DNA of 64,000 nucleotides from an uncultured Pelagibacteraceae bacterium (lineage in GTDB: Bacteria > Pseudomonadota > Alphaproteobacteria > Pelagibacterales > Pelagibacteraceae), in contig CACPJP010000003.1 in the NCBI GenBank assembly GCA_902634325.1, positions 28,790 to 92,789 on the forward strand, given 5' to 3'. A program made the position numbers and the translations under genes. The notes beneath the pieces are model-generated. The model saw only the letters and a list, made by a program, of their open reading frames with translations, searched no databases and was not told where the DNA came from. How positions within the stretch are numbered: position 1 is the stretch's first letter; every line of letters starts with the position of its first letter. Shown here piece after piece: positions 1 to 64,000 of the stretch.

Positions 1-362
1 TGAAATCCATCTACATCTTTACCAGGCAGTATGGTTTCAATAACTTTTCTTTTGTCTATATGCTTTGGCAAAGGTAGTTGAACTAAAATACCTGAAATTT
101 TTTTATCTTCATTCAGTTCATTAATTTTATTTAAAACAACCTTTTCTTCTACGTCCGCAGGATATCTAATGACCTCAGAATTCATTCCAACTTCTTTGGC
201 AAATTTTTCTTTATTTTTTACATAAATTTTACTTGCGGGATCTTCTCCAACTAAAATAACGGTTAATCCCGGAACAGCATTATGAGTAGACTTAAGTTCT
301 GCTACTCTCTTTTTTAATTCTTGTCTCAGTTCTGCAGCTGTTTTTTTTCCATCAATAATCAT
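1..362 (-). CDS. folD: Bifunctional methylenetetrahydrofolate dehydrogenase/cyclohydrolase FolD, N-terminal part (runs off window start)
   Basis: Reverse-strand translation MIIDGKKTAAELRQELKKRVAELKS...GLTVILVGEDPASKIYVKNKEK...SGILVQLPLPKHID..., typical FolD motifs; not in ORF track because it is cut by the window edge. Confidence 0.93.
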   Translation of the reverse strand, partial: MIIDGKKTAAELRQELKKRVAELKSTHNAVPGLTVILVGEDPASKIYVKNKEKFAKEVGMNSEVIRYPADVEEKVVLNKINELNEDKKISGILVQLPLPKHIDKRKVIETILPGKDVDGF

Positions 363-364
363 AT

Positions 365-655
365 TCAGAACATCGCAGGTGCAAGAAATTCAAAAATTAA
401 ATTTCTTACAAACATTAAAAGTAAAATAAGAACTACCGGAGAAATATCTATGCTGCCCAGATTAGGTAAAAAATTTCTTATGGGTCTTAAAAGTGGATCA
501 GTCATTTTATAACTTATATCCAGCAAAGAATAAACTAAACGATTTGAAGTATTTAAAACATTAAAAGCTATCAACCAACTAAGTAAAGCATTAATAATTA
601 AAACCCAAATATAAATAGTCACAACACTATCAATTAAAATTAAAATAGATTTCAT
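365..655 (-). CDS. YggT family membrane protein
   Basis: 96 aa, two hydrophobic segments, TDPLLRPIRNFLPNLGSIDISPVVLILLL motif of the YggT family. Confidence 0.85.
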   Translation of the reverse strand: MKSILILIDSVVTIYIWVLIINALLSWLIAFNVLNTSNRLVYSLLDISYKMTDPLLRPIRNFLPNLGSIDISPVVLILLLMFVRNLIFEFLAPAMF

Positions 656-1740
656 TATTTTTTCTCCACGTAAATTGATTGACTTGGAAATGCAAAAGAA
701 GCGTTATTTTTTTCTACAATTTGTTTAATTTCTATTGCTAACCTCTCTTTAACTGCAAGCCATTCATCCCAATCATCTGTAACTGTAAAACATCTTATAT
801 ACATATCTATAGAACTATCTGAAAACTTATCAATCCTAACAGCGTGACCCAGACTAGTTTTAAAATCCTTATGAGTGGTAACATATTTTTCTATTTCGTC
901 TCTAATTTTTTTAAGTTGCTCAATGGTTGTATTGTATTGCAAAGTAATAACCCAACTAATTATCCAGTTGGTTGTTTGGCTTATATTAATTACAGCATTT
1001 TCTGCAAATTGAAAGTTTGGGATTATAGCTATTGATTTATCAAATTTTCTAACAACCGTTGATCTAAATCCTATACCTTCAACAATGCCTTCGATGATAT
1101 TCTCAACAATAATCCAATCTCCAACTTTAAATCTTTTTTCTACTAATACCAAAATTCCTGATATTAAATTTTTAAATAAATCTTGGGCTCCTAATGCTAC
1201 TGCAACACCAAACAAACCTAATCCAGCGATTATTGGTCCTATCTTGATCCCCCAAAGTTCCAGAACTGCTGCTGCACCAAGAATTAAAATTAGAATTTTA
1301 ATTGCTTTGATAATCCAATTCAACAAATCTTTTGATAAAAGATCTCCTATTGATTTTATTAGAACGGAAAGAGGTCCAATTATTTGATGTATTGACCAGA
1401 AAATTAAAATTGTAATTAAAGTTCTGTTGGCATTATCAATAAAATTTTCAGTACTATCTCCAAGAGATACATAGCTAGTAGCTATAAAAAAACCTATAAC
1501 AATTGGAAAAAATTTTGTTGGGCCCTTTAATGACTCAACTAAAGAATTATCAAAACGATTTGTGGTTTTGGAAACATACTTTTCAAGACGTTTTATAATA
1601 AATTTTGCAAATAGGCCTCTTAGCAAAAGAAAAGCAAAAAATATTAGAAGAGCAATGATAATCTCAGAAATATTAATTCCTGATATTCCATTTTTCCAAA
1701 CCTCAACAAACAAACTTATAAATTGTTCTATTTTATCCAT
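655..1740 (-). CDS. MscS-family mechanosensitive ion channel
   Basis: GLFGVAVALGAQDLFKNLISGILVLVEKRFKVGDWI motif of the MscS pore/beta domain. Confidence 0.9.
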   Translation of the reverse strand: MDKIEQFISLFVEVWKNGISGINISEIIIALLIFFAFLLLRGLFAKFIIKRLEKYVSKTTNRFDNSLVESLKGPTKFFPIVIGFFIATSYVSLGDSTENFIDNANRTLITILIFWSIHQIIGPLSVLIKSIGDLLSKDLLNWIIKAIKILILILGAAAVLELWGIKIGPIIAGLGLFGVAVALGAQDLFKNLISGILVLVEKRFKVGDWIIVENIIEGIVEGIGFRSTVVRKFDKSIAIIPNFQFAENAVINISQTTNWIISWVITLQYNTTIEQLKKIRDEIEKYVTTHKDFKTSLGHAVRIDKFSDSSIDMYIRCFTVTDDWDEWLAVKERLAIEIKQIVEKNNASFAFPSQSIYVEKK

Positions 1741-2437
1741 TTTTAATTTGATCTATTTTTATCAATTCCTCGCCAGGATTAAAAATTTCAGTTTTCTTCC
1801 AACCTTTTAATTTTAAAAACTCTTCAATTTTTTTACTTATACACATAACTATGCAGTGTGTCATCAATTCAGCAAGAGAGTATTTTCTAACTATCTCATC
1901 AAAACTTTCGGCGCTTCTTTTAGAGTAAATAAGCGCAATATTTGCTGGATATTTTTTTATTAAGTCCATATTTTCTTTGTTGAGGTCTGTAATCTTGGTA
2001 GAAGTGTAGTTTATAATTTTACTTATTTTAAAACCCTCTTCTGTAAGCTCCTTGTCTAATTCGTAGGAAATAATATCTCCACATAAATAAGCTAAATTTT
2101 TAATATTTTTTTCTGAATTTATAATTATATTTTTAAGAGCATTCACTGTACCAGACGCGGCAACAGTATTGTTAAAACCTTTGAGCCTTAAGGATCTTTC
2201 TGTAAGATTCCCAACACAAAAACATTTTATGTTTTTGTCATCATTTTTTAATTTTAAAAACCTGACTGCATTTGCACTGGTAAATATTAATCCGTTATAA
2301 TCTTTTGTATTTATTGGTTCCATGTTTGCAGAAGCAATACTTAAAGTTGGTATATGAATTACTTTGTGTCCTGATGAAAAAAAATTCATCATAAGATCCT
2401 CGGAATCTATTAATGGCCTAGTAAAAATTATATTCAT
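1733..2437 (-). CDS. hemD: Uroporphyrinogen-III synthase
   Basis: HemD-like (GLIFTSANAVRFL); overlaps hemC start. Confidence 0.8.
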   Translation of the reverse strand: MNIIFTRPLIDSEDLMMNFFSSGHKVIHIPTLSIASANMEPINTKDYNGLIFTSANAVRFLKLKNDDKNIKCFCVGNLTERSLRLKGFNNTVAASGTVNALKNIIINSEKNIKNLAYLCGDIISYELDKELTEEGFKISKIINYTSTKITDLNKENMDLIKKYPANIALIYSKRSAESFDEIVRKYSLAELMTHCIVMCISKKIEEFLKLKGWKKTEIFNPGEELIKIDQIKNG

Positions 2438-3354
2438 CTTTTTTTAGTAAAACTATTTCCAGACTTTTTTAAAATTTCTTCACCCGCTAATTTTCCAAGT
2501 AACTGTGATTGATTTGATTTACCTAATTTCATAACATTAAAAACTTTCTGCCCATCATCAGAGAAGAGCTGTGCATTAAGTTCTATGCTATCTTTTTTTA
2601 AAATTGCAGAGCAGCCTACTGCAGTATCACAATCTCCGCCCAAAGTTTTTAAAAAACTCCTTTCAGCCAAAGCACATATTTCTGTTTCATTGTGGTTAAT
2701 TTTTTTTAAAATTTTCTTAGTATATTGATCATCCTCTCTGCACTGAACAGCAATTACTCCTTGCCCAGCTGTCGGGATAAAGTCTTTTATTGAAAATGTT
2801 TCTTTTACATATTTTTCTAGATTCAACATTTTTAAACCCGCCAAAGCCAATATCGCGCCATCAAATTCTCCTGCTTCAACTTTTTTTATTCTTGTATCTA
2901 CATTGCCTCTAATATTCTCAACTTTAATATTTTTGTTAAACAACTTTAATTGAAGCTCTCTCCTTCTTGAACTTGAACCAATTTTCCCATTATCTAATTT
3001 TGATAATTTTTCAAATTTTTTGGAAACAAAAGACTCTCTTGGATCATTCCTTTCTATATAAGCCTGAATGATGAGCCCTTTTGTTTCGATAGAGTCCATA
3101 TCTTTTAAAGAATGAACAGCAATATCAATTTCTCTTTTGATCAACTTATCTTCAATTTCTTTACAAAATAAATTTTTTCCTCCAATTTCAGATATTTTTT
3201 TATTCTGAAATAAATCTCCTGAAGTTTTAATAGTTTCTATTGTTATTTTTTTACCTGCTGCTAGGTCAATATTCGATATTAAATCTTTAACTTTGTTGGC
3301 ATAAGCCAGTGAAAGTTTGCTACCTCTTGAGCCTATAGTTATTTTATTATTCAT
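2434..3354 (-). CDS. hemC: Hydroxymethylbilane synthase (porphobilinogen deaminase)
   Basis: ITIGSRGSKLSLAYA, VHSLKDMD, SSSRRRELQL, LGGDCDTAVGC motifs. Confidence 0.95.
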   Translation of the reverse strand: MNNKITIGSRGSKLSLAYANKVKDLISNIDLAAGKKITIETIKTSGDLFQNKKISEIGGKNLFCKEIEDKLIKREIDIAVHSLKDMDSIETKGLIIQAYIERNDPRESFVSKKFEKLSKLDNGKIGSSSRRRELQLKLFNKNIKVENIRGNVDTRIKKVEAGEFDGAILALAGLKMLNLEKYVKETFSIKDFIPTAGQGVIAVQCREDDQYTKKILKKINHNETEICALAERSFLKTLGGDCDTAVGCSAILKKDSIELNAQLFSDDGQKVFNVMKLGKSNQSQLLGKLAGEEILKKSGNSFTKKR

Positions 3355-3392
3355 TTATCTATAAAGATATATATTTTATAATATCTAATTTA

Positions 3393-4469
3393 ATGAAAAA
3401 AAAACTTACTTTTTTAGGAATTGAAACTAGCTGTGACGAAACAGCTGCATCAGTAGTACAGGAAAATGGAGATAGTGTTGCAAAAGTTTTGTCTAATGTA
3501 GTTTCCAGTCAAATCAAAGAGCATGAAAAATTTGGGGGTGTGGTCCCGGAAATTGCAGCCAGAGCACATGTTGAAAATATTGATTTTATTATTCAACAAG
3601 CCTTGGATAAGAGCAAAAAAAAGATTGAAGATATAGATGGCATAGCCGCAACAGCAGGACCAGGATTAATTGTGTGTTTAAATGTTGGCTATAATATTGG
3701 AAAAAGTTTGGCAGCTTTTAGTGAAAAACCTTTTTTATCAATAAATCATCTTGAGGGACATGCGTTAAGCCCTGGTATAGAAAACAAAATGTCTTTTCCA
3801 TATTTATTGTTATTAGTTTCTGGCGGACATTCTCAATATTTAATAGTCAAAGACGTAAATAATTATAAACAAATAGGAACAACGATTGATGATGCTGTTG
3901 GGGAAGCTTTTGACAAAACTGCAAAAGTTTTAGGTTTAGGTTATCCAGGAGGACCACAAATTGAAAAATTTGCAAAATTAGGGGATAAAGATACTTATAA
4001 CTTGCCTGAACCAATTATAAATAGAGCGGGATGTAATCTTTCTCTTGCTGGACTCAAAACTGCTGTTCTTAGAAAATCTAAAGAACTTACTTCAGACAAT
4101 GAAAGATATAATTTGGCCGCTTCTTTTCAGGAAACAATAAACAAAATTCTATCAAAAAAAACTAAGGTGGCTATGGAAAAATTTAGAATGGAAATATCAG
4201 ACGGTTCTTTAAGACCATTTGTTGTTGCAGGAGGGGTTGCTGCAAATGAAACTATAAGAAAAAATTTAAGAGAATTATCCAAAAAAATGGATTTCAATCC
4301 TATTTTCCCTTCAAAAGAATTTTGTGGCGACAATGCTGCTATGATTGCTTGGGCAGGCATTCAAAGATATAACAAAAAACTTTTTAGTGTTAAAAACGAA
4401 AACGTTCGATCTAGGTGGCCGCTAGATGATAATGCTCCTTTTTTAAAAGGACCAGGTTTAAAATTATAA
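3393..4469 (+). CDS. tsaD: tRNA N6-adenosine threonylcarbamoyltransferase
   Basis: LGIETSCDETAASVV, NHLEGHALSPG, LLLVSGGHSQ motifs. Confidence 0.96.
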   Translation: MKKKLTFLGIETSCDETAASVVQENGDSVAKVLSNVVSSQIKEHEKFGGVVPEIAARAHVENIDFIIQQALDKSKKKIEDIDGIAATAGPGLIVCLNVGYNIGKSLAAFSEKPFLSINHLEGHALSPGIENKMSFPYLLLLVSGGHSQYLIVKDVNNYKQIGTTIDDAVGEAFDKTAKVLGLGYPGGPQIEKFAKLGDKDTYNLPEPIINRAGCNLSLAGLKTAVLRKSKELTSDNERYNLAASFQETINKILSKKTKVAMEKFRMEISDGSLRPFVVAGGVAANETIRKNLRELSKKMDFNPIFPSKEFCGDNAAMIAWAGIQRYNKKLFSVKNENVRSRWPLDDNAPFLKGPGLKL

Positions 4470-4889
4470 ATGAAATATTGGTTACTTAAAACCGAACCGG
4501 ATGAATGGTCTTGGAAAGATCAGGTTAAGAAAAGCGAAAGGGGAGTTGTTTGGGATGGTGTAAGAAATTTTCAAGCAAGAAATAATCTGAAGGGAATGGA
4601 TATTAATGATCTGTGTTTTTTTTATCATACAGGAAAAGAAAAAAAAATTGTTGGGGTTGTTAAAGTCATTAAAAAATATTTCGATGACAAAAGTGATAAA
4701 ACAGGAAACTTTGGGTCCATAATGGTTCGATCTTACAAAAAATTTGAGCTACCAGTTACGTTGAAAGATATTAAAAAGCATAGGTTTTTAATGCATCTAT
4801 CCCTTGTTAAACAATCAAGATTATCTGTTATGAACATCGATTCAAAAAGCTGGAAAATTATATGTAAGATGGGTAAAATAAATCTCTGA
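4470..4889 (+). CDS. EVE domain-containing protein
   Basis: [18 protein letters not shown]...[16 protein letters not shown]...DLCFFYHTG motifs. Confidence 0.9.
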
Positions 4890-4908
4890 ATTTACAATTG
4901 GATTAGTC

Positions 4909-6975
4909 ATGGCTAAAAGAAAGAAAAAGAAAAGAAAAAAGAAGACAAAAAAGAGAAATAAGAAAAAAAGAAGAAAATCACGAAAAAAAATTAAAGTAGT
5001 AAAAAAGAAGAAATCATCTAAAGAAACTGTAGACTCTGATGGTAACTCTGTCTTTAAAGTTTCGGAAGCTTGGGCAAAACAAGCCTACGTAAATAAAGCT
5101 CAATACGAAAAAAAATATAAATTATCTCTTAGAGATAATGAGGGTTTTTGGAAAAGAGAGGGAAAAAGAATAACTTGGATAAAACCTTACACAAAAGTAA
5201 AAGACGTTAAGTACAGCAAGCAGGAAGTAAACATAAAATGGTATTATGATGGAACTTTAAATGCTTCTGCAAACTGTATAGACAGGCATTTAGAAAAAAA
5301 AGGTAACAAAACTGCAATTATTTGGGTAGGAGATGATCCAAGTGACTCCAAAAAAATAACATATAAAGAACTTCACAAAAATGTTTGTAAAGCAGCTAAT
5401 GGTTTAAGAAGTATTGGTATTCAAAAGGGCGACAGAGTAACTATTTATTTAACAATGATTCCAGAGTTAGCATATATAATGTTAGCTTGTGCTAGAATTG
5501 GAGCAGTACATTCCATAATATTTGGGGGTTTTTCTCCTGACTCAATTGCAACAAGAATAAATGACTGTGAATCAGATTATGTTGTTACAGCTGATGAAGG
5601 AGTTCGTGGCGGTAAAATAATACCTCTTAAAAAAATCGCTGATGAGGCCATGATGCAGTGTCCTAATGTAAAGAAATGTATTGTTGTTAAAAGAACTGGA
5701 AATCAGGTAGATTGGAACAGTGAACGAGATGTGTCTTACGAAGAAATAACATCAAAAATTTCTGATAAGTGTCCTCCTGAGGAAATGAATGCGGAAGATC
5801 CCCTTTTCATTCTTTATACATCTGGTTCAACTGGAAAACCTAAAGGAGTTTTACATACAACTGGTGGCTACATGGTTTATGCATCAATGACTCACCAATA
5901 TATTTTTGATTACAAAAATAGGGACGTTTATTGGTGTACTGCTGATATTGGGTGGGTTACGGGTCATAGCTACATAATTTATGGTCCCTTATCAAATGGA
6001 GCTACAACAATAATGTTCGAAGGCGTACCAAATTACCCGGATAGTTCCAGATGGTGGCAGATAGTCGATAAGTATAAAGTTAATATTTTTTATACAGCTC
6101 CTACAGCAATAAGGGCATTAATGCGAGAAGGTGATGCTCCTGTTAAAAAAACTAGCCGTAAATCACTCAAACTTTTAGGCACAGTAGGCGAACCAATAAA
6201 TCCTGAAGCTTGGATGTGGTACTACAAAACCGTAGGGGAAAAGAAATGTCCCATAGTAGATACTTGGTGGCAAACAGAAACGGGCGGTATTTTAATTTCA
6301 CCACAACCTGGAGCTATAAATTTAAAACCTGGCTCTGCCACAAAGCCATTTTATGGAATCAGACCTGTAATCGTTGATGAGTCTGGAAGAATATTAAAAG
6401 GTGCCTGCAAAGGAAGATTATGCATGGCGCAATCTTGGCCTGGCCAAATGAGAACCGTTTATGGAGATCATCAAAGATTTATAGATACTTATTTTTCACA
6501 ATTTGATGGAAAATATTTTACAGGAGACGGATGTAAACGAGACAAAGATGGATACTACTGGATTACCGGTAGAGTAGACGATGTTATTATTGTATCAGGA
6601 CACAATTTAGGAACAGCAGAAATTGAAAGTGCTTTTGTAGCTCATACAAAAGTTGCGGAAGCTGCTGTAGTTGGTTTTCCTCATGAGATCAAAGGTAATG
6701 GACTCTACTGCTATGTCACCTTGAATGCTGGAGAAAATCCTAGCGGAGATTTAGAAAGAGAACTTAAACTTTGGGTCAGAAAACAAATCGGTCCAATAGC
6801 AACACCAGACCATGTACAATTTTCATCTGGTTTACCAAAAACTAGATCTGGAAAAATTATGAGGCGTATTTTAAGAAAAATTGCTGCTAATGAACATCAC
6901 AATTTAGGTGATACCACAACCTTAGCAGATCCTTCCGTTGTGGATTCATTGGTAGAAAACAGAAAAATTAAATAG
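4909..6975 (+). CDS. acs: Acetyl-CoA synthetase with Lys/Arg-rich N-terminal extension
   Basis: AMP-binding motif [26 protein letters not shown]-like motif, C-terminal [14 protein letters not shown]; about 43 N-terminal residues almost entirely K/R. Confidence 0.95.
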
Positions 6976-6977
6976 TT

Positions 6978-7589
6978 TTATTTCAAGTTAAATCTACTTG
7001 TTAATCTTTTAAAATCATCTTGTACATTATTCCATTTTAACAACATTGAATTAAGTACAATTTTTTTATCTAATTTTTTTAATTCATCTGCAATAGGTGA
7101 CCAATGATAAAGCTCATTACTACTGTACTCAAAGGGTTTTAAACTACAATGGTTCATCCAATTTATTTGTTGGTACCTTGAATTAAACTCTTTTGTTGCC
7201 CTTTCGTATGCTTCTGAATGCATCCCATTGGCTTTTTCTGTATTTAAAATTTCAAAAAAAACTTTGTTTGCTTCTTCTGTTTTGGAAAAATTTCTTTCTT
7301 TATATAAAAAAGAAAAACAAAAAAATGTACAATCAACTAAAGAAGCCGAATATACATACCATTTAGCGATATTGATTGAATTTAAAAAATCTTTATCTTC
7401 AAACATCAATACATGCTTTGCTCCCATTCTTGTTTTTAAATATCCATACAAGGTCATTTGACTGACAAGGGAAGATTGTTCTTGAATAAAATTTTTGACC
7501 TGTCCCAAGGACTTTATTTGACGATATTTTGCAAACATCCTTTTTAGAGGAAACAGGTATTTTTGTATATCTTTAAGATTCAATTTCAC
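6978..7589 (-). CDS. Hypothetical protein (203 aa)
   Basis: Long ORF convergent with acs; no family recognised with confidence. Confidence 0.6.
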   Translation of the reverse strand: MKLNLKDIQKYLFPLKRMFAKYRQIKSLGQVKNFIQEQSSLVSQMTLYGYLKTRMGAKHVLMFEDKDFLNSINIAKWYVYSASLVDCTFFCFSFLYKERNFSKTEEANKVFFEILNTEKANGMHSEAYERATKEFNSRYQQINWMNHCSLKPFEYSSNELYHWSPIADELKKLDKKIVLNSMLLKWNNVQDDFKRLTSRFNLK

Positions 7590-7730
7590 GTTGTATTGCT
7601 AAAACTATCAAACTATTTTCCTTATTAAAAGGGTATCATATTAGGCCTTTATTGGGTTTTTTAACTTTTAATTGATGCTGTATTGGATATGCTCCCGCCA
7701 TTAACTCTTAATAAACAAGGGAGGAAAGAC

Positions 7731-7991
7731 ATGTCAAACAAAGAAGCGCATTGGACGAAGACTAGAAACCATATGTGGGTTACATTGGCGATCTGGTTCT
7801 TCTTCTCAATAGTAATATTTATGTTCGGTGAGTCGGTTAATCAAGCATCGTTTCTTGGTTATCCATTAGCTTATTATATGTCAGCGCAGGGATCACTTCT
7901 TGCGTTCGTAATTTTAATCTTTTGGTTTGCTAATAAACAGGAGAAAATCGACGACGATCACGGATATGGTGGCGAAAGGGAGGATGACTAA
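7731..7991 (+). CDS. DUF4212-type small subunit of sodium/solute symporter
   Basis: Start chosen at ATG 7731 (MSNKEAHWTKTRNHMWVTLAIWFFFS) because GGGAGG precedes it; ORF-track start at 7683 is less likely. Ends at the start of the symporter. Confidence 0.85.
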   Translation: MSNKEAHWTKTRNHMWVTLAIWFFFSIVIFMFGESVNQASFLGYPLAYYMSAQGSLLAFVILIFWFANKQEKIDDDHGYGGEREDD

Positions 7992-9826
7992 TGTTTAAAG
8001 GTGGTTTTATACAAAACCTTCCTAAGATCTACGGTTTATACACTGGTGGATTCATAGTTTTCATCTTATTGATGGCAATTTTGGAATCAGCTGGTGTTAG
8101 CGCAGCGAACATAGGAATTATGTTTGTGGCCTTTACAGTGTGTATATATGCATTGATCGGTTACTTATCTAGAACTATTCAAGTTGACGCTTATTATGTA
8201 GCGGGAAGACAAGTACCAACGGTATTTAATGGAATGGCGACAGCAGCTGACTGGATGTCAGGTGCATCGTTCGTTGCAATGGCTGGTGGTATTTATTTTG
8301 GTGGCTATACTTACATGGCATTCTTAGTTGGATGGACTGGTGGATACGTATTAGTATCAACTCTTCTAGCACCATACTTAAGAAAATTTGGTTGTTATAC
8401 TGTGCCAGACTTTATTGGAACTAGATACGGCGGAACTCTACCGAGATTCTGTGCAACACTAGTGCTAGTATTGGCTTCATTCACTTACGTGACTGCACAA
8501 ATTAACGCTACTGGAACAATTGCATCAAGAGCTTTACAAATTCCATTTGAACTTGGAGTTTGGGTTGGTCTAATTAGTATTTTATTGTGCTCTATGTTAG
8601 GTGGTATGAGAGCTGTAACTTGGACGCAAGTAGCTCAGTATATCGTTTTAATTATAGCGTACTTAATCCCAATATTTTGGATGGGTAATAAGTTAGGAAA
8701 CATATTCCCACACTTAATGTTAGGTGATGAAGTTCAGCGTTTAGCTGCTCTTGAAGCAGAATACGGTCTAGTTAAAAACAGTGCTGCGGACATTAAATCT
8801 GCGGGTGTACCAGGTGGATTAAAATATATTTCTAATCCTCACTCTGCTGTACCTGCTGGTGGAATGGCTGTATGGAAATACTTATCGCTTGCGATCTGTA
8901 TGATGGTTGGAACTGCATCGTTACCTCATATCTTAATGAGATACTTTACAACTCCTTCTGTTAAATCAGCAAGAAAATCAGTGGCTTGGTCACTGTTCTT
9001 TATCTTCTTGCTTTATTTCTCAGCACCTATGTTAGCGACACTATCTAAACTACAGTTAATGGATCCAAACTTACCTACTGCGATTATTGGTAAATCAATA
9101 TCAGAGGTTCAAAGTATTGCATGGGTTCAAAACTGGATGTCAGTAAAACAAGTATTTATTGCTGACTTCAACGGTGATGGAATATTACAGTTGAACGAAT
9201 GGTTTATGAGAGGTGACGTAGTAGTATTAGCGACTCCTGAAGTTGCTGGATTACCTTACGTTATTTCTGGATTAGTTGCTGCAGGAGGTATGGCTGCTGC
9301 CATGTCAACTGCCGATGGATTAGTTTTGGCGATATCAAACTGTTTATCACATGATATCTATTACAAAATAATCGATCCAAAAGCTGATGTTAGAAAAAGG
9401 CTGATCGTAGCTCGTGTACTTCTAGTAGTTATCGGTGCTCTAGGTGCTTATATCGCATCAATGAGACTTACTGGTATATTAGGAGCAGTAGCTTGGGCAT
9501 TCGACTTTGCAATGTCAGGCTTATTCTTCCCACTTGTACTTGGTGTATGGTGGAAGAGAGCTAACACAGCTGGTGCGGTTGCAGGAATACTTGGAGGTTT
9601 AGCTGCTGGTACAGCATATCTAATTTATGTTGGACCTAAATTTATGGCAAACACTCCTTGGCTTGGAATTGACCACTTAAGATTTGGTATCATTGGAGCT
9701 TCAGTAAGCTTAATTGCTATGGTTGTAGTAAGCTTAATGACTAAAGCACCTAGTGCTGCCACTCAGAAGATGGTTGATGACGTTAGAGTACCTAGCGGAA
9801 GAGCTATTCTTGGAAAACAACACTAA
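7991..9826 (+). CDS. Sodium:solute (acetate-type) symporter, SSS family
   Basis: Multi-TM protein, AYYVAGRQVPTVFNGMATAADWMSGASFV and other SSS motifs; paired with DUF4212 subunit and near acs. Confidence 0.9.
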   Translation: MFKGGFIQNLPKIYGLYTGGFIVFILLMAILESAGVSAANIGIMFVAFTVCIYALIGYLSRTIQVDAYYVAGRQVPTVFNGMATAADWMSGASFVAMAGGIYFGGYTYMAFLVGWTGGYVLVSTLLAPYLRKFGCYTVPDFIGTRYGGTLPRFCATLVLVLASFTYVTAQINATGTIASRALQIPFELGVWVGLISILLCSMLGGMRAVTWTQVAQYIVLIIAYLIPIFWMGNKLGNIFPHLMLGDEVQRLAALEAEYGLVKNSAADIKSAGVPGGLKYISNPHSAVPAGGMAVWKYLSLAICMMVGTASLPHILMRYFTTPSVKSARKSVAWSLFFIFLLYFSAPMLATLSKLQLMDPNLPTAIIGKSISEVQSIAWVQNWMSVKQVFIADFNGDGILQLNEWFMRGDVVVLATPEVAGLPYVISGLVAAGGMAAAMSTADGLVLAISNCLSHDIYYKIIDPKADVRKRLIVARVLLVVIGALGAYIASMRLTGILGAVAWAFDFAMSGLFFPLVLGVWWKRANTAGAVAGILGGLAAGTAYLIYVGPKFMANTPWLGIDHLRFGIIGASVSLIAMVVVSLMTKAPSAATQKMVDDVRVPSGRAILGKQH

Positions 9827-9844
9827 ATAAAATTATTTTATTAT

Positions 9845-9875
9845 AAAAGGGGCGATTTATTCGCCCCTTTTTTTT
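9845..9875 (+). terminator. Rho-independent terminator after symporter
   Basis: aaaaggggcga-tttat-tcgcccctttt followed by T-run. Confidence 0.93.
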
Positions 9876-9911
9876 GCTTTAAGCAGTCAATTTCACATGC
9901 TAACTTAATTT

Positions 9912-10247
9912 ATGCCAATTTGGGTATTAACTGTAGATTATGTCCTGGGAATCATTATGTGGACACTAATAGGAAGATCCGCAATGAATATTTTCCAAAG
10001 AGAGGATTCGAATTTCTTTTTTATGAAAGCTTTTGTTAAGCTAACTAACCCTATCCTAAAACTCTTTGAATTTATTACTCCTAGTTTTTTAATACCAATT
10101 TTTGTACCATTATACGTTGCATGGTTCTTTTATATGATTAGATTTTATGCAATGCCTTATATTTTGGGCTATGATGTAATGGGTATGCTTTCATTTCCAT
10201 TAGAAAGTGATATTTCTAAAGAAATATATCGTCTATTTAATAGATAA
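9912..10247 (+). CDS. Hypothetical membrane protein (111 aa)
   Basis: Hydrophobic ORF between two symporter genes. Confidence 0.65.
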   Translation: MPIWVLTVDYVLGIIMWTLIGRSAMNIFQREDSNFFFMKAFVKLTNPILKLFEFITPSFLIPIFVPLYVAWFFYMIRFYAMPYILGYDVMGMLSFPLESDISKEIYRLFNR

Positions 10248-10253
10248 TTTAAA

Positions 10254-12185
10254 ATGACAGGGAAACTTTATATTTTGGGAATTTTTTTAACCTTGTATTG
10301 GGGTTTTTGTCTTCTTATAGGTTTTAAAAATCAAAAAAAAATCATATCTCCAGTTGACTTTTTTATATTTGGTAGACAACTTCCAAGTTGGGCTTTCTTT
10401 GCTATTGCAACAAGTACAGTTTTTTCTGGTTGGATATTTTTTTTACACCCAAGTTTAATTTTTACAAATGGATTTCCTTATTCGGTCACATCTTTATTCA
10501 TAATTGCAATCCCATTAGTTGGGATACTTTTTTCTAAAAGACAGTGGATGCTATCAAAAAGATTTGGATTTGTAACTCCTTCAGAAATGATTTCAATATA
10601 TTTTAAAAGTGATATTTTGAGAGTATTAATAGTTATTATAACTTTAGGTTTTGCAATACCTTTTATCGGAATGCAATTATCCCTGGGGGGATTATTGATA
10701 AATATTCTTTCAGATAATTTAATCGGTACTGGTTCTGCGGCTATTTTATTAGGAGGAATAATTACAGTTTATTTAAGCACCGGGGGAATTAAATCAATTA
10801 TTTATATTGATTCAATTCAATTTTTATTAATAGTTTTCGGGATAATTTGTGTCGGTTTTGTTGTGTATGAATTAGTTGGGGGCTGGAGTCTTTTAAATGA
10901 AAGTTTATCAAGAATTGCAAACTTAAAAGTAAATTTATTTAATTCTAAAGAAACTTATAATTCCTATCTCGCTATTCCAGGAACAATAAAAATTGTTGAA
11001 ATACTAAACGAAAGTTTATCCTATAATGGAATATGGACTTCGTCGATGATATTTACTTTTGTTTTTGCATTAACTGGGATGCAAATGTCTCCCAATATGT
11101 CCATGCTAACTTTTGCAAGCAAAGAAGTTCAATATTTTGGTACACAACAAATCTGGTTTTCTGCTTTTTTAATAGGATTTTTATTAATTTTTTTCACAAC
11201 AGCAATTGGTATTGGAGCAACATTGCTAGGAGGGAATAATTTTATTAATGAAAGCGGGAATAATATTTCAAATATTTTACCTCCAACAATGTATCCTAAC
11301 GAGGCCATAAGCTTAGTTCCTAATTTAATTAACCTTGTTGGGGAATACTCTTATGTCTTTTTTGGAATTTTGGCACTTTGCGCAATTGCATCTGTTCAGG
11401 CAACAAGTTCTTTATATTTAACTACAAGCGCAATAGTAACAAGAGATATATTAAAGAAATTTTTTGTTAAAAATTTGAACAACCAACAACAAATTTTTTC
11501 TTCTAGAATTGCTTTAATGTTGGTCTTTATTTCTTCCTTGAGTTTGTCGATTATATCTGGTGGAAAAATTATTGATCTCGGAAGCTTTGCTCTATCTATA
11601 GCTTGCCAAATGCTTGTACCATTAATTGCGATATGTTACTTCTCGTGGTTTACTAAACAAGGCGTCTCATGTGGAATTATTGTGGGAATAATTACAGTAA
11701 TTTTTACTGAAAGTATTGGTAAAAATCTTTTTGGTGATCTTATAGTTTGGAATAAGTGGCCACTGACAATTCACTCTTCTGCATGGGGAATATTTTTTAA
11801 TTTAGTTAGTGCATCTATTATATCTTTCATCACACAGGAAACTAAAGAAACCAACCATAAGAGAAAGTTTCATGATTTTATTGAAGAAAATAAAAACTAT
11901 TCTTTAACAAGAAGAAGTTTAAAACCAAGCGCATTGATAATTTTGATTGCCTGGCTATTTTTTGCTTTGGGACCCGGGGTTATAATGGGAAATGAATTGT
12001 TTGGTAAACCAGTTAATGTGGAAAGTTGGTCCTTTGGTATGCCATCTATTTGGGTATGGCAAATAGTATTTTGGATACTTGGGGTTTTATTGATTTGGTT
12101 TTTGGCTATAAAAATGGAAATGTCTACTTCTCCTCCAAAAACTATAATTTCACAAACAGATGATATTGGTAGCAGTTATAGGTGA
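10254..12185 (+). CDS. Sodium:solute symporter family protein
   Basis: 643 aa multi-TM; DFFIFGRQLPSWAFFAIATSTVFSGWIFF and IKSIIYIDSIQFLLIVFG SSS-like motifs. Confidence 0.8.
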   Translation: MTGKLYILGIFLTLYWGFCLLIGFKNQKKIISPVDFFIFGRQLPSWAFFAIATSTVFSGWIFFLHPSLIFTNGFPYSVTSLFIIAIPLVGILFSKRQWMLSKRFGFVTPSEMISIYFKSDILRVLIVIITLGFAIPFIGMQLSLGGLLINILSDNLIGTGSAAILLGGIITVYLSTGGIKSIIYIDSIQFLLIVFGIICVGFVVYELVGGWSLLNESLSRIANLKVNLFNSKETYNSYLAIPGTIKIVEILNESLSYNGIWTSSMIFTFVFALTGMQMSPNMSMLTFASKEVQYFGTQQIWFSAFLIGFLLIFFTTAIGIGATLLGGNNFINESGNNISNILPPTMYPNEAISLVPNLINLVGEYSYVFFGILALCAIASVQATSSLYLTTSAIVTRDILKKFFVKNLNNQQQIFSSRIALMLVFISSLSLSIISGGKIIDLGSFALSIACQMLVPLIAICYFSWFTKQGVSCGIIVGIITVIFTESIGKNLFGDLIVWNKWPLTIHSSAWGIFFNLVSASIISFITQETKETNHKRKFHDFIEENKNYSLTRRSLKPSALIILIAWLFFALGPGVIMGNELFGKPVNVESWSFGMPSIWVWQIVFWILGVLLIWFLAIKMEMSTSPPKTIISQTDDIGSSYR

Positions 12186-12235
12186 TTAAATATTTTTTTG
12201 ACATCTAATTATTTAAAACTATAAATAAATTAGAT

Positions 12236-12898
12236 ATGACCACTTCCATTAAGATATCACCTTCAATTTTAGCGTGTGATTTTAGCAAAATTGGAAAAGA
12301 GGTAGAAGCTTTGGAAAAGGCCGGCGCCGATTATATTCATGTTGATGTGATGGATGGTCATTTTGTTCCTAACTTAACAATTGGGCCTGATGTAATAAAA
12401 AAAATAAGACCTTTTAGTAAGAAAATTTTTGATGTGCATTTAATGATTTCTCCAGTAGATAAATATATTGAACAGTTTGCAAATGCTGGCGCTGATATAA
12501 TTACTTTTCATCCAGAAGCAACAAATGATACTGGAGAAACAATTAAATTGATAAGAAAGTTTAACAAAAAAGTTGGTGTATCACTTAAGCCGAAAAGTAA
12601 AATTGAAATTATAAAAAACTATTTAGATAAAATAGATTTAATTTTGATAATGAGTGTAGAGCCAGGTTTTGGAGGTCAAAAATTCATGCCAGAAGTATTG
12701 CCAAAATTAAAAGAATTAAAAAAAATTATAGATAAAGAAAAATATAATATAGATTTAGAAATAGACGGGGGTATAAATTTTCAAAACTCAAAAACTGTAA
12801 AGGAGGCTGGAGCCAACATATTGGTTTCAGGATCCACGATATTTAAGGAAAATAACGGAGACTTAAAAAAAAATATTAATCTACTTCGTGAAAAATAA
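12236..12898 (+). CDS. rpe: Ribulose-phosphate 3-epimerase
   Basis: KISPSILACDFSKIG, DYIHVDVMDGHFVPNLTIGP, MSVEPGFGGQKFMP motifs. Confidence 0.97.
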   Translation: MTTSIKISPSILACDFSKIGKEVEALEKAGADYIHVDVMDGHFVPNLTIGPDVIKKIRPFSKKIFDVHLMISPVDKYIEQFANAGADIITFHPEATNDTGETIKLIRKFNKKVGVSLKPKSKIEIIKNYLDKIDLILIMSVEPGFGGQKFMPEVLPKLKELKKIIDKEKYNIDLEIDGGINFQNSKTVKEAGANILVSGSTIFKENNGDLKKNINLLREK

Positions 12899-12901
12899 TA
12901 A

Positions 12902-14548
12902 ATGACTAGTGTTAAAAGTATTTATATTTATTTTTTATCAATAAGAAAACTTATAATTAAATCAATCAAAGAGTTTATTTTCACTACTGGTTTTTATAAC
13001 AAATTATTGAACTCAAAAATTCCATCAAGATTTTTCTTTTACCCCAATCCATATTTATTGTCACCTTTATTAAATCACAAAGATTTATTAATTAAAATAT
13101 CAAATGAGGATGTAAGAAATTTTCGAATTAATTTTCTTAAAAATAAAGAAAAAAAAAGTATACATAATTTTTTATGGTTAAATTTAGTTGATAGAAAAAA
13201 TGAATTTGAAATAATTCAAAAAATTATAGAAGAATGGATAATAAAATATCAAAAATACAAAAAAGATACGTGGAGTAATAATTTAATTAGCATAAGAATT
13301 ATTAGTTGGATTTCCAATGCCGACCTTATTTTAAAAAATAATCAAAAAGATTTTAAACAGCTTTTTTATAAATGCCTTATGAGACAAATAACTTTTGTAA
13401 AAAAAAATTTACAAAACATATCTAATGAAAATAAAAAAATATCTGCTATTAGTGCAATAATATTGTCTGGGCTAGTATTCAGAGAATACTATAATAATTA
13501 CAAAATGGGTCTTAAGGAACTTAAAAAATTTATTGAAAATTCTTTTGATAAAAATGGTTTTCCTAAAAATAGGAATTTCGAAAATTTAGTTACATTTTTA
13601 CAATATTTTATTCTAATAAAAGAATGGATAAAAAATGGTCAAGAAATAGTACCTGACTATTTGGAAGAAATAATCGATAAAAATCTAGTCTGCCTCAATT
13701 CCTTAAATAGTCCGCTTAAAAAACTACCTTTATTTAATGGTTCTACCGAAAAAAATTTAGAGAACTTTTTAGAATACTTAGAAAAACTTAATTATAGTTT
13801 AAAAAAGAATTTAAAATCCGTTGGCCAAATTCAAATTGTAAAAAATAAAAAATCAACCTTATATTTTGATTCTGGAGAACCTCCTACACACAAACTTTCA
13901 AAAGATTACCAATCAGGTCCATTATCATTTGAGTATTCAAATGATAATGACAAAATAATTACAAATTGTGGTTATGGAAGAAAAATATCAAAAAAAATTC
14001 AACTTTTAAGTAAATTTACTTCTGCTCAATCAACATTATGTATTAACAACACTTCGGTTGTTAAATTTAAAAAGAATAGTTTAATTAACAAAGCTTATGG
14101 CTCAACTATTAGTAATTCATTTAAAATTTTTGATTTTGATAGAACAGAAGATAAAACAAATGTTACTGTTTCAGCAACTCACAATGCTTACCTTGATAAG
14201 TTTGGATATCTACATAAAAGAACTATTAAATTTTTTAAAAAAAATAACCAAATAGAAGGAAACGATCATTTAATCAAAAAAAATGGCAGTTCAAGTGTTG
14301 GGTTTTCTATTAGATTTCATCTGTATCCTGGAATCAATACAGTTAAAACTATTAGCGGCAAGAGCATACTCTTACAAGTTAACAAAAATAAAGCCTGGGT
14401 GTTTTCATCTGAAAATCAAAATATTAATATAGAGAAAAGTCTATTTTTGGGGGGTAATAAAGCATTAAATAATCAATGCATAGTAATTTATGGAGATACA
14501 AAAGATGAAGACGTTGATATTAAGTGGAAACTAAAAAAAGCCAGCTAG
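12902..14548 (+). CDS. Heparinase II/III family protein
   Basis: TLYFDSGEPPTHKLSKDYQSGPLSFEYSN and C-terminal beta-region typical of the family. Confidence 0.8.
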   Translation: MTSVKSIYIYFLSIRKLIIKSIKEFIFTTGFYNKLLNSKIPSRFFFYPNPYLLSPLLNHKDLLIKISNEDVRNFRINFLKNKEKKSIHNFLWLNLVDRKNEFEIIQKIIEEWIIKYQKYKKDTWSNNLISIRIISWISNADLILKNNQKDFKQLFYKCLMRQITFVKKNLQNISNENKKISAISAIILSGLVFREYYNNYKMGLKELKKFIENSFDKNGFPKNRNFENLVTFLQYFILIKEWIKNGQEIVPDYLEEIIDKNLVCLNSLNSPLKKLPLFNGSTEKNLENFLEYLEKLNYSLKKNLKSVGQIQIVKNKKSTLYFDSGEPPTHKLSKDYQSGPLSFEYSNDNDKIITNCGYGRKISKKIQLLSKFTSAQSTLCINNTSVVKFKKNSLINKAYGSTISNSFKIFDFDRTEDKTNVTVSATHNAYLDKFGYLHKRTIKFFKKNNQIEGNDHLIKKNGSSSVGFSIRFHLYPGINTVKTISGKSILLQVNKNKAWVFSSENQNINIEKSLFLGGNKALNNQCIVIYGDTKDEDVDIKWKLKKAS

Positions 14549-14552
14549 GTTA

Positions 14553-16100
14553 ATGTCTCAAAAAATAAAAAATGCTTTAATATCGTTATCTGATAAATCT
14601 GGCATTGAAAAAATATTAAAAGTATTAAAGAAGTACAACATAAAAATAATTAGTTCAGGTGGAACTTATAAAGAAATAAAAAAACTTGGCTACAGTTGCA
14701 CTGAGATCTCAAAATATACAAAATTTGATGAGATACTTGATGGGAGAGTAAAAACTTTACATCCCAAAATTCACTCAGGAATTCTCAGCAAAAGATCAAA
14801 TAATAAACACAAAAGAGAAATGAATAAAAAAAAATTTAATTATATAGATTTGATAATTGTAAATTTTTACCCTTTTGAAGAAACAATCCAAAAAACTAAA
14901 AATTTTAAAAAAATTATTGAAAATATAGATATTGGTGGTCCTACAATGGTAAGGGGAGCAGCTAAAAATTTCAGTGATGTTTCAATTATTGTAGATAAAA
15001 AAGATTATACTTACCTCATAAGCGAGTTAAATAAAAACGAAGGTTCTACAAGCCTAAAGTTTAGAGAACAAATGGCTGGTAAAGCCTTTGGATTAACCGC
15101 TTATTATGACTCTATGATATCAAATTGGTTTAATAAAAAACTTAATATAATTTTTCCTGATAAAAAAACCATTTTTGGAAAAAAAATCACACAGCTGAAA
15201 TATGGTGAAAATCCTCATCAAAGAAGCAGTATATATGTGAATGATTTGTTTCATCAAGAGTTGGGTTTAAAAAAAATTAGAGGAAAAGCATTAAGTTACA
15301 ATAATTACAATGATATATTTGCTGGTCTAGAAATTTTGTCATCATTCAAAAAAACTGGGTCAGTTATAATCAAGCACGCAAACCCATCGGGAGCATCAAT
15401 TAATGCTTCTTCTATGAAATCTTTTCAAGAATCTTATCGGTCTGACCCAATAAGTGCCTTTGGAGGGGTTGTGGCATGCAATTTTAAAATTAATAAAAAA
15501 ATAGCAAAAGAAATGTCTAAAATATTTTTTGAGGTTATATTGGCAAAAAAATTTGATAAAGAGGCTTTAAAAATATTTAGTACAAAAAAAAATTTGATAT
15601 TGATAGACATATCAAAATTTAAGCACAAAAAAGAATACCAGATTAAACAATTTGATAACTCATTTTTAATACAAGATAAAAATAAGATAATATTTAAAAA
15701 GAAGGATTTAAAATTTGTTACAAAACTTAAACCAACCAAAAAAGAGACCGAAGCTGCTGAATTTGCTTTTAATATATGCAAATTTGCTAAATCAAACTCA
15801 ATTATAATTACAAATAACTTTTCAACTATAGGAATAGGAGCTGGCCAACCTAGTAGGATTGATAGTTGTAAAATTGCCATTCAAAAAGCAAAACAATCCC
15901 AACCTAAAAAACTTAAAAACTCTGTTGCTGCATCTGATGCTTTTTTTCCTTTTTCTGATGGAATTAAAAAATTAATTAAAGCTGGTGTGAAAGTAATAAT
16001 TCAACCTGGTGGCTCGATAAGAGATAAAGAATCAATCTTGGTGGCCAATAAAGCAAAGGTGAAAATGATTTTTACTGGTGTTAGACACTTTAATCATTAA
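14553..16100 (+). CDS. purH: Bifunctional AICAR transformylase/IMP cyclohydrolase
   Basis: ALISLSDKSGIEKIL, DGRVKTLHPKIHSGIL, LKYGENPHQ, ASDAFFPFSDG motifs. Confidence 0.96.
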   Translation: MSQKIKNALISLSDKSGIEKILKVLKKYNIKIISSGGTYKEIKKLGYSCTEISKYTKFDEILDGRVKTLHPKIHSGILSKRSNNKHKREMNKKKFNYIDLIIVNFYPFEETIQKTKNFKKIIENIDIGGPTMVRGAAKNFSDVSIIVDKKDYTYLISELNKNEGSTSLKFREQMAGKAFGLTAYYDSMISNWFNKKLNIIFPDKKTIFGKKITQLKYGENPHQRSSIYVNDLFHQELGLKKIRGKALSYNNYNDIFAGLEILSSFKKTGSVIIKHANPSGASINASSMKSFQESYRSDPISAFGGVVACNFKINKKIAKEMSKIFFEVILAKKFDKEALKIFSTKKNLILIDISKFKHKKEYQIKQFDNSFLIQDKNKIIFKKKDLKFVTKLKPTKKETEAAEFAFNICKFAKSNSIIITNNFSTIGIGAGQPSRIDSCKIAIQKAKQSQPKKLKNSVAASDAFFPFSDGIKKLIKAGVKVIIQPGGSIRDKESILVANKAKVKMIFTGVRHFNH

Positions 16101-16435
16101 GAAATTTTATCGACCTTAGCAGCTAAAACAAAATCACTTTCGTGCAATCCTTTTATTGCGTGTGTAAAAATTTTAATTTTTGCATACCCCCACCCAAACC
16201 AAATATCTGGATGGTGACCTTCTTTTTCAGCTATTTCGCCAACTTTATTTACAAAGTTTTGGCTCTCTAAAAAGTTTTTGAATTTAAAGTTTTTAATTAA
16301 ATAGTAAATTTTATCATCATCTGTTTTAACTTCCCAGCCATCAACCATTTTAAGATATTTGTGTATTTCAGTTATTTCAAATCCTGGGATACCACCTTTG
16401 CAAGGAATACATTTTTTATCGGCTAAGTCAGTCAT
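16097..16435 (-). CDS. 4a-hydroxytetrahydrobiopterin dehydratase
   Basis: EGHHPDIWFGWGYAKIKIFTHAIKGLHESDFVLAAKVD motif; start set at ATG (16433-16435) because the tracked start lies inside the tRNA gene. Confidence 0.88.
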   Translation of the reverse strand: MTDLADKKCIPCKGGIPGFEITEIHKYLKMVDGWEVKTDDDKIYYLIKNFKFKNFLESQNFVNKVGEIAEKEGHHPDIWFGWGYAKIKIFTHAIKGLHESDFVLAAKVDKIS

Positions 16436-16453
16436 AAATTTAGGTCTTTCTTT

Positions 16454-16528
16454 TGGAGCGGGAGAAGGGAATTGAACCCTCGGCCTAAACGTTGGCAACG
16501 TTTCGCTCTACCACTGAGCTACTCCCGC
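16454..16528 (-). tRNA. tRNA-Gly (GCC), CCA encoded
   Basis: Reverse strand gcgggagtagctcagtggtagagcgaaacgttgccaacgtttaggccgagggttcaattcccttctcccgctcca folds as a cloverleaf with anticodon GCC. Confidence 0.96.
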
Positions 16529-16577
16529 ATTATTACAGTTCAATAATATAGTATATAAAATTTAAAAAGGTCAAGTT

Positions 16578-17396
16578 TTATATGTAACCAAGTTCTGCCA
16601 TTTCTTCTCTAAGATTATTTTCTATTTTTTTTTGAAGTTCAGGCGTTAATTCGTTTTTCCAACTATCTTTTTGACCTTTTCTAAAAAATTTTCCATTTTG
16701 AGCTTCAATGAAACCCTTGTCACTTTCTAAATTTTTTAAATTAGAAAAACTACAAAGTTCTATTGTCTTCTTTATTCTTTCTTTGTCTAAATTAAATTTT
16801 ATTTTATCTTTCAGAAATAAAAGTATTTTCTCAAATTCTCCATATGAATTGTCTTTCAAATCTTCATATTTAACAATTATACCAGGGAAGTTTTTTCTTT
16901 TTTTCCATGACAAATAATTTATTTTCCAAGAACATGTTAATTCTGCTAAAGAAAACTTTCCATTATATCCAATAAAATTTTCATTTAGTAAATCGTCTAC
17001 TGAATTTTCAATTTTTATATTTGAGTGGGCTGCCATAGAGCAAACCACTGATCTTGGGTCACGGACAATATAAACATAAGCGCTGCTATTTTCTTTTGTT
17101 GTAAACCATTTTTCTTTATAAGCAATACACGCATTGTGTGTTTTAAAAAATTTAGTTTCATTACTCAAATTAATTTTTGATTGTGCAATATTCCAATAAT
17201 TACTAATTCCAAGAGGATCATTTTTTAATTTATTTAAATCTAAAAAAGTTGAAAAATATTTTGATTGAATAAAATTAGGTATTTCCTTCAAAATATCAAA
17301 ATCAAATTTATTTTCTCCTAAAAAGAAATACGATGAAAGCATAGCGCGTAACCATGTATTTCCGCTTTTTGGATACGATGCCAACCAAATAATCAT
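16578..17396 (-). CDS. Sulfotransferase domain protein
   Basis: N-terminal IIWLASYPKSGNTWLRAMLSSY (PAPS-binding P-loop-like) and YIVRDPRSVVCSMAAH motifs. Confidence 0.88.
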   Translation of the reverse strand: MIIWLASYPKSGNTWLRAMLSSYFFLGENKFDFDILKEIPNFIQSKYFSTFLDLNKLKNDPLGISNYWNIAQSKINLSNETKFFKTHNACIAYKEKWFTTKENSSAYVYIVRDPRSVVCSMAAHSNIKIENSVDDLLNENFIGYNGKFSLAELTCSWKINYLSWKKRKNFPGIIVKYEDLKDNSYGEFEKILLFLKDKIKFNLDKERIKKTIELCSFSNLKNLESDKGFIEAQNGKFFRKGQKDSWKNELTPELQKKIENNLREEMAELGYI

Positions 17397-17398
17397 AT

Positions 17399-18529
17399 TT
17401 AATAAAAAATTCCTTTATTAGATAAATTTAAACTTAAATCTTTTAAAAATTTAAACTTATTTATATCTCTCAAAATTAAACTTTTTACAGGAGCTGCAAT
17501 TTTATTATCACTAAAAAATTTATTGATAAAGTCAATGCCAATACCAAAAAGAAAATTCTCAGGTTTTCTTAAGCTAACAAAATTATTAAAAATTTGTGAG
17601 TCCTTTAGTTGCATTCCAATAGACAAAAGGTTTTTAATTTCTTTGTTTAGAGTTTTTATATCTCTCAAAATTAAATTGTAACCTTGGCCTGCGATAGGAT
17701 GAACACTGTATGATCCTTCGCCTAAAATCAAAATGTTCTTTTTGGTATAGCTAACGCTCAGCTTGAGAGAGATAGGAAAAAAGTCAATTCTAGAAAAATT
17801 AAATATTTTTTCTACACCTAAAATAATTTTTAGTTTTTGCCTAACTAGGTTATTAATATTTTTTAAATTAAATTTTCTATTAAGACTCCAAACCAATGAA
17901 AAGGAATTTTTGCTTACAGGCAAAACAGCTAGCGGTCCTTCTTTAAAAAAATATTGACTCGGATTAAGATTTTTTAAATTATGTTTTACAACTGTTGTGA
18001 GAGCAATTTGTCGTGTATCATTCTGCACATATCTTTTGCCAATTAAATCATTAACCATATTTGATCCTTTGCCCGTACAAAGAAAAATGGAATCATAAAT
18101 TATTTTATTTTTTCCAAATAAGATGCCAGAACTATTAAGGTCTATCTTTTTAGTTTTTTTTTTTAAAATTGTAATGTTCTTACTTTTTTTAATTTTCTTT
18201 TTTAATAAAAATTTTAGTTTGTTATTATCTATAACATACATTAAATTTTTACCCTCATCCTCGAAGCTCATAAAATTTTTACTTACGCCCGATATTTCGT
18301 GATAAAGATTAATTTTGTTAGATGGCCAAAATAATTTAGCATTTTTATCTCCTAAAAATTTTAACAAAAAATCATAATTGCTTCGTGACAATGCCGTAGT
18401 TCTTTTGTCTTTTGGGTTTTTTTCAAAATTGGGAGCTACTAAATCTATTTTTAAATTTAGTCTGCTCAAAATGAAAGCAGTTGTTAAACCGGTCAGCCCA
18501 TCTCCAACAATACAAATTTTTTGTTTCAT
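17399..18529 (-). CDS. FAD-dependent monooxygenase, UbiH/VisC-like
   Basis: ICIVGDGLTGLTTAFILSRL and ILGEGSYSVHPIAGQGYNLILRD motifs. Confidence 0.83.
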   Translation of the reverse strand: MKQKICIVGDGLTGLTTAFILSRLNLKIDLVAPNFEKNPKDKRTTALSRSNYDFLLKFLGDKNAKLFWPSNKINLYHEISGVSKNFMSFEDEGKNLMYVIDNNKLKFLLKKKIKKSKNITILKKKTKKIDLNSSGILFGKNKIIYDSIFLCTGKGSNMVNDLIGKRYVQNDTRQIALTTVVKHNLKNLNPSQYFFKEGPLAVLPVSKNSFSLVWSLNRKFNLKNINNLVRQKLKIILGVEKIFNFSRIDFFPISLKLSVSYTKKNILILGEGSYSVHPIAGQGYNLILRDIKTLNKEIKNLLSIGMQLKDSQIFNNFVSLRKPENFLFGIGIDFINKFFSDNKIAAPVKSLILRDINKFKFLKDLSLNLSNKGIFY

Positions 18530-19542
18530 CTTTTTCTTTCCCTTAGAATTTTTATAACATACTCAATTATTTCTGGCTTGGTTTCTGGTATAACCCCATG
18601 GCCTAAATTAAATATGTAAGGATAATCTGAAAATATTGTAATAAATTTTTCAACATTTTTTTTTATATTTTCTTTTTCCGTTAAAAGAATTTTAGGATCC
18701 ATCCCCCCCTGTATTGGAATTCCGTTTACTTTATCTTTTATCCAACTTGGATCAATTTCATAATCTATACTGATACAGTCCGGTTTAACTATGGAACAGA
18801 AATTTATATAATTATTTTTAATTCCTCTTGGAAAACAAATTGCGGGTATTTTGGATTTTTTAATGTGTTCTACAATTTTTAAAGTAGGCATATAACAATA
18901 ATTTTCTAGTTCGTTGCCCGGCAAGAGATTTGCCCACGAATCAAATATTTGTATAACATTTGCTCCAGCTTCTATTTGTTTGTCGACATGTAAACAAATT
19001 GCTTCTTCAATTTTTTTTAAAATTTTGTTAGATGCAGACTTATTTTTATTAATATAATTTATATCAAAATTTTTTTTGGGGGACTCGCGATTCATCATAT
19101 AAACCAATAAAGTCCAAGGAGCGCCCACAAATCCTATTAGGTTTTGATTTTTTATTTTCTTTTTTACCTTTCTTATTCCTTCATAAACCGGGGATAATTT
19201 CTTTATAAATTCATTGTTATTGGTATTAATTATTTTATCTATATTTAAATTTCCCAATTTAGGGCCAAAATTCTTTTTGAACTCAACTTCCTGATTTAAT
19301 CCATAAGGTATCATCAAGATATCAGAAAATATTATTGCTGCATCAAGATCAAATCTATTCATTGGTTGTAAAGTTATGTCGGTTACTAAATCAGAGTTTA
19401 AACAGAGTTTAATAAAATTTTGGTTTTTTTCTCTTATTTTTCTAAATTCTGGTAAATATCTTCCTGCTTGTCTCATAAACCAAACGGGCATTAAAGAAGA
19501 ATTTCTATTTAGTATACATTCAGTTAGTTTATTCATTATCAA
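18526..19542 (-). CDS. hemE: Uroporphyrinogen decarboxylase
   Basis: MPVWFMRQAGRYLPEFR, GFVGAPWTLLVYM, FNLGHGVIPET motifs. Confidence 0.97.
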   Translation of the reverse strand: MIMNKLTECILNRNSSLMPVWFMRQAGRYLPEFRKIREKNQNFIKLCLNSDLVTDITLQPMNRFDLDAAIIFSDILMIPYGLNQEVEFKKNFGPKLGNLNIDKIINTNNNEFIKKLSPVYEGIRKVKKKIKNQNLIGFVGAPWTLLVYMMNRESPKKNFDINYINKNKSASNKILKKIEEAICLHVDKQIEAGANVIQIFDSWANLLPGNELENYCYMPTLKIVEHIKKSKIPAICFPRGIKNNYINFCSIVKPDCISIDYEIDPSWIKDKVNGIPIQGGMDPKILLTEKENIKKNVEKFITIFSDYPYIFNLGHGVIPETKPEIIEYVIKILRERKR

Positions 19543-19809
19543 TATTATAGTTTTAAATTATAAATGATGTAATAGGCCATGTTAGCTATAGAAAATGGTA
19601 TAATTTTCAACTTATATACATACTAAAAGACATATATTTTGCTTATAAAGGCGTATTTTGTTTCATTGTTCACAGTGTTAATTATTAATTATTAAATTAT
19701 AAACATATAATAACTTGTTTGTAGTTTGTTAATTTAGAGTGAATAAAAAATCAACTTTATGAATTTTTGTTAAAATTTGGTACTTATTATAGAATAATTC
19801 ACATAATTA
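19543..19809. other. Candidate chromosomal replication origin (oriC)
   Basis: 267 bp AT-rich non-coding gap between divergent hemE and PPSR-maf-aroE-coaE-dnaQ (the gene context of the Caulobacter origin); DnaA-box-like 9-mers at 19666-19674 (ttgttcaca), 19738-19746 (reverse strand ttattcact), 19795-19803 (taattcaca); AT tract ttaattattaattattaaattataaacatataataa. Confidence 0.65.
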
Positions 19810-20631
19810 ATGACAACAAAATATCAAATATTTTTAATATCCGACTCAACGGGGGAAACCCTAGATAGAATTTTCTTGGCATTACAATCTCAGTTTGCAA
19901 ACTTTGAATATGATAAAAAAGAATTTGTTTTCATAAGAACAGAACAACAAATAAATAAAATTATAAACGAATGTAAAGATAAAAAAAATTCAGTAATTTT
20001 ATATACCATTGTAGACACAAAACTTGCAAAATTTTTAGCAATAGAAAGTTTAAAAAATAACATTCCTTGCTTTGGGGTTTTAGGAAATCTAATCTTAAGT
20101 TTTTCAAAACTTCTTAACCAAAAAGCAACACACAAACCCAGCGCCCAACACGTTTTGGATGAAGCTTATTATAAAAGGATAGAGGCAATACAATTTACAA
20201 TGTCACATGATGATGGAAAGAAAAACGAAGATATTGAAATGGCAGATATAGTTTTGGTAGGAGTTAGCAGAACAAGCAAAACGCCAACATCGGTGTATTT
20301 GGCTAATAGAGGGTACAAAACATTAAATATACCGCTTGTTTCTGAACAAAAAATTCCTCAGCTTTTAGAGAAAGAAAACAAAAAATTTTGTGTGGTAGGA
20401 TTATTTGCTGATCCAGAAAGATTATCAGAAACAAGAAAAATAAGAGCAAACGTTAATCAGTCTATTGATTTAAAATCTTATACAGATGTAGAGAAAATTA
20501 AAATTGAAGTAGAAAATTCAAAAAAAATTTTTAAAAAATATAATTGGCCCACAATAGATGTTACTCGTAGATCAGTTGAGGAAACAGCAGCATCTATAAT
20601 TAAAATTTTTGAAATTAAAAAAAATAAATGA
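19810..20631 (+). CDS. Pyruvate, phosphate dikinase/PEP synthase regulatory protein (PPSR, DUF299)
   Basis: FLISDSTGETLDRI, LVGVSRTSKTPTSVYLANRGYK, DVTRRSVEETAASII motifs. Confidence 0.95.
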   Translation: MTTKYQIFLISDSTGETLDRIFLALQSQFANFEYDKKEFVFIRTEQQINKIINECKDKKNSVILYTIVDTKLAKFLAIESLKNNIPCFGVLGNLILSFSKLLNQKATHKPSAQHVLDEAYYKRIEAIQFTMSHDDGKKNEDIEMADIVLVGVSRTSKTPTSVYLANRGYKTLNIPLVSEQKIPQLLEKENKKFCVVGLFADPERLSETRKIRANVNQSIDLKSYTDVEKIKIEVENSKKIFKKYNWPTIDVTRRSVEETAASIIKIFEIKKNK

Positions 20632-21209
20632 AAATCATTTTAGCATCAAAAAGTGGTGTAAGAAAAAATATTTTAGACAAGAATAATATTGAAAACGAAG
20701 TATGTATATCTAATGTTAATGAAGATGATATAAAAATGTCTTTAATTTCTGAAGGCGCGAATCCAATGCTTATATCAAAAAATCTGGCCGAGCTTAAGGC
20801 AAACAAGGTAAGTTCTAAAAAACCAGATGAAATGGTTTTAGGCGCCGATAGTGTAATCGATCTTAACGGGGAACTTGTTTCAAAACCAAAAGACAGAGAA
20901 GAAGCTTTAAAGATTCTTCAAAAATTAAATGGTAAAAAACACCAATTAATTAGTTCTGTATGTATATCTAAAAATGGTTCTATGATATGGAATTTTACAG
21001 ACGCTTCCACTTTAACCATGAAGCAACTTAATTTAGACGAAATTAAATCGTATTTAGCCAAAGTGGAAGACAAAGAATTATATGCTTATGGGGTTTATCA
21101 AATCGAAGCAGGCGGCAGATCTTTATTTTCAAAAATAGAAGGCAACGAAGATACGATTATGGGTTTGCCCGTTAAACAAATTAAGGATTATTTAAAAAAT
21201 ATTAAATGA
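20628..21209 (+). CDS. maf: Maf family nucleotide pyrophosphatase
   Basis: IILASKSGVRKNIL, VLGADSVIDLNGE motifs. Confidence 0.92.
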   Translation: MKIILASKSGVRKNILDKNNIENEVCISNVNEDDIKMSLISEGANPMLISKNLAELKANKVSSKKPDEMVLGADSVIDLNGELVSKPKDREEALKILQKLNGKKHQLISSVCISKNGSMIWNFTDASTLTMKQLNLDEIKSYLAKVEDKELYAYGVYQIEAGGRSLFSKIEGNEDTIMGLPVKQIKDYLKNIK

Positions 21210-22003
21210 AAAAATATTTAGTTATAGGCAATCCTATCGAACATTCATTGTCCCCTAAATTGCACAATTACTGGATAAAAGAAAATAATATTGATGCAAT
21301 CTATGATAAAAAATCTATTAAAGAAGAAGATATAAAGGAAATTATTAGCAAATTAAAAAATGACAATATTTCAGGAATTAATGTAACAGTTCCTTTTAAA
21401 AAGAAAGTTATACCCTTTTTGAATGAGCTAACAACTCTTGCTCAAGAAACAGATTCGGTGAACACAATATATAAAAAAGAAAATAAAATTATTGGAGATA
21501 ACACTGATATTGGCGGGTTTGAGCATGCATTAAAACATATCAATTATAATGTTAGAGGGAAAAAAGCTTTTATTTTAGGAGCAGGGGGAGTTGCACCATC
21601 AATTATTTATGCTTTAAAAAAAATTGGCATTTCAAAAATTACTTTAAGCAATAGAACCAAAGAAAAAGCTGAATTTTTGAAAAACAAATATCCTGATTTG
21701 AACGTTATAAATTGGGGAGAAACTTCAAATTCTGACATCATAATTAATGCTACAAGTCTAGGTCTCAAGGAAAATGATGAAATAAAATTAGATTATTCTA
21801 AAATTGGTAAAAACAAACTTTTCTACGATATTATTTATAATCCAGGCAAAACAAAATTTTTAATCAAAGCAAAAAAGTTTAATAATAAAATTGAAAATGG
21901 CAAATATATGTTTGCTTGTCAGGCCCAATTAGCTTTTCAAATTTGGCACAATGTTAAACCAATAATAAATGAAAAGGTTCTTGAGTTATTAGAAAATGAT
22001 TAA
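21206..22003 (+). CDS. aroE: Shikimate dehydrogenase
   Basis: VIGNPIEHSLSPKLHNYW, INVTVPFK, DNTDIGGF, LGAGGVAPS motifs. Confidence 0.96.
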   Translation: MKKYLVIGNPIEHSLSPKLHNYWIKENNIDAIYDKKSIKEEDIKEIISKLKNDNISGINVTVPFKKKVIPFLNELTTLAQETDSVNTIYKKENKIIGDNTDIGGFEHALKHINYNVRGKKAFILGAGGVAPSIIYALKKIGISKITLSNRTKEKAEFLKNKYPDLNVINWGETSNSDIIINATSLGLKENDEIKLDYSKIGKNKLFYDIIYNPGKTKFLIKAKKFNNKIENGKYMFACQAQLAFQIWHNVKPIINEKVLELLEND

Positions 22004-22547
22004 AATTGGTATTACAGGATCGATTGCATCAGGCAAATCAACTGTAGCAAAGATGCTATCAAAAAAAAAATATCCAATTTTTAACGCCGATTATGAGGTT
22101 AGAAAAATTTATAAAAAAAATTTTTTTAAAGATAAAGTATATAAAACATTAGGAGTTAAGAGCAAAAAGGAGATAAAAAGGATTATAAGTAAAAATCCAA
22201 AAAAATTAAAAACAGCAGAAAAAATAATTCATCCATTGATACGAAAAGAATTAAGAGCTTTTACGAAAAGAAATAGAAGAAAAAAATTTTTAATATTTGA
22301 AATTCCACTTTTGGTAGAAAGTAAGCTTATGAACAATTTTCATAAAATAATATTTGTAAATTCTAAAAGAGACATCAGGATAAAAAGATTCCAAAGAAAA
22401 GGAAAAAATATGAAACTTTTTAATGTTTTGGATAAAAGACAACTCAAGCCTGTAAAAAAAATTAAATTTTGTGATTATGTTATTCACAACAATAATTCTT
22501 TAAAAAAATTAAAAAAGCGTGTTAAACTTATTCAAAATAAATTATGA
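21996..22547 (+). CDS. coaE: Dephospho-CoA kinase
   Basis: IGITGSIASGKSTVAKML, FNADYEVRKIY motifs. Confidence 0.93.
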   Translation: MIKIGITGSIASGKSTVAKMLSKKKYPIFNADYEVRKIYKKNFFKDKVYKTLGVKSKKEIKRIISKNPKKLKTAEKIIHPLIRKELRAFTKRNRRKKFLIFEIPLLVESKLMNNFHKIIFVNSKRDIRIKRFQRKGKNMKLFNVLDKRQLKPVKKIKFCDYVIHNNNSLKKLKKRVKLIQNKL

Positions 22548-23215
22548 ACGAAGTAATTTTAGATACTGAAACCACAGGCCTATCATTAAAAGAAGATCAT
22601 AGAATTATTGAAATAGCTTGTATCGAAACAAATAATCTTATACCCACAAAAAAAGTTTTTTATAAACTTATTAATCCTGAAAGAGAAGTTTCAAAGGATG
22701 CTCTAAAAATTCATGGTTATGACAATGAAAAATTAAAAAAAGAGCCAAAGTTTAAAGAAATAGCAAATGAGTTCATCAAATTTATCTCAGGAAAAAAATT
22801 AATTATACACAACGCTCCTTTCGATATTGGTTTTATAAATCATGAATTGAAGAAGATTAATATGCAATTAATTGATTTAAAAAAAAATGTAATTGATACT
22901 CTTGAAATTGCTAGATCTAAATATCCAGGATCCTCGAATTCTCTAGATAGTTTATGCAAAAAATTTGATGTAGATTTGTCTAAAAGAACAAAACACAATG
23001 CACTATTAGACTGTGAACTTTTAAGAAAAGTTTATATCAATCTTATTGGAGAAAAAGAACCAACTCTGGTTTTTCAAGATAATAGTGAAAAAAATTTTTC
23101 TAATATAAAAAACGAACTAGTTGAATATTCTAAAACGATAGTAAAAATTTCTAAAAAAGAATTAGAAAATCATAAAAATTTTTTGAAAAGCGAAATGAAA
23201 AAAAATTATTTTTGA
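22544..23215 (+). CDS. dnaQ: DNA polymerase III epsilon subunit (3'-5' exonuclease)
   Basis: VILDTETTGLSLKEDHRIIEIACIE, IHNAPFDIGFINHEL, KHNALLDCELL motifs. Confidence 0.95.
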   Translation: MNEVILDTETTGLSLKEDHRIIEIACIETNNLIPTKKVFYKLINPEREVSKDALKIHGYDNEKLKKEPKFKEIANEFIKFISGKKLIIHNAPFDIGFINHELKKINMQLIDLKKNVIDTLEIARSKYPGSSNSLDSLCKKFDVDLSKRTKHNALLDCELLRKVYINLIGEKEPTLVFQDNSEKNFSNIKNELVEYSKTIVKISKKELENHKNFLKSEMKKNYF

Positions 23216-23628
23216 TTTTTTTTATTTTCATAAAGTTTTAAAAAATTAATTTTTTCCTCTATATTGATTTTTTTAAAACCTGATTTTTCAAATAAAATAA
23301 TAATTATATTTCTTATTTCTGGATATATGTCTGTTGGAACTTTTATCAGTATAATTTTTTCCAATTCGTTTCTTTCAATTTTTCCTTCGATTTGTACTAT
23401 AGAAGCGAGCTCAACAGATACATGAATATTTTTTGTATAATTTTTTTCCTTAGGCTCTAATCTTAAATTTACATTTACCTGTAAAATATTTTCTTTAATT
23501 TTATTACTATTTATGTCACAAATAAATCTGTAATTTTTTATATCTTTTTCGATAAGAAAATATGTTTTTGAATCAATTATCTCAAAAGATAAATCTCTGA
23601 TATACTTTGTTATTATTTTATAATTCAT
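23206..23628 (-). CDS. secB: Protein-export chaperone SecB-like (divergent)
   Basis: YIRDLSFEI near N-terminus and LIKVPTDIYPEIRNIIIILFEKSGF near C-terminus match SecB; adjacent to dnaQ. Confidence 0.78.
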   Translation of the reverse strand: MNYKIITKYIRDLSFEIIDSKTYFLIEKDIKNYRFICDINSNKIKENILQVNVNLRLEPKEKNYTKNIHVSVELASIVQIEGKIERNELEKIILIKVPTDIYPEIRNIIIILFEKSGFKKINIEEKINFLKLYENKKNQK

Positions 23629-24034
23629 CTTTGTCTTTATCTACAATTTCTCCGTCAATATAGTTCTCTTTTTCTTTTATAGAAGATTTTCTTTCTAGAA
23701 AGAATAAATTTATTATTTTTTTTCTTGTAAATGGAATAAGCAATAAAAATCCAAAAAAATCTGTAATAAAACCTGGAATTATAAGAAGTAGTGCAGCAAA
23801 AGCTATCGAAGCTCCTGAGATCATTTCAAAAATAGGAGATTTGTTTTTATATAAATTATAAACACCAGATCTTAAAGTGTTCAAACCTTCTATTTTTGCA
23901 AAATAAATACCAATGACTGCTGTTAAAAATATAAGACCAACAGTAGTCAATGCCCCAATGTTTTGGCCTATTTTTATCATTACGAAAATTTCTACAGCTG
24001 GAACAGCTATTAAAAACAATAAAAGTGTGTTCAT
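23618..24034 (-). CDS. FxsA family protein
   Basis: PAVEIFVMIKIGQNIGALTTVGLIFLTAVIG and LLLIPGFITDFFGFLLLIPFTR motifs. Confidence 0.88.
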   Translation of the reverse strand: MNTLLLFLIAVPAVEIFVMIKIGQNIGALTTVGLIFLTAVIGIYFAKIEGLNTLRSGVYNLYKNKSPIFEMISGASIAFAALLLIIPGFITDFFGFLLLIPFTRKKIINLFFLERKSSIKEKENYIDGEIVDKDKDEL

Positions 24035-24060
24035 TTGGCAGTTACTAAATTATATTATTA

Positions 24061-24684
24061 ATGTATATTTATCAAACTATGAGTAGTAATTTTGGATATT
24101 TGGACATTATACTTTTGGCAATGATTGCTGGATTTATAGTTTTAAGGTTAAGAAGTATATTAGGAAGAAAAACAGGTCATGAAGATAAAGTTTATACTGA
24201 CTTTGTAGATAAGAAGTTTGGACAATTTAAAAATCCAGAAGAAACAAATTTAAAAAAATCTCCTACAGAATTTAATGCAAATGACAAAAAAAAATTTCTT
24301 AAAGGTGCTGAAATAGCTTACGAAACAATACTTGCTTCTTTTTCGAAGGGAGATAAGGAGAGTTTAAAAAATTTACTAACTGAAAAAATGCAAGCAAACT
24401 TTTCCTCAGCTATTGAAGATAGAAATTCAAAAAAAATTAAATCAGAATTAACTTTCATTGGAATTAAATCATCCGCAATTCAAAAATTTGAAAAAACAAC
24501 AGAAGCTCTTTTTTTTACTGTAAAATTTGTAAGTGAAATTATATCTGTTAAAAGGGACAAAGATAATAAAATATTAGAAGGTGATCCTAATAAAATTAAG
24601 ACTGTAATTGATCATTGGAAATTTACACGAAAAATTTCTAGTCTAAGTCCAAATTGGTATCTTGCAGAAATTAAAAACTCTTGA
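24061..24684 (+). CDS. Tim44/TimA domain protein
   Basis: N-terminal TM DIILLAMIAGFIVLRLRSILGRKTGHED and Tim44-like C-terminal domain ending DHWKFTRKISSLSPNWYLAEI. Confidence 0.87.
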   Translation: MYIYQTMSSNFGYLDIILLAMIAGFIVLRLRSILGRKTGHEDKVYTDFVDKKFGQFKNPEETNLKKSPTEFNANDKKKFLKGAEIAYETILASFSKGDKESLKNLLTEKMQANFSSAIEDRNSKKIKSELTFIGIKSSAIQKFEKTTEALFFTVKFVSEIISVKRDKDNKILEGDPNKIKTVIDHWKFTRKISSLSPNWYLAEIKNS

Positions 24685-25091
24685 CAAAAGATTCTAACCA
24701 AAAAGATTGGGAGAATTTTTTAAATAATCCTTCAGATGTTTTTGATAAAGATAATATAGGAAAAAATAATCAAAAAAAATTGACCAAATATAAATTTGAT
24801 TTTCATGGTTATTCAATAGAGGATGCTAATAAAAAAATAGAGTATTTAATTTCTAAATCTTTAGAAGAAGGAATTGAAGAACTTCTTATTGTCACAGGAA
24901 AAGGTATTCATTCAAATAGAAAAGATGATATTTATGTTTCAAAAGACTATAACAAATTACAAAGTACATTACCTGAATTTATAAAAAATAATTCGGAATT
25001 AAGTTCTAAAATACAAAAAATAAGACAAGCACCCGAAGAACTTGGTGGTAGTGGTGCTTTAATTCTTAAATTAAAGAAAATTAAAGAATAA
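24681..25091 (+). CDS. Smr domain protein (TTG start)
   Basis: [37 protein letters not shown]...[12 protein letters not shown]. Confidence 0.88.
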
Positions 25092-26451
25092 ACTTTGACA
25101 GATCTGTGTCTTTGACAAGATCACCTAAGTTTTTGCTAACGTAGTCTTTGTTAATTATAATTTTTTGTCCAGCTTTATCTGATGCTGTAAAACTAATTTC
25201 ATCTAAAACTTTTTCTATTATGGTGTGTAGTCTTCTTGCACCTATATTTTCTACAGTGGAATTTATTTCTGTTGATAATTTTGCCAACATATCAATTCCA
25301 TCTTCAGAAAAATCTAAATCGACATCTTCAGTTTTTAATAACGCTTTGTACTGTTTTATTAAACTGTTATCAGGCTCTTTTAAAATTCTTTTAAAGTCTT
25401 TTTCAGTAAGTGCTTTTAGCTCTACTCTAATTGGTAAACGTCCCTGTAGTTCTGGTAACAAGTCCGATGGCTTAGCTAATTGAAAAGCTCCTGATGCAAT
25501 AAATAAAACATGATCTGTTTTAACAGGTCCATATTTTGTGTTTACAGTTGTTCCTTCTATTAAAGGAAGTAAATCTCTTTGTACTCCTTCTCTAGATACA
25601 TCACCGCCCACCCTATCTGTTCTTGCAGACACTTTGTCTATTTCATCTAAAAATACTATTCCGTTATTTTCCGTTGAATCTTTGGCCTCTTTGATAATTT
25701 TATCTTCCTCAATCATTTTATCTGATTCCTGGGCTATTAAAATTTCATGAGACTCCTTAACAGTCATTTTCTTCTTTTTCCCTTTTGGACCCATAGATTT
25801 TCCTAGCATTTCTCCAAGGTTAACCATTCCAATATTAGCACCAGGCATTCCCGGTATTTCAAAACTTGGCATTCCTGATTTTGCTTCGTTTACTTCAATT
25901 TCAATTTCATTTTTATCTAGATCACCAGAACGCAATCTTTTTCTAAAACTTTCTCTTGTTGCTAAACTTGCTTTTTTTCCTACAAGAGCATCTAAAACTT
26001 TTTCCTCGGCAGCTTGTTGAGCCTTTGCATGAACTTCTTTTCTTTTTTTCTCTCTCTCCATTGCAATTGCTATTTCAATTAAATCTCTAATTATTTGTTC
26101 TACATCTCTTCCTACATAACCAACTTCTGTGAACCTAGTTGCCTCAACCTTTATAAAAGGTGCTTGAGCTAATTTTGATAATCTTCTTGAAATTTCTGTT
26201 TTACCAACTCCAGTTGGTCCAATCATTAATATATTTTTAGGAAGAACTTCTTCCTTCATTTCATCAGAAAGAGCCTGTCTTCTCCATCTATTTCTAAGCG
26301 CTACAGCCACTGCTCTTTTCGCTTGGCTTTGACCTATAACATATCTGTCTAATTCTGAGACTATCTCTCTAGGTGATAATGCACTGACCTTAGAACTAGT
26401 TTTTTTTCCAGTATCTTTGACAACTTTAAGATTTGAAACTTTTTGAACCAT
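25081..26451 (-). CDS. hslU: HslU ATPase subunit
   Basis: [56 protein letters not shown]-type motifs. Confidence 0.98.
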
Positions 26452-26453
26452 AA

Positions 26454-26993
26454 CTAAACTTTTTCTGTTGTAATGTTGTTATTTGTAAACACACAAATTT
26501 CAGATGCAACTTTTAAGGCTTTTTTTGCTATTTCTTCTGCAGGCATATTTGTTTCCATTAAAACTTTTGCTGCAGCAAGAGCGTAATTTCCGCCTGATCC
26601 AATACCAATTATTCCGTCTTCAGGTTCTAATACGTCCCCTGTACCAGATATAATAAAACTTTTTTCCTTGTCTGCTACAGCCATTAATGCTTCTAATCTT
26701 CTCAAATATTTATCTGTTCTCCAGTCTTTAGCTAATTCGACGGCTGCTCTAGTTAAATTTCCTGCATGTTTTTCTAATTTAGCTTCTAACCTTTCAAACA
26801 ATGTTAGAGCATCTGCTGTTGATCCTGCGAATCCTGCAATCACATTTCTTTTCTCAATCTTTCGAACTTTTTTTGCTTTGCTTTTTAAAACAGTATTACC
26901 CAAACTTACTTGACCATCACCAGCTACTATAGTTTGATTTCCCTTCCTTATTAGGACAATGGTCGTTCCATGCCAATTTTGATTTGTGTTCAT
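26454..26993 (-). CDS. hslV: HslV protease subunit
   Basis: [30 protein letters not shown]. Confidence 0.98.
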
Positions 26994-27001
26994 ATTAACT
27001 T

Positions 27002-27029
27002 ATGTGGAGATTTAATTTGAATCTTCAAG
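27002..27029 (-). promoter_or_regulatory. Candidate RpoH (sigma-32) promoter of hslVU
   Basis: Reverse strand CTTGAA-N16-CCACAT; -10 element ends 8 nt before hslV ATG. Confidence 0.62.
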
Positions 27030-27096
27030 GTTTTACATTGCGTTTATTGCTAAAATGTAAATTTAGCTATATATCTTCATATAAATCTCAAAATTT

Positions 27097-27687
27097 ATGA
27101 GCAGAAAAGCCAAAATTATAAGAAAAACCAAAGAAACAAATATATCTGCCGAAGTAAATTTGGACGGAAAAGGTAAATATCAAATTAAGACCAAAATAGG
27201 TTTTTTGGATCACATGTTAGAACAGCTTTCCAAACATTCTTTAATAGATATGAAGGTTGTTGCTAAGGGTGATACTCATATTGATTTGCATCACACAACA
27301 GAGGATACTGGTATTGCTATAGGGGAAGCCATAAAAAAAGCCGCAGGGAATCTCAAGGGGATTAAACGATTTTCAAGTAAAATTATTCCTATGGATGAAA
27401 CTTTAACAAGGGTTTCTATGGACATTTCTAATAGGCCATATCTGATTTGGAAAGTAGATTTGAAAGTTGAAAAACTTGGAGAAATGGATACTGAACTTTT
27501 CAAAGAGTGGTTCCAGGCCTTTTCTCAAGCCGCAGGCATTACTTTGCATGTAGAAAATATATATGGAGACAATAGTCACCACAAAATTGAATCTTGTTTC
27601 AAAGCCTTAGCCAGATCTCTCAGAGAAGCTTTGGAAATAGACAAAAGAATTAAAAACATTCTTCCTTCGACAAAAGGAAAACTTTAA
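27097..27687 (+). CDS. hisB: Imidazoleglycerol-phosphate dehydratase
   Basis: [53 protein letters not shown]. Confidence 0.97.
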
Positions 27688-27695
27688 AAGAATTA

Positions 27696-28439
27696 ATGAA
27701 AATATTTCCTGCTATAGATATTAAAGGGGGGAAGTGTGTTCGGCTTCTAAAGGGAAATTTTGACAAATCCACAGAATATAAAAAGTCTCCTATAGACCAA
27801 GCAAAGGAATTTTCAGACTCAGGATTTAGAGATCTTCATATAGTTGATTTAGACGGCGCCCTAAAAGGAGAACCAGTAAACGGAGAGTTAATCGAAGAGA
27901 TATGTAAATTAACAAAAATAAGGATTCAAATTGGCGGCGGAATAAGATCAATCGATCATATAAAAAAATTAATTGATATTGGCGTTGATAGAGTAGTTAT
28001 AGGCACTATGGCTGTTGAGGATACTAAATTTCTCGAGAATATTTGTAGTAAATTTAAAAATAAAATCGCAGTAGCTCTTGATGTTCGTAATGGATTTATT
28101 GCATTAAGAGGTTGGAAAGAACAAACAAAAATTCTGGCGTCAGATTTTTTAATGAAAATTAAGAATATAGGTGTTTCAAGAATAATTTATACAGATATTG
28201 AAAGAGACGGAACTTTAACACGACCAAATCTTCCAGAAACTTTAAAATTTGCTAAACTTTTAAATTACAATGAAAGAATTCCAGTTGTGGTTTCAGGAGG
28301 TGTTGGTTCTATAAACGATATAGTTGCTATTAAAAAACTTACTCAGCCTCCAGAGTTAGAAGGTGTGATAGTAGGTAAAGCAATGTATGATGGAACTTTA
28401 AGTGATCATAATATAGTTAATTTATTAGTAGATTATTAA
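27696..28439 (+). CDS. hisA: HisA isomerase
   Basis: FPAIDIKGGKCVRLLKG, IQIGGGIRS, YTDIERDGTL. Confidence 0.97.
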   Translation: MKIFPAIDIKGGKCVRLLKGNFDKSTEYKKSPIDQAKEFSDSGFRDLHIVDLDGALKGEPVNGELIEEICKLTKIRIQIGGGIRSIDHIKKLIDIGVDRVVIGTMAVEDTKFLENICSKFKNKIAVALDVRNGFIALRGWKEQTKILASDFLMKIKNIGVSRIIYTDIERDGTLTRPNLPETLKFAKLLNYNERIPVVVSGGVGSINDIVAIKKLTQPPELEGVIVGKAMYDGTLSDHNIVNLLVDY

Positions 28440-29195
28440 ATGTTAAAAAGAATTATACCTTGTCTAGATGTTAGCAATGGCAGAGTTGTTAAAGGAATTA
28501 ATTTCATTAACCTCGTTGATGCTGGGGACCCAACTGAACAAGCTAAATTTTATAGCGAAAATGGTGCAGATGAGATTTGTTTTTTGGACATCACTGCATC
28601 TAATGAAAATAGAAATACTATTTTAGATGTAGTAAAAAAAACATCTCAACAATGTTTTGTTCCGCTAACCGTCGGTGGGGGTGTTAGAAATCTTAATGAT
28701 ATTTCAAACTTACTAAGTTCAGGAGCAGACAAAGTCTCAATTAATACCGCTGCAGTAAATAATAAAAGTATTGTAAAAGAATCGGCTGAAAATTTTGGAT
28801 CTCAGTGTACTGTTATCGCAATTGATGCAAAGAAGATTGACAAAAATAAATGGGAAGTATTTACGCATGGAGGAAGAAATTCTACAGGCAGGGATGTTCT
28901 TAGTTATGCTAAAGAAGTAGAAGAACTTGGTGCAGGCGAAATACTCTTAACTTCTATGGATAGAGATGGAACTAAAAAAGGATATGATTTAGAATTAACT
29001 GAGCTAATTTCCAATTCAGTAAATATTCCAGTTATAGCCTCAGGTGGTGCCGGTAACCTCGATCATTTGTATGATGGCTTTAAAAAAGGCAAAGCTAGTG
29101 CAGCATTGGCTGCATCAATATTTCATTTTGGTGAGTTTTCAATACAAGATGCAAAAAAATATTTAGACTCAAAGGGAATTCCTGTAAGAATTTAA
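28440..29195 (+). CDS. hisF: Imidazole glycerol phosphate synthase subunit HisF
   Basis: [43 protein letters not shown]. Confidence 0.98.
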
Positions 29196-29198
29196 AAA

Positions 29199-29474
29199 AT
29201 GTTTAAAACTCTAGAAGAATTGATTGCTATTATTCGTCAACGAAAAGGATCTTCGTCTGAGAAATCCTATACAAATAAATTATTAAATGACAAAAAATTA
29301 ATTGTTGCAAAAGTTAAAGAAGAAGTAACAGAACTTATCAGTGCAATTGAACAAAATTCAAATAAAATTCATGAAGCAGCGGATGTTTTGTATCATTTAA
29401 TGGTGCTTTTGGAAGCAAACGGTATTAAAATCGAAGATGTAATGGACGAATTAAAAAAAAGACAAAAGAAATAA
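29199..29474 (+). CDS. hisE: Phosphoribosyl-ATP diphosphatase
   Basis: SYTNKLLNDKKLIVAKVKEEVTELISA...EAADVLYHLMVLLEANGI. Confidence 0.93.
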   Translation: MFKTLEELIAIIRQRKGSSSEKSYTNKLLNDKKLIVAKVKEEVTELISAIEQNSNKIHEAADVLYHLMVLLEANGIKIEDVMDELKKRQKK

Positions 29475-29475
29475 A

Positions 29476-29610
29476 ATGATAAATTGGCACAAAAGAGTGG
29501 TGAAGCGGTTTAAGAAAAAATTCAATGTTTCTGATTATGGAGTAGCCTGGATATCTTTTATTAAAGGATTAATTCTTGGTTTACTGATTTATCATTTTTT
29601 TATTAAATAA
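29476..29610 (+). CDS. Small basic membrane protein, 44 aa (not in ORF track)
   Basis: MINWHKRVVKRFKKKFNVSDYGVAWISFIKGLILGLLIYHFFIK*; one TM helix; packed between hisE and the HIT gene. Confidence 0.72.
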   Translation: MINWHKRVVKRFKKKFNVSDYGVAWISFIKGLILGLLIYHFFIK

Positions 29611-29614
29611 TAAA

Positions 29615-29980
29615 ATGGCATACGACAAAAACAATATTTTTGCTAAAATTTTAAGAGGTGAAATACCTTGTAAAAAAATTTATGAAAATGATTTTGTTCT
29701 TTCATTTCATGATATTAATCCACAAAAGAAAATACATGCTTTAGTTATTCCGAAGGGATCATATGTAAATTTGGATGATTTTATTCAAAATGCCAAAGAA
29801 AAAGAAATTACAGAGTTCTTCAAAGCAATATCTCATGTTGCCAAATTACTTGAAGTATCGAATGCAGAAGGTGGATATAGAGCTTTATCTAATATAGGCA
29901 AAAATGGGGGACAAGAAGTTCCCCATCTACACTTTCATATTTTTGGTGGAGAAAAAGTCGGGAAAATGGTTTCTAATTAA
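29615..29980 (+). CDS. HIT family protein
   Basis: NIFAKILRGEIPCKKIYE and PHLHFHIFGG histidine triad. Confidence 0.95.
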   Translation: MAYDKNNIFAKILRGEIPCKKIYENDFVLSFHDINPQKKIHALVIPKGSYVNLDDFIQNAKEKEITEFFKAISHVAKLLEVSNAEGGYRALSNIGKNGGQEVPHLHFHIFGGEKVGKMVSN

Positions 29981-30542
29981 TTGTCGGAATATTAAATAGT
30001 TTTTCATCAAAGCTTTGGTTTTTATTAAGATTGTTAATTTTGAAATTAGTATAATTACCATTTAGATCGACAATTTCCCATCCAGACAAGTCAAAGCTTT
30101 CTCTATCAAAAAAAAATACTATTTCCCCTTTATTTTCTTCAGAGTATTTGATTTGAAAAGACTTTTGTTCTGAACTTAAATTTCCTTCCAAAATCAAATT
30201 CTCAAATTTTTTTTTATCTAAAATGTTTACAAAATACGATTTTGAAACAGGATAAAAATATGTTTTGTTGTACCTTTTGTGATAAATTACGAGATTTTTT
30301 CTATTAACTATAACTTCTTTTTGATTTTTATTTTCGTATATGCATTTTAAAAAATGAGGTCTTTTTAAAAAACAAACTCCACTCTCTTTTTTACCAAAAG
30401 AGGCTTGAACAAAATCAAATCTAAGAGTTTTTATATTATTTAGATTTTCAATAATTTTCGACTTATCATTAGCTAGTAAATTTGTAGTATTTATTGAGAC
30501 TATAAAAGTTAGTAAAATTAATATAAATTTTTTTTTTAACAA
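29973..30542 (-). CDS. lolA: Outer-membrane lipoprotein carrier protein LolA-like
   Basis: Signal peptide plus KTLRFDFVQAS, FLKRPHFLKCIYE features of LolA; adjacent to ftsK. Confidence 0.8.
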   Translation of the reverse strand: MLKKKFILILLTFIVSINTTNLLANDKSKIIENLNNIKTLRFDFVQASFGKKESGVCFLKRPHFLKCIYENKNQKEVIVNRKNLVIYHKRYNKTYFYPVSKSYFVNILDKKKFENLILEGNLSSEQKSFQIKYSEENKGEIVFFFDRESFDLSGWEIVDLNGNYTNFKINNLNKNQSFDEKLFNIPTIN

Positions 30543-30545
30543 AAA

Positions 30546-32600
30546 TTATAAAACCTCTCTTTTACCTGTATGGTTGGCTTTACTTACGATTCCACTGCTT
30601 TCCATTTGATCGATTATTCTTGCAGCTCTATTATAGCCAATTTGTAATTTTCTTTGAAGAAAACTAGTTGATGCTTTTTTTTCTGTTTGAACAATTTTAA
30701 GAGCAGCTTCATATAATTCGTCATTACCTTCGTTTGAGTCGCTTTCGTTTATATTATTATCTTGTATTGTTGTTATTTCTTCCATGTAATCTGGATTTCC
30801 TTGGGACCTTAAAAAACTAGTGATTTTTTCAATTTCCCCTTCAGAAATGTACGGACCATGAATCCTAAATATTTTATTGGCTGATGACATAAATAGCATA
30901 TCCCCCTTGCCCAAAAGTTGCTCAGCCCCTTGTTCACCCAAGATAGTCTTACTGTCAATTTTTGAGCTTACTTGAAAAGATATTCTTGTTGGAAAGTTAG
31001 CTTTGATTGTTCCCGTAATAACATCAACACTTGGTCTTTGAGTGGCCATGATTATATGAATTCCAGCTGCTCTTGCCATAGCAGAAAGTTTTTGGACATA
31101 GCTTTCAATTTCTCTACTTGAGATTAACATTAGGTCAGACATTTCATCTACAACAACAACTATGTATGGCATCTTTAGTTTATGTTTTTGATTGTAGCCG
31201 TCTATGTTTCTTACTCCTTCAGAACTCATTAATTTATATCTATTTTCCATTTCTCTAACCGTCCAGCTCAATGCAGCCGTTGCTTTTTTTGCATCGGTAA
31301 TTACAGGGGATAAAAGATGAGGAATTCCTTCATACGAAGAAAGTTCTAACATTTTTGGGTCAATTAAAATAAATTTACAGTTATTTGGATTATGTTTGTA
31401 AAGAAGAGAAGTTATTATTGTATTTATACAAACTGATTTTCCGGACCCCGTAGTTCCAGCTATTAATAAATGGGGCATTGATGTTAAATCAGCAATTATT
31501 GGTGATCCAGAAATACTTTTGCCTAGAGCTATAGGAAGTTTTATTTCTTTTTTAGAAAAAGAATTAGAAGAGATAATTTCTGACAAAATTACCCCATCTC
31601 TTTTAGTATTTGGTATTTCTATTCCTACTGTGTTTCTTCCAGGTATTATAGAAACTCTGGTCGAAACAGAACTTGTATTCCGAGCAATATCATCTGATAG
31701 ACTTACTATTTTTGAGACTTTAATTCCGGGTGCAGGTTCAAATTCATATAAACTTACTACTGGACCATTACTAACTTTTTTAATTTTTCCTTTTACTCCA
31801 AAATCTAATAGAATTTTTTCAATAAATTCCGAACTAGGATTATTCGAAGTAGAACCTTTTATGCTATGTTTTTTTTCTAACAGGTTTACTGTCGGTAGTT
31901 TATATTCTTTGGTTTTATTATCTGGTAAATTTTTAAAAGAAAAAGATTGTTGTTTTGTTTCAAGAGATTCCTTTTCATCTCCAATAGTATCAATATAGCT
32001 ATTTTCACTCGATGTATTTTTAATATTTTTTCCTATAGAGAATTTTTCTATAATTTTTTTAAAATTAATTCCAGAACCCAGAACAAAAAATATTAAGGTT
32101 AGTAGTAAAATTACGATTTTATTTAGATCATTTTCTATTAGAGGATAAAATTTATTTATAAAATAAAAACTTCTCTCACCTAAAAAACCAGAATTTCCAT
32201 TATCAATTAACCAAAAGGAATTATTATTAGTTAAATATATAAATAGACATCCTAAATTAATATATAGAATAGTATAAAATATTTTGCTTAATAGGTTTTT
32301 AATCTTCTTATTTATTATTAAATTTATTCCCCAAGATAATATGCTAACAGAAATCAAAAAAGATATTAGCCCAAAAGATTGAAGAAAAAAATCTGCTACA
32401 ATATTCAAATATTTTTGAAAAATAACCTCTGTATTAGGATCGTTAATCTTGTAAATTAGAGTGGAATTTTCAGGGGAGTAGCTAAATAAGGAATAAGAGA
32501 ATATGAAAAAAATGCTTATTAATAAAAGACCAAAGAGCTCAATAAATCTCTTTTTAAAAAAAATTAAAGTATTATCGTAAATATTCTTGTCTAATTTCAT
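30546..32600 (-). CDS. ftsK: DNA translocase FtsK
   Basis: N-terminal TMs, PHLLIAGTTGSGKSVCINTII Walker A, VVVVDEMSDLM, C-terminal winged helix FLQRKLQIGYNRAARIIDQMESSGIV. Confidence 0.96.
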   Translation of the reverse strand: MKLDKNIYDNTLIFFKKRFIELFGLLLISIFFIFSYSLFSYSPENSTLIYKINDPNTEVIFQKYLNIVADFFLQSFGLISFLISVSILSWGINLIINKKIKNLLSKIFYTILYINLGCLFIYLTNNNSFWLIDNGNSGFLGERSFYFINKFYPLIENDLNKIVILLLTLIFFVLGSGINFKKIIEKFSIGKNIKNTSSENSYIDTIGDEKESLETKQQSFSFKNLPDNKTKEYKLPTVNLLEKKHSIKGSTSNNPSSEFIEKILLDFGVKGKIKKVSNGPVVSLYEFEPAPGIKVSKIVSLSDDIARNTSSVSTRVSIIPGRNTVGIEIPNTKRDGVILSEIISSNSFSKKEIKLPIALGKSISGSPIIADLTSMPHLLIAGTTGSGKSVCINTIITSLLYKHNPNNCKFILIDPKMLELSSYEGIPHLLSPVITDAKKATAALSWTVREMENRYKLMSSEGVRNIDGYNQKHKLKMPYIVVVVDEMSDLMLISSREIESYVQKLSAMARAAGIHIIMATQRPSVDVITGTIKANFPTRISFQVSSKIDSKTILGEQGAEQLLGKGDMLFMSSANKIFRIHGPYISEGEIEKITSFLRSQGNPDYMEEITTIQDNNINESDSNEGNDELYEAALKIVQTEKKASTSFLQRKLQIGYNRAARIIDQMESSGIVSKANHTGKREVL

Positions 32601-32665
32601 TTATCGAATCACCTGCTTTACTTTGTATCATTTATTAAAAATTGATAAAGTTTTAATAAAGAAAT

Positions 32666-33676
32666 ATGAAAAAAGCAGTTATTTTATTTAATTTAGGTGG
32701 TCCCGATAATTTAGAAAATGTGGAACCGTTTCTCTTTAATTTATTTAACGATCCAGCAATTATTAGTATTCCATCATTTTTAAGATACCCTTTGGCAAAA
32801 TTTATTTCAAAAAGAAGAGCACCTATTGCAAGGAATATTTATAGAGAAATGGGAAACAGATCACCCATTCTTGAATTAACAGAGCAGCAAGCAAAGAGTT
32901 TAGAAAAAAATTTATCAATACAAGGAAACTATAAATGTTTTGTTGTTATGAGATGTTGGCATCCACGTGCAGCTAATGTAATAAAAAAAGTTCAAGTATA
33001 TAATCCTGAAGAAATAATACTTTTACCATTGTACCCACAATTTTCTGCCACAACTTCAGGATCATCAATCAATGAGTGGAAGAAATTATGTGAAAAAGAA
33101 AACTACAAAGTAAAGACTAAAACAATTTGTTGTTACCCAACAGAAGACAGTTTTATAGAATCACACGCTTCTTCAATTAAAAGAACAATAAAAAAATTGA
33201 ATGATAAAAATTTTAAATTAATTTTTTCTGCACATGGTTTACCTGAAAGTAAAATTAGAAAAGGTGATCCTTATCAATGGCAAGTTGAAGAGACAGTAAA
33301 AGAAATAATGTTAAAATTAGCAGATGAGAATTTGGATTATGCAATAACCTATCAGAGCCGAGTAGGACCAATGAAATGGATTGGACCATCTACAGATGAA
33401 GAAATCGTTAAGTACTCAAAAGAAAAAAAGGGTTTGGTTGTTGTGCCAGTAGCATTTGTTTCCGAGCATTCAGAAACTTTGGTTGAATTAGACATTGAAT
33501 ATAAAAAATTAGCTGAAAAAAATGGGTGTAGTTTTTACAAAAGAGTACCAGCTTTGGGAGTTGAAGAAAATTTTATTAAAGCATTAACAAAACTAATTTT
33601 AAAACCAGAAGAAAGAGGAAATTTTGTATCATCTCTCACCTGTCCCAATAAATTTACAAAGTGCCCGTGTAAATGA
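32666..33676 (+). CDS. hemH: Ferrochelatase
   Basis: VILFNLGGPDNLENVEPFL, SAHGLPESKIRKGDPY, VPVAFVSEHSETLVELD. Confidence 0.96.
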   Translation: MKKAVILFNLGGPDNLENVEPFLFNLFNDPAIISIPSFLRYPLAKFISKRRAPIARNIYREMGNRSPILELTEQQAKSLEKNLSIQGNYKCFVVMRCWHPRAANVIKKVQVYNPEEIILLPLYPQFSATTSGSSINEWKKLCEKENYKVKTKTICCYPTEDSFIESHASSIKRTIKKLNDKNFKLIFSAHGLPESKIRKGDPYQWQVEETVKEIMLKLADENLDYAITYQSRVGPMKWIGPSTDEEIVKYSKEKKGLVVVPVAFVSEHSETLVELDIEYKKLAEKNGCSFYKRVPALGVEENFIKALTKLILKPEERGNFVSSLTCPNKFTKCPCK

Positions 33677-34839
33677 AAAAACTTTTAGGAATCTTAGTTT
33701 TAAGTTTGTGTTTTATTAATACTGCTGCAGCAAATATTAAAAAACCAAAGATTCAAAACATTGGAGTAGTTTTTCCAATTATAGAAAATAAAAAATTTCC
33801 TTGTAGAGTAAATGCTATTTATACACCAATAAAACCAATAGAAGAAGTTAAGGCACCATCCGGATATGGTTTAGATGATAGATTTAACTATACTTACGAT
33901 CGTATAGAAAAAGTAAGTGTAAGTTGTTCTAGCGGTGATCTTAAAGCTTGCGAGTCTATATATAAAACATTATTAAGCTGGGCGGAATCAAATGCAGCCA
34001 AAAGAACAGGACCTTCTGATGAGGATGGAAGACATTGGAATGATACTTTGACAGTTAATTTATATGTAGCCGCTCCAATGATAACTGCATATTCTTTTGT
34101 AATACAAAGAATTGATATTCCCCAAGAGGAAGATAAAAAAATTAAAAAATGGTTAAAAAAAATAGTTAGAAGAAATCAACATCTTATGTATGATAAAACT
34201 TACGATTATGGAGGTGCACGAGGAATACCCAAGAGAGCCCATAACCATGCGCTTTCATCAGCTATGTCACATTTATCATTAGCAATTCTTTTAGGTGATA
34301 ACAAAACTTTTAAAAAACCATTTAAAAATTGGATAGGTGCTGTTAAGTACCAGCGTAAAGATGGAAGCCTTCCTATTGAAACCAGAAGAGGTGGAAGAGC
34401 AATGTTTTATCAAGGTAGAGCAATGACCGCACTTGCCACAATTGCCGTGATGGCGGAAAATCAAAATATTGATATATGGAATATGAAATTTAAGAAAATT
34501 AAAGACTATCATAACATTGTAAAATTTTTTGTTGATTTTGCTGAAAATCCAGAGATAGTTTTTAAGTATGCGAAGGAAAATAGGCATCCTGGTCCTGCTA
34601 AAGATTATAAAAATCAAGATTTAGATAGTAGCGGATCTGTTTGGGGTTGGGTTCCTGCATATGTAAGCAGATTCCCAAATCATGAAAATATAAAAAGAAT
34701 TAAATCTTGGAAAAAAGAAAATATGAACAAATATCAAAGATTAATGCGTAGTGCTCTGGATGGAGTTGGAACTAGCTATGTAGATTTTGCAGCTTCTTGG
34801 AACGTAGGGGCTGAACCAAATTGTCATTTTGTAAAATGA
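33673..34839 (+). CDS. Secreted alginate lyase-like (PL5/AlgL-type) protein
   Basis: Signal peptide; RAHNHALSSAMSHLSLAILLGD and DGSLPIETRRGGRAMFYQGRAM resemble AlgL motifs. Confidence 0.65.
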   Translation: MKKLLGILVLSLCFINTAAANIKKPKIQNIGVVFPIIENKKFPCRVNAIYTPIKPIEEVKAPSGYGLDDRFNYTYDRIEKVSVSCSSGDLKACESIYKTLLSWAESNAAKRTGPSDEDGRHWNDTLTVNLYVAAPMITAYSFVIQRIDIPQEEDKKIKKWLKKIVRRNQHLMYDKTYDYGGARGIPKRAHNHALSSAMSHLSLAILLGDNKTFKKPFKNWIGAVKYQRKDGSLPIETRRGGRAMFYQGRAMTALATIAVMAENQNIDIWNMKFKKIKDYHNIVKFFVDFAENPEIVFKYAKENRHPGPAKDYKNQDLDSSGSVWGWVPAYVSRFPNHENIKRIKSWKKENMNKYQRLMRSALDGVGTSYVDFAASWNVGAEPNCHFVK

Positions 34840-35270
34840 ACACATATTTATTATTTAAATCTCTTCATTTAATTGCAGTCATATCCTGGATGGCTGGCTT
34901 ATTATATTTACCAAGAATTTTTGTGTACCATGTTGAAAATTATGAAAAGAAAGAAACTCTAGATATTTTTGAAACTATGGAAAGAAGACTTTATAATTAC
35001 ATAATGAGACCAGCAATGCTCTTTGCCTGGATATTTGGGATTGTCTTAATTTATTTAAATGGTCTAGATGTTTTGGCTAATTTATGGATCCAAATCAAAC
35101 TTGCTTTAGTAATTCTTTTGTCTATTTATCATGAATATTTAGGCAAATGTCTCAGTCAGCTTAAAAATAGAACAAACACAAAAAGTGCTAAATTTTATCG
35201 TTATATAAATGAGGTCCCAACCGTGTTGCTTATAGCTATAATATTTATCGTGGTTTTTAAGCCTATTTAG
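34821..35270 (+). CDS. hemJ: Protoporphyrinogen oxidase HemJ
   Basis: LLFKSLHLIAVISWMAGLLYLPRIFVYH signature. Confidence 0.93.
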   Translation: MSFCKMNTYLLFKSLHLIAVISWMAGLLYLPRIFVYHVENYEKKETLDIFETMERRLYNYIMRPAMLFAWIFGIVLIYLNGLDVLANLWIQIKLALVILLSIYHEYLGKCLSQLKNRTNTKSAKFYRYINEVPTVLLIAIIFIVVFKPI

Positions 35271-35333
35271 ACTTGAATATTAATTTTAAATCACTATATT
35301 AGTACTTACTTACCTTAATAAACAATAATCACT

Positions 35334-36605
35334 ATGAATTTACAGGAATTGAAGCAAAAATCGCCATCCGAGCTAATATCTAAAGCTGAGAAACTTGGTA
35401 TTGAAAATCCAAGCACATTAAGAAAACAGGAAATTCTTTTTTCTATCTTAAAAAAGTTAGCTGAAAAAAATGAACAGATCACCGGCGGAGGGGTGTTAGA
35501 AGTTTTACAAGACGGTTTTGGCTTTCTTAGAGCAATAGAGTCAAATTATCTTCCAGGACCCGATGATATTTATGTAAGTCCTAGCCAGATAAGGAAATTT
35601 GGTTTGAGAACAGGAGATTCTGTAGAAGGAGAAATTAGAGCACCAAAAGACGCCGAAAGATACTTTGCTTTATTAAAAGTAAGTCAGATCAATTTTGAAA
35701 CTCCGGAAAAAGCAAGAAATAAAATAGCATTCGATAATTTAACCCCGCTTTATCCAGACAAGCAATTAAAAATGGAAGTGGAAAAAAATACAACAGAAAA
35801 AAAACCAGACCAAACTGCAAGATTAATTGATCTCGTGAGTCCAATTGGAAAAGGACAAAGATCACTTATAATTTCACCACCAAAGGCAGGTAAAACAATT
35901 ATTTTACAAAACATTGCAAACTCTTTAGAGGTAAATCATCCCGAATGTTATTTGATGGTTCTATTGATAGATGAGCGACCAGAAGAAGTCACAGATATGC
36001 AGAGAACAGTAAAGGGAGAAGTAATAAGTTCTACTTTTGATGAGCCAGCTTCAAGACACGTTGCTGTTGCAGAAATGGTTATAGAAAAAGCTAAAAGATT
36101 AGTAGAACACAAAAAAGATGTAGTTATTTTGTTAGACTCAATTACTAGATTAGGAAGGGCTTATAACGCTGTAGTTCCAAGTTCAGGAAAAGTGTTAACC
36201 GGGGGTGTTGATGCAAATGCACTTCAGCGTCCAAAAAGATTTTTTGGAGCCGCAAGAAATGTTGAGCAAGGAGGATCTTTAACTATTATATCGACTGCTT
36301 TAATAGATACTGGAAGCAGAATGGATGAAGTAATCTTTGAGGAATTTAAAGGAACAGGTAATTCAGAATTAATTCTAGATAGGAAAATTGCAGATAAAAG
36401 AATTTATCCTGCAATTGACATAACTCGTTCGGGTACTAGAAGAGAAGAACTTCTATTCAAAAAAGAGGATTTATCCAAAGTTAATGTCCTTAGAAGAATT
36501 ATAAGCCCAATGGGTACCATGGATGGAATAGAATTTTTAATGTCTAAACTTAAAAATACAAAGAATAATGCAGACTTTTTTGTTTCAATGAATAAGCCTG
36601 GATAG
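35334..36605 (+). CDS. rho: Transcription termination factor Rho
   Basis: [42 protein letters not shown]. Confidence 0.98.
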
Positions 36606-36627
36606 ATCTTCTTAGCTACTTAAAATT

Positions 36628-37317
36628 ATGATCTTAAGCATTGTGGTTCCAGTTTATAACGAAGAAAAAACTTTGCTAAAATCCTTACAATCCCTTAAAA
36701 ATTTAAATGCAAACTTAGGTAAGCATGAGATCATCGTTATTAATGATGGATCAACTGATAATTCTGGTAAAATTTTAAATGAAAATAAAAATTTATACGA
36801 CAAACTTATCTCAAATGAATCAAACAGAGGAAAAGGATATTCTATAAAACGAGGATTGTTAGAATCTACAGGAACACATATTATCTTTCATGACTCAGAT
36901 CTAGAATATGACTCAAAAGATATACTCAAATTTCAAAAAATATTTTCTGATTTTGATGCTGATGGAATTGTTGGTTCACGTTTTAATTATGCAGATTATA
37001 CGAGATCGCATAATATACTTAATAAATTTGCGAATCACATTTTAACTCTTACTTTTAATTTATTATATAATACAACTTTTACAGATATTTATTCATGTTA
37101 TTTTGCTTTTAAAAAAGAACTTTTAGATCCAAACCAACTTCAAACAATGGGGTTTGAACAACACGCCGAGATACTTTGTAAAGTAATCAAAAAAGGTGAA
37201 AAATTTTATGAAGTGCCAATTAATTATAGTGGCAGATCTTACAAAGAAGGAAAAAAAATAAAACCACACGATTTCTTTTTTGTTTTATTTCAAATTTTTT
37301 TAAGACGTTTCTTCTAA
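36628..37317 (+). CDS. Family 2 glycosyltransferase (DPM1-like)
   Basis: LSIVVPVYNEEKTLLKSLQSL, IINDGSTDNS, HDSDLEYD. Confidence 0.92.
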   Translation: MILSIVVPVYNEEKTLLKSLQSLKNLNANLGKHEIIVINDGSTDNSGKILNENKNLYDKLISNESNRGKGYSIKRGLLESTGTHIIFHDSDLEYDSKDILKFQKIFSDFDADGIVGSRFNYADYTRSHNILNKFANHILTLTFNLLYNTTFTDIYSCYFAFKKELLDPNQLQTMGFEQHAEILCKVIKKGEKFYEVPINYSGRSYKEGKKIKPHDFFFVLFQIFLRRFF

Positions 37318-38499
37318 GGATTTTATATTTAAGTTATATAAAGAAAAAAAAGCAAGCAGAAAAGTAAAAGACTTTAAAACTCTATTAGCACTCGTTTCAA
37401 GGTGGTATGCCAATTCATATGGCGTAGAAAAATATACAATTAATAACAATGCCAAGTAAGAAAAAAATAATAGCATTACAAAAAAAAATAATTTTTTATT
37501 AAAATTCAAATAAAATGATGTAATAAAAAACAATAATGCAATTATAGCTTTTTCATTTGATAAAACCAGATATTTAAAAAATAATATATAACTATCAAGA
37601 ACTAATATTCTATTTACCAGATTTTCTCTTATTAATTCTATGGTAAAGTCTGTATTTGTAATTCCATTTTTATAACAAAAAACTTTCCATAATATAATTG
37701 GAATAAATGAAAAAAATAAAATAATAAGCTTTTTTGAATCTGTAAATATTTTTTTTTCTAATAATTTTATAAAAATCGTAGTAAAAAAAAGTAATATAAG
37801 TAAAGCGAATCCTTCATTTTTTATTAAGGACAAAGTTATACATAGCAAAAATGTTATGAAAATTAATGAATTTCTATCATTTTCATTAATTCTAGAAAAA
37901 AATATTTTAAAAAAACAATATCCTATAGTTACAAAGTATAAAGCTACTGCTCCATCTATTCCTCCAAGAAACAAGTGTGTTCCTATAAAAAATATTAGTA
38001 ATGAAAGCAAAATCATATATTTTTTATTTGAAATATAAGAAGACAAAAATATTAATGGAGGTAAATAAACAAATGTGTAAGCACTTTTGGGAAATACTTC
38101 ATGCCAATAACCGCTTAAAAAGGCAAAAGAAGCGGAAAAGCTGTGAAATAACAATGGATAATCATTATGACTAAAAGCCGCGTAATTATCAGCAACAGAA
38201 TAAAGTGACTGATCAAAAAAAATTCTTTTTGCATGAAATAAATATAAACTTCTCAAGTCCCAGCCCTTTGCGGTTGTACCTAAGCAAATCAATAGTATAA
38301 GCAAGAAATATATCTTAAGCGTCAAATTATTTTTAAAATTTTTTAAATAAAAATATGCAACTGTAAGAAAAAAGAGAATTATATTTATTTTTAAAGTAAT
38401 ATTAAAAAAACCTATGCTTATAAGAAGATAATTATTAAGAATTAATAGCAAAAGTACTATTGAAATTTTATAATTAAATTGTTTAAGTTCTACTGGCAT
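37300..38499 (-). CDS. Polytopic membrane protein, glycosyltransferase-like (uncertain)
   Basis: 399 aa, many hydrophobic segments; convergent overlap with GT2 gene. Confidence 0.6.
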   Translation of the reverse strand: MPVELKQFNYKISIVLLLLILNNYLLISIGFFNITLKINIILFFLTVAYFYLKNFKNNLTLKIYFLLILLICLGTTAKGWDLRSLYLFHAKRIFFDQSLYSVADNYAAFSHNDYPLLFHSFSASFAFLSGYWHEVFPKSAYTFVYLPPLIFLSSYISNKKYMILLSLLIFFIGTHLFLGGIDGAVALYFVTIGYCFFKIFFSRINENDRNSLIFITFLLCITLSLIKNEGFALLILLFFTTIFIKLLEKKIFTDSKKLIILFFSFIPIILWKVFCYKNGITNTDFTIELIRENLVNRILVLDSYILFFKYLVLSNEKAIIALLFFITSFYLNFNKKLFFFVMLLFFSYLALLLIVYFSTPYELAYHLETSANRVLKSFTFLLAFFSLYNLNIKSLEETS

Positions 38500-38870
38500 T
38501 TTTGTAATTCTATAAATTTTCCTTTAAATATACTTTCGCAGTTATAATTCTCTTCTATTAAGGATAACGTATATTTTGATTTTTCATCAAATTTTATTGG
38601 ATAATTAAATTCAATTATTCTTTGATAACTATACATATCATTTCTTAAACTTTTGCTTAAATTAAATTTTTGAATTTTATTAGAAATTAATATTTCATTT
38701 GTTTCAATTATTGCTTTAGGTAACACATGATTTATATGAGAATTTTTTTTAAATGGATTTTTTAAAACTTCAAATTCAAAATTACTTCTTTTATTCCAAT
38801 AGTAAAAAATCTGAATAATTCCTACTATAAAAAAAAAAGTTAATAATTTTTTATTTTTTAGATGAATCAT
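38490..38870 (-). CDS. Hypothetical protein with N-terminal TM (126 aa)
   Basis: ORF overlapping both neighbours by a few nt in the same direction. Confidence 0.55.
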
Positions 38871-39325
38871 TTAAATATTAATCCTTCAAATTTTAGTAAT
38901 TTTTTTTTTAATTTTGTTCCTCCTGGGGCTGAGAAACCACCTAAAGTGCCATCTGACTTTAAAACTCTATGACACGGAACAATTAACACATGTTGGTTTT
39001 TTCCACAGACTCTGCCCACATATCTTGGTGAAACTTTTAATTTTTTTGCAATTTCTCCATAACTTTTTGTTCTCCCTTTTTTGATTTTTTTTAATTCTCT
39101 CCAAATTTTTTTTTCAACAGTTTTTCCTTCAACTTTAATCTTTCCATCTATTATCTTTTTTTTATTTTTAAAATACAAAATTATATTTTTTTTAATTTTT
39201 CTTAACTTTTTAGTTTTTTTTCCTTTATTTTTTTCCTTTTTAAACTGAATCTTCGTTATAAAATTTTTATTTTCAGAAACCGAAATCCATCCAAATCTGG
39301 TATTGAAAGATATTATATTTTCCAT
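38867..39325 (-). CDS. Methylated-DNA--[protein]-cysteine S-methyltransferase
   Basis: [32 protein letters not shown]; start set to the Met of [13 protein letters not shown] rather than the longer tracked ORF. Confidence 0.9.
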
Positions 39326-39332
39326 AACTATT

Positions 39333-40178
39333 TCAGTTGTTTTTAACCAAATAATATCCCCACAATATAAAAGTGTCATTATTTTTTGAATCAAATTCTT
39401 TTGAGATTTTATTTGGCGGTTTTCCTATATTACCCTTTATTGTTTGATTAATTGAAAAATTAAAGCTCTCAAACAATTTTTTATATTCATAGTGTCTTAA
39501 TCTATTTTGATAAAGGTAATTATTATTATATTTTTTCCATTCATCCTTGGAATATTTTAAAAAATTCAAGGCAGATATATTTTTGTCAGTGTGGCTATAA
39601 TGATCGCTATAATCTATTAAAGACGAAATATAACCATTTTTTTTTATTATCTTTTTTAAATTACTCAAACACGAATGAAGATCTCTTGGCGAAAAGTGTT
39701 CAAGAGTAGCGGTATTAATGCACATATCAAAAAGCTCTTTTTCATCTACTAGTCTTTTAAGATCAAATGGAGCTTTATATTCAATATTATAAATTTTTTT
39801 TATATCTTCGACACCATTTACGTCATCTTTTTTTTCCTTATTTAAAATTTTGGATATATGAAAATTGGCTTCATTAAATAAAGCAAAATCAATCATTTTA
39901 TTGATATCTATTACTGTTTGTTTGATTTTGTTCTCAAAAATATATGAGAAAAAAATATTTTGTTCTAGTGATTTTCCAGCACCAATTTCAATAAGAGAAT
40001 TAACTTGGAGTTTACTGATATTATTGCCATGCACTTCCCAATTTTTATTTATACTGTTTATGTTGATTTTTGATCTTTTTGTTATTAACTTTTGAACCAA
40101 ATAGAAGAATTTTTCTAACTTTAAAAAGTCGAATATTTTGTAAAGTAAGGACTTTGTCTTCCAATTTATTTGAAACAT
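39333..40178 (-). CDS. SAM-dependent methyltransferase-like protein
   Basis: [52 protein letters not shown]. Confidence 0.72.
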
Positions 40179-40237
40179 AGTGTTTTCTAAAATATTTGAG
40201 GATAAACTAATTTTAATAAATATAATATATTTTAAAA

Positions 40238-41569
40238 ATGAATATTTTCGCTCTTTCTTCCGGACGTGGTCCTTCAGGGATTGCTATTTTGAGATTATCT
40301 GGAAAAGGTAGTCTTCAAATTTCAAAACTGATAACAAAAAAAAATGAAATAAAATCAAAAGAAGTTAACCTTTGTAAATTCTACGATCCTTCAAATGGTA
40401 AAATGATCGACGAAGGACTACTTCTCTGGTCGCCTGGCCCGAATAGCTATACAGGGGAGGATTTAGCAGAATTTCATACTCACGGAAGTAACGCCGTTGT
40501 TAGTTGCTTTTTAAGAGTACTTGGAGAACAAGAAAATTGCAGATTAGCGGAACCAGGGGAATTTACTAAGCTTGCATTTCAAAACAATAAGATAGACCTA
40601 ATAGAGGCCGAAAGTATAGGGGATCTTATACACGCTGAAACAGAGCTTCAAAGACAACAAGCTATAAAACTGATTCAAGGCAATGCATCAAATTACTATA
40701 ATTCTTTAAGAGAAAAGCTAGTTAAATCTTTGTCTTATATTGAAGCAAAAATAGATTTTGCTGAGGATGATCTTCCAGAGAATGTCTTAAAAGAGGTACA
40801 GACATCTATAAAGCAAGTTCACAAAGATATTAAACAAATATTAGAGGACCAAAAAATTGGAGAAAAAATTAGAGATGGATTCAGAATATCTATTGTCGGA
40901 GATGTAAATGCAGGAAAGTCTTCTCTATTAAATCTTCTTTCTAAAAGAGAGGCTGCCATTGTATCTGAACAAGAAGGCACCACACGAGACGTAATAGAAA
41001 CCTATCTCAATATTGATGGCTACCCTGTCATCTTGGCAGATACTGCTGGGATCAGAAAGGTTAAAAATAGAGTTGAAAAAGAAGGAATAAAAAGAGCTAT
41101 CAAGAAAGCTAAAGATGCTGATCTAATTTTAGTTATGGTTGATGTATCTAAAAAAACAATCAATAAAGATCTAAAAAAATTAATTAATGAAGACTGCATA
41201 TTAGTTTTTAATAAGTCAGACTTAAGTAAAAAAACTCCAAAAAATGAGTTTAAGAAAAATGATCAAATTTTGCTATCAGTAAAAAACAATAAGAACATCG
41301 ATAATCTTATAAAGTTGATAAAAGAGAAATTGAGTAAAAAATTTATGAAAGCAAACAATATTTTAGTTACTAGAGAGAGACATCGAGCCAAACTTAACGC
41401 GGTATTAAAAGAAATAGAAAAATTTTTAAAAAAAGACCAAAAAAAAGAAATCGAAACAGCCGCAGAAGACCTTAGACTGGCCACAAGACATCTTGGGGGT
41501 ATAGTAGGCAAGGTTGATGTGGAAGAGATACTCGGTTCTATATTTCAGGACTTTTGTATTGGGAAATAA
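40238..41569 (+). CDS. mnmE: tRNA modification GTPase MnmE
   Basis: FALSSGRGPSGIAILRLSG, GDVNAGKSSLLN, C-terminal FQDFCIGK. Confidence 0.98.
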   Translation: MNIFALSSGRGPSGIAILRLSGKGSLQISKLITKKNEIKSKEVNLCKFYDPSNGKMIDEGLLLWSPGPNSYTGEDLAEFHTHGSNAVVSCFLRVLGEQENCRLAEPGEFTKLAFQNNKIDLIEAESIGDLIHAETELQRQQAIKLIQGNASNYYNSLREKLVKSLSYIEAKIDFAEDDLPENVLKEVQTSIKQVHKDIKQILEDQKIGEKIRDGFRISIVGDVNAGKSSLLNLLSKREAAIVSEQEGTTRDVIETYLNIDGYPVILADTAGIRKVKNRVEKEGIKRAIKKAKDADLILVMVDVSKKTINKDLKKLINEDCILVFNKSDLSKKTPKNEFKKNDQILLSVKNNKNIDNLIKLIKEKLSKKFMKANNILVTRERHRAKLNAVLKEIEKFLKKDQKKEIETAAEDLRLATRHLGGIVGKVDVEEILGSIFQDFCIGK

Positions 41570-41616
41570 CCCATCTTTGAGCTTGTAAAATCATATTTCA
41601 TCGATACATTTCATTT

Positions 41617-43488
41617 ATGAACAATAAAATGACCTTTGATGTGGTTGTAATAGGTGGTGGACATGCTGGATGTGAGGCTGCGGCAGCATCGGCCAGAATG
41701 GGCGTAAATACTGGTCTTTTTACACATAAAATAGAGACTATAGGTGAAATGTCGTGCAATCCGGCCATAGGAGGACTGGGAAAAGGTCATTTAGTTCGAG
41801 AAATCGATGCCTTGGATGGGGTTATGGGTGATGTAGCCGACAAATCAGGAATTCAGTTTAGATTATTGAACAGAAGCAGAGGTCCAGCAGTCAGAGGACC
41901 GCGAACTCAGTCAGACAGAAAGCTTTACAAGAAATATATGCAGGAGCTATTGCTCAACTATGAAAATTTAGAGGTGATAGCCGATCCTGTTGTAAAATTT
42001 ATCTTCGAGAAAGATAAAATTAAAGGTTTCATTTGTCAAAGTGGAAAAGAGGTAATGTGTGGTCAACTAATTCTTACCACAGGAACCTTCTTGAATGGTT
42101 TAATCCACATAGGTGAAAAACAAATACCTGCTGGAAGATATGACGAAAAGCCCTCTACAGGATTGAGTGAGCAATTAGAAAAATTTAACATAAAAATTGG
42201 AAGACTTAAAACCGGAACACCTCCAAGGCTGGATGGAAGAACTATCAATTACGATGATTTAGAAATGCAGCCGGCTGACAGGGAGCCATACTTTTTTTCA
42301 TTCCTAACAACGAAAGCTATAAATAAGCAAATTAACTGCGGCGTGACCTGCACTAATGACTCGGTGCACAAAATCATAAGTGACAATATTTCAAGAAGCG
42401 CAATATACTCTGGTAACATCAAAGGGGTGGGCCCAAGATATTGTCCATCCATTGAAGACAAAATTGTTAAGTTTAAGGAAAAACAAAAACACCAAATTTT
42501 TTTAGAACCCGAAGGCTTAGAAGATCACACGGTATACCCAAATGGTATTTCGACTGCTCTGCCTGAGGATGTTCAGCTTAAAATATTAGCTAAAATTAAG
42601 GGTTTAGAAGAGGTCAAAATGGTAAGAGCAGGATATGCCATAGAGTACGATTATGTGGACCCGAGGGAGCTAAAAGCGAGTCTAGAAGCCAAAAAAATAG
42701 GGTCTCTTTTCTTGGCTGGCCAAATCAACGGGACAACAGGTTATGAAGAAGCTGCGGCTCAAGGATTGATAGCTGGAATTAATGCTGCCCTGAAAGTTAA
42801 AAAAAGGGATGAATTTATTTTGGATAGATCAAGCTCATACATTGGAGTGATGATAGACGACCTCATTACGAAGGGTGTTTCCGAACCCTACAGGATGTTT
42901 ACGTCTCGAGCTGAATACCGATTGTCATTGAGAGCGGATAATGCAGATCAAAGACTTACGCCTATGGGTATAAAAATGAATTTAGTGAAAGTTAATAGAA
43001 AAAAATTATTTAATGAAAAACAGAAAAAGATAAACAGTTTAGAAAAATCTTTGTCAAAAAAATTTATGACACCAAACGCTGCTGCTAAATATTCTATTAA
43101 GATTGCAATGGATGGAGTCAAAAGATCCGGACTAGATATCTTGGGAATAAAAAATGTTAAATTAAATCATCTAAGAGGGATTTGGGCTGATATACCCCAA
43201 TATGGACACTTCATTGATGAACAGGTTGAAATAAATGCCCATTATTCAGGCTACCTACCTAAACAAGAGAGTGACATTAGAACTTTTAAAAAAGATGAAA
43301 GTTTAGTGATACCAAATGAGATTGACTATGACTCTTTCAGTGGACTCTCTAATGAAATTAAGTCGAAATTGAAATTGATAAGACCAAAGACCTTAGGACA
43401 GGCCCTGAGGATTGATGGAGTGACCCCGGCTGCAGCAATAATTCTATTAGGAGCTATCAAAAAGACAAAACACAGGGTTCCAGCCTAA
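41617..43488 (+). CDS. mnmG: tRNA modification enzyme MnmG
   Basis: [47 protein letters not shown]. Confidence 0.98.
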
Positions 43489-43495
43489 AATACGC

Positions 43496-44134
43496 ATGAA
43501 CCCTAGTGAATCTAAAGTAGAATCAAAGCTAGTTTTAGCTAAAAATCTTAATTTTAATGATAAAAAGCTGGAACTTATCGAATTATTTGTACAAGAGGTT
43601 TTAAATTATAATCAAAAGTATAATTTAATCTCACGTAGCTCTGAAAAAGATATTTGGAACAGACATGTTCTGGATTCTGCTCAACTAGTTAAACATATAG
43701 ATCATAAAAATTTTAATAGCTTAGCTGATTTAGGTACAGGAGGCGGTTTTCCTGGAATTATGCTATCTATTTTTTATAGTGATATTTTCACGTTTCACGT
43801 GAAACTTTATGAAAAATCTAAAGTCAAAGTTAACTTTATTAAATCCATTATAGATAAATTAGGATTAAGAAACGTATATATATATGATAATGATTATCAA
43901 TCTCATATAATAGATACAGATTACATAGTTTGTAGAGCATTTAAGAAGCTACCTGAAATATTAAGAATTTCACGTGAAACTATGAAAAGGCCTCACAAAC
44001 TGATTGTTATGCTGGGAAAGAGTGCACAGGATGAATTAAATAAAGCTTCAAAGGGTATGATTTATAAGTATAAGCTAGTACCCAGCATCACCGAGAGTGA
44101 TTCAAAAATACTTTTAGTTGATGCTACAAAATAA
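43496..44134 (+). CDS. rsmG: 16S rRNA m7G527 methyltransferase RsmG
   Basis: YNLISRSSEKDIWNRHVLDSAQL, DLGTGGGFPGI. Confidence 0.95.
   Translation: MNPSESKVESKLVLAKNLNFNDKKLELIELFVQEVLNYNQKYNLISRSSEKDIWNRHVLDSAQLVKHIDHKNFNSLADLGTGGGFPGIMLSIFYSDIFTFHVKLYEKSKVKVNFIKSIIDKLGLRNVYIYDNDYQSHIIDTDYIVCRAFKKLPEILRISRETMKRPHKLIVMLGKSAQDELNKASKGMIYKYKLVPSITESDSKILLVDATK
43792..43805. promoter_or_regulatory. parS-like centromere site 1
   Basis: gtttcacgtgaaac perfect palindrome, 14/16 match to TGTTTCACGTGAAACA. Confidence 0.9.
43967..43980. promoter_or_regulatory. parS-like centromere site 2
   Basis: atttcacgtgaaac, 13/16 match to TGTTTCACGTGAAACA. Confidence 0.85.
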
Positions 44135-44137
44135 ATT

Positions 44138-44938
44138 GTGACTGGATCTATAATATCAGTAATAAATCAAAAAGGTGGAGTCGGAAAAACTACGACCGTT
44201 ATAAACCTAGCAACAGCTTTAGCAAAAAAAGGAAAAAAAATCTTAGTAATCGATCTGGATCCTCAAGGCAATGCCACGACTGGTTTGGGCAAGTCAAATA
44301 ATGATGAAGAGAAAAGCATCTACAATGTCCTTATAGGTAAGACATCAGCTCAGGGCGCAATTCAAGAAAGTAGTGTGCCTGGCCTGGACCTTATAGGATC
44401 AAATGTGAACCTATCTGGGCTAGAGGTTGAAACAGCAAATGATGCCAATAGAGCCTTCTTGCTAAAAGAGATTTTAAGCAAGGGAAATGAGTCATGTTTT
44501 AAGAAGTATGAGAATATTTTTATCGACTGCCCACCTTCCTTGAGCTTGCTAACGGTCATGTCTTTAGTCTCCGCAGATGAATTACTAATACCTCTTCAAA
44601 CAGAGTTTTTTGCATTAGAAGGAATCACACAGCTAGTTAAAACGATCGATAGAATAAAAATTAATTTGAATCCAGGACTTGGAATTAGAGGAGTCCTTCT
44701 TACTATGTTTGATAAACGAAACAAACTGTCGTCACAGGTAGATGTTGAGGCCAGGAAGCATTTTAAAGATAAAGTCTACAAAACTGTTGTGCCGAGAAAT
44801 GTCAGATTATCCGAAGCCCCATCTCACGGGATGCCATGTTTGATTTATGATAAAAATTGTTCAGGCAGCAAATCTTACATAAATTTAGCAGAAGAGTTTA
44901 TTAGTCAAAGCAATCAGTCTATGGGTAGTGCAGCATGA
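44138..44938 (+). CDS. parA: Chromosome partitioning ATPase ParA (GTG start)
   Basis: ISVINQKGGVGKTTTVINLATALA deviant Walker A. Confidence 0.97.
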   Translation: MTGSIISVINQKGGVGKTTTVINLATALAKKGKKILVIDLDPQGNATTGLGKSNNDEEKSIYNVLIGKTSAQGAIQESSVPGLDLIGSNVNLSGLEVETANDANRAFLLKEILSKGNESCFKKYENIFIDCPPSLSLLTVMSLVSADELLIPLQTEFFALEGITQLVKTIDRIKINLNPGLGIRGVLLTMFDKRNKLSSQVDVEARKHFKDKVYKTVVPRNVRLSEAPSHGMPCLIYDKNCSGSKSYINLAEEFISQSNQSMGSAA

Positions 44939-45783
44939 ATGCAGCAAAAAAAGGTCTTGGGAGAGGATTATCTGCTCTATTTGGTGATATTGAAAAAAAA
45001 TCAGGATCGAATCAAACCAATATAAACAAAGTTCCAATAGCTGATTTACAAAGAAATAAATATCAGCCAAGAACTTTATTCGACGAAGAAAAGCTTATGG
45101 AGTTGTCCTCTTCTATAAAAGAAAATGGTATTATACAGCCAATAGCAGTGCGTCTTAACAAATATGAGCCTGGGAAATATGAAATTATTGCCGGGGAAAG
45201 ACGATGGCTAGCTGCTCAAAAAGCTGGTCTGAATGAGATACCTGTAGTTGTTTTAGACATTGATGATCAGAAAAGTTTAGAGATTGCAATAGTTGAGAAT
45301 GTTCAAAGACAGGATTTAAACGCGATTGAAGAAGCTAAAGGCTACCAAAGATTGGTTAAGGAATTTGGTTATGATCATGAAAAGATTTCAAAATTTATGT
45401 CTAAAAGCAGAAGTCACATAAGTAACACATTAAGATTACTAACACTTCCAAAAGACATAATTAGCATGATCGAAGAAGGACTATTGTCGGCCGGTCAAGC
45501 CAGGCCTCTTATTGGACTTCCTAATGCCAGCAGTATTGCTGAAAATATTGTTAAGAAAAAATTTAGTGCTAGAGAGGTAGAATCATTAATAAAAGAAAAA
45601 AGAACATCTAAAAAATCTGAAAAAAAAGAAGATCCAAATATCACTTTTGTTCAGAATGAAATTGAAAGTAAATTAGGCATGAATGTTCAGATAATAAATA
45701 AAAAGAATAACTCTGGCAAATTAATAATTAAGTATTCGTCTTTAGGTCAGTTCGAGCTTTTATCTAAAAAGCTTAGGAAGTAG
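44935..45783 (+). CDS. parB: Chromosome partitioning protein ParB
   Basis: KKGLGRGLSALFGD, IAGERRWLAAQKAGL, IVENVQRQDLNAIEEA. Confidence 0.97.
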   Translation: MNAAKKGLGRGLSALFGDIEKKSGSNQTNINKVPIADLQRNKYQPRTLFDEEKLMELSSSIKENGIIQPIAVRLNKYEPGKYEIIAGERRWLAAQKAGLNEIPVVVLDIDDQKSLEIAIVENVQRQDLNAIEEAKGYQRLVKEFGYDHEKISKFMSKSRSHISNTLRLLTLPKDIISMIEEGLLSAGQARPLIGLPNASSIAENIVKKKFSAREVESLIKEKRTSKKSEKKEDPNITFVQNEIESKLGMNVQIINKKNNSGKLIIKYSSLGQFELLSKKLRK

Positions 45784-46777
45784 AAGCTGCTTTATCACAA
45801 AGATTTACAATTAGATTTTTAATTAAAATATCGTTATTTGGATTCATTCCTGTTTTTATTAAAATTTCTGTATCAAACAACATTTTTTTTGCTTCTTCTA
45901 ATTTTTTAAGGTTCCAATTTTTAATTTGCTTATAAAAAGTTGGTTTATCTTTCCAAAAAATGGGAGGCCTTAAGTTGTCAATAGCTTTTTCAATATTTTT
46001 ATCTCTTTGATATTGATTATTTAAATCGCAAAGTTTTTCTATCCTATGATTTAATACATTTAAGTAAAGGTAAGCATCCTCATTTTGAAGAATGACATTT
46101 CCTAGATTTTTGTTCAAATTTTCTTTTTCTGCACCCAAACAAGCATCCCTGATGTTATCAAAGTCCAAATTATTGGCGTTATTTAACACTTCTAGAAGCT
46201 TCTCGAATTTGATTTTTTTATCTAAAAAAAGAGATTTAATTTTATCTATTTCATAAGACAAAGTTTTTCTATCTAGCCCAGAGTTATTGACAAGAAAATT
46301 TATGGTTTGTTGGCTTAATCCTGAATAATTAGACAGTTTTTTTCTTAAATATTCAGAAAGGGTTCTTTCGTTGTCTTGATAGCAAGCAATAATTCCTATT
46401 TTTTTTTCTTTTTCAAAAATTTGTCTAATAGATGATTTTTTTTCTAAATTTTGTGCAAATAAAAATATTTTTAGATCAGGATTAGGGTTTTCTAAAATCT
46501 TAATGATTTTATCTTTAATTTTTTCTGAAATTTCATTTATGAAAACAATTTTTTTTTTACTAAATAGTGACGTATTATTTATTTGTTCATCTAAAAGTTT
46601 ACCATTTTTTATAATTTCATTTTGATCAAAATTAATTTGTTCGTATTCTTTAAAATGTTTTTTTATCTGATCCTTAATGTCATCTTTCATTCCAATATTT
46701 TCTCCATATATTAAAGAGATAAAATATTTTTCAATTAAAATTATGTTTTTTTCAACTAAAAAACTTTTTAAGATCAT
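45773..46777 (-). CDS. holA: DNA polymerase III delta subunit
   Basis: LIYGENIGMKDDIKDQI, FINEISEKIKDKII, overall HolA-like; conserved position. Confidence 0.82.
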   Translation of the reverse strand: MILKSFLVEKNIILIEKYFISLIYGENIGMKDDIKDQIKKHFKEYEQINFDQNEIIKNGKLLDEQINNTSLFSKKKIVFINEISEKIKDKIIKILENPNPDLKIFLFAQNLEKKSSIRQIFEKEKKIGIIACYQDNERTLSEYLRKKLSNYSGLSQQTINFLVNNSGLDRKTLSYEIDKIKSLFLDKKIKFEKLLEVLNNANNLDFDNIRDACLGAEKENLNKNLGNVILQNEDAYLYLNVLNHRIEKLCDLNNQYQRDKNIEKAIDNLRPPIFWKDKPTFYKQIKNWNLKKLEEAKKMLFDTEILIKTGMNPNNDILIKNLIVNLCDKAASTS

Positions 46778-46780
46778 ATT

Positions 46781-47251
46781 TTAATTATAAATTAGATTGA
46801 GATCTTTTGTTATTTCTTCAGCTATATTGTCAATCATATTATCAATAATTTTTTTTTCACGATTTAAAGTATCAATATGTACATTCGAGGCTTTATAAGT
46901 GCTTCTTTGAGAAAAACTTTTATCAAGTATTTTTTCACGATTTGACTCAGAAATTATTGTTAAATTAAATATTACCTTTACACTATATTCTGAAGCTGAA
47001 CCATCACTATCTCTATTGGTTATGTCTCTTTTCTTAAGAACATTTATATTAAATAATAGATTATTTTGTGCACCCTCTACTTTGCTAAATTTATTCACTA
47101 ATGACTGACCTAATCTTTTATCACCACTAATAACAGAATTATTTAAATTAAATTTTTGATTTTTTTCATTTAACAAAGGTTGGTAACCACATCCTGGATT
47201 TAAAGCCAAAACTATTAAAAAGAATGTAATTTTTAAAAATTTATAAATCAT
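46781..47251 (-). CDS. lptE: LPS assembly lipoprotein LptE-like
   Basis: Lipobox LNPGCGYQPLL; between leuS and holA. Confidence 0.75.
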   Translation of the reverse strand: MIYKFLKITFFLIVLALNPGCGYQPLLNEKNQKFNLNNSVISGDKRLGQSLVNKFSKVEGAQNNLLFNINVLKKRDITNRDSDGSASEYSVKVIFNLTIISESNREKILDKSFSQRSTYKASNVHIDTLNREKKIIDNMIDNIAEEITKDLNLIYN

Positions 47252-47252
47252 A

Positions 47253-49787
47253 CTAAGTGGTAATGAAATTAATTATTTTATTTTTAACAAAAATATTTTT
47301 TACAATTTTCTTATCCTTTAAATTTTTCTTAATATTCTCAATCTTTTTGGCTTCTATCAAGGCTTCCTTTTCTGACAAGTCTTTTTTTGTAACAATTAAC
47401 CCTCTTTTTTTTCCATTAACCTGAACTACTAGTGTAATTTCCTGGTCTTTTAATAATGATTTACTTCCTTTTGGCCATTGAATTTCTTCATAAAAATTTT
47501 TCCCCTCTAATTTTGATAAACACTCATATGACAAATGAGGCGCAAAAGGCATGATGATTTTAATGAATTTAGCTTGTGATTCTAATAAGGTTTTATTGCT
47601 TAATTTTTTTGTCAAATTATCCTCAAAAAGACTAGTTATTTCGTATATTTTCGCTATAGCTACGTTTAGATGAAAATTTTCAATTAGATCAGAGATTTTG
47701 AAAAGATATTCATTAAATTTTGTTAAGAATTTTTTTTCATCTCCTGTATCAGATTTTTCATCTTTTTTATCTAGTATCTTATTATTTAGATTCCATATTC
47801 TTTGGATAAACTTATGTGCTGCAGAGACACCCTCAGTTGACCATTGAACATCACGATCTGGTGGACTATCAGATAGTATAAACCACCTTACTGCATCAGC
47901 TCCATAAATTTTTATCATGCTTTCTGGGTCAACAATATTTTTTTTTGATTTCGACATAGCTTCAGATGGGCCAACTTTAACTTTTGAACCATCAATTTTA
48001 GATGCAAATCCCTCTTTCGTCTTTTGAATTTCATCCGGACTTAACCACTTTCCTTCCTTATCTTTATATGTTTCGTGACAAACCATTCCTTGTGTGAAGA
48101 GGCCTTTAAAGGGCTCTTTTACTTTAACTTTATTATTGCAAAACTTAATTGCTCTCATAAAAAATCTTGAATATAATAAGTGCAAAATTGCGTGTTCAAC
48201 ACCACCGATATATTGGTCAACAGGCATCCAATAGCTAAAGGACTTTTCATCAAATGGTTTGCTACTAAGCCTTGGAGAACAAAATCTTATAAAATACCAA
48301 GAAGAGTCTACAAATGTATCCAAAGTATCGGTTTCTCTAATTGCCGATTCTCCCGTTTTTTTGTATTTAGTTTTTTTCCAAGTAGGATGGTTATCAAGAG
48401 GATTTCCTTTATAGTTTAAATCAATATCTTTGGGTAGTTTTATGGGAAGCTCACTTTTATCTACTGGCACAACATCACCATTGTTAAGGTGAATCATAGG
48501 TATTGGACAGCCCCAATATCTTTGTCTGGAGACACCCCAATCTTTTAATCTAAAAGTAATTCTTTTTTTTCCAATTTTTTTCTTTTCAATTTCACTTACA
48601 ATTTTTTCTTTTGCCTTTGAAACACTAAAATTATTAAGAAAATCAGAATTTATAATTTTTCCATCACCAGTGTAAGCACCATTTATTTCTGTATCGGTCG
48701 TATCTTCTGGTTTTACTACAGGAATAATTTCAAGTTTGTACTTTTTTGCAAAATCAAAATCTCGTTGGTCATGTGCTGGACACCCAAAAATTGCTCCAGT
48801 TCCATAGTCCATCAAAATAAAGTTTGCTACATACACTGGGATTTTTTTTTGTTTTATAAACGGATGTTGAGCCATTAAATTGGTTTTAAAGCCAATTTTT
48901 TCTGCATTTGCAATTGCTTCTTCAGTTGTACCAACTTGAGAACATTTTTTTTTAAATTTTATAAAATCTTCTGAATTTTCTAACTTTTTGCATATGGGAT
49001 GATCGACTGATACAGCTAAAAAAGTGGCGCCAAATATAGTATCTGGACGAGTTGTAAAAACTTTTATATCTACATCTTTATTCCATACTTTAAAATTGAT
49101 TTCACAGCCCAAAGATTTTCCAATCCAGTTTTTTTGCATCAATTTAACTTTTTCTGGCCACTCTTTTAAAGTTTCGAGATCTTTAAGCAGTTCATCAGCA
49201 AACTTTGAGATATTAAAAAACCATTGATATAATTTTTTTCTTTCTACTAATGCATTTGAACGCCAACCCCTTCCATCAATCACTTGCTCATTTGCTAAAA
49301 CTGTTTTTTCTACCGGATCCCAATTAACATAAGTTTCTTTTCTAATAACTAGTCCCTTATTGAAAAAATCAATAAATAGCTCTTGTTGATGCTTGTAGTA
49401 CTCCTCATCACATGTGGAGATTTCTAAATCCCAATCAATAGACAAACCTAGTAACTGAAGCTGATGTTTCATCGTAGAAATATTTTTTTTAGTCCAATCA
49501 CTTGGGTTTAGATTATTTTCTCTTGCTGCATTTTCTGCAGGTAAACCAAAAGAATCCCACCCCATAGGATGAAGTACATTAAACCCTTTCATCATTTTGT
49601 ATCTGGCAATTACGTCTCCAATTGCATAGTTTCTGACGTGTCCCATATGAATTTTTCCTGATGGATAAGGAAACATTTCTAGACAATAAAATTTTTTATT
49701 TTTATCAGTATTTTTGAAAGAATTTTTTTTATTAAACCAAAAAGTTTGCCACTTTTTGTCAATTTCTACTACATTGATTTTATTCAT
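47253..49787 (-). CDS. leuS: Leucyl-tRNA synthetase
   Basis: [49 protein letters not shown]. Confidence 0.99.
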
Positions 49788-49798
49788 TAAATTTTAAA

Positions 49799-50347
49799 CT
49801 AATTCTTCTTTTTCTTTGACTGAGAATCTAAAAGAGCAGCTTTTTTTATAATATCTGTTCTAATCGCATCTTCTAATTTATTTGAATTAATTTTTCTTAC
49901 TATGCAGTTGTTCGTTTGGGCTTTACAGGTTTTTTTATGAATTATAATTCTTATGCTATCACCTCGAATTTCATTTGATAGAAATCTGATGGTAAATTTT
50001 AGTGAATCATCAATTGTGTTTGAATCTGTATACCAATCCGTAATTATCATTCCTCCCGAATAGTCTACAGTTACTAAAGGCATAAAATCTATTACATCAA
50101 AAGTTGCTCTCCAAAGTGGATTTGATGTACTAAATTCATACGTAGTTTTTCCACCCTTTCCTACATTCTTTAATGACCAACCACGACCTTCTTCAATATT
50201 TTTCCTAGCTCTTTTTTCACCCTCCATCTCCATTGTTCTTGCATCGCCACCTTTAGGTAGTTTAAAACCTCCTTCACATGCACTTAAAATGAGGCAAAGA
50301 AACAGGACACATGAAGCTTTTAAAAAAATCTTAATTAAATTTTGCAT
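49799..50347 (-). CDS. DUF3576-type lipoprotein
   Basis: Lipobox LCLILSACEG; NPLWRATFDVIDFMPLVTVDYSGGMIITDWY. Confidence 0.8.
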   Translation of the reverse strand: MQNLIKIFLKASCVLFLCLILSACEGGFKLPKGGDARTMEMEGEKRARKNIEEGRGWSLKNVGKGGKTTYEFSTSNPLWRATFDVIDFMPLVTVDYSGGMIITDWYTDSNTIDDSLKFTIRFLSNEIRGDSIRIIIHKKTCKAQTNNCIVRKINSNKLEDAIRTDIIKKAALLDSQSKKKKN

Positions 50348-50494
50348 CTTGATAATTTTTTATAATCCAAAGAACCCCAATAAACATTAAAAAAACCTTC
50401 ATATTTATGTGATATTTTTGCAACATTTTATGAAAAAAAACACAAAACATCAATAAATCAATGAAAAAAATGGTCTTTTTGTTTAATTTTTCAC

Positions 50495-50512
50495 TGTTTA
50501 TTTAAATAAACA
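50495..50512. repeat. 18-bp perfect palindrome upstream of porin
   Basis: tgtttatttaaataaaca. Confidence 0.85.
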
Positions 50513-50529
50513 AAAACATGGAGATAAAC

Positions 50530-51558
50530 ATGAAAAACATAACAAAAGTAGGTTTATCAGCACTAGCTGGATCACTAGCTTTCACTTCTGTTCAAGCAGG
50601 AGACATGAGCATTTCAGGTAGTATGATTACCTCTTATACGAAAAAGGGTGGTTACAGCACGACTGGTAACCCTCTAGGTATGAGCAAAGCACTAACTGTT
50701 ACAGGTTCAGGTGAACTAGACAATGGTGTTTCTGTTGCATACAAACAAACTATTACTGACGCAATGGGTTACAACGACTCTGAACTTGTGTTCACTGGCG
50801 TTCCTATGCTTGGTGATGCGACTATAGCAATGACATCTGCTGGTTCTCCACTTAGTGCAATTGATGATTTAACACCAATTGCTTTTGAAGAAGCAAACGC
50901 TTCTGTTGGATCAATCGACGATGTTAATGGTGCTGACGGCGACTATGGTATTAGATATACTTTAGCTGACGTAGCTGGCACAGGTGTTACACTTGATGCT
51001 ATGTACGTACCTAAACTTGGTTCTGGAGACGCTCCTGCAGAAAAAGGAGTATCTGGAGATGGTGCAAATGCTGGAAACGAAGACGCATATGAAGTTGTTC
51101 TTAAAGGAGCAGTTCCAGGCGTTGAAGGTTTAACATTTGCAGTAGGTGGTGCGCAGCTTAACAAAAGCGCAACTGAAACTGTTGCTGCATCTGATTTAGA
51201 TCAGCAAGAAGGTACAGTTAACTTAAACTACGCTATTGGTAGTTTAAAAGTTGGTGCACAAAAATCTGTAGTAGATGTTCAAGGTACTGCTGAAAACATC
51301 TTCAGAACAGATTACGTTGGTGTATCTTACGCGATATCAGATAATCTTTCAGTTTCTTATAACTGGATTGAATCTGATAAACACCGTCAAGGTCAAGCAG
51401 GCGCAGAAACTGTAAGTCAAGAGTTCGATTCAATCAGCTTATCATATACTGCTGGTGGAATGACTATTGGTATACTTGATGCAGATGTAGACAATGCTAC
51501 GTATACATCAGCTAGAGAACAGTCTGCTCGTGCAATTCAAATGACTGTTGCATTCTAA
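50530..51558 (+). CDS. Outer-membrane porin
   Basis: Signal peptide MKNITKVGLSALAGSLAFTSVQAGDMSISGSMITSY, repeated beta-strand pattern, terminal Phe (MTVAF); start after ggag rather than tracked 50518. Confidence 0.88.
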   Translation: MKNITKVGLSALAGSLAFTSVQAGDMSISGSMITSYTKKGGYSTTGNPLGMSKALTVTGSGELDNGVSVAYKQTITDAMGYNDSELVFTGVPMLGDATIAMTSAGSPLSAIDDLTPIAFEEANASVGSIDDVNGADGDYGIRYTLADVAGTGVTLDAMYVPKLGSGDAPAEKGVSGDGANAGNEDAYEVVLKGAVPGVEGLTFAVGGAQLNKSATETVAASDLDQQEGTVNLNYAIGSLKVGAQKSVVDVQGTAENIFRTDYVGVSYAISDNLSVSYNWIESDKHRQGQAGAETVSQEFDSISLSYTAGGMTIGILDADVDNATYTSAREQSARAIQMTVAF

Positions 51559-51562
51559 GTAA

Positions 51563-52141
51563 TTAAAAATTATTTTTTAAAAAAGCCGGCATGTATTTGC
51601 CGGCTTTTTTTTTGTCCTTCAAGAACGCACACCCATGTATGTTTAAAATATTTGTTTTTCTAAAATTCTTTTCATTTAATCCTCCTAGAGCTATGAATTT
51701 TTTTGAAAAATTTCTCGTTAGTAGATTGAATTTCATTGTCCCAAGATGGCCTTCTTTATGCTTATTGGAAGTTTCAAATATCCTTGATAATACAATATGA
51801 TCACAACCCTGATGTATTTTTTCATTGATTTCAGACATGTTGTGAGCACTTCCAATGATTTCTATATTAGGATTGATTTTTTTTAAATGTTTAAACTGTT
51901 TCTTATTATGAGCAGATATGTAGAATTTGCTTGATCTAAGAAAAAATAAAGTTTTTACATCGTTAGGAATAAATAAGCCGATGTTTCTTTTAGTACATTT
52001 GTTGTTAAATTTTTTTAAATCATTCCTTTTAAATTTTTTTGGATTTCTTAAGATTAAAATTGCACCTATTTTTTTTACATAATCTAGGTTAAGCTCTTTC
52101 AGTTTTTCTGTTATGAAATATAGATAAAATTTTTTTATCAT
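51563..52141 (-). CDS. ThiE/TenI-like thiamine phosphate synthase family protein (divergent)
   Basis: GSAHNMSEINEKIHQGCDHIVLSRIFETSNK...FIALGGLNEKN pattern of ThiE fold. Confidence 0.72.
   Translation of the reverse strand: MIKKFYLYFITEKLKELNLDYVKKIGAILILRNPKKFKRNDLKKFNNKCTKRNIGLFIPNDVKTLFFLRSSKFYISAHNKKQFKHLKKINPNIEIIGSAHNMSEINEKIHQGCDHIVLSRIFETSNKHKEGHLGTMKFNLLTRNFSKKFIALGGLNEKNFRKTNILNIHGCAFLKDKKKAGKYMPAFLKNNF
51581..51613 (+). terminator. Rho-independent terminator after porin (potentially bidirectional)
   Basis: aaaagccggca-tgtatt-tgccggctttt plus T-run. Confidence 0.93.
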
Positions 52142-52805
52142 GAATGATGAAGTTATAAATAAGTTAAAATTGATACAACATAATATAGAAAACTTAAATT
52201 ATAATGTAGACAAACCAAATATAATTTGTGTTTCTAAAACATTTTCAATGCCAAAATTAAAACCCCTTATTGATTTCGGCCATTGTCATTTTGGTGAGAA
52301 CAAAGTTCAAGAGGCAGTTGAAAAGTGGAGTAAAATTAAAGAAACACATAAAGGTCTAAAAATTCACATGGTTGGAAAATTACAAACGAATAAAGCTAAA
52401 AAGGCAGTACGTTTGTTTGATTTCGTTCATTCTTTAGACAGCATAAAGTTAGCTGATGCTTTAAAAAAAAGTGAATCCGAATTTAATAAAAAAATATCTT
52501 ATTTTATTCAAATTAATATTGGAAATGAAACTCAGAAATCCGGAATTTATGCTAAAGACGCAAAAGATTTTTTAAAGTACTGCGTTGAGGAAGCAAAACT
52601 AAATATTATAGGATTAATGGTTATTCCACCAAACGATGAAAATACAGCCAAATATTTTCAAGAAACTTCAAATTTAAATTCTAAGCTTGGACTAAAAGAT
52701 TTAAGCATGGGTATGTCTTCTGACTATGAATTGGCCATAAAATTTAAATCCACTTTTTTAAGAATTGGATCTGGAATTTTAGGACCAAGAAATCTTAAGG
52801 AATAA
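52140..52805 (+). CDS. YggS family PLP homeostasis protein
   Basis: IICVSKTFSMPKLKPLIDFGHCHFGENKVQEAVEKW, IHMVGKLQTNKAKKAV, LSMGMSSDYELAI. Confidence 0.95.
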   Translation: MNDEVINKLKLIQHNIENLNYNVDKPNIICVSKTFSMPKLKPLIDFGHCHFGENKVQEAVEKWSKIKETHKGLKIHMVGKLQTNKAKKAVRLFDFVHSLDSIKLADALKKSESEFNKKISYFIQINIGNETQKSGIYAKDAKDFLKYCVEEAKLNIIGLMVIPPNDENTAKYFQETSNLNSKLGLKDLSMGMSSDYELAIKFKSTFLRIGSGILGPRNLKE

Positions 52806-53286
52806 GTATTTTTGTTTTTTTTGTAATATAAGGCAAAATTTTAATTAAATCTTTTTTTGGTATAGCAATGCATCCTTTTGTAGGACTAAATTTTTTATTT
52901 GCAATATGTAAAAATATTGCACTTCCTTTATTTTTAATTACCGGTTTTGTATTAAAGTTTAAAATCAATATTAAATCGTACATATTATTTCTTAAGTATA
53001 ATTTTTCAGCGCTTTTTTTAAATGGGAAATGAATTAACTTATTATAGTAATGCGAGCTTGGATCATCACACCAGCCCATCTTTGAGCTTATTGATCTTTT
53101 TTTTAGTTTACATTGAATTTTCTTAATTCTATCTTTTCTATAAAGTAAAAATTGAAATTTAAATTTTCCTTTAGGAGTTTTGAGATCACCCTCCCTTTTT
53201 TTTGAGGTTAGACCTTTTTTTCCTATTGAGCATTTAATCTTATAGTTATAAAAGTAAAGAAAGTTATTTTTTAACCGTATATGCAT
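52795..53286 (-). CDS. L,D-transpeptidase (YkuD)-like protein
   Basis: AIFLHIANKKFSPTKGCIAIPKKDLIKIL (HxxxxxxxxTxGCIAI) catalytic motif. Confidence 0.85.
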   Translation of the reverse strand: MHIRLKNNFLYFYNYKIKCSIGKKGLTSKKREGDLKTPKGKFKFQFLLYRKDRIKKIQCKLKKRSISSKMGWCDDPSSHYYNKLIHFPFKKSAEKLYLRNNMYDLILILNFNTKPVIKNKGSAIFLHIANKKFSPTKGCIAIPKKDLIKILPYITKKTKILIP

Positions 53287-53913
53287 AATAATTCTTATTC
53301 AATTAATGTGGCATGTTTTTGTAGTGAAAATTTTACCAAGTCTTTAGAGGAAATAAAATCATTTTTTAGTTTTAGACTTATTACTTTAGAGACCAATACA
53401 AGTCATTTAATAAATAAAAACTACAATGCAATAATTGTTGAGTCAACAATGAATAAAAAAATTAGTCTGAGTGACATTAATATTCCTAAAATTATTATAC
53501 AAAGTAAAAATGAAAAAAAAATTTCGAGAAAACCATTTGAAATAAATTTTAAGTTACCCATTAACATTGTTCAATTTAATAAGGCTGTTGTAGATCTGTC
53601 AAAAAAACATGAATTTAATAAAAATTCTTTAATAAAAATAAAGAATTATGTATTAGATAAAAATGAAAGAGTTTTAAGGTTAGATGATAAAACTTTAAAA
53701 ATTACAGAAAAAGAAATTTATTTTATTGAAACTCTTCATTCATCAAAAAAACCTTTAAGCAGAAATTATATTCTTAAGAATATCTGGTCTTATTCTTCTG
53801 ATGCTGATACTCACACAGTTGAAACTCATATTTATAGACTTAGACAAAAAATTAAAGAAAGTTTTGGTGATAAAAATTTTATTAAAAATACCCCAGATGG
53901 GTATGCACTTTGA
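53281..53913 (+). CDS. OmpR-type winged-helix regulator with degenerate receiver domain
   Basis: C-terminal LTEKEIYFIETLHSS...SRNYILKNIWSYSSDADTHTVETHIYRLRQKI; N-terminal lacks canonical receiver Asp. Confidence 0.83.
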   Translation: MHNNSYSINVACFCSENFTKSLEEIKSFFSFRLITLETNTSHLINKNYNAIIVESTMNKKISLSDINIPKIIIQSKNEKKISRKPFEINFKLPINIVQFNKAVVDLSKKHEFNKNSLIKIKNYVLDKNERVLRLDDKTLKITEKEIYFIETLHSSKKPLSRNYILKNIWSYSSDADTHTVETHIYRLRQKIKESFGDKNFIKNTPDGYAL

Positions 53914-54026
53914 AAAAAAGAAATAAAATTGCTAAAGATTTGTTTTCAAAAAAATACCACAAAAGAATTATCAAACCTAAAAAAGGCAAAGGCAGTTACA
54001 GTAGAAAGAAATTTAAGAAAGTCTAG
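53910..54026 (+). CDS. ArfA-type (KGKGSY) small ribosome-rescue factor candidate, 38 aa, TTG start (not in ORF track)
   Basis: (M)KKRNKIAKDLFSKKYHKRIIKPKKGKGSYSRKKFKKV*; matches E. coli ArfA core LFRQRVEKNKKGKGSYMRK; TTG overlaps upstream stop (TTGA). Confidence 0.75.
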   Translation: MKKRNKIAKDLFSKKYHKRIIKPKKGKGSYSRKKFKKV

Positions 54027-54942
54027 CTCCAATTTTTTGTATGATTTTTGAAGACATTTCTGTGCCTTTTTCAAGGCTTTCTTGCAGTGATAAATTATTT
54101 ATATATCCATGTAAAAATCCAGCAGCAAAAAGATCCCCGGCCCCTGTTAAATCCACAATTTTTAAATTTTTTTGAACACCACATTCAAACACATCATTTT
54201 TATTTATTACAACACTGCCTTTTTCACCCCGAGTTATAATTATTAATTTTCCGAGATTTTTTCCAAAAGAAATCACTTCATCAAAGTTTTTAGTATTAAT
54301 TAAAGATAAAATTTCTTGTTCATTTGCAAATGTAATGTCTAATTTATTTTTTACTAAATCTAAAAAATGTGATTTGTGTCTATCAACGCAAAACTTGTCG
54401 GATAGTGACATAGCAACCCTGTTTGAGTTGCTTATAGCTTTTTCAAAAGCTTTTTGAGGGACACCTTCATCCCAAAGATATCCTTCTAAAAAAGTTATTT
54501 TGCTCTTTTTAACAACATCAGCATCAACATCATTTTCATTGATTTTGCCTGCAATTCCTAAGAAAGTACACATCGTTCTTTCTGAGTCAGGTGTTATTAA
54601 AATTAAACAAGTTCCAGTAGACAAGTTTTCTTTTTTTTTAGAATAAAAGTATTTAACTTTTTCTTTTTTAAGACCTTCTTCATACTTATTGCCCAAGTCG
54701 TCTTTATTAATTTTACCTATGAATCCGACATTATTACCTAGTTGTGCTAGACCTACAATGGAATTTGCAACAGATCCTCCCGCAACAGTTTCTTCAATTT
54801 TTAAATTAGATAACAATTTTTTAAATTCTTTTTCATCAACTAATTTCATTGTGCTTTTATTGAGTTTATTTTTAGTCAAGAAATCATCATCAACTTTACA
54901 GATAACATCTACTATTGCATTTCCCATTCCTAAAATTTTCAT
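54013..54942 (-). CDS. PfkB-family sugar/adenosine kinase
   Basis: ILGMGNAIVDVICKVDD, ETVAGGSVANSIVGLAQLG, IVDLTGAGDLFAAGFLHG; start set to MKILGMG because the tracked ORF extends into nth. Confidence 0.92.
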   Translation of the reverse strand: MKILGMGNAIVDVICKVDDDFLTKNKLNKSTMKLVDEKEFKKLLSNLKIEETVAGGSVANSIVGLAQLGNNVGFIGKINKDDLGNKYEEGLKKEKVKYFYSKKKENLSTGTCLILITPDSERTMCTFLGIAGKINENDVDADVVKKSKITFLEGYLWDEGVPQKAFEKAISNSNRVAMSLSDKFCVDRHKSHFLDLVKNKLDITFANEQEILSLINTKNFDEVISFGKNLGKLIIITRGEKGSVVINKNDVFECGVQKNLKIVDLTGAGDLFAAGFLHGYINNLSLQESLEKGTEMSSKIIQKIGARLS

Positions 54943-54943
54943 A

Positions 54944-55597
54944 TTAAGCTTTCTTTGTTTTAATTGGTATTTTACGATTAGGATAACAAGTAGTACAGAT
55001 TTTACAAGTGAGGCCATAACACTCTCTTGCTTTACAATATTCTCTTCCATAATAAATTATTTGAAGATGAAGTTTATTCCAAGATTTTTTAGGAAATAGT
55101 CTTTTTAAATCCTTTTCAGTTTGAACAACATTTTTACCATTAGTTAAACCCCATCTTTGTGCCAAACGATGAATATGTGTATCTACAGGAAAGGCTGGAT
55201 ATCCAAATCCTTGAGACATTACTACACTTGCTGTTTTGTGACCTACACCTTGTAAATTTTCAAGATCCTTAAAATTTTTGGGAACCTTTCCACCATGTTT
55301 TTCTACCAATTGTTTTGAAAGCAAATATACACTTTTGGCTTTGTTTCTAAAAAAACCCAAACTTTTTATTAGCTTTTCAATTTTTTTTCTTCCCAATTTT
55401 ACAAAATGTTCTGGTTTATAATATTTTGGATATACGTTTTTAGTTGCTTTGTTTACATTAATATCTGTGGTTTGTGCAGATAGTGCTACAGACACTAATA
55501 GGGTAAACGTATTTTTATGTTTGAGTGGAATAGGAGTTCTAGGATAAATTTGATTAAGAATTTTTAATATTATTTTGGCTCTTTTATTTGTACTCAT
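54944..55597 (-). CDS. nth: Endonuclease III
   Basis: LQGVGHKTASVVMSQGFGYPAFPVDTHIHRLAQRWGL and Fe-S cluster CKARECYGLTCKICTTC. Confidence 0.96.
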   Translation of the reverse strand: MSTNKRAKIILKILNQIYPRTPIPLKHKNTFTLLVSVALSAQTTDINVNKATKNVYPKYYKPEHFVKLGRKKIEKLIKSLGFFRNKAKSVYLLSKQLVEKHGGKVPKNFKDLENLQGVGHKTASVVMSQGFGYPAFPVDTHIHRLAQRWGLTNGKNVVQTEKDLKRLFPKKSWNKLHLQIIYYGREYCKARECYGLTCKICTTCYPNRKIPIKTKKA

Positions 55598-55607
55598 TGT
55601 TTTAAAT

Positions 55608-56384
55608 TTATTTAAAATTTAAAACATTTCTCATTGAGTATAAACCTGGTTTTTTGTTTATTAACCATTTTGCTGCAGTTAAAGCCCCTTCTGAGTATAA
55701 AGCCCTGTCAAAAGATTCGTGATTTAAAGTGACTATTTCTTTTCCACTTGAGAATTTTACCTCATGTTCTCCAACGACTTTACCTTTTCTGATGGAACTA
55801 AAATTGATTTTTTTGCTGTACGGGAAAGACTTTTTGTTAAAATATTTTTTTCCCATAATTTTACTTAAATCTTTATTTTTTCCTGACGCTATACCCTTTC
55901 CAAGCATCAAAGCCGTGCCTGAAGGATGATCTTTTTTATGTTTATGATGTGCTTCAAAAATCTTGGCCAAAAAGTTATTTCCAAGAGATTTTGATGCAAT
56001 CTCAGTTAAATAAACAAGTAAATTTACACCCAAGCTCATATTTCCTGCTTTAAGTATAGGTATTTTTCTAGAGTATTTTTTTATCAATTTCTCTTCTCTT
56101 TTTGAAAAACCCGTTGTTCCAATTACCACTCTTTTTTTTAATTTCGAAGCAATTTTAAGCACTTCTAAAGTGCATTTTGGAACTGTAAAATCTATAATTA
56201 CATTTGCATTTTTGAATGCATTTTTTGAATTTAATTGAGGTTTTAGACCTGATACTTTTTTATTAACTATTCTGTTTTCTGTAACAGAAACAAGTTTAAA
56301 GTTTTTAGTAGCTTTAGAAGATTTGATGAGCTGCTGACCCATTCTTCCAAGACATCCGGTAATAGCTAAATTGATTTTTTTCAT
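55608..56384 (-). CDS. dapB: 4-hydroxy-tetrahydrodipicolinate reductase
   Basis: NLAITGCLGRMGQQLIK, VIGTTGFSKREEKLI, FEAHHKHKKDHPSGTAL. Confidence 0.96.
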   Translation of the reverse strand: MKKINLAITGCLGRMGQQLIKSSKATKNFKLVSVTENRIVNKKVSGLKPQLNSKNAFKNANVIIDFTVPKCTLEVLKIASKLKKRVVIGTTGFSKREEKLIKKYSRKIPILKAGNMSLGVNLLVYLTEIASKSLGNNFLAKIFEAHHKHKKDHPSGTALMLGKGIASGKNKDLSKIMGKKYFNKKSFPYSKKINFSSIRKGKVVGEHEVKFSSGKEIVTLNHESFDRALYSEGALTAAKWLINKKPGLYSMRNVLNFK

Positions 56385-57518
56385 TTAATTTTTCCAGAAT
56401 TTTTTAGCTTTATCAAAGAAAGTCTTAATCAATGGATTTGATTTAGTGTCTTCCAAAGTCTTAAATTCTTCGAGCAGTTCTTTTTGTTTTTTGGTTAAAG
56501 ACGTTGGTACTTCAGTTATAATTCTGATGTATAGATCTCCAAATACATTTCTTCTTAAGATTGGCATGCCTTTTCCTTTGAGTCTTAACTGTTTTCCGCT
56601 TTGGGTTCCAGATGGAATTTTGATTTTTGTTTTTCCACCATCAATTGAAGGTACTTCAACTGTTGTTCCCAAAGCTGCATCAGCAATAGAAACTGGTAAC
56701 TCATAATAAAGATTTTCCTCTGATCTTTTAAAAATGTTATGAGGTTCCACTGATACGAATAAATATAAATCTCCATTTATCCCACCTTTGTTACCAGCCT
56801 CACCTTTCCCCGCAAGTCTTATTCTTGTTCCATCATCAACTCCTTTTGGAATTTTAACCGAAACAGATTCATCGGACTGCATTTTCCCCATTCCACTACA
56901 TTTATTACATGGATTACTAATTTTTTCTCCTTCACCACTACACTGAGGACAAGTTTGCTGTATGGTGAAGAATCCCTGACTAGACCTTACCTTTCCTTGT
57001 CCATCACAATAACTACATACAGAAGGTTTTGAACCTGGTTTAGCTCCACTTCCAGAACATGTTTTACATTTTTTATAAGTTGTATAATTTATTTTTTTTT
57101 CAGTACCAGTAAATGCATCATTTAGATCTATTGAAATATCATACCTTAAATCGCTACCTCTATTGTTTGATCTGCTTCTTCTTGATCTACCAGAGGTTCC
57201 AAAGCCAAAATCTCCAAAAACATCCTCAAAAATATCAGAGAAAGATGAAGAAAAATCAAAATTACCAAAACCCCCTTGCCCCCCACCAGCACCTTGAAAA
57301 GCCGCATGTCCAAACTGATCATAATTTGCTTTTCTTTTATCATCAGAAAGTACGTGATAGGCTTCACTTGCTTCTTTGAATTTTTCTTCAGCACTTTTAT
57401 CACCCTTATTTTTGTCTGGGTGATATTTAAGTGCCAATTTTCTATAAGCTTTTTTGATTTCGTCTTTATTGGCTGATTTATTTATACCTAAGACTTCATA
57501 ATAATCTCTTTTTGCCAT
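56385..57518 (-). CDS. dnaJ: Chaperone DnaJ
   Basis: J domain [33 protein letters not shown] and CxxCxGxG zinc repeats. Confidence 0.98.
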
Positions 57519-57547
57519 GAGAAGCTTTGCTCCTGTTAATTGTAGTC

Positions 57548-59467
57548 TTAGGCTCTTTTTTCTTTGTCTTCTTTTGTGTCTACGACTTCTGCATCAACAA
57601 CATTATCTTTTTCTTTATCGTCTTTATTATCTTTTTTATTAGCAGCCTTTCCATCAGATTTTTGCTGACTTTTGTAAACCGCTTCCCCTAATTTCATCGA
57701 GGCCTGAATTAAAGACTGAGTTTTTTTCTTAACCTCTTCTGTGTCTGTTCCTTTTAAAGCATTTCTTAGATCTGAAATGGCAGTTTCTATAGCTTTTTTC
57801 TCAGCTTCACTGATTTTAGAGCCATGCTCTTTAAGATTTTTTTCAGTGGAATGAATTATGGTATCAGCTTGATTTCTTGAATCTACCGATTCTCTTTTTT
57901 TCTTATCTGATTCTTTGTTCGCTTCAGCATCTCTAACCATTTTTTGAATTTCCTCTTCGGACAATCCACCCGATGCTTGAATTTGAATTTTTTGTTCTTT
58001 ACCTGTACCTTTGTCTTTTGCAGATACGTTAACAATCCCGTTTGCATCTATATCAAAAGTTACCTCAATTTGAGGAACACCTCTTGGAGCAGGAGCAATT
58101 CCTACAAGTTCAAAATTACCTAAAATTTTATTGTCTGATGCCATCTCTCTTTCGCCTTGAAGTACTCTTATTGATACAGCAGGCTGATTATCCTCAGCAG
58201 TTGAAAAAACTTGGCTTTTTTTAGTTGGTATAGTTGTGTTTTTATCAATTAATTTTGTAGAAACTCCTCCAAGGGTCTCGATACCTAAAGACAAAGGAGT
58301 AACATCTAAAAGCAAAACATCTTTAACATCACCTTGTAGTACACCTGCTTGGATTGCGGCTCCCATTGCAACTACTTCGTCAGGATTAACACTTTTATTA
58401 GGATCTTTTCCAAAAAAGTTTTTAACAGTTTCAACAATTTTTGGCATTCTAGTCATTCCACCAACTAAAACTACTTCGTTTATTTCTGCTGCTGAAAAAC
58501 CTGAGTCTTTAAGAGCAGTTTTGCAGGGTTCTAAAGTTCTTTCTACTAAACTTTCCACCAGAGCTTCTAATTTAGCTCTAGTAAATTTTAAATTAATATG
58601 TTTTGGTCCTGTCTTGTCGGCTGTAATGAAGGGAAGATTTATTTCAGTTTGTGTTGCAGAAGATAATTCTATTTTAGCTTTTTCTGCCGCTTCCTTTAAT
58701 CTCTGCAATGCTAGTTTGTCGGTTTTTAAATTAATTCCACTATCTTTTTTAAATTCTGAAACTAAATAATCTACAATAGCATCATCAAAATCTTCACCAC
58801 CTAAAAAGGTGTCTCCATTTGTAGATTTTACTTCAAATACACCATCACCAATTTCTAAAATAGATACATCAAAAGTACCACCGCCAAGATCATAAACAGC
58901 AATTTTTTTTCCACCTTTTTTATCTAAACCATATGCTAATGAAGCTGCGGTAGGTTCATTAATAATTCTTAAAACTTCCAGGCCAGCAATTTTTCCAGCA
59001 TCTTTTGTTGCTTGTCTTTGTGCATCATTAAAATAGGCTGGCACTGTTATCACAGCTTTAGTAACTGGCTGGCCCAAATGTTTTTCAGCTGTTTCTTTCA
59101 TTTTTTGAAGAATAAATGCCGATATTTGAGATGGAGAATATTTTTTACCTTTCCCTTCTATCCAAGCATCGTTCTTATCTGATTTAACTATTTTAAATGG
59201 AACTTTTTCAACATCTTTTTTTACAGATTGGTCATCAAAAGTTCTTCCTATTAATCTTTTAGCAGCAAAAATTGTATTATTAGGATTTGTAACAGCCTGT
59301 CTTTTTGCAGGTTGTCCCACTAATCTTTCATCTTTATCAAGAAAAGCAACTACCGAAGGAGTTGTTCTTTGTCCTTCAGTGTTTTCAATAACTTTAGCCT
59401 GCTTGCCTTCCATTATGGCTACACATGAATTTGTTGTTCCTAAATCTATTCCGATTACTCTACTCAT
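57548..59467 (-). CDS. dnaK: Chaperone DnaK
   Basis: [30 protein letters not shown]. Confidence 0.99.
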
Positions 59468-59477
59468 AATGCTTGAT

Positions 59478-59505
59478 ATATGGGTGTTGTTTGTGTTTCT
59501 ACAAG
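59478..59505 (-). promoter_or_regulatory. Candidate RpoH (sigma-32) promoter of dnaKJ
   Basis: Reverse strand CTTGTA-N16-CCATAT; -10 element ends 10 nt before dnaK ATG. Confidence 0.6.
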
Positions 59506-59512
59506 ACGGTAA

Positions 59513-60091
59513 TTACTTTTTTTCCTCATTTTTTTCCTCATTTTTGCCTTCTTTTTTCACGCTTTTTTTAGAAACAGCAACCAAAGATGGTCTAAGCAGT
59601 CTTTCTCCCAACATATAACCAGCTTGTATTTCTTGTACGATGGTTCCAGCCTCTACATTATCATTTTCTATTTCCGTCATAGCTTGATGAAAATTTGGAT
59701 CAAATTTTTTCTTAGCCGTATCAATCTTTTCTATTTTATTTTTTTTAAAAATTGAAATTAGATCTTTTTCAATAATCTCGATATTCTTTAAAAACTTATC
59801 TAAATCTTTATTGCCTTTTAAAGCCGAATCATTTTTAATTGAAATATAGGCTCTCTGTAGATTGTCCAATATAACCAAGTTTTCTCTTGCAAAATTAAAA
59901 CCTCCAAAATCAATTGCTTCCTTAATATCTTTTTCAAATCTTTTTCTTTGGTTTTCTAACTCGGCAAGAGATCTTAGTAGTTTATCCTCAGTATCTTTAA
60001 GCTTTTCTTCAATACTCAGCTCTTTTTTTTCTTCCTTTTTTGGAATTTTATCATCTTTATTTTTTTTATCTTCGTCGTTTAAATTAGTCAT
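59513..60091 (-). CDS. grpE: Nucleotide exchange factor GrpE
   Basis: LAELENQRKRFEKDI, NFHQAMTEIENDNVEAGTIVQEIQAGYMLGERLLRPSLVAVSK. Confidence 0.96.
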   Translation of the reverse strand: MTNLNDEDKKNKDDKIPKKEEKKELSIEEKLKDTEDKLLRSLAELENQRKRFEKDIKEAIDFGGFNFARENLVILDNLQRAYISIKNDSALKGNKDLDKFLKNIEIIEKDLISIFKKNKIEKIDTAKKKFDPNFHQAMTEIENDNVEAGTIVQEIQAGYMLGERLLRPSLVAVSKKSVKKEGKNEEKNEEKK

Positions 60092-60131
60092 ATTTTCTAT
60101 ATAGTTATGAAATACTTAATTTCTAGGCCTT

Positions 60132-60725
60132 ATGTATAAAATTGAAAAGATATTAATAGGAACACATAACAGGGGAAAATTTAAAGAAATAAGCGACTTA
60201 TTACCAGAGAAAGTGGAAAAAATCTCACTTAATGAGTTTAATCTAAAAAGTCCAAAAGAAGACGGCAAAACATTTCTTGAAAATTCTGAAATCAAAGCTA
60301 ATTTTTTTTGCCAAAAAACGAAACTAATCACTTTGTCAGATGATTCTGGCTTAGAGATAGATTGTTTAGGTGGAGAACCTGGGATTTTTTCTTCTAGGTG
60401 GGCAGAAAAGTTTGGAAATTTTGATAACGCAATGACAGAAATTCTTAATAAAGTCAAAAAGTCAAACAAAGGAACTGAAGCCCAATTTATTTGCAGTTTA
60501 ACTATCCAATGGCCGAATGGAAAAAAAATTACAGAAGTTGGAAAAATAAAAGGAAATATATCTCAAAAAAAAGGAATTAATGGTTTTGGTTATGACCCAA
60601 TTTTTGTTCCCAAAGGTTATTCTAAAACATTTGGAGAGATGGATTACAAAAAAAAACTTTCAATAGATCATCGATATATTGCTTATAAGAAATTAGAAAA
60701 AAAAATTACAGCCTATTTTGAATAA
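60132..60725 (+). CDS. rdgB: XTP/dITP diphosphatase (RdgB/HAM1)
   Basis: ILIGTHNRGKFKEISDLL, LSDDSGLEIDCLGGEPGIFSSRWA, GFGYDPIFVPKGYSKTFGEM. Confidence 0.97.
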   Translation: MYKIEKILIGTHNRGKFKEISDLLPEKVEKISLNEFNLKSPKEDGKTFLENSEIKANFFCQKTKLITLSDDSGLEIDCLGGEPGIFSSRWAEKFGNFDNAMTEILNKVKKSNKGTEAQFICSLTIQWPNGKKITEVGKIKGNISQKKGINGFGYDPIFVPKGYSKTFGEMDYKKKLSIDHRYIAYKKLEKKITAYFE

Positions 60726-61869
60726 AATTTCCATCTTCTAGTTTATAAATACTTAATTTTTGTAAAATTTTGTTTTCTGATATTGTAAATTTTCCAATTT
60801 TACCTTTAATTTCTGATTTAAAATTAAAATTATTTACAGATTTTATAGTGCCTATGTTATTCCATATATAGTAAATCAATCCTACGCTATCATAAGCTAA
60901 AATTATAATCTCATTTGGTTTATAATTGTAAGTTTTTTGAAATTTATTACTGAATTTTTTAAAATTTTTTAAATTTATTGAGGGAAAAAAGAAATTTTTA
61001 ATGGATGTTTCGTCCAATATACTTTTATCAAACCATTGATTACTTGTTATTATTAATACGTCCTTTTCTGATACATCTGTATAGGCCAAAGAAGTAAGCA
61101 CACTTTTTAAACTATCACCAAAGTCAATAATAACTACCGAGTCAAAATCTATTTTTCCCAAAGTGTACTTCTGTTTTAAGATATTTAATTCTCTCACGTC
61201 CTTGGGTTTTTCGGACCCCTCCAATTTCTTTATTCTGGAATTTAAATTAATTTTTCTTTTTTTATAATTTGTTAACTTCTCTATTTGTTGTGTTAATATT
61301 TTCGGATCCTGGTTGTATTTAAATAATTTAGTGTTGGTAAAGTTTACTAGTTTTATTTTTTTTTCAACGTGTTTTGAATATTCATTTTTTGGATATAAAA
61401 TTACTGTTTTCTTTTTTTTCTCATTTTTAATAAATTTCTTTATTGCTAATAATTGTGATTCAAGATTAATTCCCATCATTAAAATATTTTTATTGATACT
61501 AGAGTCAATATTTGAAAGAGATAAAAAAATTAAATCTTCAAAATTATTCAAGTTTTTGTGGACTTTTGAATCTACAGGACCAATTATAATTTTTATTCCC
61601 TCTTTTTCAAATTCTTCACATGCCTGAATTATTTTTTCATTTTTTGAACCAATATCTTTAGGATATATTTTTATGTAGGGATCATTTATATCCTGAATCG
61701 CCAAATTAACTGCGTATAACATTTCTTCTCCCAACGATTTAAATTCTCCCGAGAAAGGAGCCAAAACACCAATTTTTAGAAAGTTTTCATTTTTATTTTC
61801 AATAGCTAAAACAAAAGTGTTAAAACTGATAAGCGAATAAGATAAAATTATTTTTAAAATGTTTTTCAT
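60706..61869 (-). CDS. Periplasmic binding-protein-fold / penicillin-binding protein activator-like protein
   Basis: Signal peptide, IGVLAPFSGEFKSLGEEMLYAVNLAIQDI; followed by divergent rsmI. Confidence 0.75.
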   Translation of the reverse strand: MKNILKIILSYSLISFNTFVLAIENKNENFLKIGVLAPFSGEFKSLGEEMLYAVNLAIQDINDPYIKIYPKDIGSKNEKIIQACEEFEKEGIKIIIGPVDSKVHKNLNNFEDLIFLSLSNIDSSINKNILMMGINLESQLLAIKKFIKNEKKKKTVILYPKNEYSKHVEKKIKLVNFTNTKLFKYNQDPKILTQQIEKLTNYKKRKINLNSRIKKLEGSEKPKDVRELNILKQKYTLGKIDFDSVVIIDFGDSLKSVLTSLAYTDVSEKDVLIITSNQWFDKSILDETSIKNFFFPSINLKNFKKFSNKFQKTYNYKPNEIIILAYDSVGLIYYIWNNIGTIKSVNNFNFKSEIKGKIGKFTISENKILQKLSIYKLEDGNFIQNRL

Positions 61870-61875
61870 ATTTAT

Positions 61876-62715
61876 ATGAGTGATTTCTTACCAGGTTTAT
61901 ATATTGTTTCAACTCCAATAGGCAATTTAGAGGATATTACATTAAGGGCTTTAAATGTATTAAAAAATTCAGATAGAATTCTTTGTGAGGACACAAGGAG
62001 GTCTTTAAAATTATTAAATCATTATGGAATAAAAAATAAATTAATATCAAACCATAAATTTAACGAAAAAAAGGTACTTAATTCTACTATTGAGTTAATA
62101 AAAAAGAAAAATATAGTTTCATTGATTTCAGATGCTGGGACACCAGTTTTGTCTGATCCAGGACTAGTTCTTGTAAAAGAGTGTATTAAAAAAAAAATTA
62201 GGATCTTTCCAATACCAGGAACATCAGCAATAACAACCGCAATGAGCGTTTCGGGGTTTGATGACAAATACCTTTTTTATGGATTTTTGCCAAAAAAAGA
62301 GAAGGAAGTAGAAAAAATAATTGGTGGATTACAAAATATTAATTTCAGCATTATTTTTTTTATTCCTGCTGTAAAAATTAATTTCTATATTAAATATTTT
62401 AAAAAATTTTTCAAAAGAAGAAAAATTTTTATTGCTAGAGAAATGACTAAAATACATGAAACTTTTTATAGAGATAATTTGGAAAGTTTTGATAGTTTTA
62501 AATCCAATCCAAAAGGTGAGCTGACAGTTATTTTATCAAAAAAAAATAATAAAGATTTTGAAAATATAGCCAAGAATTATGATCACCTAAAAGTTGAAAT
62601 AGCAAAATATTTAAAAAGATATAGCTTGAAAGATGTTGTAAAACTAGTATCAGAGAAAAATAATTTATCCAAAAAGAAAGTTTATGATTTATGTTTAAGT
62701 ATCAAAAAACAGTAA
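61876..62715 (+). CDS. rsmI: 16S rRNA 2'-O-methyltransferase RsmI
   Basis: GLYIVSTPIGNLEDITLRAL, CEDTRRSLKLLNHYGI, SDAGTPVLSDPG. Confidence 0.96.
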   Translation: MSDFLPGLYIVSTPIGNLEDITLRALNVLKNSDRILCEDTRRSLKLLNHYGIKNKLISNHKFNEKKVLNSTIELIKKKNIVSLISDAGTPVLSDPGLVLVKECIKKKIRIFPIPGTSAITTAMSVSGFDDKYLFYGFLPKKEKEVEKIIGGLQNINFSIIFFIPAVKINFYIKYFKKFFKRRKIFIAREMTKIHETFYRDNLESFDSFKSNPKGELTVILSKKNNKDFENIAKNYDHLKVEIAKYLKRYSLKDVVKLVSEKNNLSKKKVYDLCLSIKKQ

Positions 62716-63302
62716 AAAAATATTTACTTTTAGCTTTCATATTTTTTATTTTGAGTTCTTGCGTTGGTAGTTCTTCCGTTGGCATTTTTGGTTCGGGAGT
62801 TAGCGTGGCTTATGATCCTAGAACAGTGGGTATGCAGATTGACGATTCCATTATGCAAAAGAATTTAACTGCGAGACTAGCTTTACATGAAAAAAAGTAT
62901 TTAATTTACATAAGCACAAAAGTACTTGATGGGAATATCTTTTTATCTGGCAAGGTTGAAGAACCCGAAGAAAAGCTTAAGATTATTAAACTTGCTTGGG
63001 AAACAAAAGGGGTAAGATCAGTAAAAAGTGCTATAACAATTAAGGGAGAAACCAACTTTAAAAATTCTGCCAAGGATGCTCTTGTCACGACTCAGCTTAG
63101 AACAGCTTTAATTTTTAATAAGGATATTAAAGCTACAAATTACAATATTGATACAATTAATGGTAAAACTTATATTTTTGGAATTGCAATGACTCAAGAG
63201 GAAAAGAAAAAGGTTATTGAGGAAGCAAAAGAAATATATGGAGTTAAAGAAGTTGTACCGAGTATAATCTTGGTTGATGAGTTAAGTAGAAAGAAAAATT
63301 AA
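62691..63302 (+). CDS. BON-domain lipoprotein
   Basis: Lipobox-like FFILSSCVGSS; two BON-like repeats (FLSGKVEEPEEKLKIIKLAWETKGVRSVKSAI; YIFGIAMTQEEKKKVIEEAKEIYGVKEVVPSI). Confidence 0.88.
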   Translation: MFKYQKTVKKYLLLAFIFFILSSCVGSSSVGIFGSGVSVAYDPRTVGMQIDDSIMQKNLTARLALHEKKYLIYISTKVLDGNIFLSGKVEEPEEKLKIIKLAWETKGVRSVKSAITIKGETNFKNSAKDALVTTQLRTALIFNKDIKATNYNIDTINGKTYIFGIAMTQEEKKKVIEEAKEIYGVKEVVPSIILVDELSRKKN

Positions 63303-64000
63303 TTACTTTTCTTATTTTTGTAGTCAATGACATTTGCTGAGTAAGCCGCAACAGATGCAAGGTTTAGTATGTCACTTGGAGATGATCTCAGAGGAGCAAT
63401 TTCTATTGGTAATCCTAATCCAATTAAAAGTGGACCAATTGTTTTTGCTCCACCAATAGTTTTCATCAGTTTAGTTGATATGGCCGCACTATGAAGAGCA
63501 GGCATTATCAAAATATTAGCATTACCTACTATTTTAGAAAATGGATATGTTTCTTTGTACTTGGGATTTAAAGCTACATCCGGCTGCATTTCACCATCAA
63601 AATCGAAATCTACATTTTTATCTTTTAAAATCTCAATAGCTTCCCTAACATGCTTTGTATTTCTGGACTTTGGTTTCCCAAATGTAGAGTGAGATAAAAA
63701 AGCTACCTTTGGTTCAAAACCAAATAATTTAGCAACTCTAACACTAGACATTGCGATTTTTGTTAATTTTTCTGCAGACGGAAAATCATTTACTTGTGTG
63801 TCAGCAATAAAGATAGTTTTTTTGGGTGTAATGAGCATGTTTAGACCAAACAAAATTTCACCAGGTCTAGCATCTACCACTTTTTTAAGACTTTCAATGG
63901 ATGCAGCATAATGCCTAATATTTCCTGTTACCATTGCATCCGCATCTCCACAATCAACCATAGAAGCACCCCAGATAATTCTATCATTTCTGATTAATCT
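63299..64000 (-). CDS. maeB: NADP-dependent malic enzyme, C-terminal phosphotransacetylase-like domain (runs off window end)
   Basis: DGEMQPDVALNPKY, LIMPALHSAAISTKLMKTIGGAKTIGPLLIGL; frame stays open to base 64000 (RLIRNDRIIWGASMVDCGDADAM). Confidence 0.85.
   Translation of the reverse strand, partial: RLIRNDRIIWGASMVDCGDADAMVTGNIRHYAASIESLKKVVDARPGEILFGLNMLITPKKTIFIADTQVNDFPSAEKLTKIAMSSVRVAKLFGFEPKVAFLSHSTFGKPKSRNTKHVREAIEILKDKNVDFDFDGEMQPDVALNPKYKETYPFSKIVGNANILIMPALHSAAISTKLMKTIGGAKTIGPLLIGLGLPIEIAPLRSSPSDILNLASVAAYSANVIDYKNKKSN

Follow-up and report, generated by a model that had tools for sequence, protein, structure and literature searches.

The origin of Caulobacter crescentus (Cori) was mapped experimentally, and that of Rickettsia was proposed, at an identical gene junction, that of hemE and COG1806 (ppsR) (PMC1914354). 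Alphaproteobacterial origins have been recognised by a flank of hemE and/or COG1806, several DnaA boxes, CtrA sites, an IHF site, raised AT content, a shift in GC skew, and autonomous replication or measured initiation (PMC1914354). For the opening of the duplex, a layout of box, spacer and DnaA-trios is known as the opening system of B. subtilis, BUS (PMC8287927, PMC6669920), with a published rule that asks for three or more NAN trios no further than 16 bp from a DnaA box with two mismatches at most (PMC8287927). In the literature searched, no placement of the SAR11 origin at hemE-ppsR was found; prediction databases may already list one.

The DNA analysed here, referred to as the window, is a stretch of 64 kb. 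The SAR11 (Pelagibacteraceae) genome to which it belongs consists of 25 contigs, is 61% complete and yielded no dnaA. The gap between the divergent hemE and ppsR genes of the window is, in all likelihood, the chromosomal origin (oriC) of this bacterium; the location has comparative support, and DnaA binding and the opening site are inferred.

The hemE-ppsR junction in SAR11

The first-pass annotation had described the gap as the largest non-coding one of the window, with hemE pointing left and ppsR, maf, aroE, coaE and dnaQ pointing right, as in the gene neighbourhood of the Caulobacter origin, and had noted that hemE also flanks the proposed Rickettsia origin. The boundaries and gene directions proved exact (Table 1), the genes were identified by domain matches, and the hemE-ppsR junction agrees with the published one (PMC1914354). 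No true non-coding gap of the window is larger; two longer intervals were rejected as artefacts, in which the overlapping ORFs 54944-55597 and 38867-39394 had been dropped. In the ORF reading hemE starts with TTG at 19542; the in-frame ATG at 19536 is probably the start, which would make the gap 6 bp longer. With 19% GC against about 30% for the window, the gap is richer in AT. An Rfam scan of the window returned a single tRNA and nothing else, and a second BLAST match of the gap on the same contig (C3:19810) was discarded as a chance AT-rich match in an apparent cytochrome c maturation gene.

Both genes were found at 109 SAR11 loci; the divergent junction was present at every one of them, and they provided 101 distinct gaps for the analysis of conservation. 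At one of the loci (L058:8702-9727) HemE is 36% and PpsR 71% identical to the protein of the window, and it is possible that the hemE beside the origin was replaced there.

Flanking genes, several DnaA boxes and raised AT content are all found at this locus, and the proposed SAR11 origin belongs to the known alphaproteobacterial hemE-ppsR kind. It has the same two boundary genes as Cori, with an AT-rich gap and several DnaA boxes in both, whereas the window gap is shorter (267 bp vs more than 400 bp; PMC1914354) and lacks CtrA sites, no CtrA ortholog was found in a relative, and the SAR11 boxes have drifted to TTATTAACA-like sequences. Shared with the proposed origins of Rickettsia and Wolbachia are the hemE flank, the AT-rich gap, few and degenerate DnaA boxes and a GC skew of little use; unlike the window gap, those origins mostly retain CtrA sites, and the Wolbachia origin has lost the hemE-COG1806 junction, which SAR11 keeps (PMC1914354).

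Table 1. Coordinates of the candidate origin, its boundary genes, proposed elements and parS-like sites in the window
Feature	Position	Strand	Sequence, match or remark
oriC candidate, intergenic between divergent hemE and ppsR	19543..19809	.	267 bp, 19% GC; 254-291 bp in 109 SAR11 loci
hemE, left boundary gene (ORF)	18526..19542	(-)	TIGR01464, E 4.1e-98
ppsR (DUF299/COG1806), right boundary gene (ORF)	19810..20631	(+)	PRK05339, E 9.9e-91
Two putative DnaA-trio units, TAA-TAG	19570..19575	(+)	3'-GAT-AAT-5'; inside most conserved 9-bp windows; frame control
GC-rich spacer between box 1 and trios	19576..19579	.	GCCA, 4 bp
DnaA box 1, weak; proposed platform of the opening element	19580..19588	(-)	TAGCTAACA; TTATTAACA or TTATTCACA in other genera; aligned position
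DnaA box 2	19612..19620	(+)	TTATATACA; TTATCTACA in most of genus
DnaA box 3	19666..19674	(+)	TTGTTCACA; exact TTATACACA in several relatives (alignment)
DnaA box 4	19697..19705	(+)	TTATAAACA; TTATTAACA in relatives (alignment)
DnaA box 6	19738..19746	(-)	TTATTCACT
DnaA box 7	19795..19803	(+)	TAATTCACA; ATCCACA core in many relatives; exact TTATCCACA in two gaps
Two parS-like palindromes, at 43794 and 43969	43791..43981	.	TTCACGTGAA; inside rsmG, just upstream of parA (ParA family match)

Strand signals, inversions and the position of dnaA

In many bacteria the origin is usually located in the neighbourhood of dnaA, and the hemE-ppsR gap might accordingly consist only of divergent promoters and chance DnaA-like 9-mers, with replication starting beside dnaA. 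In relatives of the window's genome dnaA lies 63-85 kb from the gap: three genera, the window's own included, have it on the ppsR side (70-85 kb), and two have it on the hemE side (63-64 kb). SAR11 DnaA is full length (TIGR00362, E 7e-141) with the signature DHTTVIHA.

Four closed relatives, each of a different genus, supplied the strand signals, through sampled stretches that make up about 38-47% of each genome. When these were pooled, the third-codon-position (GC3) skew, corrected for gene direction, switched sign at the gap, with a side effect of t=10.0 at the gap itself, a best value of t=10.2 at +5 kb and a drop to about 7 at +/-60 kb. Of the coding DNA, 63% points outward from the gap, and the maxima of both signals lie within about 20 kb of it. 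The expectation formulated earlier, that the skew minimum should fall here and not elsewhere, e.g. at dnaA, was upheld by these pooled signals. Taken singly, two of the four relatives (G003 and G040) display little replication skew. The published mark of a GC-skew shift (PMC1914354) is present in the pooled relatives and not significant in the window alone, where the change over -39.5 to +44 kb amounts to 0.015 +/- 0.015 even after correction; raw GC skew of the window was set aside as an origin marker, being uninformative in that it tracks gene direction. A skew centred on dnaA is likewise positive (t=8.7), as is expected with dnaA lying so close to the gap, at a distance of about 5% of the genome, but the gap fits better, with t=10.0 vs 8.7 and outward coding of 63% vs 59%.

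Inversions in bacterial chromosomes are known to be biased towards symmetry about the origin (PMC5850607, PMC9584773). In six inter-genus comparisons, which share genomes and do not represent six independent events, the median axis of inversion was displaced from the gap toward ppsR by 4.0 to 7.9 kb, with 19 to 110 inverted genes per comparison and a collinear core surrounding the gap. That dnaA swaps sides between genera while the inversions centre 4-8 kb from the gap, and that the enrichment of boxes in the 101 gaps far exceeds shuffles, leaves an origin adjoining dnaA very improbable. Even slightly less credit is given to the gap as an ordinary divergent promoter region, the signal of which would reflect the shared ancestry of close sequences: the 101 gaps are indeed not independent, because all come from one family, but inversion symmetry and the switch in skew and gene direction derive from separate data, and even diverged genera with HemE identities of 50-60% have retained box positions and gap length. 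The hemE-ppsR gap is preferred as oriC, with high confidence.

The parAB-parS locus, previously reported about 24 kb from the gap, was recovered at that distance, with parA starting at 44138 and the parS-like palindromes upstream of it. In G003 the counterparts of the genes of the parS/parA region are found on the hemE side of the origin. The homologs of a further part of the window (~34800-36600, +15 to +16 kb) are inverted in G005, G003 and G040 and located 2-3 kb across the gap, beside hemE; this small block has crossed the origin. The use of dif as a marker of the terminus was dropped, Pelagibacter having been reported to lack dif/Xer (PMC2731167).

DnaA boxes and the putative opening element

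At up to one mismatch, TTATNCACA was found at five sites of the window gap, where 1000 dinucleotide shuffles gave an expectation of 0.91 and a printed P of 0.000; these sites form the densest cluster of their kind in the 64 kb; an exact TTATNCACA is absent from the gap of this genome. Over the 101 gaps it averaged 3.68 per gap vs 0.77 expected (one mismatch), and TTATTAACA 1.09 vs 0.06; DnaA boxes in SAR11 gaps stand at 3-7 times chance. When the DNA sampled from each of the four closed relatives was ranked by density of boxes, the gap came first, first, joint first and second. The three DnaA-box-like 9-mers at 19666, 19738 (reverse) and 19795 are present as annotated, and two equally good ones at 19612 and 19697 can be added (Table 1). 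Alignment of the gap across relatives, suggested earlier as a check, revealed conserved positions and often better boxes in the relatives. Within the genus, conservation was 0.88 in box columns vs 0.74 in the remainder of the gap, a comparison that leans toward the boxes because those averaged were picked by eye from the alignment.

In the origin of B. subtilis the box is oriented toward the trios, as box 1 would be here. Within the genus, conservation over 9-bp windows of the SAR11 gap is highest for those that start at 19566-19569, at its hemE end. Of the 101 gaps, 74% have TAG and 87% have TAN as the first triplet at spacer 4 from box 1; further in-frame TAN peaks lie at 7, 10, 13 and 16, while the two remaining frames give 1-14%; the frame means are 0.50 vs 0.06 and 0.07, and every other box gave lower values. 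Box 1 was re-registered by local search for these counts, and the numbers were nearly identical without it. Trios thus occur in register with a box at fixed spacing, as in BUS (PMC8287927), and box 1, the 4-bp spacer and the in-register TAG/TAA trios are alike in both (PMC8287927, PMC6669920), whereas clean trios number just two in the window, its box 1 is poor, and its element may overlap the hemE promoter. Since box 1 shows five mismatches to TTATCCACA and only TAA-TAG follows, the window does not strictly agree with the published rule; other genera do, e.g. at L028, L031 and L023, and 3-6 consecutive trios were counted in relatives of other genera.

The unwinding element had been sought in the AT-rich segment 19678-19715, and this part of the first-pass annotation is not maintained: conservation and trio layout favour the hemE-proximal end, ~19567-19588, as the probable opening site. 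A competing explanation accepts the gap as origin but takes the TAATAG/box 1 block for the hemE promoter, with opening elsewhere, e.g. at 19678-19715, a segment nearly free of G or C. On the hemE strand CTAACA-17-TATAAT, a match of 10/12, does run across the block, but such promoter-like matches are no commoner than in shuffles (6 vs 4.3), and a promoter does not predict that TAN should recur every three bases in register with box 1, a pattern that survives in genera that have lost TAGG and is weaker at other boxes. We regard the promoter explanation as rather unlikely.

With the opening site at the hemE end, DnaA would bind AT-shifted boxes spread across the gap, box 1 and the GC-rich 4-bp spacer would steer it onto the TAG/TAA trios, the duplex would open toward hemE, and two forks would depart, one through hemE and the other through ppsR.

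CtrA, CcrM and the control of initiation

The CtrA site TTAA-N7-TTAA has no occurrence in the window gap and was found in 47 of the 101 SAR11 gaps, about twice chance. A relative in the same genus has four OmpR-family proteins, which include PhoB and an OmpR-like protein, and none of them passed the CtrA cut-off; Pelagibacter was reported without ctrA (PMC2877005). Such sites are not obligatory for an oriC at hemE-COG1806, as origins without them are included among those described (PMC1914354). GANTC (CcrM) sites number zero in the window gap and are below chance in relatives. An IHF site was given no weight, since its consensus carries too little information in DNA of 81% AT. With CtrA and its sites apparently absent, initiation is probably under simpler control than in Caulobacter.

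Tentatively, SAR11 may possess a minimal, CtrA-free alphaproteobacterial origin of about 270 bp, in which the boxes have drifted to TTATTAACA and the conserved element of box, spacer and trios overlaps the hemE promoter. If this overlap is true, initiation and the transcription of hemE could disturb one another. The CtrA-free layout would offer a test case for the minimum needs of an alphaproteobacterial origin. SAR11 are among the most abundant bacteria of the ocean, and estimating growth rates from read depth requires a correct origin position; an origin at hemE-ppsR and not at dnaA would fix the reference point for such estimates. Elsewhere in G040 (C1 ~208500, -151 kb from its gap) five DnaA-box-like sites are clustered more densely than in the gap of that genome, possibly as a regulatory site of DnaA, or by chance.
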